Shown: positions 1-64,000 of the stretch, piece by piece
How the letters are laid out: each line of letters begins with the position of its first letter
Position numbering within the stretch: position 1 is the first letter of the stretch
Assembly: GCA_021792365.1 (NCBI GenBank)
Contig: JAJYUT010000003.1
Location: 310,001 to 374,000, forward strand
Source of the DNA: Pseudomonadota bacterium
Lineage (GTDB): Bacteria > Pseudomonadota > Alphaproteobacteria > Dongiales > Dongiaceae
Direction of reading: 5' to 3'
Length of the DNA stretch: 64,000 bases
Translations under genes and position numbers: made by a program
The notes under the pieces: generated by a model
The model's database searches: none
What the model was told of the DNA's origin: nothing
The model's input: only the letters and a program-made list of their open reading frames with translations

Positions 1-1
1 G

Positions 2-1627
2 GGCATCGTGGTGACCGCCAGCGACGTGACGGAACGCGTGCGCGCCGCCGCGGCCTTGCGCGACAGCGAGCGGCGCATCCGCATCGTCACCGACAACGTT
101 CCGGTCCTCATCGCCTATGTCGACCGGGATCAGCACTATCGCTTCACCAACCGCGCCTATCAGGCAACCATGCGCAGCGCGGCCGCCGATACGGAGGGCC
201 GCCACATCCGCGAGATCCTGGGTGAGGCGCGCTATCATCGCCTGCTGCCCTATGTCGAGGCGGTGCTGGCCGGTACGCCGCAACATTTCGAGATCGAGTT
301 CCCGACCAACGATGCGCAGATCGAGGTGGCGAGCGGCACCTACCTGCCGCATTTCGGCGCCGAGGGCCAGGTGGTCGGCTTCTTCCTGCTCTATGTCGAC
401 ATCACCGAGCGGCGCCGGGCCGAGGCCGCCCTGCGCATCGCCAATGAGTCGCTCGAGCGGCGGGTGGCGCAGCGCACCGCGGAGCTGGAAGCGGCGCGCG
501 CCAAGGCGGAGGAAGCCAATATCGACAAGACCCGCTTCATCGCGGCCGCCAGCCACGACCTGCTGCAACCGCTCCACGCCGCACGCCTGTTCGTCGCGGC
601 GATGGCGGAGCGCCACCCGCGCGACGAACTGGTGGAAAAGATCGACCACGGCCTGGGCGCGGTCGAATCGCTGCTCGATGCGCTGCTCGACATCGCCAAG
701 CTCGATGCCGGAGCCGTCAAGCCCGAGGTGCGCGCCGTCCCGGTCGGGCCGCTGCTCGATTCGCTGGTCGCCTCCTTCGCGCCGATCGCGGACAAGCAAG
801 GGGTGGAGCTGCGCTGCGTTCCCACCACCGCCGTCACCAAGAGCGACCCCGCCCTGCTGCGCCGCGTGCTGCAGAACCTCCTGTCCAACGCCATCCGCTA
901 CAGCCACCAGCCGGGCCGGCCCGCGCGCGTGCTGCTGGGCTGCCGGCGCGCCGGCGCGGAGCTGACGATCACGGTGGCCGATAACGGCCCCGGCATCGCG
1001 CCGGAGCAGCAGCAACTGGTGTTCCAGGAATTCACCCGCCTGCGCGCCGCCACGCGCGACGGCCAGCGCGGCCTCGGCCTCGGCCTTGCCATCGTCGACC
1101 GCATCGCGCGCGTCCTCGGCCACCGCATCCGGTTGCGCTCGCGGCTCGGCAAGGGCTCCGCCTTTTCAATCACGGTGCCATTGGCGCCGGTCTCGGAAGT
1201 CCGCGCGCCGGCTGCCGCGCCGGCCGCGGCGCGCTCCCGCCGCTTTGCCCATGCGCCGCTGGTGCTCTGCATCGACAACGAGCCTCAGGTGCGCGAAGGC
1301 ATGGCGGCCCTGCTCGGCTCCTGGGGGTGCGACACCGTGGTGGGGGAAAGCGCCGACGAGGCACTGGGCCCGATCGAGGCGGCGGGCCGCATTCCCGATC
1401 TGCTGCTTATCGACCTCCATCTCGGGAACGGCGAGAACGGCTTTGCGATCATCGCGCGCCTGCGCGAGCGGTGGGGTCCGGACCTGCCCGCCGCGCTGAT
1501 CACCGCGACCCGCGACCCCGCCGTGGTCACGATCGCCCGCAGCCAGCGGGTCGACGTCCTGCTGAAGCCGGTGAAACCGGCGCAATTGCGCGCCCTCATC
1601 GCGCAGCGCGCGGCGAGCGCGGAATAG
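2..1627 (+). CDS. Hybrid sensor histidine kinase/response regulator (5' partial)
   Basis: The frame is open at the window edge, so the N-terminus is missing; the first residues (GIVVTASDVTER) look like the end of an upstream PAS domain. Counting from the GTG at 8, a PAS domain covers about residues 22-135 and a helical linker 136-175. A HisKA H-box (ASHDLLQPLH) has the phospho-acceptor His183. The HATPase domain shows an N-box (NLLSNAIRYSH, 290-300), DNGPG at 325 and GLGLGLAIV at 355. A C-terminal receiver domain (about 417-535) has Asp433, phospho-acceptor Asp469 and Lys520. The DLLQPLHAARLF type of H-box is typical of NahK/ErcS'-like hybrid kinases that feed LuxR-type regulators. The convergent response regulator downstream is a plausible partner. 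The input signal is unknown. Confidence 0.93.
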   Translation, partial: GIVVTASDVTERVRAAAALRDSERRIRIVTDNVPVLIAYVDRDQHYRFTNRAYQATMRSAAADTEGRHIREILGEARYHRLLPYVEAVLAGTPQHFEIEFPTNDAQIEVASGTYLPHFGAEGQVVGFFLLYVDITERRRAEAALRIANESLERRVAQRTAELEAARAKAEEANIDKTRFIAAASHDLLQPLHAARLFVAAMAERHPRDELVEKIDHGLGAVESLLDALLDIAKLDAGAVKPEVRAVPVGPLLDSLVASFAPIADKQGVELRCVPTTAVTKSDPALLRRVLQNLLSNAIRYSHQPGRPARVLLGCRRAGAELTITVADNGPGIAPEQQQLVFQEFTRLRAATRDGQRGLGLGLAIVDRIARVLGHRIRLRSRLGKGSAFSITVPLAPVSEVRAPAAAPAAARSRRFAHAPLVLCIDNEPQVREGMAALLGSWGCDTVVGESADEALGPIEAAGRIPDLLLIDLHLGNGENGFAIIARLRERWGPDLPAALITATRDPAVVTIARSQRVDVLLKPVKPAQLRALIAQRAASAE

Positions 1628-1643
1628 TAGGCCGCTTCTCAAC

Positions 1644-1765
1644 TGTCATCCCGGCCTTGAGCCGGGATCCATTCATCATTGCCAGGGCGGTCGTTGGAGA
1701 GCGTGACGGTGGACGCGCGCTTGTCGCGTCGGCACGATGGACCCCGGCTCAAGGCCGGGGTGACG
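1644..1765. repeat. Inverted pair of palindromic intergenic repeats
   Basis: Arm 1 (1644-1671) and arm 2 (1738-1765) are about 28-bp near-perfect reverse complements separated by 66 bp. Each arm contains its own short palindrome (CCCGGC-CTTGA-GCCGGG in arm 1). This matches the general form of dispersed REP-like elements found between alphaproteobacterial genes. It lies between two convergent stop codons, so it may also form a large hairpin that ends transcription from both sides. No T-run follows either arm. Confidence 0.75.
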
Positions 1766-1795
1766 GCAGAGAAGGCGGCCCAATCGTGCGCCGCA

Positions 1796-2530
1796 CTAAG
1801 CCTCGTCCGCCACCGGGATCGCTAGCGGCGCCGCCGGCTCCAGCGCCAGGCGCTGCGCCAGCACGATGGCCTGGGTGCGCGAATGCACGCCCATCTTGCG
1901 GAGGATCTCGGTGACATGCGCCTTCACCGTCGCCTCGCCGATCTGCATGTCATAGGCGATGATCTTGTTGGGCTTGCCCTCCGCCATCAGCGCGAACACC
2001 CGGTGCTGCTGCGGCGTCATCCTGGCGGCGCGCGTCGCGAGATCGGCATCCGATGGCGAGAGGGCGCCGTCGCCGGCGCCGGGCGGCAGGATGATCTCGC
2101 CCCGCATCGCCGCGCGGACCGAGGTGATGATCTCCTCCATCGGCGAGGATTTGGGAATGAAGCCGGCGGCGCCCATCTCCACCACCTGGCGCATCGCGGC
2201 CGGGTTGCGGGTGGCCGACACGATGACCAGCGGCGCGCTGGGATAGCTGGCGCGCAGCATCGAGACCCCGGTCAGCCCCTGCATGCCCGGCATGTCGAGA
2301 TCGAGGATGACAAGGTCGACGTCCGGCCCGGCCGCGATGGCCGCGCTGGTCTCGTCCAGCGTGCCGGCCAGGGCGACCTCCGCATTGGGGAACGCCCCGC
2401 GCAGCGCGAGCGCCAGCGCGTCCCGTACCATCGGATGATCGTCCGCCACGATGAATGCGAACTCCGCCAGCCTCTTGCCCTCCGCCAGCCTGAATCGGCG
2501 GAGGTTACCACAGATCGCGGCCCGGCTCAT
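1796..2530 (-). CDS. LuxR/NarL-family response regulator
   Basis: This 244-aa two-domain regulator has an N-terminal receiver domain with an acidic pair at Asp30-Asp31 (ADDHP) and phospho-acceptor Asp77 (VILDLDMPG). The C-terminal LuxR helix-turn-helix lies at about residues 170-235 (MTPQQHRVFALMAEGKPNKI, then GEATVKAHVTEILRKMG). Its family binds DNA as phosphorylated dimers. The first 24 residues precede the usual receiver start, but no ATG, GTG or TTG start is available between there and the receiver core, so the ATG at 2530 is kept. It is convergent with the hybrid kinase, and the two may form a phosphorelay; that link is inferred from position only. Confidence 0.93.
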   Translation of the reverse strand: MSRAAICGNLRRFRLAEGKRLAEFAFIVADDHPMVRDALALALRGAFPNAEVALAGTLDETSAAIAAGPDVDLVILDLDMPGMQGLTGVSMLRASYPSAPLVIVSATRNPAAMRQVVEMGAAGFIPKSSPMEEIITSVRAAMRGEIILPPGAGDGALSPSDADLATRAARMTPQQHRVFALMAEGKPNKIIAYDMQIGEATVKAHVTEILRKMGVHSRTQAIVLAQRLALEPAAPLAIPVADEA

Positions 2531-2627
2531 GCCCCCAGGGATCAGGTCTCAACCGAGGCGCCTTGATTCCGGCTCCGGCGGCCGCCAGGATGCGAATTCC
2601 ACGCTCGTGTCAGCGATTCGGGGCCTG

Positions 2628-3413
2628 ATGCCCAGTCAACCCGCCAACCAGAACGCATTGAAGGTCGCCCTGGTCACCGGCGCCGCCCGGCGCATCGGCA
2701 AGGCCATCGCCTTGCAACTGGCGGAGCATGGCTGGAACATCGCGATCCACTACCGCAGTTCCGCCGCCAAGGCCGAGGCGGTGGCAGCCGAGGCCCGTCT
2801 GCGCGGGGTCAAGGCAATGACCATCGAAGCCGACCTCGCCAACGAGCGCGAGGTCGAGACGGTGATCCCGAAGGTCGCGGAACAGCTCGGCGAAATCGGC
2901 CTGCTGGTCAACAATGCCTCGGTGTTCGAGATGGACAAGGCGGAGACCGCGACCCGCGCCAGCTGGGACAGGCATATCGAGACCAACCTGCGGGCGCCTT
3001 TCGTGCTGTCCCAGGCCTTCGCGCGCCAGTTCACCGCCGACCGCGGCGGCAACATCATCAACCTGCTGGATCAGAGGGTGTGGAAGCTGACGCCCTATTT
3101 CGTCAGCTACACGGTCGCCAAGATGGGCCTGTGGACCCTGACCCGCACCCTGGCCCTGTCCTATGCGCCGCGCATCCGGGTCAACGGCATCGGGCCGGGG
3201 CCTACCCTGCCCTCGCCGCGCCAGACGTCGGACCAGTTCGCGCAGCAATCGGCCGCCATGCCCCTCGGCCACGGGGCGAGCCCGCAGGAGATCGCGCGCG
3301 CGGTCCTGTTCATCCTGGATTCCCCGTCCATGACCGGGCAGATGATCGCGCTCGACGGCGGAGAGCATCTGGGCTGGCAGGTGCCCGGCAAGGGCTACCA
3401 GCCGCGGGAATAG
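2628..3413 (+). CDS. SDR oxidoreductase, FolM/pteridine-reductase-like
   Basis: This 261-aa Rossmann-fold short-chain dehydrogenase begins at ATG 2628; an earlier in-frame ATG (2451) would overlap the divergent regulator and adds only low-complexity residues. The cofactor loop is TGAARRIG (17-24), with the arginine seen in NADPH-dependent PTR1/FolM enzymes. The catalytic Tyr161 and Lys165 (YTVAK) are present. An Asp (LLDQ, Asp148) stands where classical SDRs have Ser, a hallmark of pteridine reductases. FolM-type enzymes reduce dihydromonapterin or dihydrofolate to the tetrahydro form. The next gene is folB, which supports a pterin/folate role. A generic SDR substrate cannot be excluded. Confidence 0.85.
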   Translation: MPSQPANQNALKVALVTGAARRIGKAIALQLAEHGWNIAIHYRSSAAKAEAVAAEARLRGVKAMTIEADLANEREVETVIPKVAEQLGEIGLLVNNASVFEMDKAETATRASWDRHIETNLRAPFVLSQAFARQFTADRGGNIINLLDQRVWKLTPYFVSYTVAKMGLWTLTRTLALSYAPRIRVNGIGPGPTLPSPRQTSDQFAQQSAAMPLGHGASPQEIARAVLFILDSPSMTGQMIALDGGEHLGWQVPGKGYQPRE

Positions 3414-3632
3414 CAGGCAGATCTCCACGACAGGCCGGGGGAATCAGTGGCCGGTTCGCGGCGTTTTCCTTCGCCTGTGGAATAGATTCGCCCTCCGCCT
3501 GTTCCTATATTAGGGTCGTTCCGCGCGACCCCCAGACCGGCGGAATTGCGCGATCGTCGATGAGGGCCCCAGGGTGCGGCTCTCTCAACCAGCCCCAGAG
3601 TGCGGCGAGCGTCCGAAAGGATCGAAGCCATC

Positions 3633-4043
3633 ATGTCGTCTCCCGCGGAGAGAGTGACCGTATTGCCGGCCGCCTTGCACGGCCGCACCATGAAAGTGTT
3701 CGTGCGCGACCTGATCCTGCCGTGCCGGATCGGCGTTTACAGCCACGAGAAGCACGGCGCGCAGCGCGTGCGCATCAACCTGGAGCTGAGCTGCCTCGAG
3801 CATCCCGCGATCAATGACGAGCACCAGAACGTCGTCTGCTACGCCGAGGTTGTCGACAGCATCCGTCGGCTGCTGGCGGAAGGCCATATCAATCTGGTCG
3901 AAACCCTGGCCGAGCGGGTCGCGGCGCTCTGTTTGGAAGATCATCGCGTCCTTGGCGCCAAGGTCCGCGTCGAGAAGCTGGACGTCATCCCGGAGGCGAG
4001 CGCGGTCGGGGTGGAGATCGAGCGGCACCGCGTCAACCGGTAA
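3633..4043 (+). CDS. folB: Dihydroneopterin aldolase
   Basis: This 136-aa protein converts 7,8-dihydroneopterin to 6-hydroxymethyl-dihydropterin in folate synthesis, and may also epimerise it. Family landmarks are visible: the first strand (VFVRDLILPCRIGVYSHEK) with the active-site Glu, the LVETLAERVA motif with the second conserved Glu, and a conserved Lys in VRVEKLDV. The ATG at 3633 is preferred over the earlier ATG at 3600 because it lies about 11 nt after AAAGGA and gives a normal family length. It follows the FolM-like reductase by 219 nt. It is the last gene before the long GANTC-rich gap. Confidence 0.93.
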   Translation: MSSPAERVTVLPAALHGRTMKVFVRDLILPCRIGVYSHEKHGAQRVRINLELSCLEHPAINDEHQNVVCYAEVVDSIRRLLAEGHINLVETLAERVAALCLEDHRVLGAKVRVEKLDVIPEASAVGVEIERHRVNR

Positions 4044-4538
4044 TTTGACGTTACGAAGAAACTCAGCATGTCTGTCGAAGCCGTGCGATTCGCCCGGGAA
4101 TCCGCCGCTTTTTCCGTCAGCATCGCCGTAGAATGGCGGAATCGTGCGGCTTCCGGAGCGAGTTGTGCACAGAGGCCTAGGCGAGTCTAGGCGTCCAGAA
4201 AGAGTCAAGCACTAATTCCGCCCTGTGACCAAGCTATGACCAAACGATTCACCAGAAATAAGCGAAATCAAATAGATAGAGCGTTGTGCCTAATTTTTGG
4301 GCAACCAGTGCGAGCCGCGGGATTCTAAGACTGACACATTTTCGCAGCGGGTTTTTCGACAGACTTATCCACAGGATTCGTGGATATCTGAGTGGTTGGT
4401 CAAAGCACGACTCCTGGTTGGTAAATGGAATCGCGGAATCCTGCGATTCATCCTTCGATAATTTATCCCGCAGCGACACATCTGCGGATCAGCCAGCCAC
4501 ATTTGACCGCGGTCCTTGCGCAGCGTAATCGACGGCTC
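4044..4538. promoter_or_regulatory. AT-rich intergenic region with 12 GANTC sites and DnaA boxes
   Basis: This 495-nt gap is visibly poorer in G+C than its surroundings, most clearly from 4200 to 4480. GANTC, the CcrM methylation target, occurs at 4087, 4098, 4139, 4183, 4202, 4246, 4321, 4375, 4409, 4428, 4436 and 4445. A random 65%-GC sequence of this length would hold about one. A perfect DnaA box (TTATCCACA) lies at 4365-4373. Weaker matches are TTGTGCACA at 4163 and, on the other strand, ATATCCACG at 4379-4387. Short open frames here have no family features. The region probably holds the uvrC promoter; it may also be a methylation-controlled switch or a replication-linked site. Confidence 0.75.
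4365..4373 (+). promoter_or_regulatory. Perfect DnaA box
   Basis: TTATCCACA matches the consensus DnaA-binding 9-mer exactly. It sits in the AT-rich part of the GANTC cluster. A GATTC site (4375-4379) begins one base after the box, so methylation state could affect binding nearby. Whether DnaA binds here as an initiator or as a transcription factor cannot be told from sequence. Confidence 0.7.
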
Positions 4539-6605
4539 ATGAGTTCCAAGGCCAACAAACCCGATCCCGTCGAGGCAATCGACGACCAGCCGGACCCGGT
4601 GGAGGTGCCGACAGGCGGCCTCGGCCACGGGCTGGAGGTGATCCGCGAGCAGGTGAAGACCGTGCCGGCGGGTCCCGGCGTCTATCGCATGATCAACGCG
4701 CGCGGCGACGTGCTCTATGTCGGCAAGGCGCGCGACCTGCGGAAGCGCGTGTCGTCCTACACGCAGATCTACCGGCTTGATGCGCGGCTCCAGCGCATGG
4801 TGGCGGAGACCGCCGCCATGGAGTTCGTCGCGACCCATACCGAGGTCGAGGCGCTGCTGCTGGAAGCCAACCTCATCAAGCGCTACCTGCCGCGCTACAA
4901 CGTGCTGCTGCGCGACGACAAGAGCTTCCCCTACATCGCCATCACCGGCGACCATGCGGTTCCGCAGATCATGAAGCACCGCGGCGCCCGCAACCGGCCC
5001 GGCGAGTATTTCGGTCCCTTTGCCTCCGCCGGCGCGGTGAACCGCACCATCGTCGCCCTGCAGCGCGCCTTCCTGCTGCGCAATTGCAGCGACAGCATGT
5101 TCGCGATGCGCACGCGCCCCTGCCTGCAGTACCAGATCAAGCGCTGCTCCGCGCCCTGCGTGCAGCGCATCTCGGCCGAAGACTACGGCGAGCTGGTGCG
5201 CGAGGCGCGCGACTTCCTGACCGGCAAGAGCCGCGAGATCCAGGACCGCCTGGTGCTGGAGATGCGCGAAGCGAGCGACGCGCTGGACTTCGAGCGCGCC
5301 GCGCGGCTGCGCGACCGCATCCACGCACTGACGCAGATCCAGTCGCGCCAGGACATCAACTTGGCGGGTGTCGAGGAGGCCGACGTGATCGCGGCCTGGC
5401 AGGAAGCAGGACAGACCTGCATCCAGGTCTTCTTCTTCCGCAACCACGGCAACTACGGCAACCGCGCCTATTTCCCGTCGCACGACAAGAGCGCGGAATT
5501 GCCCGAGGTGCTGGCCGCCTTCATGGGGCAGTTCTACGAAAACAAGCAGCCGCCGCGCCTTGTCCTGGTGAGCCAGGAGCCGGCCGAATGCGCGCTGCTG
5601 GCCGAGGCGCTCGGCGTGCGAGCCGGCGCCAGGGTCGAGATCCTGGCTCCCCAGCGCGGCGACAAGCGCAAGGCGGTGGACCACGCCCTGCTGAATGCAA
5701 AGGAGGCGCTGATCCGGCGCATTGCCGAATCCGGCACGCAGCAGAAGCTGCTGCGCGCCGTGGCCGAACTGTTCGGCCTCGACCATCCGCCCAAGCGCAT
5801 AGAGGTCTATGACAACAGCCACATCTCCGGCACCAATCCCTATGGCGCGATGATCGTCGCCGGGCCGGAGGGCTTCATGAAGAACCAGTATCGCAAATTC
5901 GCGATCCGGCCGGCGACGCGGAGCGCGGCCCCCCTGCAGGACGCGGCGCAAGAGGGGGAACAGCCGGCGGAGCTGGGACCGGCCGGCGAAGTGCGCGCGG
6001 AGGAAGCCGAGAGCGAGGCCGAACGCGCGGCGGTCGCGATGGACGACGCCTCGATCAAGACCGAGATCCAGCCCGGCGACGATTACGCGATGATGCGCCA
6101 GGTCCTGACGCGGCGCTTCTCGCGCGCCATGCGCGAAGATCCGGAGCGGCAGGGCGGCACCTGGCCGGACCTGGTCCTGATCGATGGCGGCCTCGGCCAG
6201 TTGTCCGCCGCGATGGACGTCTTCCGCGAGCTCGGAATCGACGTGCCGGTCGCCGCCATCGCCAAGGGGCCGGACCGCAACGCGGGGCGTGAGCGCTTTT
6301 TCCTGCCGGGGCGCGAGCCGTTCCTGCTCGATCCCAAGAGCCCTGTGCTCTATTTCCTGCAGCGCCTGCGCGACGAAGCGCATCGCTTCGTGATAGGCGC
6401 CCATCGGGCCAAGCGGTCGTCGCAGATCGGCAAGTCGGAGCTGGACCAGATTGCGGGCATCGGCGCCAAGCGGAAGAAGGCGCTGCTCCTGCATTTCGGC
6501 TCGGCACGCGCGGTTGCACGCGCGGGTCTTTCGGATCTCTGCGCCGTCGAAGGCATCAACGAAACCGTCGCCAGGAAGATCTACGATCATTTCCACGGCG
6601 GCTGA
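4539..6605 (+). CDS. uvrC: UvrABC excinuclease subunit C
   Basis: UvrC makes both incisions around DNA lesions after UvrA/UvrB loading. The 688-aa product has an N-terminal GIY-YIG nuclease ([24 protein letters not shown]), a Cys-rich region ([23 protein letters not shown]), a UVR helix that meets UvrB ([17 protein letters not shown]), an RNase H-like endonuclease half ([31 protein letters not shown]) and two C-terminal HhH motifs ([17 protein letters not shown]). An acidic, low-complexity insert lies between RKFAIR and DDYAMM. ATG 4539 is chosen over an upstream ATG (4425) that would add residues unlike the family. pgsA and mobB follow on the same strand. Confidence 0.96.
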
Positions 6606-6726
6606 GGGAACCGATCGGATGCCGGCATTTTAGCTAAAGAGTGGTCAAGACCACGCGAGATGCCTCCTATGACACGTTCGGAGCATTTGCTATTCTCCCC
6701 GCCGATCGGAGCCTGAAGCGCCTTCC

Positions 6727-7335
6727 ATGCTCAATTTCGCCAACATCCTGACAATGTCGCGCATCGCGGCCATTCCCGCGATCGTGGGATTTATGATGAT
6801 ACCTGGCCTGGTGTGGCATTGGATTGCGCTGGTGCTGTTCATCATCGCGTGCGCGACCGACTGGTTCGACGGCTACGTCGCGCGGCGGCTGGACCAGGTC
6901 TCTCCGCTCGGCCGATTTCTCGATCCCATCGCCGACAAACTGGTGGTTGCGGCGGTCCTGCTGATCCTGGTCTCGATCCGGCACATCGACGGCTGGGCAA
7001 TCCTGGCCGCGCTCATCATCCTCTGCCGGGAGATCCTGGTGTCCGGGCTGCGCGAATTTCTGGCGGAACTGCGCGTCGGCATGCCCGTGAGCGTCCTCGC
7101 CAAATGGAAGACGGCGGTGCAGATGATCGCGCTCGGGTTCCTGATCGTGGCCAAGCCGGCGAGCGAAGTGCCGATCAACGCCATGCTGATCGGCGAGATT
7201 CTGCTGTGGATCGCGGCGGTCCTGACGCTGATCACCGGCTACGACTACATGACCATCGGCCTCAAGCACATGGCTGGCGAGAAGCCGGCCAAGCCTCCCG
7301 CTGCCGGCTCGCGCGACGCGCGCGAGAGTTCATGA
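6727..7335 (+). CDS. pgsA: CDP-diacylglycerol-glycerol-3-phosphate 3-phosphatidyltransferase
   Basis: This 202-aa inner-membrane enzyme makes phosphatidylglycerophosphate, the committed step to phosphatidylglycerol and cardiolipin. The CDP-alcohol phosphatidyltransferase signature D-G-x2-A-R-x8-G-x3-D-x3-D is intact (from DGYVARRL to FLDPIADK). About five hydrophobic segments are visible. Following uvrC is a common order in Proteobacteria. Its stop overlaps the mobB start by 4 nt (ATGA), so the two are translationally coupled. Confidence 0.95.
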   Translation: MLNFANILTMSRIAAIPAIVGFMMIPGLVWHWIALVLFIIACATDWFDGYVARRLDQVSPLGRFLDPIADKLVVAAVLLILVSIRHIDGWAILAALIILCREILVSGLREFLAELRVGMPVSVLAKWKTAVQMIALGFLIVAKPASEVPINAMLIGEILLWIAAVLTLITGYDYMTIGLKHMAGEKPAKPPAAGSRDARESS

Positions 7336-7835
7336 AAATCCTTGGTCTGGGCGGATGGAGCGGCGCTGGCAAGACGACGCTTCTCAGCAAGCTGATCCCG
7401 GAGCTGATCCGGCGCGGCATCAGCGTTTCCACCATGAAGCATGCTCATCACGGCTTCGACGTCGATCAGCCCGGGAAGGACTCCTACGTTCATCGCCAGG
7501 CCGGCGCGACCGAAGTGCTGATCGCCTCGGAGAAGCGCTGGGCCCTGATGCATGAGCTGCGGGGAGAGAACGAAGGCAGCGCCGCCGTTCTCGCCAAGCA
7601 CATGAGCCCCGTCGACCTGCTGCTGGTCGAAGGCTTCAAGCGCGAGCCGCACGACAAGCTGGAGATCTACCGCGCGGAGAACGGCAAGCCGCTACTCTCC
7701 ACCAGCGATCCCTCCTATGTCGCGATCCTCACCGACACGCCGGTCTCAGAAACCGGCCTGCCGGTGATCGACCTCAACGACATTCCCGCGATCGCCGACT
7801 TCATCGTCAGGCATTGCGCGTTGAAAGCGCGGTAG
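7332..7835 (+). CDS. mobB: Molybdopterin-guanine dinucleotide biosynthesis adaptor MobB
   Basis: This 167-aa P-loop GTP-binding protein assists MobA in attaching GMP to molybdopterin. It has Walker A GGWSGAGKTT near the N-terminus, followed by the MobB-typical STMKHAHHGFDVDQPGKDSY region. A DxxLVEGFKREPHDKLEIYR segment matches the family. It overlaps pgsA by 4 nt. No mobA is visible in the window. This suggests that the host makes MGD-type molybdenum cofactor. Confidence 0.93.
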   Translation: MKILGLGGWSGAGKTTLLSKLIPELIRRGISVSTMKHAHHGFDVDQPGKDSYVHRQAGATEVLIASEKRWALMHELRGENEGSAAVLAKHMSPVDLLLVEGFKREPHDKLEIYRAENGKPLLSTSDPSYVAILTDTPVSETGLPVIDLNDIPAIADFIVRHCALKAR

Positions 7836-7862
7836 CGCGGCTCTACCAGGAGCGGACTGCGC

Positions 7863-8516
7863 TCAGAACGGCAGGGGCGGCTCCCCGGACAGGCATTCCC
7901 GCGCCAGTGCCAGCGTCGCCTTGCGCTGCTGCGCCAGGGCGGCGCGGTCGATGCGCGCGACCATCTCAGCCGCCGCCGCGAAGGAGCGCTCCACGCGGCT
8001 TGCGACGTAGCGCAGCACGTCCTCGTTCACCTCGAGGCCACGATCGGCGAATTGCTTCGCCATCACCGCGACCAGCAGGTTGTCGTCCGGCGCGGCGAGC
8101 GCTACCGCTGGAATGCTGGCGAGGCGCGAGGCAAGGTCCGGCAGCGCGACCGGCCAGCGCGCCGGCGGCGTTTCGCTCACGATGAGCAGATGGCCGCCCG
8201 CTTCGCGCAAGCGGTTGTAGAGATGCAGCAACGATGCTTCCGCCCAGCCCGGCGGCTCGTCGAGCACGACGGATGGCGGCACATCATCCGCGGGCGGTCG
8301 CGCCAGGAAGTCCGCCTGACTGCGCGCCTGCCACACATGAGCCAGATGCGTCTTGCCCGATCCCTTCGGCCCATGGATCGCGAGCGCGTGCGCCGGCCAG
8401 TCGGGCCAGCGGTCGATCCAGGCCACGGCGTCGCGGTTGCCGGGCGCGATCACGAAATCGGACATGCCCAGGGCCGGACGGTATTCCAGGTCGAGCGGGA
8501 GCTGCTGCGCCGCCAT
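7863..8516 (-). CDS. hdaA: DnaA-related regulatory ATPase HdaA
   Basis: This 217-aa protein is related to the AAA+ domain of DnaA. Hda-type proteins act with the beta clamp to stimulate DnaA-ATP hydrolysis and stop over-initiation. The N-terminus QQLPLDL resembles the clamp-binding peptide of Hda. A P-loop (HGPKGSGKTHLAHVW) and a Walker B-like segment (SVVLDEP) follow. Its start overlaps the stop of the AI-2E family gene by 1 nt (TGATG). The gene is well placed to act on DnaA bound at the boxes seen elsewhere in the window; that link is inferred. Confidence 0.88.
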   Translation of the reverse strand: MAAQQLPLDLEYRPALGMSDFVIAPGNRDAVAWIDRWPDWPAHALAIHGPKGSGKTHLAHVWQARSQADFLARPPADDVPPSVVLDEPPGWAEASLLHLYNRLREAGGHLLIVSETPPARWPVALPDLASRLASIPAVALAAPDDNLLVAVMAKQFADRGLEVNEDVLRYVASRVERSFAAAAEMVARIDRAALAQQRKATLALARECLSGEPPLPF

Positions 8517-9631
8517 CAGTCGCGGGAGTCGCGGGTGGACGGCTCCTCGGGCTCGATCAGTGCGATGACCGGCGGCGGGGTGCCGAGATAAAGGCTGCTG
8601 GCGCGATACTGGCTGATGCTGAAGCGCACCAGCACGCCAATCACGGCCGCGAGCGGCACCGCCAGCAGGAGGCCGACGAAGCCGAACAGGGCGCCGCCCG
8701 CAAGCAGGGCGAAGATCACCCAGACCGGATGCAAGCCTACCCGGTCGCCCACCAGCTTGGGCGTCAGGAAATTGCCTTCGACCGCCTGGCCCAGGATGAA
8801 AATGGCGGCGACCAGGGCAACCATGTACCAGTCGTCATAATGACCAAACGCGACCGCTACCGAGACGACGAAGCCGGTCAGCGACCCGACATAGGGGATG
8901 AACGTCAACAGGCCGGCGATCAGGCCGATGATGATCCCGAACGGCAGGCCGACGATCATCAGTGTGATCGCATAGAACAGCGCGAGGATGAGGCACACCA
9001 TGGACTGGCCGCGCGCGAAGCCCGCCAGCGTCCGGTCGACAAGTTCGGCCTGTGCGCGGATCACGTCTGCATGATCGCGCGGCAGCAGTTCGTCGACTTT
9101 GCCAAGCAGCTTGTCCCAGTCACGTAGCAGGTAGAACGTGACGATCGGCGTAATGAAGATGAGCGATAGGAGATTCGCGAAGGCCAGGCCCTGCGTGAGC
9201 AGTTGCTGCAACAGATTGGCGAGCCAAGTGAGGGCCGAGCCGAAACGCTCGCGCGCCATCTGCGTCAGTTCCTCGGGCGCGGGCAGGTCGAGCTGTTGCC
9301 GAAGCTGCAGATAGTACGGCTCTATGCGCTGATAGGCCTGGAAAATGAGATCCGGCAGGCTGCCAAGGAACTCCACAGCCTGCTGCACGATGAGCGGCAC
9401 GATCACAATCAGCAGCAGGATAACGGCGATTGCGAAGATGCCGGTCACGATGGTGGTCGCCAGGGTGCGCGAGGTCCCCATCGCCTCCAGGCGGTCGCAC
9501 ACCGGGTCCAGGATGTAGGCGATCGCCATTCCCGCTACGAACGGCAGCAGGATGCCTTTCAGCAGCACCAGCAGCGCAATGAAGACGACGAGCGCAATGC
9601 CCCAGATCTTGGCTTGGGTGGTGAGAGTCAT
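8516..9631 (-). CDS. AI-2E family (PerM/UPF0118) membrane transporter
   Basis: This 371-aa polytopic membrane protein has about eight predicted transmembrane segments. Two pairs occur near the N-terminus (WGIALVVFIALLVLLKGILL and TTIVTGIFAIAVILLLIVIV). The family glycine-rich stretch is present (IIGLIAGLLTFIPYVGSLTG). The family includes the AI-2 exporter TqsA and Na+/H+ antiporter-like members, so substrate is not predictable. It lies between the DUF2066 gene and hdaA in a tight minus-strand cluster with gaps of 6 nt and a 1-nt overlap. This is a frequent alphaproteobacterial arrangement opposite purM. Confidence 0.9.
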   Translation of the reverse strand: MTLTTQAKIWGIALVVFIALLVLLKGILLPFVAGMAIAYILDPVCDRLEAMGTSRTLATTIVTGIFAIAVILLLIVIVPLIVQQAVEFLGSLPDLIFQAYQRIEPYYLQLRQQLDLPAPEELTQMARERFGSALTWLANLLQQLLTQGLAFANLLSLIFITPIVTFYLLRDWDKLLGKVDELLPRDHADVIRAQAELVDRTLAGFARGQSMVCLILALFYAITLMIVGLPFGIIIGLIAGLLTFIPYVGSLTGFVVSVAVAFGHYDDWYMVALVAAIFILGQAVEGNFLTPKLVGDRVGLHPVWVIFALLAGGALFGFVGLLLAVPLAAVIGVLVRFSISQYRASSLYLGTPPPVIALIEPEEPSTRDSRD

Positions 9632-9637
9632 GCGATC

Positions 9638-10864
9638 TTACTGCGGCACCGCGGGCTGGTCGGGCACCGCCGGCTCGTTCATCCCGGTCGGCGCGGCCGG
9701 TTGAGTGAGCTGGCTGGGCAAGGGCGCCGGGGGCGGCGGCTGGCTCACGCTGGCATTCGCGTCCTGGCGCAGCGTGCCCTTGGTCGCGTCGCCCACCGCC
9801 GTCGAGAGCGAGAGATCCTGCTGTGCCAGCGCGCGCTGGAACTGCACGACGTCGCCGAGGAAGCCGATGTCGAGCACCGCCAGCGAGCGAGTGAGGCTCA
9901 CCAACTGGACCGATCGCAGCGACGGCACGCCGCCCAATTGCCGCTTGATGTCGACCCATTGCTTGAGCGTGCTGATCGGCACCTCGATGGTCATGCGGGA
10001 TTGCTTGCTGGCATCCACCAGGTTGGCCTGCTTCCAGGCGCCCTGCACCCAATCGATGGTGCGGTCGGCGCTTTGCGCAAGCAGCTCGTCGATGGTGGCT
10101 GCATCGCCGGTCACGCTGTCGCTGAAGCTCTGCGGGGCCTCGCGGCTGTAGCGCGTGGCGGTAATGGCGAAGGTCTGCTTGCCGTCCGCGCCGGGCGGCG
10201 AGGCGCGCGCCTCCGTCACCAGCACGTCGCCGGCCCCGTAGCGCTCCGCCAGCGCGGTCAGGCGCGGCAGATCCCCGGCCAGAGCCTGGGTCGCGGACAG
10301 CGTGCTGCTGTCGGAGAGGTCGCCCGTCGGCAGCGTCATGGGCACGAGGCTGACATTCGGCGCTTTTACGCTCCACGGTCCCAGCCAGAGATTGGTGGGC
10401 CCCCACAGGCTGCTGTTGCCGGCCTCGTCGGTATAGATGGGCAATACCAGCAGGCGCCTGGTCTGAGTCTGCGCGAACGCGACGCTGTTCCCCGCCAGGA
10501 ACTGCTGCACCGGCTCCGCCATGAAGCGGAAGGTGAAGCGGCCGATATAGCGGGTGGCGGAGAGCTTCTCCTCCTCGATCTCGAAATCCTGCACCCAGCC
10601 CGAGATCACATCGTCGCTCGGCAGGGACAGGGACGCCGCCTGGTCTGCCGGCGCGATGTCGCTCAAAACCTGCTCCAGCGCCTTGCGCTGGCCTTCCAGC
10701 ATCGCCTGGTCGCGCAGGGTGGCGATGTCGCCCGTGATGTCCACGTCGATGCCGGTCGCCGTGTAGACCTGGCCCGCCTGGGCCAATGCCGCGCCGGCGG
10801 GGAACAGCAGCAGAAGCATCGTCAGAAGCCCGCGGCAGTGCCGCCGGAGGATTGTCAATTCCAT
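9638..10864 (-). CDS. DUF2066 domain protein (exported)
   Basis: This 408-aa protein of unknown function begins at ATG 10864; the earlier ATG at 10945 would run through the divergent purM leader. A Sec signal peptide is visible (LLTMLLLLFPAGAALA-QA), so the mature protein is probably periplasmic. The segment from VYTATGIDVDITGDIA through RYIGRFTFRFMAEPVQQFL is characteristic of DUF2066. The C-terminus is rich in Pro, Ala and Gln. It is the first gene of the DUF2066-AI-2E-hdaA cluster and is divergent from purM. The biochemical role is unknown. Confidence 0.85.
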   Translation of the reverse strand: MELTILRRHCRGLLTMLLLLFPAGAALAQAGQVYTATGIDVDITGDIATLRDQAMLEGQRKALEQVLSDIAPADQAASLSLPSDDVISGWVQDFEIEEEKLSATRYIGRFTFRFMAEPVQQFLAGNSVAFAQTQTRRLLVLPIYTDEAGNSSLWGPTNLWLGPWSVKAPNVSLVPMTLPTGDLSDSSTLSATQALAGDLPRLTALAERYGAGDVLVTEARASPPGADGKQTFAITATRYSREAPQSFSDSVTGDAATIDELLAQSADRTIDWVQGAWKQANLVDASKQSRMTIEVPISTLKQWVDIKRQLGGVPSLRSVQLVSLTRSLAVLDIGFLGDVVQFQRALAQQDLSLSTAVGDATKGTLRQDANASVSQPPPPAPLPSQLTQPAAPTGMNEPAVPDQPAVPQ

Positions 10865-10980
10865 TGCAACGGGCCTCGAAATCCTTATTGTCCGGACCGC
10901 ACAGCTTATAGCCGATTGCCAGGGAGGATGCCATAACCCGCCCACCGCAGGAGACCGGCAAATCCAATGCCGGCAATGGC

Positions 10981-12027
10981 TTGACCTATCGCGAGGCTGG
11001 CGTCGACATCGATGCCGGAGAGGCCCTGGTGGAAGCGATCAAGCCGCTCGCCAAGGCGACCGCTCGCAGCGGCTCGGATGCGGGCCTCGGCGGCTTCGGT
11101 GCCTTCTTCGATCTCAAGGCTGCGGGCTATCGCGATCCCCTCCTGGTCTCCACCACAGACGGCGTCGGCACCAAGCTCAAGGTCGCGATCGAGGCCAGCC
11201 GGCACGACGGCGTCGGCATCGACCTCGTCGCCATGTGCGTCAACGACCTGGTGGTGCAGGGCGCGGAGCCCTTGTTCTTCCTCGACTACTTTGCGACCGG
11301 CAAGCTCGACGTCGCGGCCGCGCGCGCGATCATCGCCGGCATAGCGGATGGTTGCAAGCAGGCCGGCTGCGCGCTGGTCGGCGGGGAGACCGCTGAAATG
11401 CCGGGCATGTATGCCAAGGGCGATTACGACTTGGCCGGCTTCGCGGTCGGCGCGGTGGAGCGCGATCAGGCCCTGACCGGCGCCAGCGTGAAGGAAGGCG
11501 ACACGATCCTCGGCATCGCCTCCAGCGGCGTGCATTCCAATGGCTTCTCCCTGGTGCGCAAGATCGTCGAGCAGGCGGGCGTCGGCTGGACCGAGCCTTG
11601 CCCGTTCGAATCCCGCAGGTCGCTGGGCGAGGCGCTGATGACGCCGACGCGCATCTACGTGAAGGGCGTATTGGCCGCCATCAAGTCCGGTGGCGTGAAG
11701 GCGCTGGCGCATATCACCGGCGGCGGCCTCATCGACAACGTGCCCCGTGTGCTGCCCGGTACGCTGCAGGCCGACATCGACGGCGCGAGCTGGAAGCTCC
11801 CCGCGGTCTTCGCCTGGCTGATGAAGAAGGGCGGTGTGCCGGTCCACGACATGATCCGCACCTTCAATTGCGGCATCGGCATGGTCGCCGTGGTCGCGCC
11901 CGAGGCGGAAGCGCGCGTCATGCAGGTCCTGAAGGACCACGGCGAAACCGTGCATCGCATCGGCAGCATCGTGCCGCGCCCCGCCGGGGGCGAAGGCTGC
12001 GTCGTGCGCAACACCAGCCACTGGTAG
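10981..12027 (+). CDS. purM: Phosphoribosylformylglycinamidine cyclo-ligase
   Basis: PurM makes aminoimidazole ribonucleotide (AIR) from FGAM using ATP. The 348-aa form from TTG 10981 contains the family signatures [46 protein letters not shown] and the C-terminal [14 protein letters not shown] 10981 has no ribosome-binding site. The frame stays open upstream to TAG 10909 without any ATG, GTG or TTG. A strong GGGAGG lies at 10922-10927, 5 nt before an in-frame ATA at 10933, which would add 16 residues (TRPPQETG...) like the N-terminal extension of related proteins. The true start may therefore be ATA 10933. purN follows after 7 nt. Confidence 0.93.
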
Positions 12028-12034
12028 AACCGCT

Positions 12035-12700
12035 TTGGGAGCGCCGCTGAAGGTCGCTGTGCTGATCTCCGGCCGCGGCTCCAACCTGCAGGCTCTGATC
12101 GATGCCTTCGGACCGCAGGTGCCGGGCAGCCCGGTCAGGATTGTGCTGGTGCTGTCCAACCGGGCGGACGCGCGCGGGCTGGAGCGCGCGGCGAGAGCCG
12201 GGCTAAGGACGGCGGTCATCGATCACAAGAGCTTCTCCACCCGCGATGACTTCGATTCCGCGATGGACCGAGAGATCCGCGCCGCCGGGGCGGAATTCGT
12301 GGCGCTGGCCGGCTTCATGCGCCTGCTCACCGCCCGGTTCGTGACATCCTGGCAGGACCGGATGATCAACATCCACCCCGCCCTGCTGCCCGCCTTTCCC
12401 GGCCTCGACACGCACAAGCGCGCGCTGCAGGCGGGCGTGCGTTTCCACGGCGCGACAGTGCATTTCGTGCGCCACGAGACCGACATCGGCCCGATCATCG
12501 CCCAGGCCGCTGTCCCGGTGCTGCCGGGGGATGACGAGCAGACGCTCGCCGCACGCGTCCTGGAAGCGGAGCACAGGCTGTATCCTTTCGCCCTGCGCCT
12601 GGTCGCGGAGGGCAAGGTGCGGGTCGAGGAGGAACGCGTCACGATCGCAGCGGCGAACTTCGCCTCCAGCGCTGTGCTCAACCCGGCGGGTCCGGTGTGA
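12035..12700 (+). CDS. purN: Phosphoribosylglycinamide formyltransferase
   Basis: PurN transfers a formyl group from 10-formyl-THF to GAR. The 221-aa protein shows the N-terminal LISGRGSNLQALI phosphate-binding loop. The catalytic region FVALAGFMRLLTARFV-x-INIHPALLPAFPG carries the conserved Asn-His pair, and HETDIGPIIAQ carries the catalytic Asp. The start is a TTG 7 nt after purM. The stop overlaps the GTG start of the next gene by 4 nt, so purM, purN and the RNase T2 gene look like one operon. Confidence 0.95.
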   Translation: MGAPLKVAVLISGRGSNLQALIDAFGPQVPGSPVRIVLVLSNRADARGLERAARAGLRTAVIDHKSFSTRDDFDSAMDREIRAAGAEFVALAGFMRLLTARFVTSWQDRMINIHPALLPAFPGLDTHKRALQAGVRFHGATVHFVRHETDIGPIIAQAAVPVLPGDDEQTLAARVLEAEHRLYPFALRLVAEGKVRVEEERVTIAAANFASSAVLNPAGPV

Positions 12701-13512
12701 CGCTGCGGCGAAGACCTGCGCTGGCTGCGTTGCTCTGCTCGCTTCTCCTGACGGCCTGCGAGCCTGCGGCCGATCCGGATGACCATGCTGCCGAGCGCTC
12801 CATCGATCATGCTGCGGTCCGTGAGTCCAGCGATCGTGCGGCTGCCGATCGGGTCGATCACTACGTGCTTGCCCTCAGCTGGCAGCCGACCTTCTGCGAG
12901 TTCAACGAGGACAAGCTCGAATGCCGCGAACTCGATGAAGCGGACTTCGCAGCGACGCATCTCGCGATCCACGGCCTGTGGCCGGACTCGGCCCAAGGCA
13001 CGCGGCTGCGCTACTGCGGCGTCGAGGAGGACGTGCAACGGATCGACCGGCAGAGCCGCTGGTGCGAACTGCCGGAGCCGGACATCAGCGACAAAACACG
13101 CGCCGAGCTCGAGCGCGCGATGCCGGGCGTGCGATCCTGCCTCGACCGGCACGAGTGGATCGAGCATGGCACCTGCGCCCCCGTCAGCGCCGAAGAGTAT
13201 TTCGCGGTTACGCTGCGCCTTGCATCCGATGTGCGCGCATCACGGCTGGGCAAGCTGCTGGCCGCCAACATCAACCGCACCTTGCCGCGCCGGCAGCTGA
13301 TCGAGGCCTTTGAGGCCGAATACGGGCCGGGCAGCGGCAGAGCGCTGACCTTGCTGTGCAAACCCCTCGGAGAGGAAAGTCTGCTCATCGAAATCCGGAT
13401 CACCCTGGAGTCCGCCGCGCTTGACGGCCGGCTCGACGCGCGCGACCTGCGCCTGGGCAAGCCGCGCGGCTCCTGCCCCGCCAATATCCTAATCGATCCC
13501 GTAGGGCCTTGA
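12697..13512 (+). CDS. Ribonuclease T2 family lipoprotein/exported RNase
   Basis: This 271-aa protein starts at GTG 12697, overlapping purN. A signal peptide ending in LLLTAC looks like a lipobox with Cys20, so it may be membrane-anchored in the periplasm. The RNase T2 fold is supported by both active-site blocks: LAIHGLWPDS (CAS I, catalytic His) and HEWIEHGTC (CAS II, His and Glu/His). Paired cysteines fit the family disulfides. RNase T2 enzymes cut RNA through 2',3'-cyclic phosphates, so nucleotide scavenging next to purine genes is plausible. The operon link is by overlap only. Confidence 0.9.
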   Translation: MTLRRRPALAALLCSLLLTACEPAADPDDHAAERSIDHAAVRESSDRAAADRVDHYVLALSWQPTFCEFNEDKLECRELDEADFAATHLAIHGLWPDSAQGTRLRYCGVEEDVQRIDRQSRWCELPEPDISDKTRAELERAMPGVRSCLDRHEWIEHGTCAPVSAEEYFAVTLRLASDVRASRLGKLLAANINRTLPRRQLIEAFEAEYGPGSGRALTLLCKPLGEESLLIEIRITLESAALDGRLDARDLRLGKPRGSCPANILIDPVGP

Positions 13513-13594
13513 CCCCATGCCGGTCTGTCTTGCGGATGGCCGCCGGCTCGGCTAGAAACCGGCTCATTCGGAGCCATTTTCGTGGAGCTGCCTT

Positions 13595-13810
13595 ATGGCC
13601 AGTGAACAGGATCAACTTCTCGCCAGCCGCCAGGACGGCTGGAAGGGTTTTTCGCGGTTCCTCTTCTGGGGCACGATCCATGCGGCGATCGTCACGCTGA
13701 TCGCGACCCTCTATTACATCTACGGTCCGTCAATCGGCCTGACGATCTTCTCGGTCCTGCTGGAGGTCGTGGCCATCTTCATCACCGCGATCGCCCTCCT
13801 GCGCTCTTAG
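13595..13810 (+). CDS. Small two-TM membrane protein
   Basis: This 71-aa protein has a short hydrophilic N-terminus (MASEQDQLLASRQDGWKGF) and two hydrophobic segments: FLFWGTIHAAIVTLIATLYYI and GLTIFSVLLEVVAIFITAIAL. The start has GGAG 8 nt upstream. Size and layout recall the small aa3-type cytochrome oxidase subunit IV proteins of alphaproteobacteria, but those usually have one segment, so I leave the function open. It ends at a strong bidirectional terminator shared with ndk. Confidence 0.75.
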   Translation: MASEQDQLLASRQDGWKGFSRFLFWGTIHAAIVTLIATLYYIYGPSIGLTIFSVLLEVVAIFITAIALLRS

Positions 13811-13834
13811 GTCGCAGGCCGGGACGGAAAGCAA

Positions 13835-13869
13835 AACGGCGCCGGAAGGATCCGGCGCCGTTGGTTTTT
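13835..13869. terminator. Bidirectional rho-independent terminator
   Basis: An 11-bp perfect stem (AACGGCGCCGG / CCGGCGCCGTT) with a 6-nt loop is followed by GGTTTTT on the plus strand and by a T-rich stretch (from GCAAAA) on the minus strand. It lies between the convergent small membrane protein gene and ndk, and can end both transcripts. Confidence 0.9.
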
Positions 13870-13884
13870 CCGGTCGCGGAGCGA

Positions 13885-14307
13885 TCAGCCGACCAGCTCG
13901 ATCCCGCTGAAGAAGAACGCGATCTCGATCTTGGCGTTCTCCGCCGAGTCGGAGCCGTGCACCGAGTTGGCCTCGATCGATTCCGCGAAGTCCTTGCGGA
14001 TGGTGCCCGGCGCGGCATTGGCCGGATTGGTCGCGCCCATCACCTCGCGATACTTGGCGACGGCGTTCTCGCCTTCGAGGACCTGCACCACCACCGGGCC
14101 GGAGGTCATGAAGGTGCACAGATCGTTGTAGAACGGCCGCTCCTTGTGCACCTCGTAGAACTTCTCGGCCTGCGCGCGGCTCAGCCACAGTCGCTTCTGG
14201 GCGACGATCCGGAGGCCCGCTTCCTCGATCCGCGCATTGATCTTGCCGGTCAAATTGCGGCGCGTGGCGTCCGGCTTGATGATCGAGAAGGTCCGTTCCT
14301 TAGCCAT
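13885..14307 (-). CDS. ndk: Nucleoside diphosphate kinase
   Basis: This 140-aa enzyme exchanges gamma-phosphates between NTPs and NDPs through a phosphohistidine. The sequence is complete: [15 protein letters not shown] at the start, the Kpn-loop region, and the active-site motif [11 protein letters not shown] 14307 is preceded by AGGAG at 8 nt; an upstream in-frame ATG (14406) would add unrelated residues. It is divergent from the ABC-F gene. Confidence 0.97.
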
Positions 14308-14418
14308 TTCGTCTTGCTCCTGTTGGCGAAACTGGCGCGGGGTTATATACAGTCCGCCGCCCAGCCGCAACGCGCATCTTGCACCGCGAAACGGCCTTGA
14401 AATCAAGTAATTGTGCCC

Positions 14419-16293
<1,875 letters not shown>

Positions 16294-16369
16294 TCTCCGA
16301 GCGCCCAGGCTTGCCGCCACCCCGGCGTGTGTGGCAATCTGCCGATCACTACCGTAAGCAGAGCCGATT

Positions 16370-16903
16370 ATGCCGCTGCTCTCACCCAACCAGGATCACG
16401 CGGATATGGCGGCCGGAATATTGGTTGGCGCGCCGCCCGATCTGCTTGAGATGTATGCGTATTGGCAGCGCAAGCGCGGGGCGCGCCCAATGCCGGCGCG
16501 CGGCGATCTCGAGCCCGCCGAAATCAAGCGGCTGCTGCCGGGCATGCTGCTGGTCGACGTACTGCGGGCGCCGGATGGAACGGTGGACTTCGTCTATCGC
16601 CTGGTCGGTACGCGCGAGGTGGAGATGCGCGGCCAGGATCCGACAGGCAAGCACGTCGCCCATGCCTTCTATGGCGCCTCGGCGGCGGCCGTGATCGCCT
16701 GCTACAGCCGCGTCGTCGAGGCCCGGCTGCCGTTCCTCGACGACGATTGCTACCACTTGCCGGGGCAGGAATGGTCGCCCTTCGCCACCATTTATCTGCC
16801 GCTTTCGAAGGACGGGGCCGAGGTCAATATGGTGCTGGTCTACACCTCGTTCCGCTGGATCGCTGGCGGCTGGTCGCCGGACTCGAGCGCGTCAGCGGGT
16901 TGA
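16370..16903 (+). CDS. PAS_5 family protein
   Basis: This 177-aa protein has one PAS-like domain of the type common in Rhodospirillales and relatives (PF07310-like). Key segments are LLEMYAYWQRKRGARPMPARGDLEPAEIKRLLPGM, FVYRLVGTREVEMRGQDPTGK and a C-terminal strand (VNMVLVYTSFRW). No output domain is present, so it may bind a ligand or partner by itself. It follows the ABC-F gene by 76 nt on the same strand. The ligand is unknown. Confidence 0.82.
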   Translation: MPLLSPNQDHADMAAGILVGAPPDLLEMYAYWQRKRGARPMPARGDLEPAEIKRLLPGMLLVDVLRAPDGTVDFVYRLVGTREVEMRGQDPTGKHVAHAFYGASAAAVIACYSRVVEARLPFLDDDCYHLPGQEWSPFATIYLPLSKDGAEVNMVLVYTSFRWIAGGWSPDSSASAG

Positions 16904-16994
16904 AAGCGCCGGCCAAAACCCCAGATAACCCTGACGGCGGCGTGCCAATGGTGCGGCCGCGGTTTTGCGCAACATTGTCGTTAGGATGGATTTC

Positions 16995-17345
16995 ATGAGC
17001 CAAGCCGTCGGACTCCTGTGCCCCGTTTGCAAGGTCGATCTGGTGATGACCGAGCGCAAGGACGTCGAGATCGATTACTGCCCGAAATGCCGTGGCGTGT
17101 GGCTCGACCGCGGCGAGCTCGACAAGATCATCGAGAAGAGCGCCGCTCACGAGATGCAGCAGCCGCCTGCCCCCGCGCCGCAGGCCCAGCCCCACCCGCA
17201 GCAGCCCCACCCGCAGCAGCCGCACCCCGGCTACGCCTACGGCGAACGCGGCGAGTACGGCGAACGCGGGGAATATGGCGAACGCGGCGAGCGCGGCCAC
17301 TACGGTTATCGCCGCAAGTCGTGGCTGTCCGAGATCTTCGACTGA
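16995..17345 (+). CDS. TFIIB-type zinc-ribbon protein
   Basis: This 116-aa protein has an N-terminal zinc ribbon: CPVCKVDL then YCPKCRGVWLDRGELDKII, with four Cys placed as in zf-TFIIB proteins. The rest is low complexity: HPQQP repeats followed by YGERGE repeats and a basic end (YGYRRKSWLSEIFD). The ATG at 16995 has AGGA 8 nt upstream and is preferred over the ATG at 16986. Such proteins are widespread and of unknown function; nucleic-acid or protein binding is likely. Confidence 0.82.
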   Translation: MSQAVGLLCPVCKVDLVMTERKDVEIDYCPKCRGVWLDRGELDKIIEKSAAHEMQQPPAPAPQAQPHPQQPHPQQPHPGYAYGERGEYGERGEYGERGERGHYGYRRKSWLSEIFD

Positions 17346-17349
17346 AGAC

Positions 17350-17808
17350 TCAGGCGCTGCGCGCCTTCTCTTCCCACTTCCCGGCCGGCGACTGCTGGAA
17401 ATAGACCAGCTTGTGGCCGGCCTCCTTGTATGCCTTCCAGCGCTCGCGCGCGGCGGCGACGGCCAGATCGTCGTTGCCGTCGAACATCTCGCAGACGAGC
17501 GGAAAGTCGCCGCAATCCGCGCGGGTCGCCCCGTCGCACAGGATCAACAGATTCGCCACGTTCGGATTCTCCGCTTCGGCGGTGAGATAGATCGGCTGCT
17601 CGGTGGCCGCACCGTCCTTGGCCGTGCCATGCGGCAGGAAACTCTCCGGCTTGTAGGTCCACAGATGCGACGCCAGCGCCTCGGCGCGCTCGGTCGAGCC
17701 CGTCATGACCAGGATCCGATCGCCCCGCCCATAGGCGCGCTCGAGGATCACGGGCAGCGTGTCCTCGAGGCTCGCGCGCTGCAGATGATAGAAGCGGATC
17801 TCGCTCAT
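17350..17808 (-). CDS. holC: DNA polymerase III chi subunit
   Basis: This 152-aa protein resembles HolC, which links the clamp loader to single-strand-binding protein. It begins with IRFYHLQRASLEDTLPVILE, and contains RILVMTGSTERAEALASHLWTYKPESFLPHG and the conserved PIYL-x-NVANLLILCDG segment. ATG 17808 has AGGAG just upstream. It follows pepA by 17 nt, the standard pepA-holC order of Proteobacteria. Confidence 0.92.
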   Translation of the reverse strand: MSEIRFYHLQRASLEDTLPVILERAYGRGDRILVMTGSTERAEALASHLWTYKPESFLPHGTAKDGAATEQPIYLTAEAENPNVANLLILCDGATRADCGDFPLVCEMFDGNDDLAVAAARERWKAYKEAGHKLVYFQQSPAGKWEEKARSA

Positions 17809-17825
17809 CGCGCTCCTGGAGGCGG

Positions 17826-19325
17826 TCACGCCTCCTCGTAGTGCTTCCTGACCAGTTGGTCGAGCAGGCGCACGCCGAACCCGGTCGCGCCGCGCGGCGT
17901 GGTCGGGCTGTCCTTGTCGGACCAGGCCATGCCGGCGATGTCGAGATGCGACCAGATCGTGCCCTTCTGCACGAAGCGTTGCAGGAATTCGGCGGCGGTG
18001 ATGCTGCCGGCGTTGCGGCTGCCGCTGATGTTCTTCACGTCGGCGGCGGGCGAATCCATCATCTTGTTGTAGGCGGACGCCAGCGGCATGCGCCACAGCA
18101 ACTCGCCGGTTGCCTGGCCGCTCTCCTCGAGCTGCTTCGCAAGCGCGTCGTCATTGGCATACATGCCGGCATGGACGGTGCCGAGCGCGATCAGGATGGC
18201 GCCGGTGAGGGTCGCCAGGTCGATCATCACCTTGGGCTTGAAGGTCTCCTGGCAGTACCACATGGCATCGGCCAGCACGAGGCGGCCTTCCGCGTCGGTG
18301 TTGAGCACCTCGATGGTCTGGCCCGACATGCTGGTCACGATATCGCCCGGCCGCTGCGCGCTGCCCGAGGGCATGTTCTCCACCAGGCCAACCACGCCCA
18401 CCGCGTTGACCTTGGCCTTGCGGGCCGCCAGCGCGCGCATGGTGCCGATGACGGCCGCGGAGCCCGCCATGTCCCACTTCATGTCCTCCATGCCGGCCGC
18501 CGGCTTGATCGAGATGCCGCCGGTATCGAAGGTCACCCCCTTGCCGACAAAGGCAATCGGCTTGTCCTTCGAGTTGCCGCCGTTCCACTGCATGGTGACA
18601 AGCTGGCTTTCACGTTCGCTGCCCTGGCCGACGCCGAGCAGCGCGCCCATGCCGAGCCGCTGCATCTCCTTCTCGCCCAGCACCTCGACCTTGAGGCCAA
18701 GTTCGGCGAGCTTGCGCGCCTCCGCCGCGAGCGTCTCGGGATAGATCACGTTGGCGGGCTCGGACACCAGGTCGCGGGCGAAGTTCACCGCGTCCACCAC
18801 CTTGTCCATGGGATCGAAGCTGCGCTTGGCCTCGGCGGAATCCGCCGCCAGCACGTTGAACCGCCTCAGGCTCGGCTTCTGCTCGGGCCGCTCCTTGGTC
18901 TTGTATTTGTCGAAGCGGTAGAAGCGCAGACGGGCACCGCAAGCGACATTGGCGGCGAACGCGGCCTCTTCCAGCTTCATGTCGCCGAAGGATTCGATCC
19001 AGACCGCGACGTCCTTTTCGCCGGTGCTGTTCAGGGCGGCGACCAGGCGGCCACCCAGTGATTGCGCGGCCAGCGCGTCGTATTTCGCCGGCGCACCGAT
19101 GCCGGCCAGGATGATCCGTGCCACATCGACGCCGGCCGGCGCCAGGATGGTCAGCAACTCCTCCGCGCCGCCCTTGAACCGGCTGGCTTCCAGCGCCCGT
19201 CCGATCGCGCCCTTGGTCGCCTTGTCGAGTTGCGTGGCGAGCTTGCCCAGCTTGCGGCCTTCGGCCGCCAATGCGACCAGCGTCCCGGACGCCGGGATCT
19301 CGGGTTTGGCAAACGCGATTTTCAT
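17826..19325 (-). CDS. pepA: Leucyl aminopeptidase (M17)
   Basis: This 499-aa cytosolic metallopeptidase removes N-terminal residues from peptides with two metal ions. The C-terminal catalytic domain is intact: FVGKGVTFDTGGISIKPAAGMEDMK, the family signature NTDAEGRLVLAD and the DLATLTGAI strand. The N-terminal macro-like domain covers about residues 1-170. ATG 19325 with GAGAGG upstream is preferred over ATG 19349. holC follows. Some PepA homologues also bind DNA. Confidence 0.96.
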   Translation of the reverse strand: MKIAFAKPEIPASGTLVALAAEGRKLGKLATQLDKATKGAIGRALEASRFKGGAEELLTILAPAGVDVARIILAGIGAPAKYDALAAQSLGGRLVAALNSTGEKDVAVWIESFGDMKLEEAAFAANVACGARLRFYRFDKYKTKERPEQKPSLRRFNVLAADSAEAKRSFDPMDKVVDAVNFARDLVSEPANVIYPETLAAEARKLAELGLKVEVLGEKEMQRLGMGALLGVGQGSERESQLVTMQWNGGNSKDKPIAFVGKGVTFDTGGISIKPAAGMEDMKWDMAGSAAVIGTMRALAARKAKVNAVGVVGLVENMPSGSAQRPGDIVTSMSGQTIEVLNTDAEGRLVLADAMWYCQETFKPKVMIDLATLTGAILIALGTVHAGMYANDDALAKQLEESGQATGELLWRMPLASAYNKMMDSPAADVKNISGSRNAGSITAAEFLQRFVQKGTIWSHLDIAGMAWSDKDSPTTPRGATGFGVRLLDQLVRKHYEEA

Positions 19326-19626
19326 GAAGAACCTCTCGGACTGGAACAATGGCCGGAGCGACCGGAGCGGTCCGCAGAACGGCTGTTGGGGTGAGGAGTC
19401 TTTGCAGGCTTTCCAGCCCCTGTCCAGCCTCTCTCAAGCAACCGGCCACGAGTCGCGGCGATTTCGCTAACGCCATGAAAAATGTAGACGATTGCCGGCA
19501 ACATGCTACTTTAGCCCCGCCTTCTCGGGGGCAAAACGGGGTTGGCCGCAAGCCGGACCGGGGTCCATTTCAACGGGCTTCGGCGACAGAGCATCAGCGT
19601 GATTCTGGGGGAGTGATCGTTCCATC
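19326..19626. other. Divergent intergenic region, pepA / lptD
   Basis: About 300 nt separate the divergent pepA and lptD genes. It should hold both promoters, but I see no convincing -35/-10 pair. A single GAGTC site occurs near 19450 and a short GC-rich hairpin (GCCCC...GGGGGC) near 19515-19535. No open frame here has family features. Confidence 0.5.
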
Positions 19627-22059
19627 GTGGCGGCGAAGCGGCGCGGACTGACCGACATTGTTATGAGCGGGCTGCTGGCAGCCTTGTGCGCCGGCCTGGT
19701 TGGCTGGCCGCAGCAGGCCATGGCCGAGGAGCAGGTCGAGGAGCTCAAGAGCGAGTTCAGGCCGACCCTGCCGAAGGCCATGGAACCAAAGGGCGTGGAA
19801 CTGAAGAGCGAGTTCCGGCCGCGCGCCGCGCCTACAAGCGAAGCCAGTCCCGCCACCGAGCTCAAGAGCGAGTTCAAGCCCGGCACGCGGCCTGTCCAGC
19901 GCCCGCCGGCGGCGGGCAGGCCGGCCGAGGCCGGCGAGCAGATCATCAATCTGACGGCCGACGAGGTCGGTCATGACGAGAATCTCGGGATCTTCGTCGC
20001 ACGCGGCAATGTCGAGATCCTGCGCGAGGGCAGGATCGTCAAGGCGGACGTCGTCACCTACAACGAGCGCACCGAGCGCATCACGGCCGCCGGCAACGTC
20101 GTGCTGATCGAGCCGGACGGCGACGTGCAGTTCGCGACCTATGCCGACGTCACCGATGACGTGAAGGAGGGCATTCTCTACGACTTCCGCATGCTCATGA
20201 AGGACTATGCGCGGCTGGCCGCGAACCGCGCCTATCGCGTCGAGCAGGACACCAAGGAGGTCCTGCGCAAGGGCGTCTATACCCCTTGCGCGCCATGCGC
20301 GGAGGACCCTTCACGCGCCCCCCTGTGGCAGGTGAAGGCCTATTCCGCGACCCGCGACAAGGTGAAGAAGACCATCACCTATCACGATGCCTGGCTGGAG
20401 ATGTTCGGCGTGCCGGTGCTGTACACGCCCTGGTTCCGCCACCCGGATTTCGACGTCGACCGGCAGAGCGGCATGCTGACGCCGGAGCTCCACTTCTCGA
20501 GCAAGAACGGGCTGCAGCTCTCGACCCCCTACTATCACGTCCTCGGACCGGACAAGGACATCACCTTCACGCCGATCTTGACCTTGGGCGGCGAAGACCA
20601 GGACCGCCCGGGCGGCGTCGCGATGCTCGAATACCGCCAGCGCGTGGTCGACGGCCGGTTCCGGCTCGAGGGATCGGGAACCGTCGAGAACCGCGAGAGC
20701 GACGAGCGGCGAGAGGAAGAGCGCCGCCTGATCACCAATGGATTCCGCGGCCATGTCGAAGGCGACGGCCTGTTCGACATCGACGAGAACTGGCGCACCG
20801 GATTCGATTTCAAGGCCGCCACCGACAAGACCTACCTCAGGCGTTTCCATCTCGGCTCGCGCGATATCCTCACCCAGACGGCCTATCTCGAGGGCTTCTT
20901 CGGGCGGTCCTTTGCGGAGGCGCAGGCCTACGTCTTCCGGACCACGGACGATGACATCGAGAACGAAGAGCTGCCGATCATCGCGCCGATGCTGGACTAC
21001 AACTTCGTCGGAGAGCCCGGCGTCGCCGGCGGCTATTGGGGGATGGACGCCAATTTCATGAACCTGCGCCGCCTAGAGGGGCGCGAGGTCGTGCGCCTCG
21101 CCGCCAACCCCTACTGGACGCTGCCCTATACCAGCGCGCTGGGCGACATGTACCGGCTGACATTGCAGATGCCCATGACCCTCCACTCGGTGCATGAGGT
21201 CGATCCCGACAGCGATGACCGCGACCCGAGCGGCGGCACGTTCGACGGCACGCTCGTGCGCGTGCTGCCCAAGGCGAGCTTCGATTGGCGCTATCCCTTC
21301 ATCCGCCCCAGCACCACCTTCACGCAGGTCATCGAGCCGATGGTGCAGGTGGTCGGCGCGCCCGACATGGGCAACACCGGCAAGATCCCCAACGAGGACA
21401 GCCGCGCCTTCGAGCTGGACGACACCAACATCTTTCTCGCGGACCGGTTCGCGGGACTCGATCGGAAGGATGCCGGCTCGCGCGCCACCTACGGCGCGCA
21501 GTGGTCGGGCTATGCGCCGGGTGGCGGCTATGCGAACGTCTTCCTGGGCCAGAGCTTCCAGTTCGAGCACGACGAGAACGACGAGTTCCGGACCGGCACC
21601 GGCATCGATGACGACCTGACCGACGTGGTCGGCCGTCTCCAGGCCCGCCCGATCAGGGGGCTCGACCTCAGCTACCGCTTCCGCTTCGATGTGGAGGATA
21701 CGAGCTTCCAGCGCCACGAGGCGCGGGCCAGCCATTTCAATCGCTATTTTTCCGTGTCCGGCGCCTACGCCTTCATCGCGTCCGACGGCATCGAGTTCGA
21801 AGATCGCGAACAAGTGAGCGGCTATGTGCGGGCCAACCTGTCCGACTACTGGTCGGTCAACGCCAGATCGGCCTATGATCTGGAGCGCGAGCGCCTGCTG
21901 TCGATTGGCGGCGGGCTCAGGTACCTCGACGAATGCTTTGACCTGGGCTTCAGCATCTCCTATGTCCCGGGAGGGGACGCAGAGGAATCCGAAGGCGAGG
22001 TGAACGCCCTCTTCACGATAAACTTCAGGAACCTGGGCGGCCTCGATATACCCTACTGA
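19627..22059 (+). CDS. lptD: LPS-assembly outer-membrane protein LptD
   Basis: This 810-aa protein forms the barrel that inserts lipopolysaccharide into the outer leaflet. A Sec signal peptide ends near AMA (33). An OstA/LptA-like beta-jellyroll follows (about 105-230: NLTADEVGHDENLGIFVARG, VEILREGRIVKADVVTYNE), then the barrel (GVYTPCAPC, FGVPVLYTPWFRHPDF). Cys pairs fit the LptD disulfides. Three copies of ELKSEF(R/K)P lie at residues 39-44, 58-63 and 78-83, right after the signal peptide. The GTG start at 19627 is weakly supported; ATG 19663 would shorten the signal peptide. surA and rsmA follow. Confidence 0.94.
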   Translation: MAAKRRGLTDIVMSGLLAALCAGLVGWPQQAMAEEQVEELKSEFRPTLPKAMEPKGVELKSEFRPRAAPTSEASPATELKSEFKPGTRPVQRPPAAGRPAEAGEQIINLTADEVGHDENLGIFVARGNVEILREGRIVKADVVTYNERTERITAAGNVVLIEPDGDVQFATYADVTDDVKEGILYDFRMLMKDYARLAANRAYRVEQDTKEVLRKGVYTPCAPCAEDPSRAPLWQVKAYSATRDKVKKTITYHDAWLEMFGVPVLYTPWFRHPDFDVDRQSGMLTPELHFSSKNGLQLSTPYYHVLGPDKDITFTPILTLGGEDQDRPGGVAMLEYRQRVVDGRFRLEGSGTVENRESDERREEERRLITNGFRGHVEGDGLFDIDENWRTGFDFKAATDKTYLRRFHLGSRDILTQTAYLEGFFGRSFAEAQAYVFRTTDDDIENEELPIIAPMLDYNFVGEPGVAGGYWGMDANFMNLRRLEGREVVRLAANPYWTLPYTSALGDMYRLTLQMPMTLHSVHEVDPDSDDRDPSGGTFDGTLVRVLPKASFDWRYPFIRPSTTFTQVIEPMVQVVGAPDMGNTGKIPNEDSRAFELDDTNIFLADRFAGLDRKDAGSRATYGAQWSGYAPGGGYANVFLGQSFQFEHDENDEFRTGTGIDDDLTDVVGRLQARPIRGLDLSYRFRFDVEDTSFQRHEARASHFNRYFSVSGAYAFIASDGIEFEDREQVSGYVRANLSDYWSVNARSAYDLERERLLSIGGGLRYLDECFDLGFSISYVPGGDAEESEGEVNALFTINFRNLGGLDIPY

Positions 22060-22072
22060 GTTTGAGAGTGCG

Positions 22073-23377
22073 ATGCCGATGTCGAATGCCACGATCTTGA
22101 AGCCGCTGCGCCGCGCGGTGGCCGGCCTGGTCCTGTTGGGCGTTTGCCTGGCGGGCGGTGCCCCCATGCCCGCGCAGGCCCAGGACCAGCTCCGCATCGC
22201 CGCCGTGGTCAATGACGAAATCATCAGCGAGCTCGACGTCTACATGCGCATGAGGATGGCCATGCTGTCGGCCCGCCTCCAGGACACGGAAGAGACGCGC
22301 CAGCGCCTCCTGCCCCAGGTGCTGCGCAACCTGATCGACGACCGGCTGAAGCTGCAGGAAGCCAAGCGCGCCGGTATCCGGGTCAACCCCGCCGATGTCG
22401 AGCGGCGGATCGACCGGCTGGCCGAGCGCAACAGCATGACGCGCGCGGAGCTGGAAACCTTCCTGCAGTCGAACGGTGTCCTGGTGGACGCGATCGCGGA
22501 CCAGATCACCGCTGAGTTGAGCTGGGTGCGGCTCGTCCAGCGCACCCTGCGCCCGCGCATCGTCATCGCCGACCAGGAGATCGACGAGGAGGCGGCGCGC
22601 ATCCAGGCGACGCAGGGCCAGACGGAGTACAAGATGCACCAGATGTTCCTGGCGGTCGACGCGCCCAACCAGGAAGCTGCGGTGCGCGATGCCGCCGGGC
22701 GACTGATCGAGCAATTGCGCGCCGGAGCGGATTTCGAATCCCTGGCGCAGGAGTTCTCGCAGGACGAGGGCGCGCTCAAGGGCGGCAATTGGGGCTGGAT
22801 GCGGCTGGACCAGATGGAGCCCGCCATCGCCAGGGAGATACAGGCGGCGCCCGCCGGGCAGGTCGTCGGGCCGGTGCGCGGAACCGGCGGCTATTACATC
22901 GCCCTTGCCAGGGAGACCCGCGTCTCCGGCTCGGGCGATACCACCGGCGCGGGCAGCGTCACCTTGAAGCAGATTCTCTGGTCGCTTCCGCCGAACGCGG
23001 CGGAAAGCGAGATCAACCGCGCCATCTCGCAGGCCAATACGGTTGCCGGCCGGATCGAGAGCTGCGAGCAGATGGCCGACGTGGCGGCCGAGGCGACCCC
23101 GGGCGTCTATCGCGAGCTTGGCAGCGTGCCGGTCAACGACCTGCCGGAGCAGGTGCAGACCGTGGCGATCAACCAGCCCGTCGACGTGCCGTCTTCTCCC
23201 ATCCGCACCAGCCAGGGCGTCGGCGTCTATCTCATCTGCGCGCGACAGGGCAGCGACGAAGGCAGCCAGTCGCGCACCGCCATCGCCGACCGGCTGGGAT
23301 TGCAGCGCCTGGAGACCCTCGCGCGCGGCTATCTCAGTGACCTGCGCCGCGCGGCGGTCATCGATATCCGGATGTAG
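22073..23377 (+). CDS. surA: Periplasmic chaperone/peptidyl-prolyl isomerase SurA
   Basis: This 434-aa protein escorts outer-membrane proteins such as LptD to the BAM complex. A signal peptide ends at PAQAQD (about residue 36). The SurA N-domain has [15 protein letters not shown] and [18 protein letters not shown] parvulin domain follows ([13 protein letters not shown]... [16 protein letters not shown]). A second, weaker parvulin-like region lies near the C-terminus. It starts 13 nt after lptD and ends just before rsmA; pdxA, often found between them, is absent here. Confidence 0.93.
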
Positions 23378-23382
23378 GAGTG

Positions 23383-24219
23383 ATGGCCGCCGACGGCCTG
23401 CCGCCGCTGCGCGAAGTGATCGCGAAATACGACCTGGCGGCGCGCCGCGCGCTGGGCCAGAACTTCCTGCTCGATCTCAATCTCACCGGCAAGATCGCGC
23501 GTGCCGCCGGCGACCTGACGGTCGGCACCACCATCGAGATCGGCCCCGGCCCCGGCGGCTTGACGCGGGCATTGCTCACCCATGGCGCGCGCGAGGTGAT
23601 CGCGATCGAGCGCGACGCGCGCTGCCTCGGCGCGCTCGCGGAGATCGCCGCCGCCTATCCCGGGCGGCTCACCATCATCGAAGGGGACGCGCTCGCGACG
23701 GACTGCGCCAAGCTGGGCGGCGCGCCCCGCCGCATCGTGGCCAACCTGCCGTACAACATCGCCACGCCTCTGATCATCAAGTGGCTTCAGCAGGGCGCCG
23801 CTTTCGTGTCCCTGACAGTGATGCTGCAGAAGGAGGTAGCGGACCGCCTGATCGCCGCACCGCGCAGCAAGGACTACGGACGCCTCAGCGTGCTCACGCA
23901 ATTTCTCGCCAAGCCGCGCCGCGTGTTCGACCTGCCGCCGAGCGCCTTCGTGCCGTCCCCGAAGGTCACCTCCACGGTGGTCGAGATACTGCCGCTGGCC
24001 GAGCCGGCCTTTCCTGCTCGCCTTGCCGACCTCGAGCGCGTGACCCAGGCCGCCTTCGGCCAACGCCGCAAGATGCTGCGCCAATCCCTGCGCAGTCTGG
24101 GCGGCGATGCCGAAGCGCTGCTGGCGGCTACCGAAATCCCGCCGACCGCGCGCGCGGAGGAACTGACGGTGGCGCAATTCGCGGCATTGGCGCGGGCATT
24201 GGAGCGGCAGAGGACCTAG
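23383..24219 (+). CDS. rsmA: 16S rRNA dimethyladenosine transferase (RsmA/KsgA)
   Basis: This 278-aa enzyme dimethylates two adenines in the 3' hairpin of 16S rRNA late in 30S assembly. The SAM motifs are clear: [30 protein letters not shown] and the catalytic [13 protein letters not shown]. The C-terminal helical domain ends with [13 protein letters not shown] 23383 is close to GGAG (23377-23380); GTG 23380 is an alternative start. It is the last gene of the lptD-surA-rsmA group and is convergent with gmk. Confidence 0.96.
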
Positions 24220-24299
24220 AGCTGGGTCCAGGTTCGCTACGCCCCCTTGTCATCCCAGGAAGGGCTTTGCCATGATGAAAGCCGCGAAGCGCGTCTGCG

Positions 24300-24962
24300 C
24301 TACGCGCCTTCGCGCAGCCCCTTCACGAACTCGGCGAGACCGATCTGACGGTGGCGCTTCAGCCGCTCGGCCAGCAGGATGGCGCGCACCCGCTGGATGC
24401 TGGTCTCCAGGTCGTCATTCACGATGATGTAGTCATACTCGGCCCAGTGGCTCATCTCGTCGGCGGCCTTGGCCATCCGGCGCGCGACGACATCCGCGCT
24501 GTCCTGGGCGCGGGTCTTCAGGCGCTGCTCCAACGTGGCGATCGAGGGCGGCAGGATGAAGACACTGACGAGATCATCGCGCGTCGCCTGGGCAAGCTGC
24601 TGCGTGCCTTGCCAGTCGATGTCGAACAGCACGTCGCGCCCGGCGGCCAGCCATTGCTCGACCGGCGCGCGCGGCGTGCCGTATTGGTGATCGAACACCT
24701 TGGCATATTCCAGAAAAGCGCTCTCCGCGATCATGCGATCGAACGTGGCGTGATCCACGAATTGATAGTCAGCGCCATCCTTCTCGCCCGGCCGCATCGG
24801 CCGCGTGGTGGCGGAGATCGAGAGCACGAGGCTGGTCTCGATACCGAGCAGCCGGCGCGAGATCGTGGTCTTGCCAGCGCCCGACGGCGAGGAGAGCACC
24901 AGCATGAGGCCGCGCCGCCTGATCTCGACCGGTCCCGCTGGCTTCGCCCTCTCGAACGTCAT
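24300..24962 (-). CDS. gmk: Guanylate kinase
   Basis: This 220-aa enzyme converts GMP to GDP. It has a P-loop (SSPSGAGKTTISRRLL), the GMP-binding region (SISATTRPMRPGEKDGADYQFV, ESAFLEYAKVFDHQYGTPR) and the lid DDLVSVFILPPS. It lies 17 nt after yicC, a common pair. A GC-rich imperfect hairpin overlaps its stop codon (about 24286-24315), without a T-run. Confidence 0.96.
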   Translation of the reverse strand: MTFERAKPAGPVEIRRRGLMLVLSSPSGAGKTTISRRLLGIETSLVLSISATTRPMRPGEKDGADYQFVDHATFDRMIAESAFLEYAKVFDHQYGTPRAPVEQWLAAGRDVLFDIDWQGTQQLAQATRDDLVSVFILPPSIATLEQRLKTRAQDSADVVARRMAKAADEMSHWAEYDYIIVNDDLETSIQRVRAILLAERLKRHRQIGLAEFVKGLREGA

Positions 24963-24979
24963 GACGTGGAATCCCCGAT

Positions 24980-25867
24980 CTACTCGATATTCTGCGCCTG
25001 CTCGCGCAACTGTTCGATGGCTGCCTTAAGCTCGATGCCGATATTGGTCAAGGCCAGATCATCGGCCTTGGAGCACAGCGTGTTGGCCTCGCGATTGAAC
25101 TCCTGGCACAGGAAATCGAGGCGCCGCCCGATGGCGCCGCCCTGGTCCAGCAGACCGCACACTGCCGCGACATGGGCGTTGAGACGGTCCAGTTCCTCCC
25201 GCACATCCGCCTTGGCGGCGAGCAGCGCGACCTCCTGGGCGAGCCGCTCCTCCGGCAAGGTGACCACCGGCGGCAGCAGCTCCGCGATCTGCCTCGCGAG
25301 GCGCTCGCGCAAAGCGGCCGGCTGTGCCGCCGCGCTGTTCGCGGCCGCCTTGCCCAGCCGCTCGATCTCGGCCAGATGCTGGCGCGTGATGGCGGCGAGC
25401 TTTGTGCCCTCCTCGAGCCGCGCCTGCTGAAGGTCGGCGAGGCAAGCGATGAAGTCCTTCTGCATCGCCTGGATGCGCCGCTCCATGACCTCCGGCGCGA
25501 CCTGCTGCTCCTCCACTTCCAGCACGCCCTTGAGCCCGATGAGCCCGTCCAGCCGCGGCGGCGCCGCATCGATCCTGCCCTTGAGTCCTTCGAGCAGGCG
25601 GCCGAGCTGCTCGAGCGCCGCTTCGTTGATCCGGAAGGCCGGGACGGCCTGCTTGTCGTCGGCCGTCAGCGTGATGGAGAGATTGCCGCGCTTCAGCCGT
25701 TCGGCGCAGGCGGCGCGCACAAATCCGTCGAGCGCATCGAGACCGGCGGGAAGCCGGCAGCGCACCTCAAGGTTGCGGCCATTCACGCATTTCAGCTCCC
25801 ACGCCCAGAGGAAATCCTCGAGCGACCCCTGGCGGCGGGCGAATCCAGTCATGCTGGCAATGGTCAC
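24980..25867 (-). CDS. yicC: YicC family endoribonuclease
   Basis: This 295-aa protein begins SMTGFARRQG, the family N-terminus. It contains WELKCVNGRNLEVRCRLP (the conserved K-x-V-N-x-R-x-L motif) and ends with the DUF1732 part (GRRLDFLCQEFNREANTLCSKADD). YicC proteins are RNases implicated in small-RNA decay. GTG 25867 has AAAGGA 6 nt upstream; the ATG at 25909 would run into the divergent promoter. It is cotranscribed with gmk and is divergent from an SDR gene. Confidence 0.92.
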   Translation of the reverse strand: MTIASMTGFARRQGSLEDFLWAWELKCVNGRNLEVRCRLPAGLDALDGFVRAACAERLKRGNLSITLTADDKQAVPAFRINEAALEQLGRLLEGLKGRIDAAPPRLDGLIGLKGVLEVEEQQVAPEVMERRIQAMQKDFIACLADLQQARLEEGTKLAAITRQHLAEIERLGKAAANSAAAQPAALRERLARQIAELLPPVVTLPEERLAQEVALLAAKADVREELDRLNAHVAAVCGLLDQGGAIGRRLDFLCQEFNREANTLCSKADDLALTNIGIELKAAIEQLREQAQNIE

Positions 25868-25944
25868 GCGCGTTCCTTTCGGCGATGAGCTTCCGGCATC
25901 TTCCGGCAAGCCGCCGCCTCTGGCAAGGTGAGGCGGGGGGACTC

Positions 25945-26712
25945 ATGCCGAACACGGAACCAGCGCATATCCTCATCACCGGCGCCAGCTCCGGCATCGG
26001 CGCCGCGCTGGCGCTGGCTTATGCCCGGCCCGGCGCGCATTTGTCGCTCGGCGGCCGCAGCCGGGAGCGGCTGGCCGGGATCGCGGCGCAGGCGAGCGCG
26101 CGCGGCGCCAGCACGTCCAGCGACGCCATCGACGTGTGCGATCGCGAGGCGGTGGCCGATTGGGTGCTGGCGGCGGAGAGCCGCGCGCCCCTGGACCTCG
26201 TCATCGCCAATGCCGGGATATCGGGCGGCACGCATGGCGGGCCGGAAAACGCGGAGCAGACCCGCGCGATCTTCGCCGTCAATCTCGACGGCGTGCTCAA
26301 CGTGACGCTGCCGATCATCCCGCGCATGATTTCGCGCAAGAGCGGCCAGATCGCCATCATCTCCTCGCTCGCCGGCTATCGCGGCCTGCCGGGCGCGCCG
26401 GCCTATTGCGCCAGCAAGGCCGCGGTGCGCGCATGGGGCGAGGCCCTGCGCGCCGATCTCGCGCCCCATGGCGTCAAGGTGAACGTGGTGATGCCCGGCT
26501 TCATCAGGACGCCCATGACTGATGCGAACAACTTCCGCATGCCGTTCCTGATGACGGCGGAGAAGGCCGCCGCAATCATTCTGCGCGGCCTCGCCGCCGA
26601 CCGCGCCCGCATCTCCTTTCCGTTTCCGACGGCGTTCCTGGCGTGGCTCATGAGCGCGCTCTCGCCGGCGATCGCCGACCCGATCCTGAGAATGCTGCCG
26701 AAGAAGAATTGA
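25945..26712 (+). CDS. SDR family NAD(P)-dependent oxidoreductase
   Basis: This 255-aa classical short-chain dehydrogenase has TGASSGIG for cofactor binding, NAGISGG, the catalytic Ser in ISSLAGYRG and YCASK as the Tyr-Lys pair. The tail (FLAWLMSALSPAIADPILRML) is hydrophobic and may associate with the membrane. ATG 25945 follows GGGGGG. It is a lone plus-strand gene between the yicC and mltG minus-strand groups. The substrate is unknown. Confidence 0.9.
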   Translation: MPNTEPAHILITGASSGIGAALALAYARPGAHLSLGGRSRERLAGIAAQASARGASTSSDAIDVCDREAVADWVLAAESRAPLDLVIANAGISGGTHGGPENAEQTRAIFAVNLDGVLNVTLPIIPRMISRKSGQIAIISSLAGYRGLPGAPAYCASKAAVRAWGEALRADLAPHGVKVNVVMPGFIRTPMTDANNFRMPFLMTAEKAAAIILRGLAADRARISFPFPTAFLAWLMSALSPAIADPILRMLPKKN

Positions 26713-26721
26713 TGGACGCCG

Positions 26722-27705
26722 CTACTGCTGCGCCTTCTGGATCTTGCGCCAGTTGGCGACGTTCCTGTTGTGCTCGTCGAGCGTGGTGGCGAAGGCGTGG
26801 CCGCCGGTGCCGTCGGCGACGAAGTAGAGTTCCTTGTGCGACATCGGCTGCAGCACGGCGCGCAACGCGTCGCGGCCGGGATTGGCGATCGGGCCGGGCG
26901 GCACGCCCTTCACCAGATAGGTGTTGTAGGGGCTGTCGACCTTGAGATCGTCATAGGTGAGGGCGCGGTCCAGCTTCCGCGCGCCGAGCGTGACGGCAAA
27001 GATCACCGTCGGGTCGGATTGCAGCGGCATGCCCTTCCTGAGGCGGTTGTAGAACACGCCGGCGATCCGCGCTCGCTCGTCGGCCTTGGAGGTCTCCTTC
27101 TCCACCACCGAGGCCAGCGCAACCGCTTCCTCCGGTGTCTCGACGAGGATGTTGCGGTCGCGCTTCTCCCATTCCTCAGCCAGCGCCTGGTCCATGGCCT
27201 CGCGCATGCGCGTGATGACCGAGGCGCGGCTCTCCCCGCGCAGGAACTGATAGGTTTCCGGCAGCAGCGTGCCTTCCGCCGGCCGCTCCGGCGGCAGCAG
27301 CCCGTCGAGCAGCGGCTCGGAGGACACCAGTTCAAGCACCTCGCGCACCGTCAGCCCTTCCGGAATGGTCAGGCGGTGGGTGATCGACTTGCCGGCGATC
27401 ATGATTCCCATCGCCCCGTTGGCGCTGACGCCCTTGGGAAAGACGTATTCCCCGGCCCTGAGCGGCTTGCCTTCGGAGAGCAGCCGGACGCCGAGTTGGA
27501 AGATGCGCGCGTCCTCGATCACGTTCTCGGTCTTGAGCAGTCCGGCGATCTCGGCGACGCCGCTGCCTTTCGGGATCACCAGGGTCGTATCCTCGGTAGA
27601 GGGGCCGGCGCCGGTGAAGCCGGCATAAAGGTAATAGGCGATGCCGAGCGCCGCGACGGTCGCGATGCCGAGCAGGCCGCAGGTGATGTTGAGGAGCCGA
27701 CGCAT
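26722..27705 (-). CDS. mltG: Endolytic murein transglycosylase
   Basis: This 327-aa inner-membrane enzyme cuts nascent peptidoglycan strands. One N-terminal TM segment (LLGIATVAALGIAYYLYAGF) is followed by a LysM-like region (LVIPKGSGVAEIAGLLKTENVI) and the YceG catalytic domain. The catalytic Glu is in ALASVVEKETSKADER. RIAGVFYNRLRKGMPLQSDPTVIF is diagnostic. It follows fabF by 25 nt, a usual alphaproteobacterial order. Confidence 0.95.
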   Translation of the reverse strand: MRRLLNITCGLLGIATVAALGIAYYLYAGFTGAGPSTEDTTLVIPKGSGVAEIAGLLKTENVIEDARIFQLGVRLLSEGKPLRAGEYVFPKGVSANGAMGIMIAGKSITHRLTIPEGLTVREVLELVSSEPLLDGLLPPERPAEGTLLPETYQFLRGESRASVITRMREAMDQALAEEWEKRDRNILVETPEEAVALASVVEKETSKADERARIAGVFYNRLRKGMPLQSDPTVIFAVTLGARKLDRALTYDDLKVDSPYNTYLVKGVPPGPIANPGRDALRAVLQPMSHKELYFVADGTGGHAFATTLDEHNRNVANWRKIQKAQQ

Positions 27706-27730
27706 CTTCTGCCTGCTCCCGCCCTGCCCG

Positions 27731-28993
27731 CTATTGGAGCGGCGTGAAGATCAGGCTGGCGTTGGTGCCGCCGAACCCGAACGAGTTCGACAGTGCGGCG
27801 CGGATCTTGCGCGGCTTGGCCTGCTTGGGCGCGAGGTCGATGTCGCAGCCTTCCGACGGGTTCTCGAGGTTGAGGGTCGGCGGCGCCACCTGGTCGCGGA
27901 TCGCGAGGATGGAGAAGATCGCCTCCACCGCACCGGCCGCGCCCAGCAGATGGCCGGTCGCCGACTTGGTCGAGGACATGGTGAGCTTGTAGGCCTGATT
28001 GCCGAACAGGCGCTTCACCGCGCCCAGCTCGATCTCGTCGCCAAGCGGAGTCGAGGTGCCGTGCGCGTTGACGTAGTCGATATCCTCGACGTTCAGCTCG
28101 GCGCGCTTCAGCGCCATCTGCATGCAGCGATAGCCGCCATCGCCGTTCTCCGACGGCGCGGTGATGTGATAGGCATCGCCCGACAGGCCATAGCCCCTCA
28201 CCTCGGCATAGATCTTCGCGCCGCGCTTCTTCGCGTGCTCCAGTTCCTCCAGCACCACCACGCCGGCGCCTTCGCCCATGACGAAGCCGTCGCGGTCCTT
28301 GTCCCACGGGCGCGAGGCCTCGGTCGGCCGGTCGTTGAAGCCGGTCGAGAGCGCGCGCGACGCCGCGAAGCCGGCGATGCCCAGGCGGCTGATGGTCGCT
28401 TCCGCGCCGCCCGCGACCATCACGTCCGCGTCACCCAAGGCGATCAGGCGCCCGGCATCGCCCAGCGCATGGCTGCCGGTCGCGCAGGCCGTGACGACCG
28501 CGTGGTTGGGCCCGCGGAAGCCGTATTTGATGGAGACATGGCCGGAGGCGAGGTTGATGAGGCAGGAAGGGATGAAGAACGGCGAGATGCGCCGCGGCCC
28601 CTTCTCCTTCAGCGTGATCGACGCCTCGTAGATGCCCTGCAACCCGCCGATGCCCGAGCCGATCAGCACGCCGGTGCGATTCTGGCCTTCCGCGTCGGTC
28701 GGCTTCCAGCCGGAATCCTCGACCGCCTGCTGCGCCGCCGCGATCGCCATGACGATGAAGGTGTCCATCTTCCGCTGGTCCTTCGGCGGCACGTAATCGT
28801 CGGCGTTGAACTTGCCGGAGGCGGTGGCGCCGCGCGGCACTTCACCCGCGATCTTGCACGGAAGGTCGGTCACGTCGCAGGACTGAACGCCGCTGATGCC
28901 GGACTCAGCTTTGAGAATGCGATTCCAGACGTTCTCCGCGCCCACGCCCAACGGCGAGACGATGCCCAAGCCTGTGACGACGACACGACGCAT
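27731..28993 (-). CDS. fabF: 3-oxoacyl-ACP synthase II
   Basis: This 420-aa condensing enzyme elongates acyl-ACP with malonyl-ACP. The catalytic triad is visible: Cys in VVTACATGSHALG, His in NAHGTSTPLGDEIE and His in KSATGHLLGAAG. The N-terminus RRVVVTGLGIVSPLG and C-terminus NSFGFGGTNASLIF fit the family. It follows acpP by about 95 nt in the fabD-fabG-acpP-fabF-mltG cluster. Confidence 0.97.
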   Translation of the reverse strand: MRRVVVTGLGIVSPLGVGAENVWNRILKAESGISGVQSCDVTDLPCKIAGEVPRGATASGKFNADDYVPPKDQRKMDTFIVMAIAAAQQAVEDSGWKPTDAEGQNRTGVLIGSGIGGLQGIYEASITLKEKGPRRISPFFIPSCLINLASGHVSIKYGFRGPNHAVVTACATGSHALGDAGRLIALGDADVMVAGGAEATISRLGIAGFAASRALSTGFNDRPTEASRPWDKDRDGFVMGEGAGVVVLEELEHAKKRGAKIYAEVRGYGLSGDAYHITAPSENGDGGYRCMQMALKRAELNVEDIDYVNAHGTSTPLGDEIELGAVKRLFGNQAYKLTMSSTKSATGHLLGAAGAVEAIFSILAIRDQVAPPTLNLENPSEGCDIDLAPKQAKPRKIRAALSNSFGFGGTNASLIFTPLQ

Positions 28994-29088
28994 GGTTGGC
29001 CTTCGTTCTATCCTGCGATTTCAGGGATGCGCGGCGAGCGCGGAAACCGCGCCACTCTCCGTCCGCTGACGCGCCCGGAGCCGATCGC

Positions 29089-29325
29089 TCAGCTCGCCTT
29101 CGACTTGATGTACTCGATCGCATCCTTGACGGTCTGGATCTTCTCGGCGGCATCGTCGGGAATCTCGCAGCCGAACTCTTCCTCGAACGCCATCACGAGC
29201 TCGACCGTATCCAGGCTGTCCGCGCCCAGATCGTCGATGAAGGACGCGGTGTCCGTGACCTTCGCCTCTTCGACCCCGAGGTGCTCGATCACGATCTTCT
29301 TAACCCGTTCGGCAATGTCGCTCAT
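29089..29325 (-). CDS. acpP: Acyl carrier protein
   Basis: This 78-aa acidic carrier holds growing fatty acids on a phosphopantetheine arm. The attachment site is the Ser of [14 protein letters not shown] 29325 has AAAGGAAA about 7 nt upstream and gives the normal length; extension to 29508 is unsupported. A 183-nt gap before the gene probably contains its own promoter, which would allow high ACP expression. Confidence 0.97.
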
Positions 29326-29508
29326 CGTTGTTTCCTTTTTTGATCGCCGTCCCCGTCCGGAGTCGGTCGAAAAGATGGCCGTCTGTTCCGCCGCACAATA
29401 CCACCGCGCCTTGGCTCCGAAAGCGACCTCCTGCGGCGGCGTTCGGGGGTCACTTAACATAGTTTGCCCGGCTTTGGCCAGAGCCGGGGTCGTTACCGAA
29501 AAACGCAA

Positions 29509-30246
29509 TTAAATCATGACCATGCCACCATTGACGTGGATCGTCTGGCCGGTCACGTAGGCCGCCTCCTGGCTCGCCAGATAGACCACGCCGGCCGCAA
29601 TCTCCGGCGACTGGCCGAGCCGGCCGGCCGGAATCGTCGCCATGATTCGCGCTTTCTGGTCCTCGTCCAGGGCGTCTGTCATCTGGGTCTCGATGAAGCC
29701 GGGAGCCACGCAATTGACCGTGATCCCGCGGCTGGCGACCTCCTGGGCCAGCGCCTTGGACATGCCGATCATGCCCGCTTTGGCGGCGGCGTAGTTCGCC
29801 TGGCCCGGGTTGCCGGTCACGCCAACGATGGAGGTGATGCCGATGATCCGGCCCCAGCGCTTCTTCATCATGCCGCGCAGGACCCCGCGCGCCAGGCGGA
29901 AGCCGGCTGTCAGGTTGACGTCGATCACCTTCTGCCAGTCCTCGTCCTTCATGCGCATGGCGAGGGTGTCGCGCGTCAGCCCGGCGTTGTTGACCAGGAT
30001 GTCGATCCCGCCAAGCGCGGGTTCAGCCGCCTTGAGCAATGCCTCGATCGCCGCCGGATCGCCCAGGTCGGCGGGCAGCACATGCGCGCGATCGCCCAAC
30101 TCCGCCCTCAGCGTCTCCAGCGGCTCGACCCGCGTGCCGCTCAGGCCTACGACCGCGCCCTGGGCATGCAGCGCCCGCGCGATCGCCCCGCCGATGCCGC
30201 CCGATGCGCCGGTCACCAGCGCGCTCTTGCCGCTCAAATCGAACAT
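29509..30246 (-). CDS. fabG: 3-oxoacyl-ACP reductase
   Basis: This 245-aa SDR reduces 3-ketoacyl-ACP with NADPH. It shows TGASGGIGGAIA, NNAGLTRD, the catalytic Ser in IGITSIVGVTGN and YAAAK, with the C-terminal GGMVMI. It follows fabD by 13 nt and precedes acpP in the fatty-acid cluster. Confidence 0.96.
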   Translation of the reverse strand: MFDLSGKSALVTGASGGIGGAIARALHAQGAVVGLSGTRVEPLETLRAELGDRAHVLPADLGDPAAIEALLKAAEPALGGIDILVNNAGLTRDTLAMRMKDEDWQKVIDVNLTAGFRLARGVLRGMMKKRWGRIIGITSIVGVTGNPGQANYAAAKAGMIGMSKALAQEVASRGITVNCVAPGFIETQMTDALDEDQKARIMATIPAGRLGQSPEIAAGVVYLASQEAAYVTGQTIHVNGGMVMI

Positions 30247-30259
30247 GGCGAACTCCTGC

Positions 30260-31210
30260 TTACGTGAGCGCTTTCAGCGCGGCTTCCACATCGGCCGGGG
30301 CGCCGACCGAGCTTGCTTCGATTTCCTTGTCGATGCGCTTCACGAGGCCGGCGAGCACCTTGCCGGCGCCCAGCTCATACATCTTCGCGACACCGAGCGA
30401 CTTCATGGCGAGGACGGATTCGCGCCAGCGCACCGTCCCCGTCACCTGGCTTACCAGCAGCTTCGCGATCGTCGTCCCGTCGCTGACCGGCTGGGCCGTC
30501 ACGTTGGCGATCACCGGCACGACCGGCTGGCGGATGGTGGCCTCGGCCAGGGCTTCCTGCATCGCATCGGCCGCCGGTTGCATCAGCGCGCAATGGAAGG
30601 GCGCGCTGACCGGCAGCATCACGCTGCGCTTCACGCCCTGCTCGGCGGCGATGGCGATGGCGCGCTCCACGGCGGCCTTGGCGCCGGAGACCACGACCTG
30701 CCCCGGCGAATTGTCATTGGCGACGTCGCAGACCAGTTTCGTCTCCTCCGCGGCCTGCCTGGCGATCTTCTGCACCTGCTCCAGCTCCGGTCCCAGCAGG
30801 GCCGCCATTGCGCCCTCGCCCACCGGCACCGCCTTCTGCATCGCCTGCCCGCGCAGCTTCAGGAGGCGCGCCGCATCCGACAGGTCGAGTGCGCCCGCCG
30901 CCGCCAGCGCCGAATATTCCCCGAGGGAATGGCCGGCGACATGGCTCGCCTTGTCGGCCAGGCGCCAGCCGCCCTCGCTCTCCAGCACCCGCAAAGCGGC
31001 GATGCTGACCGCCATCAAGGCCGGCTGGGCGTTCTCCGTCAGGGTAAGGTCGCTCTCCGGCCCCTCGAACATGAGCTTGGAGAGCTTCTGCTTCAGCGCC
31101 TCGTCCACCTCCTCGAACACCAGCCGGGCCGCGGCAAAGCTCTGTGACAGGGCGAGGCCCATGCCGACGGCCTGGGAGCCCTGGCCTGGAAAGATGAAGG
31201 CACGTGTCAT
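30260..31210 (-). CDS. fabD: Malonyl-CoA-ACP transacylase
   Basis: This 316-aa enzyme loads malonate on ACP. It contains the N-terminal FIFPGQGSQAVGMG, the nucleophile motif GHSLGEYSAL with Ser, and the catalytic His in SAPFHCALMQPA. ATG 31210 has AAGGA at about 7 nt and is preferred over the ATG at 31264. It heads the minus-strand fab cluster and is divergent from rpsF. Confidence 0.96.
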   Translation of the reverse strand: MTRAFIFPGQGSQAVGMGLALSQSFAAARLVFEEVDEALKQKLSKLMFEGPESDLTLTENAQPALMAVSIAALRVLESEGGWRLADKASHVAGHSLGEYSALAAAGALDLSDAARLLKLRGQAMQKAVPVGEGAMAALLGPELEQVQKIARQAAEETKLVCDVANDNSPGQVVVSGAKAAVERAIAIAAEQGVKRSVMLPVSAPFHCALMQPAADAMQEALAEATIRQPVVPVIANVTAQPVSDGTTIAKLLVSQVTGTVRWRESVLAMKSLGVAKMYELGAGKVLAGLVKRIDKEIEASSVGAPADVEAALKALT

Positions 31211-31600
31211 GAAAGGTCCTTGGAAGCTGCGGAATCCGCTGGCAAAGTGAACCGTGGGCGGCAAGAGGGCGCATAGATATCCCCGCCCGCGTCCCTGTCA
31301 AGCACTTGAAGGCACTGGTTAATCTTCCTTAAGGCAAGCGAGCGCGGGCGGAAGGGGCGCGGAAGGACCCGGCGCGCGGCGCGCAACGCCGTGCTTGCAA
31401 TAGCCCAGCCGATCACTATAGTCCCGGCCGCGCTTGGCCAGATCGCCGGCGCAACCCTGCCGGCTCCCGTTCCTTGGGCATCATCCAAAGAACCGGCGCA
31501 TGAGCGCCGCGAGGTGCCGGCTAGGTCCGATCCGCCGATGCGATCTCCATGAAGGAGTCCCGGCGCCGGGCCGTGAACAGCCGAAGGGAGTTCATATCGG
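31211..31600. promoter_or_regulatory. Divergent fabD / rpsF control region
   Basis: This 390-nt region holds promoters for both directions. On the plus strand TTGCAA (31395-31400) and TATAGT (31417-31422) with 16-nt spacing make a good sigma-70 promoter for rpsF-rpsR-rplI. The resulting 5' leader is about 170 nt and GC-rich, with several possible stems including GCGCAT/ATGAGCGC near 31495-31512. Leaders of rpsF operons are known to bind the S6:S18 pair for feedback control, so this leader is a candidate; no conserved motif was verified. Confidence 0.55.
31395..31422 (+). promoter_or_regulatory. Sigma-70-type promoter for the rpsF operon
   Basis: A -35 box TTGCAA and -10 box TATAGT are separated by 16 nt, each one or two bases from consensus. 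The site lies about 180 nt before rpsF, in the correct orientation. Confidence 0.6.
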
Positions 31601-32128
31601 ATGCCGTACTACGAGAACATTTTCATTGCGCGCCAGGATGTGACCAGCGCGCAAGTCGAAGGCCTGACCGAGCACTTCGCCGGGATCGTGACCGCCCAGG
31701 GCGGCAACGTGACCAAGAAGGAGTTCTGGGGCCTGAAGAGCCTCAGCTTCCGCATCAAGAAGAACCGCAAGGGCCACTATGTCCTGATGAACATCGACGC
31801 CCCCGCGGCGGCGGTGGTCGAGATGGAGCGCAACATGCGCATCCACGAAGACGTGCTGCGCCACCTGACGGTGCGGGTCGATGCGCTGGAGGAAGGCCCC
31901 AGCGCCATGCTGCAGTCGCGCGGCCGTGACCGCGAAGGCCGCGAGGGCGGTGGCTTCGGTCGCCGGGAGCGCAGCTTCGGCGGCGATCGTGACCGCGGAT
32001 TCGATCGTGGCGACAGAGGTGACCGGGGTGACCGCGGTGACCGCGGCGGCGACCGCCCGCAGCGCGACGACCGCCTGCGGCCGGTGGTTGAGAACAAACC
32101 GACCGAGAGTGAGGGAGAGCAGGCATGA
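31601..32128 (+). CDS. rpsF: 30S ribosomal protein S6
   Basis: The first 110 or so residues are a normal S6 ([64 protein letters not shown]). The 175-aa product is longer than typical S6 because of a disordered C-terminal tail rich in Arg, Gly and Asp, including runs of the triplet RGD. E. coli S6 also has a tail, but it is acidic and poly-Glu. GGGAG lies 10 nt before the start. The stop overlaps rpsR by 4 nt. Confidence 0.96.
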
Positions 32129-32394
32129 GCATGGCCCCGACTGAGACCTCCGCGCCGCGGGGTGGTGGCGGCCGCCGGCCGTTCTTCCGGCGCCGCAAGT
32201 CCTGTCCGTTCTCCGGCGCCAACGCGCCGAAGATCGACTACAAGGACGTCAAGCTCCTGCAGCGCTTCGTCTCGGAGCGCGGCAAGATCGTTCCCAGCCG
32301 CATCACGGCCGTCAGCGCCAAGAAGCAGCGTCTGCTCGCCCAGGCGATCAAGCGCGCGCGCTTCCTCGGCCTGCTGCCCTACGTGCTGAAGTAA
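32125..32394 (+). CDS. rpsR: 30S ribosomal protein S18
   Basis: This 89-aa protein binds S6 on the 30S platform. The family core is visible: [51 protein letters not shown] and [11 protein letters not shown]. It overlaps rpsF by 4 nt, so expression of the S6/S18 pair is coupled, and it precedes rplI by 12 nt. Confidence 0.97.
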
Positions 32395-32406
32395 GGAGGG
32401 CGCCCC

Positions 32407-32991
32407 ATGGACGTGATTCTATTGGAGCGCATCGAGACGCTGGGCCAGATCGGAGACGTGGTCTCCGTGAAGCCGGGCTTCGCGCGCAATTTCCTCCTGC
32501 CGCGCAAGAAGGCCTTGCGCGCGACCGAGGAGAACAAGAAGCGCTTCGAGGAGCAGCGCGCTCAGATCGAAGCCAACAACCTGAAGCGCAAGCAGGAAGC
32601 CGAGAAGATCGCCAAGAAGGTGGACGGCACCAAGGTCGTTCTGATCCGCCAGGCGAGCGAGACCGGCCTGCTGTTCGGCTCGGTCTCCAACCGCGACATC
32701 GCGGACGGCGTGACCGCGGCCGGCTTCACCATCGACAGGCGCCAGGTGATCCTGGACAAGCCGATCAAGACGCTTGGCCTGCACAAGGTCCGCGTCGCGC
32801 TGCATCCGGAGGTGATCGTCACGGTCACCGCCAACGTCGCCAAGTCGGAAGACGAGGCGGCGCAGCAGGAGAAGCTCGGCATGGCGGTCACCAAGGCCGT
32901 GAGCGACGAGGCGCCCGATCTCGACAAGCTGCTCGAGGAAGCGGCCCAGGCCCAGGCCGAAGCCGGCACCAGCGAGGAGCCGGAGGCCTAA
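32407..32991 (+). CDS. rplI: 50S ribosomal protein L9
   Basis: This 194-aa protein has the N-terminal L9 domain ([34 protein letters not shown]), the long connecting helix (residues about 45-75) and the C-terminal domain ([16 protein letters not shown]). The tail beyond residue 150 is acidic and Glu/Ala-rich, slightly longer than in E. coli. GGAGG precedes the ATG. A strong terminator follows. Confidence 0.97.
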
Positions 32992-33015
32992 GCCGGCCTC
33001 ATACGATCAAAAGCG

Positions 33016-33049
33016 AACGGCCGCCCCGACGGGCGGCCGTTTTGTTTTT
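33016..33049 (+). terminator. Rho-independent terminator after rplI
   Basis: An 11-bp perfect stem (AACGGCCGCCC / GGGCGGCCGTT) with a CGAC tetraloop is followed by TTGTTTTT. It ends the rpsF-rpsR-rplI operon just before the convergent hypothetical gene. Confidence 0.92.
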
Positions 33050-33052
33050 GTG

Positions 33053-33346
33053 CTAACCGGCTTTGCGCAGCACCTGCGCGGCGAACGGGTCCTGGCCGAC
33101 AAGGCAACCGTCGATCATGGCATGGCACTCCTCGACGATCGGCCGGCCGGGCAGGAAGCGGACCAGGAAGTGGCCCTTGACGCACGGGCTGCCCGGAGCC
33201 TCGCCGCAGAACAGGACCGTGCGGCAATACTCGTCTCCGCTATCGTCCACGTGCCAGTGGTGGGCTTCCTCCACCTCCCAGCCGAATTGATAGCCATCGA
33301 ACCTTGCCTCTGCGATGGCGAGGCGCCGCTGTGCGAGATCGTTCAT
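33053..33346 (-). CDS. Hypothetical protein
   Basis: This 97-aa protein (MNDLAQRRLAIAEARFDGYQ...) is not one I can assign to a family. It contains a His-rich patch (EEAHHWHVDDSGDEY) and four Cys, which could bind a metal, but no signal peptide or membrane segment. Composition and codon use match the genome. It is convergent with rplI and lies between that operon and the CDF gene. Confidence 0.65.
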   Translation of the reverse strand: MNDLAQRRLAIAEARFDGYQFGWEVEEAHHWHVDDSGDEYCRTVLFCGEAPGSPCVKGHFLVRFLPGRPIVEECHAMIDGCLVGQDPFAAQVLRKAG

Positions 33347-33423
33347 GCGACTCTCCAGGCAGTGTGTCGCGGCAGATTCTCACACGTGCCGAGTCGCGAT
33401 CCAGCCCTTCCGTCGCTTCGGCG

Positions 33424-33462
33424 GTCGGCCTGTCAGGTCGGCCTGTCAGGTCGTCCTGTCAG
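33424..33462. repeat. Three tandem copies of a 13-bp unit
   Basis: GTCGGCCTGTCAG occurs twice and GTCGTCCTGTCAG once, head to tail. The last copy overlaps the stop codon of the CDF gene. The repeat lies downstream of that minus-strand gene. Copy number may vary between strains through slippage. Confidence 0.85.
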
Positions 33463-34055
33463 GAACGAGCGCTTTCACCTTCCGCGCGCGCTGCCTCCCA
33501 CACCTCTTTCGCGGCGGTTGCGTTCATCGCCGCGATGCCGAGGCCGACGATCACGTCCGGCCAGATGGAATATGTGAATGCCGTCACCGCGCCCGCGGCG
33601 ATGATGGCGACATTGGCGTAGGCGTCGTTGCGCGCGGAGAGGAACGCCGCCTTGGTGAGGCTGCCGCTCTGGCCGCGGAAGCGGGCAAGTATCAGCGCGC
33701 AGGTGACGTTGACGACGAGCGCGCCGGCGCCGACGACCGAGAGCGTGATCGGTTCCGGCGGCAGCGGCGAGGCGATCTTCTGCCAGACGGTCCAGAGCGC
33801 CGCGAGTCCCGGCACCAGCAGGATGCCGGCCAGCGCCATGCCCACCCGCGATCGCGCGCGCAGCGACCAGCCGAGCGCCAGCAGGATCAGGAGGTTGACC
33901 GAAGCGTCCTCGAGGAAATCGATGCTGTCCGAAAACAGCGACACCGAGCCGATCGCGATCGCCGCGTTGAACTCGATGAGGAAATAGGCGAGATTCAGTC
34001 CCGCGATGACCAGGACGGCACGCCGCAACGAGGGCGATGCATGATTCTGAATCAT
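33459..34055 (-). CDS. Cation diffusion facilitator-like membrane transporter (short)
   Basis: This 198-aa protein has about six hydrophobic segments and corresponds to the membrane half of a CDF exporter, without the usual C-terminal cytoplasmic domain. In TM2 the metal site reads FSDSIDFLEDASVN (Asp-x3-Asp). In TM5 the usual H/D-x3-D is changed to NDAYAN. Such short CDF proteins are found in many Proteobacteria; the transported ion is unknown. ATG 34055 is chosen because upstream residues are not CDF-like. It is divergent from dnaB. Confidence 0.8.
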   Translation of the reverse strand: MIQNHASPSLRRAVLVIAGLNLAYFLIEFNAAIAIGSVSLFSDSIDFLEDASVNLLILLALGWSLRARSRVGMALAGILLVPGLAALWTVWQKIASPLPPEPITLSVVGAGALVVNVTCALILARFRGQSGSLTKAAFLSARNDAYANVAIIAAGAVTAFTYSIWPDVIVGLGIAAMNATAAKEVWEAARAEGESARS

Positions 34056-34180
34056 GAACTCGCAATCGGATTGCCGACCACAAATCAGTCGACGGGCTGT
34101 TTCCCCCGATATACACCTTATCCACAGAGAGATACTCCACCCATTCCGAATCGCCAGGAGTAAGGTCGCCGTCATGGAAT
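34043..34180. promoter_or_regulatory. dnaB upstream region with DnaA box and GANTC sites
   Basis: A perfect DnaA box (TTATCCACA) lies at 34118-34126. GANTC sites occur at 34043, 34049, 34148 and 34176. The set straddles the divergent promoter region of the CDF gene and dnaB. This suggests DnaA and CcrM-methylation input to dnaB expression; the sites are seen, the control is inferred. Confidence 0.65.
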
Positions 34181-35682
34181 CGGGGGGCAAGCATTCGAAC
34201 GTCGCGAGGTTGCGCGAAGGGGCGGGAGCCATTCCGCCGCGCACCCCGCCGCACAACTACGAAGCCGAGCAGGCCCTGCTCGGTGCGCTCCTCGCCAACA
34301 ACGAAGTCTATAATCGCGTCAGCGAGTTCCTGCGCCCGGAGCATTTCGCCGACGCGCTGCACGGCCGCATCTACGAGGCGGTCGGCAAGCTGGTGCTGCG
34401 CGGGCAGATCGCCAACCCGGTCACGCTCAAGAACCTGTTCGACCAGGACGGCGCCCTGGCGGAGATCGGCGGCGCGCAATACCTGGTGCAGCTGGCCCAG
34501 GCCGTCGTCACCGTCATCAATGCCGAGGATTACGGCCGCGCCATCCACGACCTCTTCCTGCGCCGGCAGTTGATCGGCGTGGGCGAAGACATCGTCAACG
34601 AGTCCTACACCTACGATCCCGACATCAGCGCCATCGACCAGATCGAGCGCTCGGAGATGCGCCTGTTCAACCTGGCGGAAGGCGGCCAGGTCGAGGGCGG
34701 GCCGAAGAAGTTCGACGTAGTCCTGAAAAGCGCGCTCGACATGGCGGAAGTCGCCTACAAGCGCGACAGCCACGTCACCGGCGTGCCCAGCGGCCTGCGC
34801 GACCTCGACCGCAAGCTGGGCGGATTGCAGCCGTCGGACCTCGTGATCCTTGCCGGCCGCCCATCGATGGGCAAGACCGCGCTCGCCACCAATATCGGCT
34901 TCAATGCGGCCGAGGCGGTCAAGGACGCGGAGACCGGCACGCGGCACCGGGTTGCGTTCTTCTCGCTCGAAATGTCGGCCGAGCAATTGGCGCACCGCAT
35001 CATGGCGGAGAAATCCGGCATCTCCTCGGACCGCATCCGGCGCGGCGACGTGAAGAGCGACGATTTCGGCCGCATCGTCGAGGCTGCGCAGGCGATGACC
35101 AACGTCCAGTTCTTCATCGACGACACGCCGGCGATGACCGTCCCCGGCCTGCGCACCCGGGCGCGGCGGCTCAAGCGGCAATTCGGCCTGGACCTCATCG
35201 TCGTCGACTATCTGCAACTGATGCGCTCGGCGAATCCCAAGCCGTCGGACAACCGCGTGCAGGAGATCTCCGAGATCACGCGAGGGCTCAAGGCCATCGC
35301 GAAGGAGCTGCAGGTGCCCGTGCTGGCGCTCTCGCAATTGTCGCGCGCGGTCGAGAACCGCGAGGACAAGCGGCCGCAACTGGCCGACCTGCGCGAATCC
35401 GGCTCGATCGAGCAGGACGCGGACGTCGTGATGTTCGTCTTTCGCGAACAATACTACCACGAGCGGGCCGAGCCCAAGCAGCGCACCGACGAGGGCACCG
35501 ACAAGTTCCAGGAGCGCATGGCGCGCTGGCAGGAGCGCGGCGAGCGCATCCACAACGTGGCGGAAGTCATCATAGCCAAGCAGCGCCACGGCCCGGTCGG
35601 CACCATCGAGCTCTATTTCGACGGCAACGTCACGCGCTTCGGCGACCTGTTGCGCGACGAAGCCCTGCCGGATCATCATTGA
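34174..35682 (+). CDS. dnaB: Replicative DNA helicase
   Basis: This 502-aa hexameric 5'-3' helicase opens the replication fork. The N-terminal domain starts at PPHNYEAEQALLGALL. The RecA-like domain has Walker A LAGRPSMGKTALA, Walker B DLIVVDYLQLM and the arginine-finger region near VPVLALSQLSRAVE and RPQLADLRESGSIEQDADV. ATG 34174 fits the family; an earlier ATG (34054) would overlap the divergent gene. alr follows within 8 nt. The upstream region carries a perfect DnaA box. Confidence 0.97.
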   Translation: MESGGKHSNVARLREGAGAIPPRTPPHNYEAEQALLGALLANNEVYNRVSEFLRPEHFADALHGRIYEAVGKLVLRGQIANPVTLKNLFDQDGALAEIGGAQYLVQLAQAVVTVINAEDYGRAIHDLFLRRQLIGVGEDIVNESYTYDPDISAIDQIERSEMRLFNLAEGGQVEGGPKKFDVVLKSALDMAEVAYKRDSHVTGVPSGLRDLDRKLGGLQPSDLVILAGRPSMGKTALATNIGFNAAEAVKDAETGTRHRVAFFSLEMSAEQLAHRIMAEKSGISSDRIRRGDVKSDDFGRIVEAAQAMTNVQFFIDDTPAMTVPGLRTRARRLKRQFGLDLIVVDYLQLMRSANPKPSDNRVQEISEITRGLKAIAKELQVPVLALSQLSRAVENREDKRPQLADLRESGSIEQDADVVMFVFREQYYHERAEPKQRTDEGTDKFQERMARWQERGERIHNVAEVIIAKQRHGPVGTIELYFDGNVTRFGDLLRDEALPDHH

Positions 35683-35690
35683 TCCGGGCG

Positions 35691-36800
35691 ATGAACGCTC
35701 AGGCCACCGCGGAACTCACCATTGATCTGGGGGCGCTGGTCGCCAATTACGGCCTGCTGCAGCGCCTTGCCAGGCCGGCGCAAGCGGGCGCGGCCATCAA
35801 GGCTGATGCCTACGGCCTCGGCGCGGAGCGGGCCGCGCCGGCTTTGTTAGAGGCCGGCTGTCGCCAGTTCTTCGTGGCGATCCTGTCCGAGGCGATCGCA
35901 CTGCGGCCCATCGTGCCGGAAGCCGCGATCCACGTCCTCTCCGGCCCGACCGGCGGCGACGAGGCGGCCTTCCTGCGCCACCGCCTCGTTCCGGTTCTGA
36001 ATTCTCCGCATCAGATCGCGCTGTGGTCGCGCTGGTGCGCCGCCAATGGGGCGAGCCCCGCGGCCCTGCACATCGATACCGGCATGTCGCGCCTGGGCCT
36101 CGCACCGGCCGAGCTGGATCGCCTGGTCGCCGATCCCGCGCCGCTGACGGCGTTCCCGGTCCCGCTGGTGATGTCGCATCTCGCCTCCGCGGATGCGCCC
36201 CAGAGCCCGCAGAACGCGCAGCAGCTTGCCGCGTTCAGGAGCGCCCTCGATCGCCTGCTGCCGCTGCTGCCGGACCGCCCGGCGATCTCCTTCGCCAATT
36301 CATCCGGCATCTTCCTGGGGCGGGACTACGCCTTCGACCTGGTCCGCCCCGGGGCTGCGCTCTATGGCGTAAACCCCACCCCGGCCGCACCCAATCCCAT
36401 GCGCCAAGTGATTGGCCTGAAAGCCAGAATCCTCCAGGTCCGTCACATTGACGCCCATCAGGCCGTTGGCTATGGTGCCGCCCACCGCTCAACGCGGGCA
36501 ACAAGCTTGGCGACCCTTGGCCTGGGCTATGCGGATGGCATGTTCCGCGCCCTGAGCCATGCCGGTGCCGCCTTTGTTGGGGGAATAAGGGCGCCATTCG
36601 TGGGTCGCGTGTCGATGGATCTGATCACGATCGATGTCGGTCATGTCCCCGCGCACCTGGTTCAGCCGGGCGCGTGGGTCGAGATTCTGGGCGAGCACCA
36701 GAGCGCCGATGAGCTGGCGGAGGCCGCCGGCACAATCGGCTACGAGGTGCTGACCGCGCTCGGATCGCGCTATCAGCGCCGCTATATCCCGGCTGCATAG
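35691..36800 (+). CDS. alr: Alanine racemase
   Basis: This 369-aa PLP enzyme makes D-alanine for peptidoglycan. The PLP lysine is in AAIKADAYGLG. Other landmarks are HIDTGMSRLGL, SFANSSGIF, VRPGAALYG, AVGYGAAHRS and VGRVSMDLITIDV with the second catalytic region. ATG 35691 is taken; TTG 35679, overlapping the dnaB stop, is an alternative. The dnaB-alr order is common in Rhodospirillales-type genomes. Confidence 0.95.
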   Translation: MNAQATAELTIDLGALVANYGLLQRLARPAQAGAAIKADAYGLGAERAAPALLEAGCRQFFVAILSEAIALRPIVPEAAIHVLSGPTGGDEAAFLRHRLVPVLNSPHQIALWSRWCAANGASPAALHIDTGMSRLGLAPAELDRLVADPAPLTAFPVPLVMSHLASADAPQSPQNAQQLAAFRSALDRLLPLLPDRPAISFANSSGIFLGRDYAFDLVRPGAALYGVNPTPAAPNPMRQVIGLKARILQVRHIDAHQAVGYGAAHRSTRATSLATLGLGYADGMFRALSHAGAAFVGGIRAPFVGRVSMDLITIDVGHVPAHLVQPGAWVEILGEHQSADELAEAAGTIGYEVLTALGSRYQRRYIPAA

Positions 36801-36809
36801 GCGCACGAT

Positions 36810-37583
36810 ATGCCCCTGCTTCAGCCCTTGGGGCGCACCTTCCTGCATGGTCTGGCTGCAATCGGCCGCCTCGCGCTGTTCACCCTGCGCGCCCTCATGC
36901 TGGCGGTGCGGCCGCCCTATTATCCGCGCCTGATCGTCAAGCAGATGATCGAGATCGGCTATTATTCCCTGCCGGTGGTCGGAATGACCGCCGTCTTCAC
37001 CGGCATGGTGCTCGCGCTGCAGACCTATACCGGCTTCGCGCGCTTCAATGCGGAGACCGCGATCCCCAACGTGGTCGTGCTGTCGATCTGCCGCGAGCTG
37101 GGGCCTGTCCTGGCCGGGCTGATGGTCGCCGGGCGCATCGGCGCCGCAATGGCGGCAGAGCTCGGCACCATGCGCGTGACGGAGCAGATCGACGCCCTGG
37201 TCACGCTCTCCACCAACCCCTACAAATACCTGATCGCGCCGCGCCTGGTCGCGGGCATCGCCATGCTGCCGCTGCTGGTCGCGACCGCCGACGTGATCGG
37301 CGTGCTCGGCGGCTACCTGGTCAGCGTCTACAAGCTGGGCTTCAACCCCGGCGTCTACATGCAGAACACCGTGGATTTCCTGGAATTCCTCGACGTGTTC
37401 TCCGGCCTGGTGAAGGCGGCCGTGTTCGGCTTCATCGTCGCCCTGATGGGCTGCTACCACGGGTTCCATTCGCGCGGCGGGGCGCAGGGCGTGGGCAAGG
37501 CGACCACCAACGCGGTGGTCTCCGCCTCCATCCTCATCCTGATCGCCAATTATATCGTGACGGAGTTGTTCTTCTCCCGATGA
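36810..37583 (+). CDS. mlaE: MlaE-family ABC transporter permease
   Basis: This 257-aa inner-membrane protein belongs to the lipid-asymmetry permease family. It shows TAVFTGMVLALQTYTGFARF, the conserved CRELGPVLAGLMVAGRIGAAMAAELGTMRVTEQIDAL, and five or so TM segments. The partner ATPase follows with a 4-nt overlap. No MCE-domain (MlaD) gene is next to the pair, so the lipid-binding component must be encoded elsewhere. Confidence 0.94.
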   Translation: MPLLQPLGRTFLHGLAAIGRLALFTLRALMLAVRPPYYPRLIVKQMIEIGYYSLPVVGMTAVFTGMVLALQTYTGFARFNAETAIPNVVVLSICRELGPVLAGLMVAGRIGAAMAAELGTMRVTEQIDALVTLSTNPYKYLIAPRLVAGIAMLPLLVATADVIGVLGGYLVSVYKLGFNPGVYMQNTVDFLEFLDVFSGLVKAAVFGFIVALMGCYHGFHSRGGAQGVGKATTNAVVSASILILIANYIVTELFFSR

Positions 37584-38356
37584 GCGGCGATCTCAAGATC
37601 AAGGTGCGGGGCCTCTGCAAATCCTTCGGCCGGAAGGTGGTGCTGAAGGATCTCGACCTGGATGTGCCGAAGGGCCAGTCGCTGGTGGTGATCGGCGGGT
37701 CCGGCACCGGCAAGTCGGTGCTGATCAAATGCATCATCGGGCTGATCAAGCCGGACAACGGCTCGATCGAGATCGACGGGCAGGAAGTCACTCGCATGTC
37801 GTCGGCCGAGCGCGAAGAGATCATGCACAAGTTCGGCATGCTGTTCCAAGGTGGCGCGCTGTTCGATTCGCTGCCGGTGTGGGAGAATGTCGCCTTCGGC
37901 CTGATCGCCGGCCAGGGCTTCAACCGCGCCGAGGCCAAGGAGATCGCGCTGCGCAAGCTGGGCGCCGTCGGCTTGGGGCCGGAAGTCGCGGAACTCTACC
38001 CCTCAGAGCTCTCCGGCGGCATGCAGAAACGCGTATCGCTGGCCCGCGCCATCGCGACCGAGCCGGAGATCATCTTCTTCGACGAGCCGACCACCGGCCT
38101 CGACCCGATCATGAGCCAGGTCATCAACGAATTGATCAAGAAATGCGTCGACGACCTCGGCGCGACCGCCCTCTCCATCACCCATGACATGCAGTCGCTG
38201 CGCGTGATCGGCGACGATGCGGCGATGATCTATGATGGCCGGATCATCTGGCACGGGCCGGCCCAGGACATCGACCGTTCCGGCAATGCCCATGTCGACC
38301 AGTTCGTGCAGGGGCGGGCCGAGGGCCCGATCAAGATGCCGGTGAGGCCTCTCTAG
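37580..38356 (+). CDS. mlaF: MlaF-family ABC transporter ATP-binding protein
   Basis: This 258-aa ATPase has Walker A GGSGTGKSVLIKC, Q-loop LFQGGALFDSLPVWENV, signature LSGGMQKRVSLARA, Walker B IIFFDEPTTGLDPI and the H-loop SITHDMQS. The segment after the Q-loop (GGALFDSLPV) is typical of Mla/Mkl ATPases. It overlaps mlaE by 4 nt and drives phospholipid movement with it. Confidence 0.94.
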   Translation: MSGDLKIKVRGLCKSFGRKVVLKDLDLDVPKGQSLVVIGGSGTGKSVLIKCIIGLIKPDNGSIEIDGQEVTRMSSAEREEIMHKFGMLFQGGALFDSLPVWENVAFGLIAGQGFNRAEAKEIALRKLGAVGLGPEVAELYPSELSGGMQKRVSLARAIATEPEIIFFDEPTTGLDPIMSQVINELIKKCVDDLGATALSITHDMQSLRVIGDDAAMIYDGRIIWHGPAQDIDRSGNAHVDQFVQGRAEGPIKMPVRPL

Positions 38357-38412
38357 AGGTCGTTGTGGAGGCCGTCGCGATCCGGCCGCCCTGACAGCGG
38401 AGATCATCGCCG

Positions 38413-39846
38413 ATGGCGAAACCGAATACGCGCTACGTCTGCCAGAGTTGCGGCGCCAACTTCTCCCGTTGGATGGGGCGGTGCGAGTCCTGCAACGCCT
38501 GGAACAGCATCGTCGAGGAAACGGTGCGCGAGGAGATGCCGAAGGGCCTCGGGCGCGCCAAGGGCAAGGCCATCGAATTCGTCGCCCTGGACGGCCACGC
38601 GCCGGAGGCGCTGCGGCGGGCCACCGGCAACGCCGAGTTCGACCGCGTCACCGGCGGCGGGCTGGTGCGCGGCTCCGCCATCCTGATCGGCGGCGATCCC
38701 GGCATCGGCAAGTCCACCCTGCTGCTGCAGATCGTGACCGCGGTCGCGCAGGACTCCAAGGCCGGCGCGAAGCCGATGCGCTCCGCCTATATCTCCGGCG
38801 AGGAAGCGGTCGAGCAGGTGCAGCTGCGCGCCAAGCGCCTCGGTCAGCAATCACACGCGGTGCAGATCGCCGCGGCCACCAATGTGCGCGACATCATCGC
38901 CAGCCTGGATAAATCGGATCCGCCGGACCTGGTGGTGATCGATTCGATCCAGACCATGTATCTCGACAATCTGGATTCCGCGCCGGGCACCGTCGCGCAG
39001 GTGAGGAGCGCGGCGGCCGAACTGATCCGCCTCGCCAAGCAGCGCGGCTTCGTCCTGATGCTGGTCGGCCACGTCACCAAGGAGGGGCAGATCGCCGGGC
39101 CGCGGGTGCTCGAGCACATGGTCGACACCGTGCTCTATTTCGAAGGCGAGCGCGGCCACCATTTCCGCCTGCTGCGCGCGGTGAAGAACCGCTTCGGCCC
39201 CGCCAACGAGATCGGCGTGTTCGAGATGACCGAGGGCGGCCTGCAGGAAGTGCCGAATCCTTCCGCCCTGTTCCTCGCCGAGCGGCGCGGCAGCGTCAGC
39301 GGCGCCACCGTCTTCGCCGGGATAGAGGGCACGCGGCCCGTCCTGGTGGAGATCCAGGCCCTGGTCTCCCCCTCCCCGCTCGCGACGCCGCGGCGCGCGG
39401 TCGTCGGCTGGGATTCCAGCCGCCTCGCCATGCTGCTCGCGGTGCTGGAGACGCGCTGCGAACTCGCCTTTGCCGGGAACGAGGTCTATCTCAATGTCGC
39501 CGGCGGTCTGCGCATCGGCGAGCCGGCCGCCGACCTCGCCGTGGCCTTGGCCCTGATCAGCGCCCTCACCGACCGGCCGGTGCCGGATGACGTCGCGGCC
39601 TTCGGCGAGATCGGGCTCAGCGGCGAGGTGCGCATGGTGTCCCAGCCGGAGCTGCGCCTCCGCGAGGCGAGCAAGCTCGGCTTCCGGCGCGTCCTGATGC
39701 CGCGCCGACGCGATGGCGCCAAGAAGGAGCGCGGCAGCGTCGCGGGGATCGAAATTCTCGAAATCGGGCACCTGCAGGATGTGCTCGATTGGTTGTATAA
39801 TGAGGTGCGTTCGTTGAGCGCCGGCAAGAAAGTCTTATCGCAATAG
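38413..39846 (+). CDS. radA: DNA repair protein RadA
   Basis: This 477-aa RecA-like branch-migration helicase has an N-terminal C4 zinc finger (CQSCGANFSRWMGRCESC), Walker A GGDPGIGKSTLLLQ, the RadA-specific KNRFG (VKNRFGPANE) and a C-terminal Lon-protease-like domain (ALVSPSPLATPRRAVVGWD..., GEIGLSGEVRMVSQPELRLREASKLGF). It promotes recombination intermediates. cvpA follows by 18 nt. Confidence 0.96.
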   Translation: MAKPNTRYVCQSCGANFSRWMGRCESCNAWNSIVEETVREEMPKGLGRAKGKAIEFVALDGHAPEALRRATGNAEFDRVTGGGLVRGSAILIGGDPGIGKSTLLLQIVTAVAQDSKAGAKPMRSAYISGEEAVEQVQLRAKRLGQQSHAVQIAAATNVRDIIASLDKSDPPDLVVIDSIQTMYLDNLDSAPGTVAQVRSAAAELIRLAKQRGFVLMLVGHVTKEGQIAGPRVLEHMVDTVLYFEGERGHHFRLLRAVKNRFGPANEIGVFEMTEGGLQEVPNPSALFLAERRGSVSGATVFAGIEGTRPVLVEIQALVSPSPLATPRRAVVGWDSSRLAMLLAVLETRCELAFAGNEVYLNVAGGLRIGEPAADLAVALALISALTDRPVPDDVAAFGEIGLSGEVRMVSQPELRLREASKLGFRRVLMPRRRDGAKKERGSVAGIEILEIGHLQDVLDWLYNEVRSLSAGKKVLSQ

Positions 39847-39864
39847 CAACCGGAGCAGCTTTCA

Positions 39865-40611
39865 GTGAATTTTGTCGACATCGTGGTGCTGGCGGTCATA
39901 GCGCTCTCCACGCTGCTGGCTTTGGGCCGCGGCTTCGTCAAGGAGGTGCTGTCGATCTTCGGCTGGATCGGGGCGGCTATCGGCACCTTCGTGATCTTCG
40001 TGTACGTGCCGCCGGTGCGCGCGTTGTTCAACGAGCAGATCGCCGAGCCGCTGCTGGCGGACATCGCCTGTGCGGTCGCCTTGTTCGTCGTCCTGCTGAT
40101 CGTCCTCGGCTTCCTCAACCACGCAATCTCGTCGCGCGTCCACGCGAGCTCGCTGGGTCCGCTCGACAAATCGCTGGGGCTGGTGTTCGGGTTGGCGCGC
40201 GGGATCGTGCTGGTCGCGCTCGCTCACATGGCGATGACCGACTGGCTGCTGCCCAACAAGCAGCAGCGGCCTGAAGCCATCAACCAGGCGCACACCGAGC
40301 CTTACGTGGAAATGGCCGCCATCTTTATCAAGGACCTGATTCCGCAGGGCCTGAAGGACCGCGCCAGCGCCATCCTGGACCGGGGCTCCAAGGCGATGGA
40401 GCAGGGCCAGGAGCTCAACGAGACGATCCAGAAACTGAGCCCCCAGATCCCACAGCCAGCCGGCGAATCGCCGGGCGACTCGACTCGGAATGGCGGGCAG
40501 GGAATGCAACGCAGCCCTGCGGGAAATCAAGATGGACAAGGAGAACAATCCGGGTATAAGGACGCCGAGCGCAGGGACCTGGAACGCTTGATTCAGGGCC
40601 AGTCGCAATAA
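39865..40611 (+). CDS. cvpA: CvpA family membrane protein
   Basis: This 248-aa protein starts at GTG 39865. Four hydrophobic segments match CvpA (VDIVVLAVIALSTLLALGRGFVKEVLSIFGWIGAA...). A hydrophilic C-terminal extension of about 90 residues, rich in Gln, Gly and Asn, exceeds the usual length. CvpA is linked to colicin V production and envelope homeostasis. The radA-cvpA-purF order is conserved. Confidence 0.92.
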   Translation: MNFVDIVVLAVIALSTLLALGRGFVKEVLSIFGWIGAAIGTFVIFVYVPPVRALFNEQIAEPLLADIACAVALFVVLLIVLGFLNHAISSRVHASSLGPLDKSLGLVFGLARGIVLVALAHMAMTDWLLPNKQQRPEAINQAHTEPYVEMAAIFIKDLIPQGLKDRASAILDRGSKAMEQGQELNETIQKLSPQIPQPAGESPGDSTRNGGQGMQRSPAGNQDGQGEQSGYKDAERRDLERLIQGQSQ

Positions 40612-40632
40612 CCCAAAAGGAAAAGCGGGCCG

Positions 40633-42087
40633 ATGCTGACGACCCATCCTTTCGATGATGATCATCTGAAGGAGGAGTGCGGCGTTGTGGGAATCTACGG
40701 CGTCGAGGAAGCCGCGACGCGTTGCGTTTTGGGCCTTCACGCCCTGCAGCATCGCGGCCAGGAGGCGGCCGGCGTGGTGTCGTTCGACGGCAGCCGGTTC
40801 AACGCCCATCGCGCCCAGGGCCACGTCGCCGACAACTTCTCCTCGCAGCCGGTCGTGGGCCGCCTGACCGGCCATGCCGCGATCGGCCATACCCGCTACT
40901 CGACCACCGGCGAGAACACTCTGCGGAACGTCCAGCCGCTGTTCGGCGACCTGCATTTCGGCGGCTTCGCGGTCGGGCACAACGGCAACCTCACCAACGC
41001 ACAGATGATCCGGCAGGAGCTGGTGAAGCGCGGCTCGATGTTCCAGTCGACCAGCGACACCGAGGTCATCCTGCACCTGATGGCGACGCATCTGCGCGGC
41101 AACGTCATCGACCGCCTGATCAACGCATTGCACCAGGTCGAAGGCGCCTATTCGCTGGTCTGCATCGCCAAGGACATGGTGATCGGCGTGCGCGATCCGC
41201 TCGGCGTGCGCCCGCTCGTGCTGGGCAAGCTGGGCGACGGCTGGATGCTCGCGTCGGAGACCTGCGCCCTCGACATCGTCGGCGCGGATTATGTCCGCGA
41301 CGTCGAGCCTGGCGAGCTGCTCATCCTCGACAAGCGCGGCGTCACCTCCATGAAGCCGTTCGGCACGCAGCCGAAGCGCTTCTGCATCTTCGAATACGTC
41401 TATTTCGCGCGGCCCGACAGCGTGATGGAGGGCAAGAGCGTCTATGAATCGCGCAAGCGCATCGGCGAGGAGCTGGCGAAGGAGGCTCCGGCCCCCGCGG
41501 ACGCGGTGATCCCGGTGCCGGATTCCGGCGTGCCGGCCGCGCTCGGCTATGCCGCGGCCTCGGGCATCCCGTTCGAATACGGCATCATCCGCAACCATTA
41601 TGTCGGCCGCACCTTCATCGAGCCGACCGACCAGATCCGCCATCTTGGCGTGAAGCTGAAGCACAATGCGAACCGCGCCTTTGTCGCGGGCAAGCGCATC
41701 GTGCTGGTGGATGACAGCATCGTGCGCGGCACCACCTCCAAGAAGATCGTGGAGATGATGCGCAATGCCGGCGCAACCGAGGTGCACATGCGCATCTCTT
41801 CGCCGCCAACCGCGCATCCCTGCTTCTACGGCATCGACACGCCGGAGCGCGCCAAGCTGCTGGCCGCCAATTACAGCGTCGAGGAGATGCGCGAATTCAT
41901 CGGCGCGGATTCCCTCGCCTTCATCTCGATCGACGGCCTCTATCGCGCCATGGGCCTGCCGGCGCGCGACAGCCGGCGGCCGCAATACTGCGACGCCTGC
42001 TTCACCGGCGAATATCCGACCGCCCTCACCGATCAGGAAGGCGGCATGGTCGCGGCCCAGCTTTCGCTGCTGGCCCAGCCGGCATGA
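40633..42087 (+). CDS. purF: Amidophosphoribosyltransferase
   Basis: This 484-aa enzyme makes the first committed purine intermediate from PRPP and glutamine. A short propeptide (MLTTHPFDDDHLKEE) precedes the nucleophile Cys of CGVVGIYG. The class II amidotransferase half includes ALQHRGQEAAG and HNGNLTNA. The PRPP-binding motif is IVLVDDSIVRGTTSKKI. The C-terminal Cys residues resemble those of Fe-S containing PurF proteins. The SDR stop-start overlap follows. Confidence 0.96.
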   Translation: MLTTHPFDDDHLKEECGVVGIYGVEEAATRCVLGLHALQHRGQEAAGVVSFDGSRFNAHRAQGHVADNFSSQPVVGRLTGHAAIGHTRYSTTGENTLRNVQPLFGDLHFGGFAVGHNGNLTNAQMIRQELVKRGSMFQSTSDTEVILHLMATHLRGNVIDRLINALHQVEGAYSLVCIAKDMVIGVRDPLGVRPLVLGKLGDGWMLASETCALDIVGADYVRDVEPGELLILDKRGVTSMKPFGTQPKRFCIFEYVYFARPDSVMEGKSVYESRKRIGEELAKEAPAPADAVIPVPDSGVPAALGYAAASGIPFEYGIIRNHYVGRTFIEPTDQIRHLGVKLKHNANRAFVAGKRIVLVDDSIVRGTTSKKIVEMMRNAGATEVHMRISSPPTAHPCFYGIDTPERAKLLAANYSVEEMREFIGADSLAFISIDGLYRAMGLPARDSRRPQYCDACFTGEYPTALTDQEGGMVAAQLSLLAQPA

Positions 42088-42818
42088 CCGGGGCGACCGG
42101 AGCCCCCCAGACTCCAACGCTCGCCGGCCGGATCGCCCTCGTGACCGGCGCCAGCCGCGGCATCGGCCGCGCCGTCGCCAGGCGCTACGCCCAGGAAGGC
42201 GCCGACCTCATCCTCACGGCCCGCACGGTCGGCGCGCTGGAGGAGCTTGACGACGAGATCCGCGCCATCAGCGGCAAGACCTCGCTGCTGGTGCCGATGG
42301 ATCTGCGCAACTTCGACACCATCGACCAGTTGGGCGCCGGCCTCTTCGAGCGCTACGGCAGGCTCGACGTGCTGGTCGGCAATGCCGGTGTGCTGGGGCA
42401 GATGTCGCCCCTCGGCCATATCGAGCCGAAGGCGTGGCAGGAGGTGATCGACGTCAACCTCACCGCCAACTGGCGCCTGATCCGCAGCCTCGACCCGCTG
42501 CTGCGCCAGTCGGCCGCCGGCCGCGCGATCTTCGTCTCCAGCGGCGTCGCGCAGGTGGTACGCGCCTATTGGGGCGCCTATTCCGTCAGCAAGGCCGCGC
42601 TCGAGATGCTGGTCCGCATCTACGCTCAGGAGATCCAGCAGAGCAACGTGCGCGCCAACCTCATCGATCCGGGCCGCACGCGCACCCGCATGCGCGCCGC
42701 CGCCTTCCCCGGCGAGGATCCGAAGACGCTGCCGACGCCGGAGGACGTGACCGAGCCATTCGTCCGCCTCGCGCGCGCGGATTACGCCGGCAACGGCGAA
42801 GTGGTGAAGGCGTATTAG
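42084..42818 (+). CDS. SDR family oxidoreductase
   Basis: This 244-aa short-chain dehydrogenase has TGASRGIGRAVA, GNAGVLGQM, the Ser in VSSGVAQV and the active-site YSVSK. It overlaps purF by 4 nt (ATGA), so it is probably cotranscribed. This SDR-after-purF arrangement is frequent in alphaproteobacteria. The substrate is unknown. Confidence 0.92.
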   Translation: MTGATGAPQTPTLAGRIALVTGASRGIGRAVARRYAQEGADLILTARTVGALEELDDEIRAISGKTSLLVPMDLRNFDTIDQLGAGLFERYGRLDVLVGNAGVLGQMSPLGHIEPKAWQEVIDVNLTANWRLIRSLDPLLRQSAAGRAIFVSSGVAQVVRAYWGAYSVSKAALEMLVRIYAQEIQQSNVRANLIDPGRTRTRMRAAAFPGEDPKTLPTPEDVTEPFVRLARADYAGNGEVVKAY

Positions 42819-42892
42819 CTTTCCTGCCGGTTTTTGGCAGCATCCCCGACTAGCATCTGTTCTCTCAATATGGCGATTGACGGAGCAGTTCC

Positions 42893-43915
42893 ATGTCGAG
42901 CCAGACACCCCGCCCCGATTGCATCCGCCATTGGACCGCGCTCGAAGGGCCGGACGATTCCCGCTACGCGAACAGCGCCGAACTGCTCGCGATCGGCGCG
43001 CCGCTGGCGCGGGCCCTGGGACTGATGCGGATCGGCATCCACCACGACCGCCTGCCGCCGGGACGGCGCACCTCCTATCCGCACGCGGAGAGCATGGAGG
43101 AGGAATTCGTGTTCGTGCTGGAAGGCGAGCCGGATGTCTGGATCGACGGGCATCTGCACCGGCTCGCCACGGGCGACGCGGTCGGATTCCCCGCGGGTAC
43201 CGGGCTCTGCCACACCTTCCTCAACAACACCGCGAGCGCGGTGCGCCTGCTGGTGGCGGGCGAGGCCGCGCGGTCCGACAACAAGGTCTACTACCCGTGC
43301 AATCCGGAGCTGATGGCGCTGCGCAGCGATTGGTGGCAAGACGTGCCGCATCGGCCGAAGGGGCCGCATCACGGCAAGCCCGGCGAGCGCACGACCGGTC
43401 CGACCATGCCGGAGCATCGCCCCGATTGTATCCTCCACTTCCGCGCGTTCGAAGGCGCGCCGGACTGCCCCTATGATGGCGATCCCGAGCCGATGAAGAT
43501 CGATGTCGATTTCAGCGATCGCTTCGGCCTGAGCCGCATCGGCATCCATCACCAGAGGCTGCTGCCCGGCCATCGCTCCTGCTATCCGCACGCGGAGAGC
43601 GCGGAGGAGGAGTTCGTCTTCATCCTGGAGGGCGAGGCCGATGCCTGCATCGATGGCTGGCTGCACCGCGTCCGGGAAGGCGACGCCATCGCCTTCCCGG
43701 CCGGCACCGGCATCACGCACAACATCATCAACAACGGCGCTGCCGACATGCGCATGATGGTGATCGGCCAGAGGAACGTGCCGGGCAACCGGCTTTTCTA
43801 TCCGCGCCACGTGCATATCCGCGAGCGGTGGGGCGGGGATTGGTGGCACGATGCCCCGCAGCGCCCGCTCGGGCCGCACGATGGGAAGCCGGACCGCAAC
43901 GCCTCGCGCGATTGA
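42893..43915 (+). CDS. Tandem cupin-domain protein
   Basis: This 340-aa protein is an internal duplication. Residues about 7-165 and 175-335 align closely: PRPDCIRHWTALEG vs HRPDCILHFRAFEG, RIGIHHDRLPPG vs RIGIHHQRLLPG, YPHAESMEEEFVFVLEGE vs YPHAESAEEEFVFILEGE. Each half has a cupin metal motif (the His and Glu residues of HAESxEEE, and the second His near the end of the fold, GLCH/GITH). No signal peptide is present. A decayed fragment related to the second half lies at 53509-53571. Function is unknown; a PotABCD-type transporter follows. Confidence 0.85.
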   Translation: MSSQTPRPDCIRHWTALEGPDDSRYANSAELLAIGAPLARALGLMRIGIHHDRLPPGRRTSYPHAESMEEEFVFVLEGEPDVWIDGHLHRLATGDAVGFPAGTGLCHTFLNNTASAVRLLVAGEAARSDNKVYYPCNPELMALRSDWWQDVPHRPKGPHHGKPGERTTGPTMPEHRPDCILHFRAFEGAPDCPYDGDPEPMKIDVDFSDRFGLSRIGIHHQRLLPGHRSCYPHAESAEEEFVFILEGEADACIDGWLHRVREGDAIAFPAGTGITHNIINNGAADMRMMVIGQRNVPGNRLFYPRHVHIRERWGGDWWHDAPQRPLGPHDGKPDRNASRD

Positions 43916-44025
43916 AGGAGGGTTGTCCTGTCGAGGATGCCTGCGGCCTCGGCGGTGCCACTATTCGTTTGATCGCGGCATTCCGCCCGCTTAGCATCGC
44001 TCCCAAGAAGAAACAGGGAGCTTGC

Positions 44026-45144
44026 ATGGCTGGGCAAGGCGCCGCCGCGGGCATCAGCGCCATCGGGATCGGCAAGAGCTTCGGTCCATTCCGGGCGTTG
44101 AAGAACGTCAGCCTTGACGTGGCCCCGGGCGAGTTCCTGACCCTGCTCGGCCCCTCCGGCTCGGGCAAGACCACCTTTCTTTTGATCCTCGCCGGCTTCG
44201 AAGCTCCGAGTGAAGGCCGCCTGCTCAGCGAGGGCATCGACATCACCCGCCGCCCCGCCGAGGAACGCTCCTACGGCATGGTGTTCCAGGGCTATGCCCT
44301 GTTCCCCCACATGTCGGTCGAGGCCAATATCGCGTTCCCCCTGCTGGTCCGCCGCATGCCACGGGCCGAGGTGAGGCGGCGCGTGCAGGCGATGATCGAG
44401 CGCGTCGGCCTCTCCGGGCAGGAGAAGAAGCTGCCCGCGAAGCTCTCGGGCGGGCAGCAGCAGCGCGTGGCCCTGGCGCGCGCGCTGGTGTTCGAGCCGA
44501 GCGTGCTTCTGCTGGACGAGCCCTTCTCCGCCCTCGACAAGAACCTGCGCGAATTGATGCAGGTCGAGGTGAAGCGCCTGCACGCGGAAACCGGCACCAC
44601 CTTCGTGTTCGTGACCCACGACCAGAGCGAGGCGCTCGCGCTTTCCTCGCGCATCGCGATCTTCAACCACGGAGAACTCCTGCAGATCGGCAAGCCGCAG
44701 GAGGTCTATGACCGGCCGGCGAACCGATTCGTCGCCGAGTTCCTGGGCGAGATCAACCTGATGCCGCTGCAGGGCCTCGCGGCGGAGCGCGGCATCGCCA
44801 TCGGCACATTCGAGGACAACCGCCTCGCCGTTCCAGCGCCGGGCAATGGCGTGCAGCGCAGCGGCATTCTGGCGATCCGCCCCGAATACCTCTCGGTCGG
44901 GCTTGCCCCGCCGCACGGCGGGGGGTGCAACGCCGTCGGCGCCACAGTCGAATCGGCCACCTATCTCGGCGGCACGATGCGCCTCAAGCTGCGCACCGGC
45001 GGCGCGAACAGCATCACCGTGTCGGTGCCAGGCCACGCGGCGGCGCCGATCCTCAATGCCGGCGGCCAGGTCTGGATAACCTGGCCAAAGGACCAGGGCT
45101 TTCTCCTCCCCGCCGGAGACGCGGGCGGGGCATACCAGCTTTGA
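44026..45144 (+). CDS. PotA-like ABC transporter ATP-binding protein
   Basis: This 372-aa ATPase has Walker A GPSGSGKTT, Q-loop VFQGYALFPHMSV, signature LSGGQQQRVALARAL, Walker B VLLLDEPFSALD and a C-terminal TOBE domain (AIRPEYLSV..., SATYLGGTMRLKL). It is of the polyamine/thiamine/iron type. ATG 44026 with GGGAG 7 nt upstream is chosen. It heads a four-gene importer operon with the binding protein and two permeases. Polyamine or a related cation is likely, but the substrate is not proven. Confidence 0.92.
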   Translation: MAGQGAAAGISAIGIGKSFGPFRALKNVSLDVAPGEFLTLLGPSGSGKTTFLLILAGFEAPSEGRLLSEGIDITRRPAEERSYGMVFQGYALFPHMSVEANIAFPLLVRRMPRAEVRRRVQAMIERVGLSGQEKKLPAKLSGGQQQRVALARALVFEPSVLLLDEPFSALDKNLRELMQVEVKRLHAETGTTFVFVTHDQSEALALSSRIAIFNHGELLQIGKPQEVYDRPANRFVAEFLGEINLMPLQGLAAERGIAIGTFEDNRLAVPAPGNGVQRSGILAIRPEYLSVGLAPPHGGGCNAVGATVESATYLGGTMRLKLRTGGANSITVSVPGHAAAPILNAGGQVWITWPKDQGFLLPAGDAGGAYQL

Positions 45145-45167
45145 CAAGCCAACACAGGGAGCAGACG

Positions 45168-46280
45168 ATGGACAACGCATTCCGCAAAGATTGCATCGAG
45201 ATCCTGGCCGAGAGGACGGCGCGCGGCGAGATGAGCCGCCGCCGCTTCGCGCAGCTCGCCGGCCTCATTCTGGCCGGTGCGCCGTTCGCGCTGCGTCCGA
45301 CGGGCGCATCCGCGCAGGAGAAGCAGCTTGTGCTGGTGAACTGGGGCGGTGACGCGATCACCGCCTATGACGCCGCCTACGGCAAGCCGTTCGAGGAGGC
45401 GACCGGCATCGTCGTGAAGGAGGACGGGTCCGGCCCGACGGAGGGCGCGATTGCCGCGCAGTTCAAGAGCGGCAAGCCGACCTGGGACCTGGTCGACGCC
45501 GATCCATTCTCCGCCATCACGCTCGGCAAGCAGGGCATGCTGGAGCCGATCGACTACGCGGTGGTCGACAAGAACAAGATGCGTCCGGGCTTCGGCTGGG
45601 ACTATGCGGCTTCCACCTATTTCTTCAGTTACGTGATCGCCTACGATTCGAGCCGCTTCGACCAGGCGCCGACCGGCATGGCGGATTTCTTTGACGTCGA
45701 GAAGTTCCCTGGCAAGCGCTCTCTCTACAAATGGGCCAGCGGGATGTGGGAAGCCGCCCTGATGGCCGATGGCGTGGCGCCGGAGAAGCTCTATCCCCTG
45801 GACCTGAAGCGCGCACACGACAAGATCGCCGCTTTCAAGGAGCACGTGATCTCCTTCTGGGGCGGTGGTGCGGAGAGCCAGTCGGTTCTGATGAACGGCG
45901 ATGCGTCCATGGCAATCGTCTGGTCGACGCGCGGTCGCCTGCTCGAGCAGGATTCCGGGGGGCAGATCAAGTTCATCTGGGACCAGGGCCTGCTCTCCCC
46001 GGGCGCGCTCGCGGTCCTCAAGAACAACCCGGGCGGCAAGGAGAATGCGATGAAGTTCCTCGCCTTCGCCCAGGATCCGCAACGGCAGCTCGTGATGTTC
46101 GAGATGCTGGGACAGGGCCCGGCCAACCCGGCGGCTGACCCGCTGATTCCGGCCGACCAGCGGCGCTTCAACTGCGTCGATCCGGAGAACGCCGCCAAGC
46201 AGGTGGCGCTCGACATGGAGTGGTACGCCGAGAACTACGGGCCGGCGCTCGACGAATACACCAAGATCATCTCGGCCTGA
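45168..46280 (+). CDS. Extracellular solute-binding protein, PotD/polyamine type
   Basis: This 370-aa protein carries a twin-arginine signal (SRRRFAQLAGLILAG, residues 23-37), with likely cleavage near ASA-QE (48-49), so it is exported folded. The mature part is a PotD/PotF-like periplasmic binding protein (LVLVNWGGDAITAYDAAYGKPFEEATGI; WDLVDADPFSAITLGKQGMLEPID). ATG 45168 has GGGAG upstream. It lies between the ATPase and permease genes of the importer. A Tat signal is unusual for PotD, which normally uses Sec. Confidence 0.9.
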   Translation: MDNAFRKDCIEILAERTARGEMSRRRFAQLAGLILAGAPFALRPTGASAQEKQLVLVNWGGDAITAYDAAYGKPFEEATGIVVKEDGSGPTEGAIAAQFKSGKPTWDLVDADPFSAITLGKQGMLEPIDYAVVDKNKMRPGFGWDYAASTYFFSYVIAYDSSRFDQAPTGMADFFDVEKFPGKRSLYKWASGMWEAALMADGVAPEKLYPLDLKRAHDKIAAFKEHVISFWGGGAESQSVLMNGDASMAIVWSTRGRLLEQDSGGQIKFIWDQGLLSPGALAVLKNNPGGKENAMKFLAFAQDPQRQLVMFEMLGQGPANPAADPLIPADQRRFNCVDPENAAKQVALDMEWYAENYGPALDEYTKIISA

Positions 46281-46299
46281 CGCGGCGGGACAGGAAGCG

Positions 46300-47133
46300 A
46301 TGCGCGGGCAGTCGGCATTTCGGCACGGCCTGCTGCTGCTCGCGCCGCTCCTGCTGTTTCTCGGCGCGACCTACGGATTGCCGTTCCTGGGCGTGATGCG
46401 CTGGAGCGTCACGGAGCCGGAGCCTGGCATCGGCCAATACGTGAAGCTCGCGGCCGATCCTCTGGTCCTGTCGGTCTTCACCCGCACCTTCCGCATTTGC
46501 CTGATGGTGACCGCCTGCTCGGTCATCGCCGCCTACGCGATCGCCTATCTCTGGGTTCGCGGCTCGCCGCTGCAGCGGGCCATCATCGAATTCTGCATCC
46601 TGGTGCCGTTCTGGATCTCGGTGTTGACCCGCGCCTTCGGCTGGCTCGCGCTGCTCTCCAATCGCGGGCTGGTGAACAACTGGCTGATGGAGGTCGGCAT
46701 CATCGCCGAGCCGCTCATCCTCGTGCGCAACGAGTTCGGCGTCATCCTCGGCATGACCCATTTCCTCATCCCCTTTGCCGTTTTCCCGATCGCCTCCGCA
46801 ATGCGCAGCCTGGATGAACGCGTCCTGCTTGCCGCACGCGGCTTGGGTGCTGGCCGGCTGCGCATCTTCTGGACGGTGTTCGTGCCGATGACGGCCTCGG
46901 GGATATTGGGCGCCGCGCTGATCGTCTTCGTGTTCGCCCTCGGCTTCTTCGTCACGCCGGCGATCCTCGGCGGCGGCCGCAGCGTCATGGTCGCCGAGCT
47001 GGTCTACCTGCGCATGTTCCAGAGCATCGACTGGGGCCTCGGCGCGGCGATCAGCGTCACCTTGGTGGCGATCATCGGGCTGCTGCTGGCGCTGCTGTTC
47101 CGCTTCCTCAAGCCTGCGAGCCTCGCGCGATGA
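46300..47133 (+). CDS. PotB-like ABC transporter permease
   Basis: This 277-aa protein has six TM segments. The cytoplasmic loop motif contacting the ATPase is AARGLGAGRLRIFWTVFVPMTASG (EAA-like). It forms the membrane channel together with the next gene, which it overlaps by 4 nt. Similarity is to the polyamine permease class. Confidence 0.92.
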   Translation: MRGQSAFRHGLLLLAPLLLFLGATYGLPFLGVMRWSVTEPEPGIGQYVKLAADPLVLSVFTRTFRICLMVTACSVIAAYAIAYLWVRGSPLQRAIIEFCILVPFWISVLTRAFGWLALLSNRGLVNNWLMEVGIIAEPLILVRNEFGVILGMTHFLIPFAVFPIASAMRSLDERVLLAARGLGAGRLRIFWTVFVPMTASGILGAALIVFVFALGFFVTPAILGGGRSVMVAELVYLRMFQSIDWGLGAAISVTLVAIIGLLLALLFRFLKPASLAR

Positions 47134-47936
47134 GCGGCTATCGGCCCGGATGGATCGCCATCTTCATCGCGACCCTCGTGGCGGCGTTCCTGCTGATGCC
47201 GCTGCTGGCGGTGGTGCCGGTGTCTTTCACGCCGACGCGGTTCCTGGCCATGCCCGAGGCGGAATGGTCGCTGCGGCACTACCGCCAGCTCATCGACAAT
47301 CCCGACTGGGGCGAGAGCGTGCTGGTGAGCATCCAGGTCGGCCTCCTCAGCAGCTTTCTCTCGACGGTCCTTGCCGTCACGTTCGGCCTCGGCATCTGGA
47401 TGCTGCGGCCGCGCTTCGCGGCGTTGCTTGTCGGGCTTGTGCTGGTGCCGATGGTGGTGCCGCCGGTCGTCTCGGCGCTCACGCTTTATTTCCTGCTGAC
47501 CGGCCTGTCGCGGCTCAACGAAATGATCGGCTACGACACCTGGCTCGGCGTCGCCCTGGCTCACGTGGTGATGATCGTGCCGTTCGCCGTGGTCCTTGTC
47601 CTGGTCGCCTTGAGCCAGGTGGACCGGCGCATCGACCTCGCCGCGCGGGGTCTTGGCGCCTCGCTCGGCCAGCGCGCCTTCCGCGTCATCCTGCCCAACA
47701 TCAAGTTCGGCGTCCTGACGGCGGCCCTGCTGTCCTTCGTGCTGTCGTGGGAGGAGATCGGCGTCACCTTGTTCGTCACCAGCGTGAACGTGATCACCCT
47801 GCCGCGCCGGATGTGGATGGGACTGCGCGACAACATCGACCCGGCGATCGCCGCTGTCTCGGTCGTGCTGATCGTGCTGACCGTCCTCGTGCTGCTCGTC
47901 CGCGCCTTCATGAAGCGCGGCGAGAGCCACTCGTAG
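47130..47936 (+). CDS. PotC-like ABC transporter permease
   Basis: This 268-aa protein is the second permease of the importer. It has six TM segments and an EAA-like loop (DLAARGLGASLGQRAFRVILPNIKFGVLTA). It overlaps the preceding permease by 4 nt. It is the last gene of the operon and ends 1 nt before a convergent GNAT gene. Confidence 0.92.
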   Translation: MSGYRPGWIAIFIATLVAAFLLMPLLAVVPVSFTPTRFLAMPEAEWSLRHYRQLIDNPDWGESVLVSIQVGLLSSFLSTVLAVTFGLGIWMLRPRFAALLVGLVLVPMVVPPVVSALTLYFLLTGLSRLNEMIGYDTWLGVALAHVVMIVPFAVVLVLVALSQVDRRIDLAARGLGASLGQRAFRVILPNIKFGVLTAALLSFVLSWEEIGVTLFVTSVNVITLPRRMWMGLRDNIDPAIAAVSVVLIVLTVLVLLVRAFMKRGESHS

Positions 47937-47937
47937 G

Positions 47938-48768
47938 TCAGCCGCGCCGCCAGTTGCCGCGCGCCACATGGAACCAGTCGAGTCGAGGCTCCCCGAGGCC
48001 CAGCCGGAACGCATCGCACACGCGCCGCTCCAGGTCGCTCCGCGCGACTGAGGCATAATCCGCTCGCCCGGCCGCGGCGTCGCAAAACGCCCGCTCAGCG
48101 TCCTCCGGATCGGTCAGCTTGAGGGAGGCGATTTGCCCGCCCTTGTAGGGCGCTTCGAACAGCAGCGCCTGGGCATCGCGCGTGCGGCCGTGGCCGAGCC
48201 GCCAGATCTCGTAGTCCAGCACGTCCCGCGCGAGCGCGGCATCGGGCAGGAAGTCGGCCATCGCCATGGTGCCGCGCTTCGTCATGCCGAGCTTGCCTGC
48301 GATCGCCGCGGAGGCTGGATTGATCCGGCCGAAGATGACGGCCGACACGCCGCCGCATGGGGCCGCCGCGAACAGCCAGTCGATCGCCGCGCGCGCCGCC
48401 TCCTGCGCCAGGCCGCGCCCCCAGCATTCCGGCGCCAGGCCATAGAGGATCTCGGGATCATCGCCGATATCGGGCGCCGCAAAGCCGCACCAGCCGATCA
48501 GCGCGCCCCGCGGCCGCACTCCGTCGTTGGCGGCGCGCAGGGCCCAGACGCCGTAGCCGAGATCAGCCCAACTCGCATTGTGCCAGCCGATGCGGTGCGC
48601 CGCGCTGGCGCGGCAGCGCTCGGGGGTGGACCCGTTGGCGGTGATGGCCTTGGTCACCTCCGGTTCGGCCAGAATCCCGGCTAGCGCCGCGATGTCCGCG
48701 TCGCTGAAAGCGTCGAACGTCAGGCGATCCGTCGCGATGGCAGGTACGGCGGGCACGTCAATCCTCAC
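47938..48768 (-). CDS. GNAT-family N-acetyltransferase with C-terminal extension
   Basis: Of 276 residues, the first 180 are a RimJ/RimL-type GNAT fold (ATDRLTFDAFSDADIAALAGIL..., EILYGLAPECWGRGLAQEAARAAIDWLF with the acetyl-CoA loop, RINPASAAIAGKLGM). The last 80 residues (GHGRTRDAQALLFEAPYKGG...) are not part of the GNAT fold and I do not recognise them. It is convergent with the importer operon; no cofactor other than acetyl-CoA is suggested. Confidence 0.82.
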   Translation of the reverse strand: MRIDVPAVPAIATDRLTFDAFSDADIAALAGILAEPEVTKAITANGSTPERCRASAAHRIGWHNASWADLGYGVWALRAANDGVRPRGALIGWCGFAAPDIGDDPEILYGLAPECWGRGLAQEAARAAIDWLFAAAPCGGVSAVIFGRINPASAAIAGKLGMTKRGTMAMADFLPDAALARDVLDYEIWRLGHGRTRDAQALLFEAPYKGGQIASLKLTDPEDAERAFCDAAAGRADYASVARSDLERRVCDAFRLGLGEPRLDWFHVARGNWRRG

Positions 48769-48959
48769 CAGAAATCACTGCCATGCGGCCGGCAGCGCCG
48801 TCTCAATGCGCGCGTCTACGGGCGTCGTCAATTGCTGGATGAACCGAGGGCATATCGAATGGCCCAAGTGGCTCCATCCTGTCCAATTCGGCTCTACCGG
48901 CCGGAAGCGGTTCTCGGCAGGTTCCCGCCTTTGCTGAAACGCCGGTAAGGAGGTCCGCG

Positions 48960-50048
48960 ATGTCTGTGACAATGGCCAAGGCGGATACGTTCGACCGGCA
49001 GGCGGCGGACGCGTTCGCCGCCCGCGTCGGCGAGATCCTGAATGCCGGCGCGGTCGCTGCGATGATGTCGATCGGACACCGCCTCGGCCTGTTTCGCGTG
49101 ATGGCGGACCTGCCGCCAGCGACCAGCGCCGCGATCGCGGCGGCGGCGAAGCTGAACGAGCGCTACGTGCGCGAATGGCTGGCCGTCATGACGACCGGCG
49201 GCGTGGTCACCTACGATGCCGGTCGCGCCACCTATGCCCTGCCGGCGGAGCACGCGGCCTGCCTCACGCCGGGAGCGCCGCTCGGCAACCTCGCGGTCTA
49301 TGCGCAATCGATCGCGCTGATGGGCGTGGTGGAGGAGCGGATGCTCGATCGGTTCCGAAACGGCGGCGGGATGAGCTACGCCGACTATCCATGCTTCCAC
49401 CAGATGATGGCGGAGGACAGCGCGCAGACCGTGGTGGACCATCTCTTCACCGCTTTGCTCCCATTGGCGGACGGCGTGACCGCGCGCCTGGAGCGTGGCA
49501 TCGAGGTGCTGGATGCTGGTTGCGGCGTCGGCCACGCGCTGATCGCGATGGCGGAACGGTATCCCAACAGCCGGTTCTCCGGCTACGACCTGTGCGCCGA
49601 CGCCATCGCCGCCGCGCAGCAATCAGCCGGTGCCAAGGGCCTCGCCAACGTCCGCTTCGCGCAACAGGACCTGACGGATTTTGCGGAGATCGAGCGCTAC
49701 GACCTCATCACCAGTTTCGATGCGGTGCACGACCAGAAGGAGCCGGCGGATTTCTTGGCACGGCTGTATCGCGCAGTGCGCCCCGGCGGCGTGCATCTGA
49801 TGCAGGATATCGGCGGATCGGCCCGGCTGGAAAACAACCTCGCCATGCCGATGGCGGCATTCCTCTATGCGATCTCGTGTGTCCATTGCATGCCGGTCTC
49901 GCTCGGGCAAGGCGGCGCGGGTCTCGGCACCATGTGGGGCTGGGAGACGGCCGAGGCCTTCTTGCAGCGCGCCGGATTTTCGGAGATCGAGCGGCACGTG
50001 CTGCCGCACGATCCGCTCAATGTCTGGTTCGTTTCCCGGAAGGCGTGA
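48960..50048 (+). CDS. SAM-dependent methyltransferase with N-terminal winged helix
   Basis: This 362-aa protein begins with a helical, winged-helix-like region (LNAGAVAAMMSIGHRLGLFRVM, RYVREWLAVMTTGGVV). A class I methyltransferase fold follows, with motif I EVLDAGCGVGHAL and an acidic residue in FSGYDLCADAI, and a post-motif DLITSFDAVHD. It resembles Rv2258c-type methyltransferases of unknown substrate. It is probably monocistronic; the BON gene is convergent. Confidence 0.88.
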   Translation: MSVTMAKADTFDRQAADAFAARVGEILNAGAVAAMMSIGHRLGLFRVMADLPPATSAAIAAAAKLNERYVREWLAVMTTGGVVTYDAGRATYALPAEHAACLTPGAPLGNLAVYAQSIALMGVVEERMLDRFRNGGGMSYADYPCFHQMMAEDSAQTVVDHLFTALLPLADGVTARLERGIEVLDAGCGVGHALIAMAERYPNSRFSGYDLCADAIAAAQQSAGAKGLANVRFAQQDLTDFAEIERYDLITSFDAVHDQKEPADFLARLYRAVRPGGVHLMQDIGGSARLENNLAMPMAAFLYAISCVHCMPVSLGQGGAGLGTMWGWETAEAFLQRAGFSEIERHVLPHDPLNVWFVSRKA

Positions 50049-50071
50049 AGCCATCCCGCCGGCTGTAGCCG

Positions 50072-50590
50072 TCAGATCGCCGTTCTCCGATGGACCATGT
50101 CCTGCGACTCGTCCGCGTCGCTGCGCCCTCGTGCCGGCTCGCGGATTCTCAGGTTGTTGTTGACGTCCCGAACGCCCGGAACGGTATCGACGCAATCCTC
50201 CGCGAGGCGCTTCTCGGCGCGGTTCTCGACCGTCCCGGTCAACGTCACGACGCCTTCGGCGACCGAGATCTCGATCTCCGTCGCGTCGACATACGGGTCG
50301 ATCGTCAGAAACTCGCAGACCTCCTCCTGGATGCGCTCATCGGATCGTACATAGCCGCGGGGGCCCCGGCCGCGATAGCCGAAGGGCCGCGGCGCCAGGC
50401 GGCGGCGCATCCGGTTGAAGCTGTCGCGCAGGTCCTCGATCCGCATCTCCCGCTCATCCTCCCCCCTGATGCTGGAGGCGACGTCGTCGGCGATGCTGCT
50501 GATCCAGCGATCGTACCAGCCCTCATCGCCGCCGCGGGCGGCAGTGCGGCGGGGCTCGTTCATTGCACGCGGATTGTAGGTGCGGGCCAT
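50072..50590 (-). CDS. BON-domain protein
   Basis: This 172-aa protein has a C-terminal BON domain (ERIQEEVCEFLTIDPYVDATEIEISVAEGVVTLTGTV, VPGVRDVNNNLRI). The N-terminal half is hydrophilic and rich in Arg and Asp, including WYDRWISSIADDV. BON domains bind phospholipid or other proteins. There is no signal peptide, so location is uncertain. ATG 50590 with GGGAG about 6 nt upstream is preferred over ATG 50611. Confidence 0.85.
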   Translation of the reverse strand: MARTYNPRAMNEPRRTAARGGDEGWYDRWISSIADDVASSIRGEDEREMRIEDLRDSFNRMRRRLAPRPFGYRGRGPRGYVRSDERIQEEVCEFLTIDPYVDATEIEISVAEGVVTLTGTVENRAEKRLAEDCVDTVPGVRDVNNNLRIREPARGRSDADESQDMVHRRTAI

Positions 50591-50734
50591 GCCTGTCTCC
50601 CTTTCGCTCAAGCATCAGCCTGGAAAACCAGCACTTTCCGAGAAGGTTCCGAGGAGGCTCGGACGGCTTGCCGGTGTCATTCAACGAAAGGCGGGAGGTC
50701 CGATGGCGTGATCGCTTGACACCACTACGAAAGC

Positions 50735-50767
50735 GGCCGGCCGGCGCACTGGAGACGCCGACCGGCC
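50735..50767 (-). terminator. Hairpin terminator candidate after the RTX gene
   Basis: A 12-bp stem (GGCCGGCCGGCG / CGCCGACCGGCC, one G-T wobble) with a 9-nt loop lies 40 nt beyond the minus-strand stop of the RTX gene. The following GCTTTCGT has only a short T-run, so it is a moderate terminator or stabilising stem. Confidence 0.6.
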
Positions 50768-50806
50768 TGGCTTCACGGCTCCGCTCCAGAGCGGCGCGCG
50801 CATCGA

Positions 50807-53119
50807 TCAGGTCAGGATCACATCCTGTCCCAGGGTGATCTGGTCGACCGTGTTCAGGGTGGCGACGTGCAGTTCGAACCCGTTGCCGCCGTTGCCATCC
50901 GCATTCACACGGATCTCCACGGTGCCGCCATTGTCCGTGACTTCGACACGGCCCGCCCGCGCCCCATTGGCGATGCCGAGAGCATCAAACAGGGCATCCA
51001 GATTGAAAGCGTCCTGTCCACCTGCTGCATCGCCGTCGAAGTCCTGGATGAGGTCGCGACCGTCGAGGACGTTGGTATAGCGAAACACGTCGTTGCCGCT
51101 GCCACCCAGGATCACATCGTCGCCGCGGCCGCCGACAATCACGTCGTTGCCGTTCCCGCCCTCGACGTCGTCGGCGCCGCCACCGCCACGCAGCACGTCG
51201 TTCCCTTCCGAGCCATCCAATGTATCCTTGCCTGCGCTGCCGGTGACGGTGTCGTTGCCCGCGTCGCCCTCGAGCCTCAGCAGCATGGTGCCCGCGGGCA
51301 TCCCTGCCGCGTTGATGACGTCGTTCCCTATGCCGCCATTGACCAAGAGCGTGTCCTGCGAATCGGCGTGGGCGACTGACACCTGGGCATGCAGGCCGGT
51401 GACCGAAGCCACGTTTCCTGCCATGGCAATCGTGACCTGATCGTTGCCAGAGGTGGCGTACACCATGACCCAGTCGGCTTCGCCATCGGCGGCGCCTTGA
51501 CCAAGATCGACCGCCACTTGCGCCAGGGCGGTGCCGGCAAGCTTCTCCTGGTAGATGTTGACGGCATCTTGTCCGCTGTAGGTCGAAAGCTGGAACCGCT
51601 CGACATCGCTTGGAGCGAGGCTGGTGCCGCCGGTCGCGAACACCGCCTGGTTGCTGTCGTTTCCAGAGATGTCGAAAGCATCGCTGCCGGTGCTTCCTCT
51701 GCACACCAGGCTATCGGTGCCGGCCTGGCCCTCGATCCTGTCGGTGCCATCGCCGATGTTCCAGATGAACTGGTCATCGCCGGCACCCAGGAAGGCCACA
51801 TCATTGCCGGCGCCGCCGATCACGGTGTCTTTCCCGGCGCTTCCCATGATGACGTCATCACCCGAGCCGCCCGAGAGTTGGAGGCGCATCTTGCCCCCAG
51901 GCAAGGCCCCGGCAAGAATCGTATCATTGCCGCTGTCGCCATAGACGTTGAGAACGTCCGTCGCGCCGGCATGCACGATGTCGATCTTGGCGGCCAGGCC
52001 AGTCACCCGGACGCCGCTGCCGGACCAGCCGATGTCGACGACGTCATCAGCCGACGTGCCGCCGACGTTGACGCTGTCGACGCTGGTATCGGCGAGCGTA
52101 TCGCCCGCTTTGGCCGCCAGATCGACGGAGACGTGCCGAACTTCGCAATCGGTGAGATCGAACAGGTCGATCCGATCGGCTCCACCGAGCGCTCTGACCT
52201 CCAGGCGCTCCACCAGGTCGGCCACGACGATCGCAGCACCATTGTGGCTGCCCTGCATGGCGCCGAGGCTGGTATTGAAAATGAGAGTGTCGCCAGTGTT
52301 GGACCCGGTGACGCGGACCGTGTCGGTTCCGCTGGCGCCATAGACCATGTCCTTGCCGTCGCCCGCATACCACAAGAACAAGTCATCGCCGTTGTCGAGG
52401 TAGGCATAGTCATCGCCGTCGTCGCCCATGACGATGTCGTTGCCCTCGTCGCCGCGGAGGCTATCCGTAACCTTGCTTCCGGTGATGCGGTCGTTTCCGT
52501 CGCCTGCGTTCACCTGGAGCGCCATGACATTCAGCTTGGACGCATTGACGACGTCATCGCCCTTGCCGGTGTGGATGGTGAGCCAGTCGGAGTCCGCGTT
52601 GCTGATCGTCATCTGGGCGGGAAGACCCGTCACGACCACCTTGCCGCCGTCAACCGCCACCGTGATGGCGTCGTTGCCGTCCGTGCCGTAGCCCTCGACG
52701 ACATCGTTCGCGCCATCGCCAGTCCCAGGCACCGCGCCTGCCAGGTCGATGTCCACCTGCTTCACGTGGGTGCCGGATAGATCGTAGACTCGAATCGTGT
52801 CGGCGCCGTCGCGCGCCCGCAAATCGATGCGCTCGATGCCGTTGAGGTCGAGGGTGGCGTTGTCGACGTCCCGATGGACCCTGGCCCGCGCACCATTGGC
52901 GGAAATCTCCAGCGTTTCATCCTTGGCGGCGATGACGCGGAGGGTATCGAAGCCGGCCTGCCCCTCCACCCTGTCGTTGCCTTCGCCGGCGTTCCAGATG
53001 AAGACGTCGTTGCCGCCCCCCATCCAGGCAAGGTCATTGCCGAGCCCGCCCGTGATGATGTCATTGCCGGCGCTGCCTTTGAGCGTGTCGTCGTTCGCCG
53101 TGCCGTTGATCGTCGCCAT
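50807..53119 (-). CDS. RTX-type calcium-binding repeat protein, probably type I secreted
   Basis: This 770-aa acidic protein has no Cys-rich domain and no signal peptide. It holds many GGxGxDxxx calcium-binding nonapeptides, for example GSAGNDIITGGLGNDLAWMGGGND and, near the end, GGNGNDVIVGGRGDDVILGGSGND. Three homologous modules of about 205 residues start near 36, 244 and 447 (FIWNAGEGND, FLWYAGDGKD, FIWNIGDGTD). Residues 675-770 resemble a serralysin-type C-terminal domain (FRYTNVLDGRDLIQDFDGD) and end in VILT, as in type I substrates. No enzymatic domain is present. GGAGGGG precedes ATG 53119. No type I secretion genes are nearby. Confidence 0.88.
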   Translation of the reverse strand: MATINGTANDDTLKGSAGNDIITGGLGNDLAWMGGGNDVFIWNAGEGNDRVEGQAGFDTLRVIAAKDETLEISANGARARVHRDVDNATLDLNGIERIDLRARDGADTIRVYDLSGTHVKQVDIDLAGAVPGTGDGANDVVEGYGTDGNDAITVAVDGGKVVVTGLPAQMTISNADSDWLTIHTGKGDDVVNASKLNVMALQVNAGDGNDRITGSKVTDSLRGDEGNDIVMGDDGDDYAYLDNGDDLFLWYAGDGKDMVYGASGTDTVRVTGSNTGDTLIFNTSLGAMQGSHNGAAIVVADLVERLEVRALGGADRIDLFDLTDCEVRHVSVDLAAKAGDTLADTSVDSVNVGGTSADDVVDIGWSGSGVRVTGLAAKIDIVHAGATDVLNVYGDSGNDTILAGALPGGKMRLQLSGGSGDDVIMGSAGKDTVIGGAGNDVAFLGAGDDQFIWNIGDGTDRIEGQAGTDSLVCRGSTGSDAFDISGNDSNQAVFATGGTSLAPSDVERFQLSTYSGQDAVNIYQEKLAGTALAQVAVDLGQGAADGEADWVMVYATSGNDQVTIAMAGNVASVTGLHAQVSVAHADSQDTLLVNGGIGNDVINAAGMPAGTMLLRLEGDAGNDTVTGSAGKDTLDGSEGNDVLRGGGGADDVEGGNGNDVIVGGRGDDVILGGSGNDVFRYTNVLDGRDLIQDFDGDAAGGQDAFNLDALFDALGIANGARAGRVEVTDNGGTVEIRVNADGNGGNGFELHVATLNTVDQITLGQDVILT

Positions 53120-53409
53120 GTTCCCCTCCCAAGTTGGGCCGCCGTTTCGGCGCCCGTTGCGATGGCCGCGGACTATGGGGGGACAACATTTCAGTCGGAT
53201 TTCGCGGACCGGGGTATTTGATTTCAATTGTTTCGGAATCGGCCTTCGCGGCACCCCATGGCCGTTCCCCGGTGCGCTTTGCTACCTCAGGCGGATTTGC
53301 CGCGGGTCCGTCCAGCTCATGGGCACGCAGGACTCGGAGTGTCGGAGGGATGGCGTTGCCTTGGGGGGATCGGTTGGGCTCCGAGACCCCGACCGGCGCG
53401 GCTGTTCCT

Positions 53410-53439
53410 GCTTCGCGAACGGATTGTCCGAGCGCCGCG
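53410..53439 (-). pseudogene. Fragment of der 3' end
   Basis: On the minus strand this reads RRSDNPFAKQ, against [11 protein letters not shown] at the end of der. The DNA shares ACGGATTGTCCG and GCGCCGC with 53860-53890, with a few mismatches. It is out of context and cannot make Der. Confidence 0.65.
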
Positions 53440-53508
53440 GATAGGCTGGACAGGAACGACCCGCGTTGCAGCGCGCCAGCTCCAGGCACCGGGCTCTGCC
53501 GGCCCGAC

Positions 53509-53571
53509 GCGCATCGGCATCCGTCAAAGGCTGCTGCCCGGCACCCCTCCTGCTATCCCCACGCGGAGAGC
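53509..53571 (+). pseudogene. Cupin gene fragment
   Basis: This stretch matches 43534-43600 of the tandem-cupin gene, including CGCATCGGCATCC, GGCTGCTGCCCGGC and ACGCGGAGAGC. Small indels break the frame, but RIGI, LLPG and SCYPHAES can be read from alternate frames. It resembles the second cupin half more than the first. Confidence 0.7.
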
Positions 53572-53706
53572 CGTGCAGGATTCCGCCTGGGCTCGGCTCG
53601 TTGCTCATTGGAGCGGCTCCCCCGCTTCCCCCGGCGGATTCATCGCGGCAGCCGGCGGCCGATCCTTCCCGACGAGCGGAGATCCGCGCGCCGCGGGTGG
53701 GGGCGG

Positions 53707-53745
53707 AACGGCGTGACTTTGAGGTCGAAGCTGCTCGCGGACGCT
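53707..53745 (-). pseudogene. Second fragment of der 3' end
   Basis: It shares CGGCGTG, TTGAGGTCGAAG and CTCGCGGA with 53906-53939 inside der (the [11 protein letters not shown] region), with indels. In der the corresponding segments lie 20 bp from the end motif; here they are about 270 bp apart with the cupin piece between them. Confidence 0.6.
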
Positions 53746-53853
53746 TTCACCGGATCCGCGCCGAACGGCACCGCCTTACGCAAAAACTTTGCCTAATTCT
53801 GGTCTCACGGAAGTCACCATTCAGGCGCTCTCCATGGAACCAGAATTGTGAAA

Positions 53854-55242
53854 CTACGCCTTCTCCACGAACGGATTGTCCGTGCGCCGCAGATGGAGCC
53901 GGATCGGCGTGCCCTTGAGGTCGAAGCGCTCGCGGATGCCGTTGATGAGATAGCGCGCATAAGCGTCCGGCAACTCGTCCGCCTTGGCGGCGAACAGGGT
54001 GAAGGTCGGCGGCCGGGTCTTGATCTGGGTCATGTAGCGCAGCTTGATGCGGCGCCCGCGCACCAGCGGCGGCGGATGCGCGACCGTCGCGGCCTCCAGG
54101 TACCGGTTGAGCTGTGCCGTCGGTACCCGCTTGTTCCATTCGTCATAGATCTTGAAGACCGCCTGCATCAGCCGGTCAAGGTTGCGCCCGGAGCGCGCCG
54201 AGAGCGTGACGATCGGAAGCCCGGTCACCTGCGGCAGGGACTTCTCCACCCGCTCCTTCAGCTTCTTCAGCGCCTCGCTCTTGTCCTCGATCGCGTCCCA
54301 CTTGTTGGCGGCGATCACCAGGGCGCGGCCTTCCTCGATCACGTGCCGCGCGATCGTCAGGTCCTGCTTCTCCAGCATGTCGTTGGCGTCCAGCACCAGC
54401 ACCACGACATGGGCATAGCGCACCGCGCGCTCGGTGTCGGCGGCGGACAGGCGCTCCAGCTTCTCCACCACCCGCGCGCGGCGGCGCAGGCCTGCGGTGT
54501 CGATGAGCCGGATCGGCGTTCCCTTCCAGTCCCACTCCACCGCGATCGCGTCGCGCGTGATGCCGGCCTCCGGCCCGGTCAGCAGCCGCTCCTCGCCCAG
54601 CAGCGCATTGGCCAGGGTCGACTTGCCGACATTGGGCCGGCCGACGATGGCAAGCTGCAGCACCTTCGGCGCCTCCGCTTCGTCCTCCGGCAGCCCCTCC
54701 AGTTCCGCGTCGGGGTCGATCGCCAGGTCCTCGAGCTGCGCCTCCTTGCGATCGGCCATCGCGCGCAAGGCGTCGTAGAGTTCGCCCATGCCTTCGCCAT
54801 GCTCGGCGGAGATCGGGATCGGCGCCCCCAGGCCAAGGCGAAAGGCCTCGTTCAGTCCCGCCTCCGCCGCCCTGCTCTCTGATTTGTTGGCGATCAGCAG
54901 GATCGGCGTGCGGGTCTTGCGCAGGCGCTTGGCGAAATGCTCGTCCAGCGGCGTCACGCCGGCGCGCGCGTCGATCAGCAGCAGCGCGACATCCGCTTGG
55001 CGAATCGCTTCCTCCGTCTGCTCGCGCATGCGCGCCTCGAGCGACTGGTCGAACACGTCTTCGAGCCCGGCGGTGTCGATGGCGGTGAAATCGAGGTCGC
55101 CGAGATGCCCGGGGCCGAAGCGCCGGTCGCGCGTCACTCCCGGCTGGTCGTCCACCAGCGCGAGCTTCTTGCCGACGAGGCGATTGAACAACGTCGACTT
55201 GCCGACATTGGGCCGGCCGACGATGGCGACGGTGAATGCCAT
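53854..55242 (-). CDS. der: GTPase Der (EngA)
   Basis: This 462-aa protein has two GTPase domains and a KH-like C-terminal domain, and acts in 50S subunit assembly. Domain 1 has [21 protein letters not shown] and ANKSES. Domain 2 has [27 protein letters not shown] and ANKWDAI. An acidic linker ([18 protein letters not shown]) joins them. The C-terminal domain ends [12 protein letters not shown]. bamB lies 7 nt upstream, a common yfgM-bamB-der order. Its 3' end appears to have a degraded duplicate just downstream. Confidence 0.97.
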
Positions 55243-55249
55243 CAGGCCG

Positions 55250-56602
55250 CTATTTCAGCGCGCTCAGTCGCGCGTCGTCGGACAGGATGTAGACGGTCTC
55301 GTTGGCGACGACCGGCGGCAGATGCGAGGAATCGGGCAATGTCTGCTTGCCGAGGACGCTGCCGTCATACGGCGAGAGCGCCACCGCGAGGCCGCTGGAA
55401 CCCGTGACCAGCAGCCGATCGCTCACCAGCACCGGGCCGGACCAGTAGATGCGGTCCTCTCTTTCCACCGCGTCCTCGAATTGCGGCAGGGCGGTTATCC
55501 ACTTGATGCGGCCGTCATAGCGCGACAGGCAGACGACCTCGCTGTCATTGGTCAGCACATAGACGAAATCGCCCGCCACCCAGGGCATCTGCGTCCCGCC
55601 GAGTCCGTTGTCCCACACGCGGCCGCCGCGCTCCTTGTCCACGGCCGCCATGACGCCGCCATTGCCGATCGCGATGACGAAATCGCGGTCGATCACCGGG
55701 CGGCCGCGGATGTCGGTCAAGGTGGCGATGGCGTTGCCGCGCGCGCCGCCGGCGAGCGATTCGGTCCAGATCGAGCTGCCGTCGGTGACGTCGAAGGCGA
55801 GCAGCTCGCCCGAGGTATAGGCCGCGATGACGATGTCACCGTCCACCGCCGGCGTGGTACCGCCGAGCAGGCCGGCCGCCTCTTCGACGCCGGCGTTGGA
55901 CCACAGCTTGCGCCCGTCATCCAGCGCGAAGACGACGAGCTGGTTATCGATGGTAATGACGAACACGCGCCCATCGCTGACCGCGGGCGCGCTGCGCATC
56001 GGCGCCGGCGCGGCGGCTTCCCATTTCACCTCGCCGGTCTTGGCATCGAGCAGGAAGACCCTGGCGAAGGGCGTGGACACCACGAGTCCGGCTTCCGACC
56101 AGGCGACGCCGCCGCCGAACAAATCGTCGTCCTCCTCGTCCGGCGTCAGATCCTTGCGCCAGAGCTGGCTGCCATTGGAGGCGTTGTGCGCACTGACTAC
56201 GGAATCGGCGTCCATCGCATAGACCGCGCCGTCGGCGACGATCGGCTCGGCCAGCATGCGGTTGTCGTCGCTGGTCGCCGCACCGATATCGACCGACCAG
56301 ATCTGCTGCAGCGCGGCGGTGCTCGCCTTCAGATGGTACATGGCGTGGGTCTGGTTGCCGCCCGCCTGTATCCAGCCCGCGTTGGCATAGGGCTCCGGCA
56401 GGATGACGTCGGTAGCGGCCAGCTCCGGATCCACGCTCAATTGCCTGTTGAGCTGGAGCGCCGAGACGCGCTCGCCCGGCAGCGGCGGCTTCTCGCTTTC
56501 GCCGAACCAGCCGCAGCCGGACAGCAGCAGCGCCGCACCAAAGAAGACTGCCAGTCCCGTGCGGCGGCGTGCAGCACGCGTCATTTCCCGCAACCCAATC
56601 AT
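55250..56602 (-). CDS. bamB: Outer-membrane assembly lipoprotein BamB
   Basis: This 450-aa lipoprotein has a signal peptide with lipobox LLLSGC, then an eight-bladed beta-propeller of PQQ-like repeats ([54 protein letters not shown]). BamB is part of the BAM complex that folds outer-membrane proteins such as LptD. The ATG at 56602 is chosen; GTG 56614 and ATG 56584 are alternatives. It is flanked by the YfgM-like gene and der. Confidence 0.93.
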
Positions 56603-56619
56603 GCCTTCCCCCACGCCGC

Positions 56620-57264
56620 TTAGTTCCCAAGCCGGTCGAGCATCTGGTCCGCCCTTTGGGCGAAGCCGGAGCTCGGCACGGCTTCCTCTGCCACCGCCTG
56701 CTTCACGGCTTCGAAGCTCGCCTTGGCCTTTTCCGTGTCGCCTGCCGCCAAGGCAGCGAGGCCGGTAATCTCCAGGGCCGAGAGGCGATAGCTCTCGCCC
56801 TCCTTGGTCAGGTCCTTGACCAGGTCGACCGCAGCCTCAGGCTTGCCGATCTCAAGTTCCAGCAGGGCGGCCTGGATCGCCGCCAAGTCGCGCAGCGGCT
56901 TGTCGGCGCCCTCGCCCTTGGCGATCTCGCCCAGGATGCCGCGGGCCTTCGCCTTGTCGCCGTTCTCGATCGCGGCCTCCGCCAAGCGGAAGCGCGCCAG
57001 CATGCCATAGACGCCGCCTTCGGCCGCCACCTGGGAGAGCGCGGCCTCGCGCGCGTTGAGGTCGGTCGTCGCGGTCGCGGCGAGAAAGTCCGCCGAGGCC
57101 TGAAGCTGCTGGCGGGCAGAATACTCCTTCCAGCCCCAATGGGCCGCCGCCGCCAGGACCACCAGCAGTGCCGCGCCGATGATGTAGTTGCCGTATTTCT
57201 TCCAGATCGCCGCTGCTTGGTCGCGACGGAGGTCCTCTTCGACCTCGTGGAAAATGTCTGCCAC
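56620..57264 (-). CDS. YfgM-like tetratricopeptide membrane protein
   Basis: This 214-aa protein has an N-terminal cytoplasmic stretch (MADIFHEVEEDLRRDQAAAIWKKYGNYI), one TM helix (IIGAALLVVLAAAAHWGW) and a periplasmic part of TPR-like helices (YGMLARFRLAEAAIENGDKAKARGIL...). YfgM-type proteins interact with SecYEG and periplasmic chaperones. The yfgM-bamB-der order supports the assignment. Confidence 0.9.
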   Translation of the reverse strand: MADIFHEVEEDLRRDQAAAIWKKYGNYIIGAALLVVLAAAAHWGWKEYSARQQLQASADFLAATATTDLNAREAALSQVAAEGGVYGMLARFRLAEAAIENGDKAKARGILGEIAKGEGADKPLRDLAAIQAALLELEIGKPEAAVDLVKDLTKEGESYRLSALEITGLAALAAGDTEKAKASFEAVKQAVAEEAVPSSGFAQRADQMLDRLGN

Positions 57265-57510
57265 CCGATGTCTCCGCTGTCCCGCTCTGCTCCCCGGCCG
57301 TCGCCTCGTGTCGTCGACGTGCGCAACCCACGGGATCGATTAACAAAATTGGGCCGTAACATAGCGGCTGACCCCAGCGATGGCAAACCATCTCCGGCTC
57401 TTCTTCCCAGGTCCCTTCGGACCTGCCCGACCGCCCGGAACCGAATAATGCCGCGCCCTGGAACGGTTCTTGCTGGGACCTCGGCAGCACAGACTGGAAA
57501 GCGGACAACC

Positions 57511-57882
57511 ATGCCTATTCGGGACCGATTCTGGCGCCTCCTGGCGCCCTTCGCCGGCTTGGCCTTGCTGGCCGTTCTGAGCGGCTGCACCGCCATTGCC
57601 CTGACTCCGGCGGCGGCGGTTTATGCCGGCGTGGAGGGCGTTGCCCTCAACCAGACCGGCAAGCTCGCCTCGGATCACGTGGCCTCGGCCATCACCGGGC
57701 AGGATTGCAGCTTCCTGCGCTACAAGGACACCGGCAATTATTGCCGCAGCGCCGCCGAGATTGCCGCCCAGGAAGCCATCGAGCGGCGCGATCTCAGCGC
57801 CTATTGCTACCGCCGCCGCGGGCTCGTGACCTGCTACGACACGCCCGATCCCACCGCCACCGAAGAGATCCGGGTCCACTAG
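57511..57882 (+). CDS. Small lipoprotein, unknown function
   Basis: This 123-aa protein has a signal peptide with lipobox LAVLSGC (Cys26). The mature part has several Cys (DCSFLRYK, NYCRSAAEI, AYCYRRRG, VTCYDTP) that may form disulfides. I do not recognise a family. It is divergent from the YfgM-like gene. Confidence 0.78.
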   Translation: MPIRDRFWRLLAPFAGLALLAVLSGCTAIALTPAAAVYAGVEGVALNQTGKLASDHVASAITGQDCSFLRYKDTGNYCRSAAEIAAQEAIERRDLSAYCYRRRGLVTCYDTPDPTATEEIRVH

Positions 57883-58012
57883 AACATCTGGACGAGGCTC
57901 GCGTTTACGGTGAAACTTTCACCAGGGAGAGACGTTTGCCCGAGTCGTGGCGCCCGTAGAGTGGGTTGCCGGAGGGGCCCGTCGGAGGTGCAATGAATAC
58001 TGTGCAGGAGCA

Positions 58013-58348
58013 ATGTCCCAGCCGGTCCTGCTGAGTGACTACCGGCCGCGCGCCGGCAGGGTCTTTTTCGACCGCGCCGATCTGATGCGCATTCTCTCCG
58101 TGTATAGCCGCCAGGTGTCCCGGGGCGTATGGCGCGACTACGCCATCGACCATCGCAGCAACATGGCCATGTTCTCGATCTACCGGCGCTCCCAGGAGCA
58201 GCCGCTCTTCGTCATCACCAAGGTTCAGCTTCGCGGCGACCGCGATGCCAAATACGTCCTGCAGTCGCGCAACGGCCAGCTTGCCTCCAGCCGGTCCTTG
58301 AAGGACGTGCTCGATGTGCTGAACAGGCAGCTCATCGCCGTTAACTAG
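58013..58348 (+). CDS. DUF2794 family protein
   Basis: This 111-aa protein matches the alphaproteobacterial DUF2794 pattern: VFFDRADLMRILSVYSRQVSRGVWRDYAIDH, MAMFSIYRRSQEQPLFVITKVQ. No membrane segment is present. ATG 58013 has AGGAG just upstream. The stop overlaps a full CtrA-type site that precedes gcrA. The function is unknown. Confidence 0.88.
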   Translation: MSQPVLLSDYRPRAGRVFFDRADLMRILSVYSRQVSRGVWRDYAIDHRSNMAMFSIYRRSQEQPLFVITKVQLRGDRDAKYVLQSRNGQLASSRSLKDVLDVLNRQLIAVN

Positions 58349-58355
58349 CTGTTAA
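58341..58355 (+). promoter_or_regulatory. CtrA-type binding site upstream of gcrA
   Basis: TTAA-CTAGCTG-TTAA matches the TTAA-N7-TTAA CtrA consensus exactly, and the second half reads TTAACC as in strong sites. It overlaps the stop of the DUF2794 gene and lies about 200 nt before the gcrA ATG. CtrA represses gcrA in Caulobacter, so a conserved loop is plausible. Confidence 0.7.
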
Positions 58356-58440
58356 CCAGTCTCTGCCAGAAGCCCCGAAATCGCCTTAATCGGACAGTAC
58401 CGTTCCGGTTCTGTCCCCAGATATTGCGGGCGAATGACGT

Positions 58441-58488
58441 CTATCCACAAGATTTTGCGAAATCGCCCTTGCCACACAAGGTCTTGTG
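58441..58488. promoter_or_regulatory. DnaA-like box and inverted repeat in gcrA leader
   Basis: CTATCCACA (58441-58449) matches the DnaA box in 8 of 9 positions. An inverted repeat CACAAG-GT-CTTGTG follows at 58475-58488. Both lie between the CtrA site and the gcrA start. They may bind DnaA or another regulator; binding is inferred. Confidence 0.55.
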
Positions 58489-58550
58489 GTGGGAAAATCA
58501 TGGCGGCTCAAGATCTCGGGGCAAATCTGTGGGACTTGTCGGAGGCGGGC

Positions 58551-59039
58551 ATGGAATGGACTGAGCAGAGAATTGAGATGTTGCGGCGGCTCTGGGGCCA
58601 AGGCCAGACCGCCAGTCAGATCGCGGTAGCCCTTGGCGGGGTTACGCGAAATGCGGTTATCGGCAAGGCGCATCGCCTCGGCCTCACCGGCCGGCCCTCG
58701 CCGATCAAGCGTGATGCCAGCGGTACCGCGACGCCCAAGCGCCGGCCGGTGCCACGGCGCGCCCTGTCGCCGCAGCCGAAGCCGATGATGCCGCTGCGCG
58801 CTATGCCGGCGCAGCCGCAGGAGAGCAGCACGACGGCGAACCCGCCGCCTGCGCCGCGCGAGCAGACACGCAGCTATCCGCCGGCGCGCGCGCATGGCGG
58901 GATCAAGAGCTGCTCCTGGCCGATGGGCGATCCCAAGCAGCCGGGCTTCCACTTCTGTGGCGAGCCGTCGGAGCCGGGCCGGCCTTATTGCGCGCATCAT
59001 TGCCACCAGGCCTATCAGCGGAAGTCGGAGGCGGCGTAA
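58551..59039 (+). CDS. gcrA: GcrA cell-cycle regulator
   Basis: This 162-aa protein starts MEWTEQRIEMLRRLWGQGQTASQIAVALGGVTRNAVIGKAHRLGL, the GcrA DNA-binding domain. A Pro-rich linker and a Cys-rich end (CSWPMGDP, FHFCGEP, PYCAHHCHQAY) follow. GcrA activates promoters with methylated GANTC sites by binding sigma-70. ATG 58551 has GGAGG 5 nt upstream and fits the family start better than ATG 58434. Its presence implies a CcrM/GcrA system in this organism and bears directly on the GANTC cluster before uvrC. Confidence 0.95.
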   Translation: MEWTEQRIEMLRRLWGQGQTASQIAVALGGVTRNAVIGKAHRLGLTGRPSPIKRDASGTATPKRRPVPRRALSPQPKPMMPLRAMPAQPQESSTTANPPPAPREQTRSYPPARAHGGIKSCSWPMGDPKQPGFHFCGEPSEPGRPYCAHHCHQAYQRKSEAA

Positions 59040-59065
59040 CTCCCGCGCCGCATTGCCGGGGGATG

Positions 59066-59102
59066 GCGGCCGGCCCTGAGGGGGTGTCCGGCCGCTTTTT
59101 TT
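59066..59102 (+). terminator. Rho-independent terminator after gcrA
   Basis: An 8-bp GC stem (GCGGCCGG / CCGGCCGC) with an inner CCC/GGG pairing is followed by seven Ts. It lies between gcrA and the GNAT gene. Confidence 0.88.
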
Positions 59103-59115
59103 GGCTGCTTGATCG

Positions 59116-59691
59116 ATGAAGAAGGCCAAGCGCACTCCCATCGAGGCCCGGGCCGCGGAGATCGCGGATGTGGAAGGGCTGACACGGCTTTATACGTACC
59201 GCAACGCCTATGCGCAGACGTTGCAGCTGCCGTTCCAGAGCACAGAGATCTGGCGAAAGCGGCTGATGACCAACGACGAGACACAGCATACGCTGGTCGC
59301 GATCGTTTCAGGCGAGCTGGTCGGCAATCTGGGATTGACGCGTCTCGTTCGTCCGCGCCGCGCTCATGTCGGAGAGATCGGCATGGCCGTGCGCGACGAT
59401 TGGCAGGGCAAAGGCGTCGGCTCGGCGTTGATGCGGTCGGCCATCGATCTCGCCGACAATTGGCTCGGCCTGCGCCGGCTGGAGCTTCGGGTCCATGCCG
59501 ACAACGCGCGCGCCATCGCGCTCTATCGCAAGTTCGGCTTCGAGGTGGAAGGCACCCACCGCGCCTACGCTCTGCGTGATGGAGTTTATGTGGACTCTCT
59601 ATCCATGGCGCGCCTCATCGAGGGTCCTCGCATCATAAGCGCAAGCAGGAAGGCGAACGCTCATCCCGGTGTCCAGGTCCACAAGATCTAG
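59116..59691 (+). CDS. GNAT-family N-acetyltransferase
   Basis: This 191-aa protein resembles YhhY-type L-amino-acid acetyltransferases (YRNAYAQTLQLPFQSTEIWRKRLM). The acetyl-CoA loop is VRDDWQGKGVGSALM and the closing helix is NARAIALYRKFGFEVEGTHR. The tail after MARLIEG (GPRIISASRKANAHPG...) is not typical and may mark the border of the low-GC insert that follows. Confidence 0.9.
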   Translation: MKKAKRTPIEARAAEIADVEGLTRLYTYRNAYAQTLQLPFQSTEIWRKRLMTNDETQHTLVAIVSGELVGNLGLTRLVRPRRAHVGEIGMAVRDDWQGKGVGSALMRSAIDLADNWLGLRRLELRVHADNARAIALYRKFGFEVEGTHRAYALRDGVYVDSLSMARLIEGPRIISASRKANAHPGVQVHKI

Positions 59692-59956
59692 GTGCGGGCA
59701 CGCACGGTGAAAGTGCCGATGGGAGGCGCGGTGTAGCCGCTGCTGTTCATTGTTCTTGGGACCCATTAGCTCGAGCGTTCTTATTGCTTGGCCATCGATG
59801 ACAAAGACAATTTCGGACTGATTCGGCTAAAGACGTCAATCCTGTTTGACCGACTGCTGCCTCCATCTCACATCATCATGCTTGTGGTGTTGGTGAGTTT
59901 ACCGCCAATGCTACCATCGCACTTGATATATTTGGGCGGCGAAGGGGAGGAGACGC

Positions 59957-61642
59957 ATGGGTGACGATGAAACGAGAGCCCTCCAAAGCGAGTGGTTCGA
60001 GATAAGAAAGCTGTTGCATCCAGTTGTCCAGGACCGCCGGATGTGGGAAATGGCGCAAGCTGTAAGAGACGGTCTGGCTGCCGATCTCGATAGACCGGGC
60101 TCAAAACTGAAAAGGCCTCCTCGTCATCAACGAACGAAGCCCACCCCTTCATATACTCCGCCGAATTTTCAACAGATGCTTGACAAGGTGTGGCCAACCG
60201 TCCAGCGGACAAAGCTCGACGGATCAAAATACAAGCGATATCTACGCGCATATCACAAAGCACTTAGCGAGGTGAGGAAGCCGCCAAGCGGTTTGGAGAA
60301 CCTGCTGCGAGACAGGCTGCAGTTCGTGGAAACCGAACTTGCCAAAGTGCCGTCTTCGCCGGAGAAGTGCGTAAGTCTCCTCCAGGCGTGGGTCCGACAT
60401 GAACCGGAAATGGACGTCCTTAGTTATCTTGCTGCTCGCGGAGACCAATTGGATCCAGGCGACATATCCTATTGGGTCAGTAGGCGGAAGGAGGTCCGAC
60501 TAGATGCGTCTCCGCAGGGATATGAAGCAATCTTCGGATCGATTGAGTTCGATTTCTTTAATCGAGTCGATCGAGTCGCTGCTTCATCGCATCTTCGTAG
60601 ACTTGAAATGCAGATCAAAAGGTCAATAGCGGAAGAAGGCGGACGTATTGGCGAGTGGCGCATTGACGGGCTCAGCATCAATTTTCGCAATCTGCTCTGT
60701 ACGTTGTGGCTATGTGCGAGAGTTCCCGGGCTTCGACAGGCGGTATCATCGGAAGCTCGCAAAGCAGTCTTGGAGGTGCTTGCCTGCCAAAAGACTGACG
60801 GTTCGTGGCATGAGACAAGTGGACGCAAAGAGAATTTCGATGAAGAGGCCCCTTCGCCCCTTTCTACGGGTCTTGCTGTCTGTGCGATGCAGTCATTCCT
60901 TCCTTCAAATACGACCTCGGATCAACAGATCCGTGCCATTGCTTGGCTGTGTCAACAGCAACTGCAGAACGGAAGCTGGGCGGACAGTATCGTTGCCGCC
61001 AATGGCGATTTTTGGACCACTCTTGCGGCGCTAACTGCGCTCAAGAACACTCAGGCTACCGATCTGGGTAGATACATAGATGCGGGAGAGAAATGGCTGC
61101 TCTTGCAGCAGAACGGCTTGGGTGCATGGGAAGGTCGCCCATTTTCTAACTCCTTTGCGTCTGTCCAGGCGCTCCAATATTTCGGGCAGGTTAGGCGCGG
61201 CGATACACCTGCTGATCGATACACCGCCGCCGCTATTCAGTTGCTGGAGCGTGCTTCTGAAATACTCAGTCAGACGCACATGGAGTATGCTGATAGGGCA
61301 CTAGCAATATTCGCGATTCACCACGCGCTGGAGTTCTTCCTCTACGGCCTTCTGCAACTACCTTCAATTAACCTTGATGTATTCAACACGAGCAAAAGGA
61401 CGATTGGCCTGACGGAAGCTCTATCAAACTTCCGCGATCATCTAATTGCTGAACGAAAGCTCGAGGCGCACAAGCAGCTTTCGCACCGCACTCAGATATC
61501 TGAGATGATAAACGACCGCGACAATTCTGTTCATAGGGCACAGGACGTTCCGGAGGCGCATTTGAAAGCGCACTTAGAGACGGCCAAACGCTTTATTTCG
61601 AAATACAGCCTTATGACGACGGGCCGCGACATATTGAGCTGA
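59957..61642 (+). CDS. Alpha/alpha-toroid protein with C-terminal HEPN-like motif
   Basis: This 561-aa protein has no family I can name with confidence. The middle (about 260-420) carries helical repeats with QW-type motifs like those of prenyltransferases and squalene cyclases: CQKTDGSW (277-284), QLQNGSW (335-341) and QQNGLGAW (384-391). The acidic DxDD motif of true cyclases is not seen. The C-terminus (about 440-555) is helical and has RDNSVH (521-526), a fit to the RxxxxH motif of HEPN RNases. Codon use and G+C are lower than in flanking genes, indicating transfer. GGGGAGGAG precedes the ATG. It stands alone. Confidence 0.8.
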   Translation: MGDDETRALQSEWFEIRKLLHPVVQDRRMWEMAQAVRDGLAADLDRPGSKLKRPPRHQRTKPTPSYTPPNFQQMLDKVWPTVQRTKLDGSKYKRYLRAYHKALSEVRKPPSGLENLLRDRLQFVETELAKVPSSPEKCVSLLQAWVRHEPEMDVLSYLAARGDQLDPGDISYWVSRRKEVRLDASPQGYEAIFGSIEFDFFNRVDRVAASSHLRRLEMQIKRSIAEEGGRIGEWRIDGLSINFRNLLCTLWLCARVPGLRQAVSSEARKAVLEVLACQKTDGSWHETSGRKENFDEEAPSPLSTGLAVCAMQSFLPSNTTSDQQIRAIAWLCQQQLQNGSWADSIVAANGDFWTTLAALTALKNTQATDLGRYIDAGEKWLLLQQNGLGAWEGRPFSNSFASVQALQYFGQVRRGDTPADRYTAAAIQLLERASEILSQTHMEYADRALAIFAIHHALEFFLYGLLQLPSINLDVFNTSKRTIGLTEALSNFRDHLIAERKLEAHKQLSHRTQISEMINDRDNSVHRAQDVPEAHLKAHLETAKRFISKYSLMTTGRDILS

Positions 61643-61773
61643 GGCCGAGGCTCCCTCAAGGATCATCTGGAGCTACCGCTATGCGCTACCCCCGCACGCC
61701 GTCTTCCAGCGGAGGCATACACGGACCCACTTTGTACCCATAGTGGTTACCTGGTTGGAAGGCGTTATGCGGC

Positions 61774-63135
61774 TCAGCGCTTGCCGTTGCCGGCGGGCGG
61801 CTTGGCGGTCGAGGGGGTGATGGCCCGGTTCTGATAACGGCCCTTCTGCAGGTAGTGGACCAGCGGATTGGTCTTGACCGACCGCACGTCGGGATAGGCC
61901 TCGAGATAGGCCTGCGAAGAGAACATGGGCGAAGGGTCGCGTCCTTCGAACCCGCCATAGAGCACGTAGTGCAGGGCCGGCGGGATGCCGACCGCCGCGA
62001 CGTCGGGATATTGCCGCAGATACCAGGCCTCGTGCATCAGGCCGCTCTTCAGCACCAGCTTGGCGTGGCGGTAGGGCTTCATCTGCTTCTTCATGCGCGA
62101 GAAGCGGAAGGTCGCCACCCAATAGGCGCACAGGGCCCATTGCCGCAAGTTGTAGAACGCCCAGCGGTGGTTCTTCACCAGCCGGCGCAGCGGCTTGGTG
62201 ACCCGCCACCAGGCGCTCTCCTCCACCTTGCGTAGCCGCTTCAGCGTCTTCACGTGATCGACCCGCGCGGCGGCCAGGGCATCCTTCGCCGCGCTGAGCG
62301 CGGATTCGAGCTTCGCCACCTGGTCGCTGTCGAGCGCGGCATTCAGGCGGCGCCGGACATCGGCAAGATCGGCCTGCATGGCGATCGTCCTGCCGAGGCG
62401 CGCGAACATCTCGCGCACCTCCAGCGTCCGGGGCGCGGTGCTGTCGAGCGCGAACAGGTGCTGCAAGGCGGGCGGCAGGTCGTCGCCGATCCCGAGGATC
62501 CCGAGCCCGGCGCCGTGCACGAACTCGAAATGCGGATATTTCTCGGTGAGGACGTGCCACAGCTCGAGCGCCTCGGTCGCGGTCGCCGGATCGTCGATTC
62601 CGTGCACCAGCATCACAGCGCGCCTGGAGAGCTTCGGCAGCCAGGCGCGATAATCCCGCGCCAGCGCGCCGCTTTCCATCGCGTCGATGCTGACGAGGTC
62701 GACGCTGCCATCCTCGAACCGCTCCAACAGCTGCGCGGCGGCCATGAGCTGCGAGAATTGGGCGTAACGCGCATCGTGGAACTGGGTGAGTTCGCCGCCA
62801 CGCGCGCCATCGGAAATTGCGTAACAGCGCGTCGGTAAGCGTAACCGGCTGACCGCCTGGCAAAAGCCGAGATAAGGCGCGGTTGGCGCTTCGGTCAGTT
62901 CCACCAGGGTGAAGGGGCGCAGCGCATCCACCAGCCAGAACAGGAACGGCACATGCTCCGACCGCGGCGCGGCATCGGACCGGTCAGGCGTCCAGAACAT
63001 CGCAGGCGTGACGAAGCCGCCGCCGAGCCGCGACCACCAGCTGCCTAACTCGACCGTTATGCCGGTGGCTCTTGCGGCCTCACCCAGCGCGACTGACTCA
63101 GCGCCGATCGGCGTCTCTTTGGTCAAGGCCAGCAT
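61774..63135 (-). CDS. Methyltransferase-like protein with C-terminal YPDV repeats
   Basis: This 453-aa protein has an N-terminal class I methyltransferase-like domain of the Methyltransf_24 type (VDLVSIDAMESGALARDYRAWLPKLSRRAVMLVHGID, with the conserved ID and W-P-L). A coiled-coil stretch follows (about 265-315: LADVRRRLNAALDSDQVAKLESAL). Two copies of a WYLxxYPDV-type repeat end it (AWYLRQYPDVAAVGI, AYLEAYPDVRSV), with HYVLYGGFEGRDPSP. Such repeats are common in enzymes of cell-surface glycan synthesis. The motif I loop of the methyltransferase is weak, so activity is uncertain. Confidence 0.82.
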   Translation of the reverse strand: MLALTKETPIGAESVALGEAARATGITVELGSWWSRLGGGFVTPAMFWTPDRSDAAPRSEHVPFLFWLVDALRPFTLVELTEAPTAPYLGFCQAVSRLRLPTRCYAISDGARGGELTQFHDARYAQFSQLMAAAQLLERFEDGSVDLVSIDAMESGALARDYRAWLPKLSRRAVMLVHGIDDPATATEALELWHVLTEKYPHFEFVHGAGLGILGIGDDLPPALQHLFALDSTAPRTLEVREMFARLGRTIAMQADLADVRRRLNAALDSDQVAKLESALSAAKDALAAARVDHVKTLKRLRKVEESAWWRVTKPLRRLVKNHRWAFYNLRQWALCAYWVATFRFSRMKKQMKPYRHAKLVLKSGLMHEAWYLRQYPDVAAVGIPPALHYVLYGGFEGRDPSPMFSSQAYLEAYPDVRSVKTNPLVHYLQKGRYQNRAITPSTAKPPAGNGKR

Positions 63136-63274
63136 CCCCAGAAACAGTCCACCAAGGAATCAGGAAAATGTGCCGAAAAGCAAGCCTGCACTCAATCGTG
63201 GCGGCTTTCCAGCCATTTACCGCCGCCCCGCGTGGCCGCCATCCCCCCTTGCCAAGGCGAGTCGCGAGTGATAC

Positions 63275-63290
63275 TTAAGCACATGCTTAA
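63275..63290. promoter_or_regulatory. Palindrome overlapping the ArsR gene start
   Basis: TTAAGCA-CA-TGCTTAA is a perfect 7-2-7 inverted repeat, and the ATG of the regulator (63283-63285) lies in its centre and right arm. Position suggests an autoregulatory operator. Confidence 0.6.
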
Positions 63291-63633
63291 CCAATCGGCC
63301 GCGCTCGACCTCATGTTCCAGGCGCTTGCCGACCCGAGCCGGCGGGTGATGGTGGACCGGCTGACCCGCGGGCCGGCATCTGTCAGCGAACTGGCCAAGC
63401 CGCTCGCGATGTCGCTGCCGGCGGTCGTGCAGCACCTTCAGGTGCTGGAAGCGAGCGGGCTGGTGCGGTCGGAGAAGGTGGGCCGCGTGCGCACCTGCCA
63501 CATCGAGCCGAAGGCGCTGCGGAATGCGGAGCAGTGGATTGCCGAGCGGCGGACCATCTGGGAACGCCGCCTCGACCGGCTCGGGGCGATCCTGGCCGCC
63601 GGGGAAGACGAGAGCGGCGAGAGCAAGACGTAG
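63283..63633 (+). CDS. ArsR-family transcriptional regulator
   Basis: This 116-aa winged-helix repressor begins MLNQSAALDLMFQALADPSRRVMVDRL. The recognition region is VSELAKPLAMSLPAVVQHLQVLEASGLV, and the wing is KVGRVRTCHI. The family's metal-binding Cys pair is absent, so it is of the non-metal type. It probably controls the next gene, a glutathione S-transferase 34 nt downstream. GTG 63268 is an alternative start. Confidence 0.9.
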   Translation: MLNQSAALDLMFQALADPSRRVMVDRLTRGPASVSELAKPLAMSLPAVVQHLQVLEASGLVRSEKVGRVRTCHIEPKALRNAEQWIAERRTIWERRLDRLGAILAAGEDESGESKT

Positions 63634-63667
63634 AGGGCGATCACTTCATTTCCGAAAGCGAGCAATC

Positions 63668-64000
63668 ATGTCGTTGAAGTTCTATTTCCACCCGCTCTCC
63701 TCCTTCTGCCACAAGGCGCTGATCGCGCTGTACGAGACCGGAACTCCGTTCGAGCCGCATATCGTTGACCTGATGGGCGATGCCGGCGCGTTCAAGGCGA
63801 TCTGGCCGATCGGCAAGATCCCGGTGCTGCACGACGAAGCGAAGGATCGCATCATTCCGGAAACCAGCATCATCATCGAATACCTGGCGCAGCACTCTCC
63901 GGGCCAGTCGCAGCTCTTCCCGGCGGACCGCGACCTCTGCCGCGAGATGCGGCTGCGCGACCGCTTCTATGACCTCTACGTCCAGATGCCGATGCAGAAG
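63668..64000 (+). CDS. Glutathione S-transferase (3' partial)
   Basis: The frame runs off the end of the window; 111 residues are visible. The N-terminal thioredoxin-like domain is clear: LKFYFHPLSSFCHKALIALYETG, the cis-Pro region GKIPVLHDE, and the glutathione-binding ETSIIIEYL. The C-terminal helical domain begins at CREMRLRDRFYDLY. ArsR-type control is likely. Confidence 0.9.
   Translation, partial: MSLKFYFHPLSSFCHKALIALYETGTPFEPHIVDLMGDAGAFKAIWPIGKIPVLHDEAKDRIIPETSIIIEYLAQHSPGQSQLFPADRDLCREMRLRDRFYDLYVQMPMQK

Follow-up and report, generated by a model that had tools for sequence, protein, structure and literature searches.

DARS (DnaA-reactivating sequence) sites promote the release of ADP from ADP-DnaA, and their loss delays initiation or lowers the amount of ATP-DnaA in vivo. 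RIDA by HdaA is known in alphaproteobacteria. The defining trait of a DARS is a head-to-head pair of DnaA boxes, boxes I and II (PMC10380432; PMC5742627). Activity of DARS2 requires the Fis sites FBS2-3, and Fis has been published as limited to E. coli-related gammaproteobacteria (PMC4245941, PMC8682772). The DARS2 core has been described as restricted to gammaproteobacteria or to E. coli-proximal beta/gamma species (PMC4245941, PMC5742627, PMC8682772), DARS-like sites have been noted in Vibrio cholerae (PMC6090056), and one review, citing Fujimitsu 2009, places similar sequences in "many proteobacterial species." In the literature searched, which left out the founding DARS paper (Fujimitsu et al. 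2009), we found no report of a DARS in alphaproteobacteria; that paper aside, the DARS-type site proposed here would be new to this class as far as the search extended.

The locus described here is the gap between folB and uvrC in a 64,000-nucleotide stretch of a Dongiaceae genome (positions 310001 to 374000 of host contig C28), referred to below as the window. The closest named match to the encoded UvrC is that of Dongia deserti, with 94% identity. A sequence-only reading had listed 12 GANTC sites, one perfect and two weaker DnaA boxes in the gap, and gcrA and hdaA in the window. Every GANTC coordinate proved exact, all three boxes were present, and both genes were located. An IHF-alpha (ihfA-type) gene and a CcrM-type protein with a RAMA domain are encoded elsewhere in the host genome. 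Short repeats inside the gap were examined, and no explanation of the gap came from them. The features are as follows, in window coordinates.

3600 to 4043, plus strand: folB, dihydroneopterin aldolase, the conserved left neighbor of the gap
4044 to 4538, no strand: AT-rich folB-uvrC gap, 495 bp, 52% GC
4087 to 4449, no strand: cluster of 12 GANTC (CcrM-type) sites, at 4087, 4098, 4139, 4183, 4202, 4246, 4321, 4375, 4409, 4428, 4436, and 4445
4163 to 4171, plus strand: weak upstream DnaA box TTGTGCACA, 202 bp before box II
4253 to 4389, plus strand: match to the class-wide sequence model R1, 75.8 bits
4266 to 4278, plus strand: IHF-type site AATCAAATAGATA, one mismatch to WATCAANNNNTTR, 99 bp before box II
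4287 to 4303, no strand: conserved dyad TGCCTA-ATTTT-TGGGCA, between the IHF-type site and the core
4353 to 4361, plus strand: DnaA box III, TTTTCGACA, weak, 3 bp before box II (start 12 bp upstream)
4365 to 4373, plus strand: DnaA box II, TTATCCACA, perfect
4375 to 4379, no strand: GANTC between head-to-head boxes II and I, touching box I
4379 to 4387, minus strand: inverted DnaA box I, CGTGGATAT on the plus strand, 5 bp after box II
4539 to 6605, plus strand: uvrC, the usual right neighbor
7863 to 8516, minus strand: hdaA, DnaA inactivator (RIDA), the proposed opposing activity
58551 to 59036, plus strand: gcrA, reader of GANTC methylation

At about 59000 to 62500 of the window, GC content falls to ~55% and the local skew changes; this part is possibly a recently acquired segment.

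The gap contains three DnaA boxes, with box I opposite in direction to boxes II and III, at the spacing found in DARS1 and DARS2. When E. coli control loci were scanned for this three-box geometry, DARS1 and DARS2 were both found, with spacing identical to that of the gap, and the geometry was absent from E. coli oriC and datA and from shuffled sequences (0 matches). On the 1.02-Mb host contig, it occurred in this gap only. The same controls (36 kb) were searched with R1, a sequence-only model built from alphaproteobacteria alone. DARS1 was the best match (27.8 bits, E = 5.5e-8), followed by oriC (16.3 bits), datA (15.6 bits), and DARS2 (14.1 bits). Since DARS2 scores no better than oriC or datA, R1 bits alone pick out DARS1 and not DARS2, and only the box arrangement separates DARS2 from the other two loci.

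The likeness to DARS2 extends beyond the core (III, 3 bp, II, 5 bp, inverted I) to an IHF match 99 bp before box II and to extra DnaA boxes. In E. coli DARS2, IHF matches were found at -99 and -83, 3 bp apart, as are the published sites IBS1-2 (PMC4245941), and the matched stretch of DARS2 corresponds to the segment flanked by the primer arms with which boxes I to III were deleted (PMC4585315). In alphaproteobacteria, the IHF-type site, as identified by sequence match, was fixed at -97 to -99, and it was present with no more than one mismatch in 42 of 61 loci, compared with ~4 by shuffling. Both elements lie roughly midway between origin and terminus, DARS2 at about 0.41; across ten single-contig genomes (rounded sizes), the alphaproteobacterial element was found between about 0.09 and 0.58 of the half-circle, counted from parB, a distance that is weakened as independent support because relatives share gene order. 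The two differ in that the neighbor is mutH for DARS2 and folB/uvrC here, a conserved palindrome separates the IHF-type site from the core here, the element here is GANTC-rich in some families, and box II here is the stronger match. Because mutH adjacency is lacking, we use the term "DARS2-type" and not "orthologous DARS2," the location being descriptive and not functional. A protein that binds the dyad possibly stands in for Fis.

The core is also nearly identical to that of DARS1 (TTATCCACAGGAATAGTGGATAAC versus TTATCCACAGGATTCGTGGATATC). DARS1 lies in the bioD-uvrB gap, so that an excinuclease gene adjoins both elements, uvrB in DARS1 and uvrC here; this shared UvrABC neighbor may be a coincidence or may reflect a functional link. 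DARS1 differs in being shorter, and a search within 350 bp of its core revealed no IHF-type match. From this anatomy, we consider it likely that the gap is an alphaproteobacterial element of the DARS2 type that reactivates ADP-DnaA.

The element is widespread in the class. R1 matched 277 of the 385 genomes sampled at E values up to 0.01, usually once per genome; the stricter filters of this search may have led to an undercount of strong matches, and the weakest ones, close to the threshold, may be due to chance. In very diverse alphaproteobacteria, a same-strand DnaA box was nearly always found upstream of uvrC, preceded at an almost constant distance by an AT-rich stretch, and an alignment of 42 relatives revealed short, sharply conserved blocks. 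Of 80 regions upstream of uvrC, 55 had the complete geometry, and no shuffle did. When spacing was left unconstrained, the distance peaked at 5 bp for the inverted box (50/64 loci) and at 3 bp for the direct one (56/64 loci). Anchoring on the single best box mistakes box III for box II in about a dozen loci, which the three-box scan corrects; box III is weak in Dongia. In 87 of 113 loci, inverted box I was present at the fixed distance of 5 bp, and in 51 of those 87 its first base was C, the canonical base being T. The weak upstream box lay mostly at -188 or about -200 from box II in relatives, a difference of about one helical turn, and the dyad TGCCTA-N5-TAGGCA spanned -78 to -64 of box II (TGCC...GGCA at -78/-66). 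Seven Parvibaculum-type loci (L038, L041, L042, L044, L046, L047, and L070) have boxes II and III and the IHF-type site without inverted box I; they constitute a natural test of whether a site without box I still recharges DnaA. The element is not universal: the Caulobacter genome examined, like several of the rhizobial ones, gave no clear match. In Afipia (locus L241, about 1511 to 1543), the core alone was matched, as GTTTCCACA-gcg-CCATCCACA-ggaac-TGTGGATGA, near a ParA-like reading frame; this may be a site of the DARS1 kind in a rhizobial lineage without the folB-uvrC element.

DnaA boxes, an IHF-type site, and a GANTC cluster in AT-rich DNA could also mark a chromosomal origin of replication, which the sequence-only reading had mentioned while favoring a regulatory or DnaA-titrating role. 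The GC skew, followed in stretches over the 1.02 Mb of C28 and sampled on host contig C9, excludes this: it turns from negative to positive at hemE, at about 706 to 710 kb of C9 and 14 kb from parB (hemE at 706.5 kb, best parB at 692 kb), and the gap lies on C28 inside a negative-skew arm with no turning point. DnaA-like boxes were found upstream of hemE (C9 about 706 kb), in keeping with the usual alphaproteobacterial origin. That region shares DnaA boxes and GANTC sites with the gap and differs in having the skew turning point and in lacking the DARS geometry. On a Roseobacter-like contig, skew samples likewise had the same sign on both sides of uvrC. An origin in the gap is thus exceedingly improbable, and a role in DnaA control is supported, so that the sequence-only reading holds in part. 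That reading had not recognized the DARS geometry with its IHF-type site, the occurrence of the element in most of the class, or its persistence where uvrC is missing. The conserved noncoding stretch might instead be the gene for a structured small RNA, also raised by the sequence-only reading. An Rfam search of the window returned no match, a consensus fold of the 42 relatives contained 0 pairs, and a small fold of 8 sequences had a few pairs, to which covariation contributed next to no energy; only short blocks resembling protein sites are conserved, which makes an RNA gene very improbable. Separately, the GC skew of C28 flips twice inside 100 kb, at about 640 kb and 740 kb, which suggests an inversion or an assembly join.

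Two further explanations keep DnaA at the locus and assign it a different function. The gap could be a datA-like site, at which IHF-assisted assembly of ATP-DnaA on direct boxes hydrolyzes or titrates DnaA and restrains initiation. Like datA, the gap is a noncoding locus away from oriC with DnaA boxes and an IHF site, and its IHF-type site is flanked by boxes of one direction, a weak one at about -200 on one side and III and II on the other, as is the IHF site of datA (PMC5742627). These direct boxes stand alongside the conserved inverted box I, whereas the essential datA boxes all share one direction with no head-to-head pair, and the geometry scan misses E. coli datA while finding both DARS. 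We regard a datA-like role as unlikely. The gap could also be a promoter region through which DnaA, IHF, and GcrA/CcrM methylation control the transcription of uvrC (or folB) through the cell cycle. DnaA and GcrA are transcription factors in Alphaproteobacteria, the densely packed GANTC sites are retained by close relatives, and uvrC lies downstream in 29 of the 30 best class-wide R1 matches, most of which have SDR/folB upstream. The distance from the element to uvrC is variable, however, ranging from 62 to 268 bp, and the box spacing is like that of DARS and not like that of a promoter. Four loci (L222, L234, L235, and L237) still have the element next to SDR/folB without uvrC downstream, and in the last three of these the gene that follows is encoded on the opposite strand, its 3' end facing the element. 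Since the element is kept where uvrC is gone, sometimes between convergent genes, it is not just a uvrC promoter. We judge a promoter function alone to be rather improbable; a side role in uvrC control is possible.

The GANTC cluster is distinct from the DnaA/IHF core in its distribution. In the whole window, GANTC is depleted (144 observed versus 305 expected), as is typical of CcrM genomes. The gap has 12 sites compared with a mean of 2.86 and a maximum of 10 in dinucleotide shuffles (0 of 5,000 shuffles reached 12), and the densest other 400 bp on the whole 1.02-Mb contig has 6, the maximum for AT-richer windows of that contig as well. In ~0.44 Mb sampled from C9, 11 GANTC sites were observed within 400 bp (C9:786546-786945), in a gap beside an aminotransferase-like gene that is a possible GcrA/CcrM-controlled promoter; because of this second cluster, the one before uvrC is rare but not unique. 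On C28 (697510-697600), tandem DnaA-like boxes TTATCCCCG, TTATCCACA, and TCATCCACA lie beside a tRNA-like sequence, with 6 GANTC sites in the next 400 bp.

The three closest relatives keep 67 to 83% of the window's GANTC positions, compared with 28 to 46% for control positions. Other family members have 9 to 10 sites, partly at new positions, a few other families have 5 to 9 per locus, and Rhodobacterales-like loci have ~1. The sequence-only reading held that the cluster would not be special if orthologous gaps lacked the sites; in this comparison the outcome is mixed, the DnaA element being widespread and a high GANTC density occurring only in Dongiaceae and a small number of further families. 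As a core feature of the element, the cluster was rejected, being clade-limited whereas the DnaA/IHF core is class-wide. The gap does combine a GANTC excess that is conserved with CcrM and GcrA genes in the same genome, as expected of a CcrM/GcrA-controlled region, and a GANTC spans the spacer between boxes II and I in 23 of 87 loci. The suggestion of a methylation-gated promoter can accordingly be kept as to gating, which is possible given the sites retained in close relatives and those between the head-to-head boxes. Because GANTC density is clade-limited, it is plausible that methylation control was added in particular clades to a DnaA element that is older. More specifically, CcrM methylation, including that of the GANTC between the head-to-head boxes, might switch DnaA reactivation on or off after fork passage; we advance this methylation-gated recharging only tentatively.

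As a DARS2-type element, the gap would act within a cycle of DnaA nucleotide states. After initiation, HdaA with the clamp turns ATP-DnaA into ADP-DnaA, the known RIDA process. Leftover ADP-DnaA would bind boxes I and II head to head, and box III would stabilize the complex. IHF, bending the DNA about 98 bp upstream, would bring the weak upstream box and a palindrome-binding protein to the core. ADP would then leave, and DnaA, reloaded with ATP, would be ready for another round of initiation. Where the element is rich in GANTC, as in Dongiaceae and a few other families, it could be tuned by the CcrM methylation state after each passage of the fork. Built like the E. coli recharging sites and, in this family, dense in cell-cycle methylation sites, such an element probably helps to time chromosome replication.

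If this reading is true, about 70% of the alphaproteobacterial genomes sampled have a DARS that shares the box and IHF geometry, and the recharging of DnaA would date back much further than has been supposed. That the Caulobacter genome examined and several rhizobial ones lack the element would account for its having escaped notice in model species. If methylation gating is also true, the CcrM/GcrA cycle would be coupled directly to the DnaA nucleotide cycle; to our knowledge, E. coli DARS sites are not known to couple a methylation cycle to the DnaA nucleotide cycle. With its GANTC load, the element allows a direct test of whether DNA methylation is linked to DnaA activity.

What the first reader, a model, noticed from the sequence alone, without database searches (positions are those of the whole stretch)
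59692..61642. Orphan toroid-plus-HEPN protein in a low-GC insert
The gene at 59957-61642 joins a region with three terpenoid-cyclase-like QW motifs, but no visible DxDD acid, to a C-terminal helical region with RDNSVH, a match to the HEPN RNase motif RxxxxH. Base composition falls sharply here and recovers by about 61770. HEPN RNases are frequent effectors in toxin-antitoxin and phage-defence systems. A toroid sensor joined to a HEPN effector in one chain would be a compact single-gene system. The terpenoid-like fold may serve as a binding scaffold.
Basis: partly seen in the sequence, partly recalled or inferred. Interest (0 to 1): 0.8.

Follow-up and report, generated by a model that had tools for sequence, protein, structure and literature searches.

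The report
Barrel-plus-RNase protein, likely phage defence
A single foreign gene inserted between two host genes encodes a barrel-shaped domain fused to a probable RNA-cutting domain, and its rare relatives carry an exchangeable front module also found on other suspected anti-virus proteins.

Summary
Window 59957-61642 encodes a 561-aa protein with three QW motifs, no DxDD and a C-terminal RDNSVH, inside a low-GC insert whose empty site is seen in two same-genus genomes. The model shows an (alpha/alpha)6 terpene-cyclase-type toroid (Z 15.7) and HEPN-like helices. RxxxxH alone is chance-level here, but it is the only RxxxxH pair kept in 9 of 9 aligned homologues. Pfam RiboL-PSP-HEPN matches 8 of 10 family segments (best 1.3e-4), not the window's own.

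The family is rare: 12 loci from a scan of 84,980 species genomes, plus S. meliloti. Several lie beside AbiE, retron, CBASS or restriction genes, but a matched control did not prove enrichment (5 of 6 versus 2 of 6, p = 0.12).

All intact relatives start with a ~130-aa module that elsewhere heads TIR or FRG proteins: an apparent trigger with alternative effectors. The window protein has a different, unmatched N-terminus.

Best reading: a single-chain, abortive-infection-type RNase; a new architecture of a known kind. Activity, trigger and RNA target are untested.

The parts
59634..61771 (.). Low-GC insert between two convergent host genes; outermost estimate of its borders (inner estimate 59661-61758)
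   Evidence: blastn of the window against two same-genus genomes, G002 and G003, in which the flanking genes are adjacent; GC and GC3 drop
59957..61642 (+). Gene for the 561-aa toroid-HEPN protein
   Evidence: ORF; single copy in its genome
59957..60301 (+). N-terminal segment, residues 1-115, with no relative found; takes the place of the family's N-terminal trigger module
   Evidence: No credible match in plasmids, phages or viral contigs; hhalign to the trigger module probability 0.1; model confidence low there
60350..61207 (+). (alpha/alpha)6 toroid, about residues 132-417, terpene-cyclase type, catalytic DxDD absent
   Evidence: Pfam SQHop_cyclase_C; VIA-align Z 15.7, 3.4 A, 188 residues, to drimenyl diphosphate synthase; whole barrel in the homologue model; DxDD in 0 of 9
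60788..60808 (+). QW motif 1, QKTDGSW (residues 278-284)
60959..60979 (+). QW motif 2, QLQNGSW (residues 335-341)
61109..61129 (+). QW motif 3, QNGLGAW (residues 385-391)
61208..61624 (+). HEPN-like domain, residues 418-556
   Evidence: Helices 418-437, 444-466, 511-526 (kinked), 533-555 in the model; family Pfam match to RiboL-PSP-HEPN; most conserved segment among relatives
61331..61333 (+). Glu459 in helix 2 (HALEFFLYG), candidate acidic residue of the active site
   Evidence: Invariant in 9 of 9 and 10 of 10 aligned sequences
61517..61534 (+). RDNSVH, candidate HEPN catalytic motif (Arg521, His526)
   Evidence: R and H invariant in 10 of 10; only RxxxxH column pair kept in 9 of 9

Best explanation
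The gene is a horizontally acquired single-gene immune effector. Its C-terminal HEPN domain is a metal-independent RNase that works as a dimer. The (alpha/alpha)6 toroid is a terpene-cyclase fold without its catalytic acid that holds the RNase inactive and passes on a signal. The variable N-terminus, which in relatives is a ~130-aa module shared with TIR and FRG proteins, detects infection. On triggering, the HEPN dimer cuts RNA, probably tRNA or mRNA, and the infected cell stops growing before phage is released. Shown by computation: domain order, conservation of the motif, toroid fold, loss of the cyclase acid, foreign insertion, swapped N-termini. Inferred: RNase activity, dimerisation, autoinhibition, trigger and anti-phage role.
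For: R521, H526 and E459 are invariant in 10 of 10 aligned sequences; the RxxxxH pair is the only one kept in 9 of 9. In the model RDNSVH ends helix 3 just before helix 4 and E459 is in helix 2, the placement described for HEPN in PMC3710099 (passages). Pfam HEPN_RiboL-PSP matches 8 of 10 family segments, best 1.3e-4. HEPN is the most conserved segment among relatives: 65-94% identity to L025 against 40-89% for the second half of the toroid. The toroid matches class II cyclases at Z 15.7 with DxDD in 0 of 9. The relatives' N-terminal module is fused elsewhere to TIR_2 (3.1e-19) and FRG (9.6e-22). Neighbours of relatives include AbiEi and AbiEii, RT_VI 2.1e-93, MkoC 1e-158, a CBASS-type cyclase 2e-109 and LmuB 5.6e-14. 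The gene is sporadic and foreign, and two same-genus genomes have the empty site.
Against: The window's own HEPN segment matches no Pfam family even at E 10, and a profile search of PDB sequences reached no HEPN structure. The fold lists were filled by the toroid, so the HEPN fold itself was not tested. The ORFs around the window gene read by eye at 54-64 kb show no defence gene. The matched control for defence neighbourhoods gave 5 of 6 against 2 of 6, p = 0.12. The AbiE-linked homologues are close relatives (L025 and L027 86-94% identical by segment), so they are not independent. The window protein lacks the shared trigger module.
Confidence: 0.66

Rival explanations
1. A toxin of a toxin-antitoxin or addiction type whose HEPN RNase is held off by the protein's own toroid or by a host factor; it maintains the inserted element rather than fighting phage.
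For: HEPN toxins are common in such systems (PMC3710099, passages); three relatives lie next to AbiEi/AbiEii, a type IV toxin-antitoxin pair; the insert holds one evident gene.
Against: No antitoxin-like ORF is evident in the insert; relatives share their N-terminus with TIR and FRG proteins, domains described as NAD-consuming immune enzymes (PMC9503650, passages).
Confidence: 0.15
2. A catalytically active terpenoid or lipid enzyme with a helical C-terminal extension that only resembles HEPN.
For: Pfam, NCBIfam and fold matches to squalene-hopene and drimenyl diphosphate cyclases; QW motifs.
Against: DxDD is absent in 9 of 9 proteins; relatives adjoin defence genes and no terpenoid-pathway gene was seen among the neighbours scanned or annotated; the C-terminal extension, not the toroid, is the most conserved part among relatives.
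Confidence: 0.07
3. A decaying or inactive remnant: the divergent window copy has lost its trigger module and no longer works.
For: Four of the 12 homologous loci are broken or truncated (L033, L034, L035, L036; the last two share the same sequence over the first 12.9 kb). The window copy is only 29-32% identical in HEPN and lacks the shared N-terminus.
Against: Intact 561-codon frame with R521, H526 and E459 kept.
Confidence: 0.12

Closest known systems
Tha (tail-activated HEPN anti-phage system, S. aureus prophages; PMC11087260, passages)
   Same: Single protein with a C-terminal HEPN domain and an RxxxxH motif; abortive-infection-type RNase
   Different: 301 aa, no toroid and no recognisable N-terminal domain; activator known to be a phage tail protein
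DS-11, CBS-HEPN one-protein system (PMC13092281, passages)
   Same: One chain, a regulatory domain fused to HEPN; defence lost when HEPN residues are changed
   Different: CBS domains instead of a terpene-cyclase toroid
RiboL-PSP-HEPN family (Pfam PF18735)
   Same: Best Pfam match of the family's C-terminal domain, 8 of 10 segments, best 1.3e-4
   Different: The one score shown for a full-length relative is below the curated cut-off (12.2 against 28.4 bits); the window protein gives no match
Class II terpene cyclases / squalene-hopene cyclase (Pfam PF13243)
   Same: Toroid fold and QW motifs
   Different: No DxDD acid; a single barrel; fused to HEPN
Type IX retron HEPN effector (retron-Kva2; PMC13405049, passages)
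   Same: HEPN tRNase held inactive until a phage signal; one homologue of the present family lies just downstream of a type VI retron reverse transcriptase
   Different: The Kva2 HEPN lacks the canonical motif, has no toroid reported, and is sequestered by RT, DNA and a winged-helix protein

Membership tests
HEPN RNase superfamily | RxxxxH (Rx4-6H) with a polar residue after R, conserved across homologues | tested here: met
   R and H in 10 of 10 aligned sequences; next residue D in 9 and N in 1; definition from PMC3710099
HEPN RNase superfamily | Four-helix bundle, motif at end of helix 3, acidic residue in helix 2 | tested here: inconclusive
   Predicted helices and residue positions agree, but no fold match was obtained because the toroid filled the lists
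HEPN RNase superfamily | Profile match to a curated HEPN family | tested here: inconclusive
   PF18735 in 8 of 10 segments, best 1.3e-4; none for the window segment
HEPN RNase superfamily | Dimer with RNase activity | not testable with these tools
   Needs biochemistry
Class II terpene cyclases | Alpha-toroid fold with QW motifs | tested here: met
Class II terpene cyclases | Catalytic DxDD acid motif | tested here: not met
   0 of 9 proteins
Anti-phage defence genes by neighbourhood | Homologues enriched beside known defence genes | tested here: inconclusive
   5 of 6 loci against 2 of 6 control stretches, p = 0.12; further loci with AbiE, LmuB and CBASS-type genes lay outside the matched test
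Anti-phage defence genes by neighbourhood | The window gene itself lies in a defence island | tested here: inconclusive
   Neighbouring ORFs at 54-64 kb look like ordinary host genes by eye; they were not scanned against PADLOC

The most novel reading that the evidence does not exclude
A modular class of bacterial immune proteins in which one ~130-aa N-terminal trigger module is exchanged among TIR, FRG, TIR-like, deoxyribosyltransferase-like and toroid-HEPN effectors. A terpene-cyclase toroid without its catalytic acid is the regulatory hub of the RNase version, and the window protein is a variant whose trigger has been swapped for an unknown one.
Probability: 0.4. Interest if true: 0.78.

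Novelty: new variant of a known kind. Interest (0 to 1): 0.62.

Why it matters
HEPN RNases are known defence effectors, but no listing or passage that I saw describes one joined to a terpene-cyclase toroid (searches; passages of seven papers). The relatives also reveal an N-terminal module carried by several different suspected effectors. If it is a trigger, one phage signal could be tested against several effectors, and finding what it detects would explain a set of unannotated genes on plasmids and phages.

Tried and rejected
Rejected: the idea that the RxxxxH motif alone shows HEPN (chance-level). L003/G042 as an N-terminal homologue: by eye it is an unrelated membrane exporter (the same place came up again). 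The matches and 24 other than the own gene and L003 cover only the toroid; most sit in open frames of about 650-735 aa and are taken to be squalene-hopene cyclases (not scanned). Rfam, tRNA and flanking-repeat searches of the insert gave nothing that explains its entry. Foldseek against viral proteins gave no match at E 0.001 or better. No HEPN structure appeared in the fold lists, which were filled by the toroid; the profile search of PDB sequences gave only chance-level matches. Viral-contig scans found no relative: two with whole proteins, three with alignments, one with the trigger module, one with the window N-terminus.

The defence-island control weakened the case. Two of six control stretches, both from Pseudomonas S37 and S31, held Gabija or Shango genes. 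The other four controls count as 'none' on the pooled tally, which shows 25 of 111 families, and on three of their proteins scanned singly. L032 counts as 'none' on the pooled tally, which shows 25 of 71 families. L004, L025, L026, L033, L035 and L036 were not in the matched test, nor was L029, of which one neighbour was scanned by Pfam without a match and none by PADLOC.

Labels given by eye only, with no family scan: the effector parts of the Serratia, Vibrio, Paraburkholderia and Rhizobium NXC24 proteins. The P2-like phage protein is called FRG because it is 46% identical along its length to the FRG protein of phage Tritos. That MkoC belongs to Mokosh, LmuB to Lamassu and SngA/SngC to Shango is recalled.

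Full report
What is there. The window carries a 561-codon gene at 59957-61642 on the + strand, the only copy in its genome. Its GC is 0.527 and its GC3 0.547, against 0.63-0.68 and 0.77-0.91 in four other genes of the window. In two same-genus genomes the flanking GNAT gene and the right-hand gene lie next to each other; blastn of the window against those sites puts the insert at about 59634/59661 to 61758/61771. The gene is found in 1 of 17 genomes of the family, its own. No tRNA, Rfam family or flanking repeat marks the borders, and no convincing second gene lies in the insert.

The toroid. Pfam SQHop_cyclase_C matches residues 262-350 (5.3e-7, above cut-off). The AlphaFold model, built with eight homologues, is fairly confident for about residues 245-465 and 485-555 and poor before that (mean pLDDT 64.4). 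VIA-align places residues 206-413 on drimenyl diphosphate synthase (Z 15.7, 3.4 A, 188 residues). A homologue model, L025, shows a complete barrel at residues 175-444; its best rows, which are tied, are thioester-protein domains (TEP1), squalene-hopene cyclases and sugar epimerases (Z about 17-18). DxDD is absent in 9 of 9 proteins, so class II cyclisation is unlikely.

The HEPN domain. RxxxxH is expected by chance in this protein (1.27 per shuffle), so the case rests on homologues. In 10 aligned sequences R521, H526 and E459 never vary, and the residue after R is D in nine and N in one. The model's helices (418-437, 444-466, 511-526, 533-555; [quoted passage not shown]). Pfam RiboL-PSP-HEPN matches 8 of 10 segments, best 1.3e-4, but not the window segment. 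A fold match to a solved HEPN was not obtained.

Relatives. A pattern scan of 84,980 species genomes gave 12 loci from 78 pattern matches: eight intact (Shinella, Sphingomonas, Rhizobium, Ensifer, three Pseudomonas, Albitalea), one Mesorhizobium copy with a stop and a lost end, one frameshifted Inquilinus copy, and HEPN-end remnants in two Hyphomicrobium records with the same sequence. Each of the 11 genomes searched again holds one copy. S. meliloti pSymB carries another. Pattern scans miss divergent members, so this is a lower bound; of 398 sampled genomes of the phylum only the window's own has the HEPN profile.

A shared front module. The eight intact relatives, S. meliloti and the frameshifted Inquilinus copy begin with a ~130-aa segment (MFNL...RTHWA). 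The same segment heads an E. coli plasmid protein with a TIR domain and an Escherichia phage protein with an FRG domain, a P2-like phage protein 46% identical to the latter, and an annotated FRG protein 106 bp downstream of the antiviral reverse transcriptase Drt2. It was found in 100 plasmid records. In an alignment of ten such segments eight columns are invariant. By eye, further partners look TIR-like or deoxyribosyltransferase-like. [quoted passage not shown]). The window protein's residues 1-130 do not match this module (hhalign probability 0.1) and have no credible relative in the collections searched.

Neighbourhoods. Homologues lie beside AbiEi/AbiEii (S. meliloti, Shinella, Rhizobium), a type VI retron reverse transcriptase some 30-60 bp upstream (Inquilinus), LmuB (Sphingomonas), restriction-modification genes (Ensifer), MkoC (Pseudomonas S31), a CBASS-type cyclase (Hyphomicrobium; all), an nSTAND3-Mrr protein and an FRG protein (Pseudomonas S37), and a Fic protein (Mesorhizobium). 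In a matched test, five of six homologue loci but also two of six control stretches held defence genes (p = 0.12). The association is suggestive, not proved, and the window gene itself has no such neighbour in view.

Mechanism and novelty. I read the protein as a self-contained, abortive-infection-type RNase: variable trigger, toroid as hub, HEPN as blade. Among relatives the HEPN part is the best conserved, as expected of the effector. Single-chain HEPN defence proteins are known (Tha, PMC11087260; DS-11, PMC13092281; passages). The paper searches did not turn up a toroid-HEPN fusion in what I saw of them. Hence a new variant of a known kind, with activity still to be shown.

Noticed in passing
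L034:7940-9170 (Inquilinus limosus DSM 16000): An HTH gene, a type VI retron reverse transcriptase and the module-toroid-HEPN gene follow each other on one strand, as if one operon; the last gene is frameshifted. Type VI retrons may use such proteins as effectors.
   Followed up: partly
L089:2509-5359 (Rhizobium beringeri pRlX2): The shared N-terminal module, here fused to FRG, lies 106 bp downstream of the antiviral reverse transcriptase Drt2.
   Followed up: partly
L086:320-1681 (Peduovirus P22H1) and L024:3851-5182 (phage Tritos): Module-FRG proteins annotated only as hypothetical in phage genomes.
   Followed up: partly
L021:6293-7432 and L035:10269-11405: HEPN-end remnants of the family lie next to the same gene of about 378 aa (MATTAYS...) in Rhizobium leguminosarum and Hyphomicrobium; its function is unknown.
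   Followed up: no
L083:2645-6258 and L084:7878-13811: Gabija and Shango genes in the two Pseudomonas control stretches, on the same contigs as the toroid-HEPN genes.
   Followed up: partly
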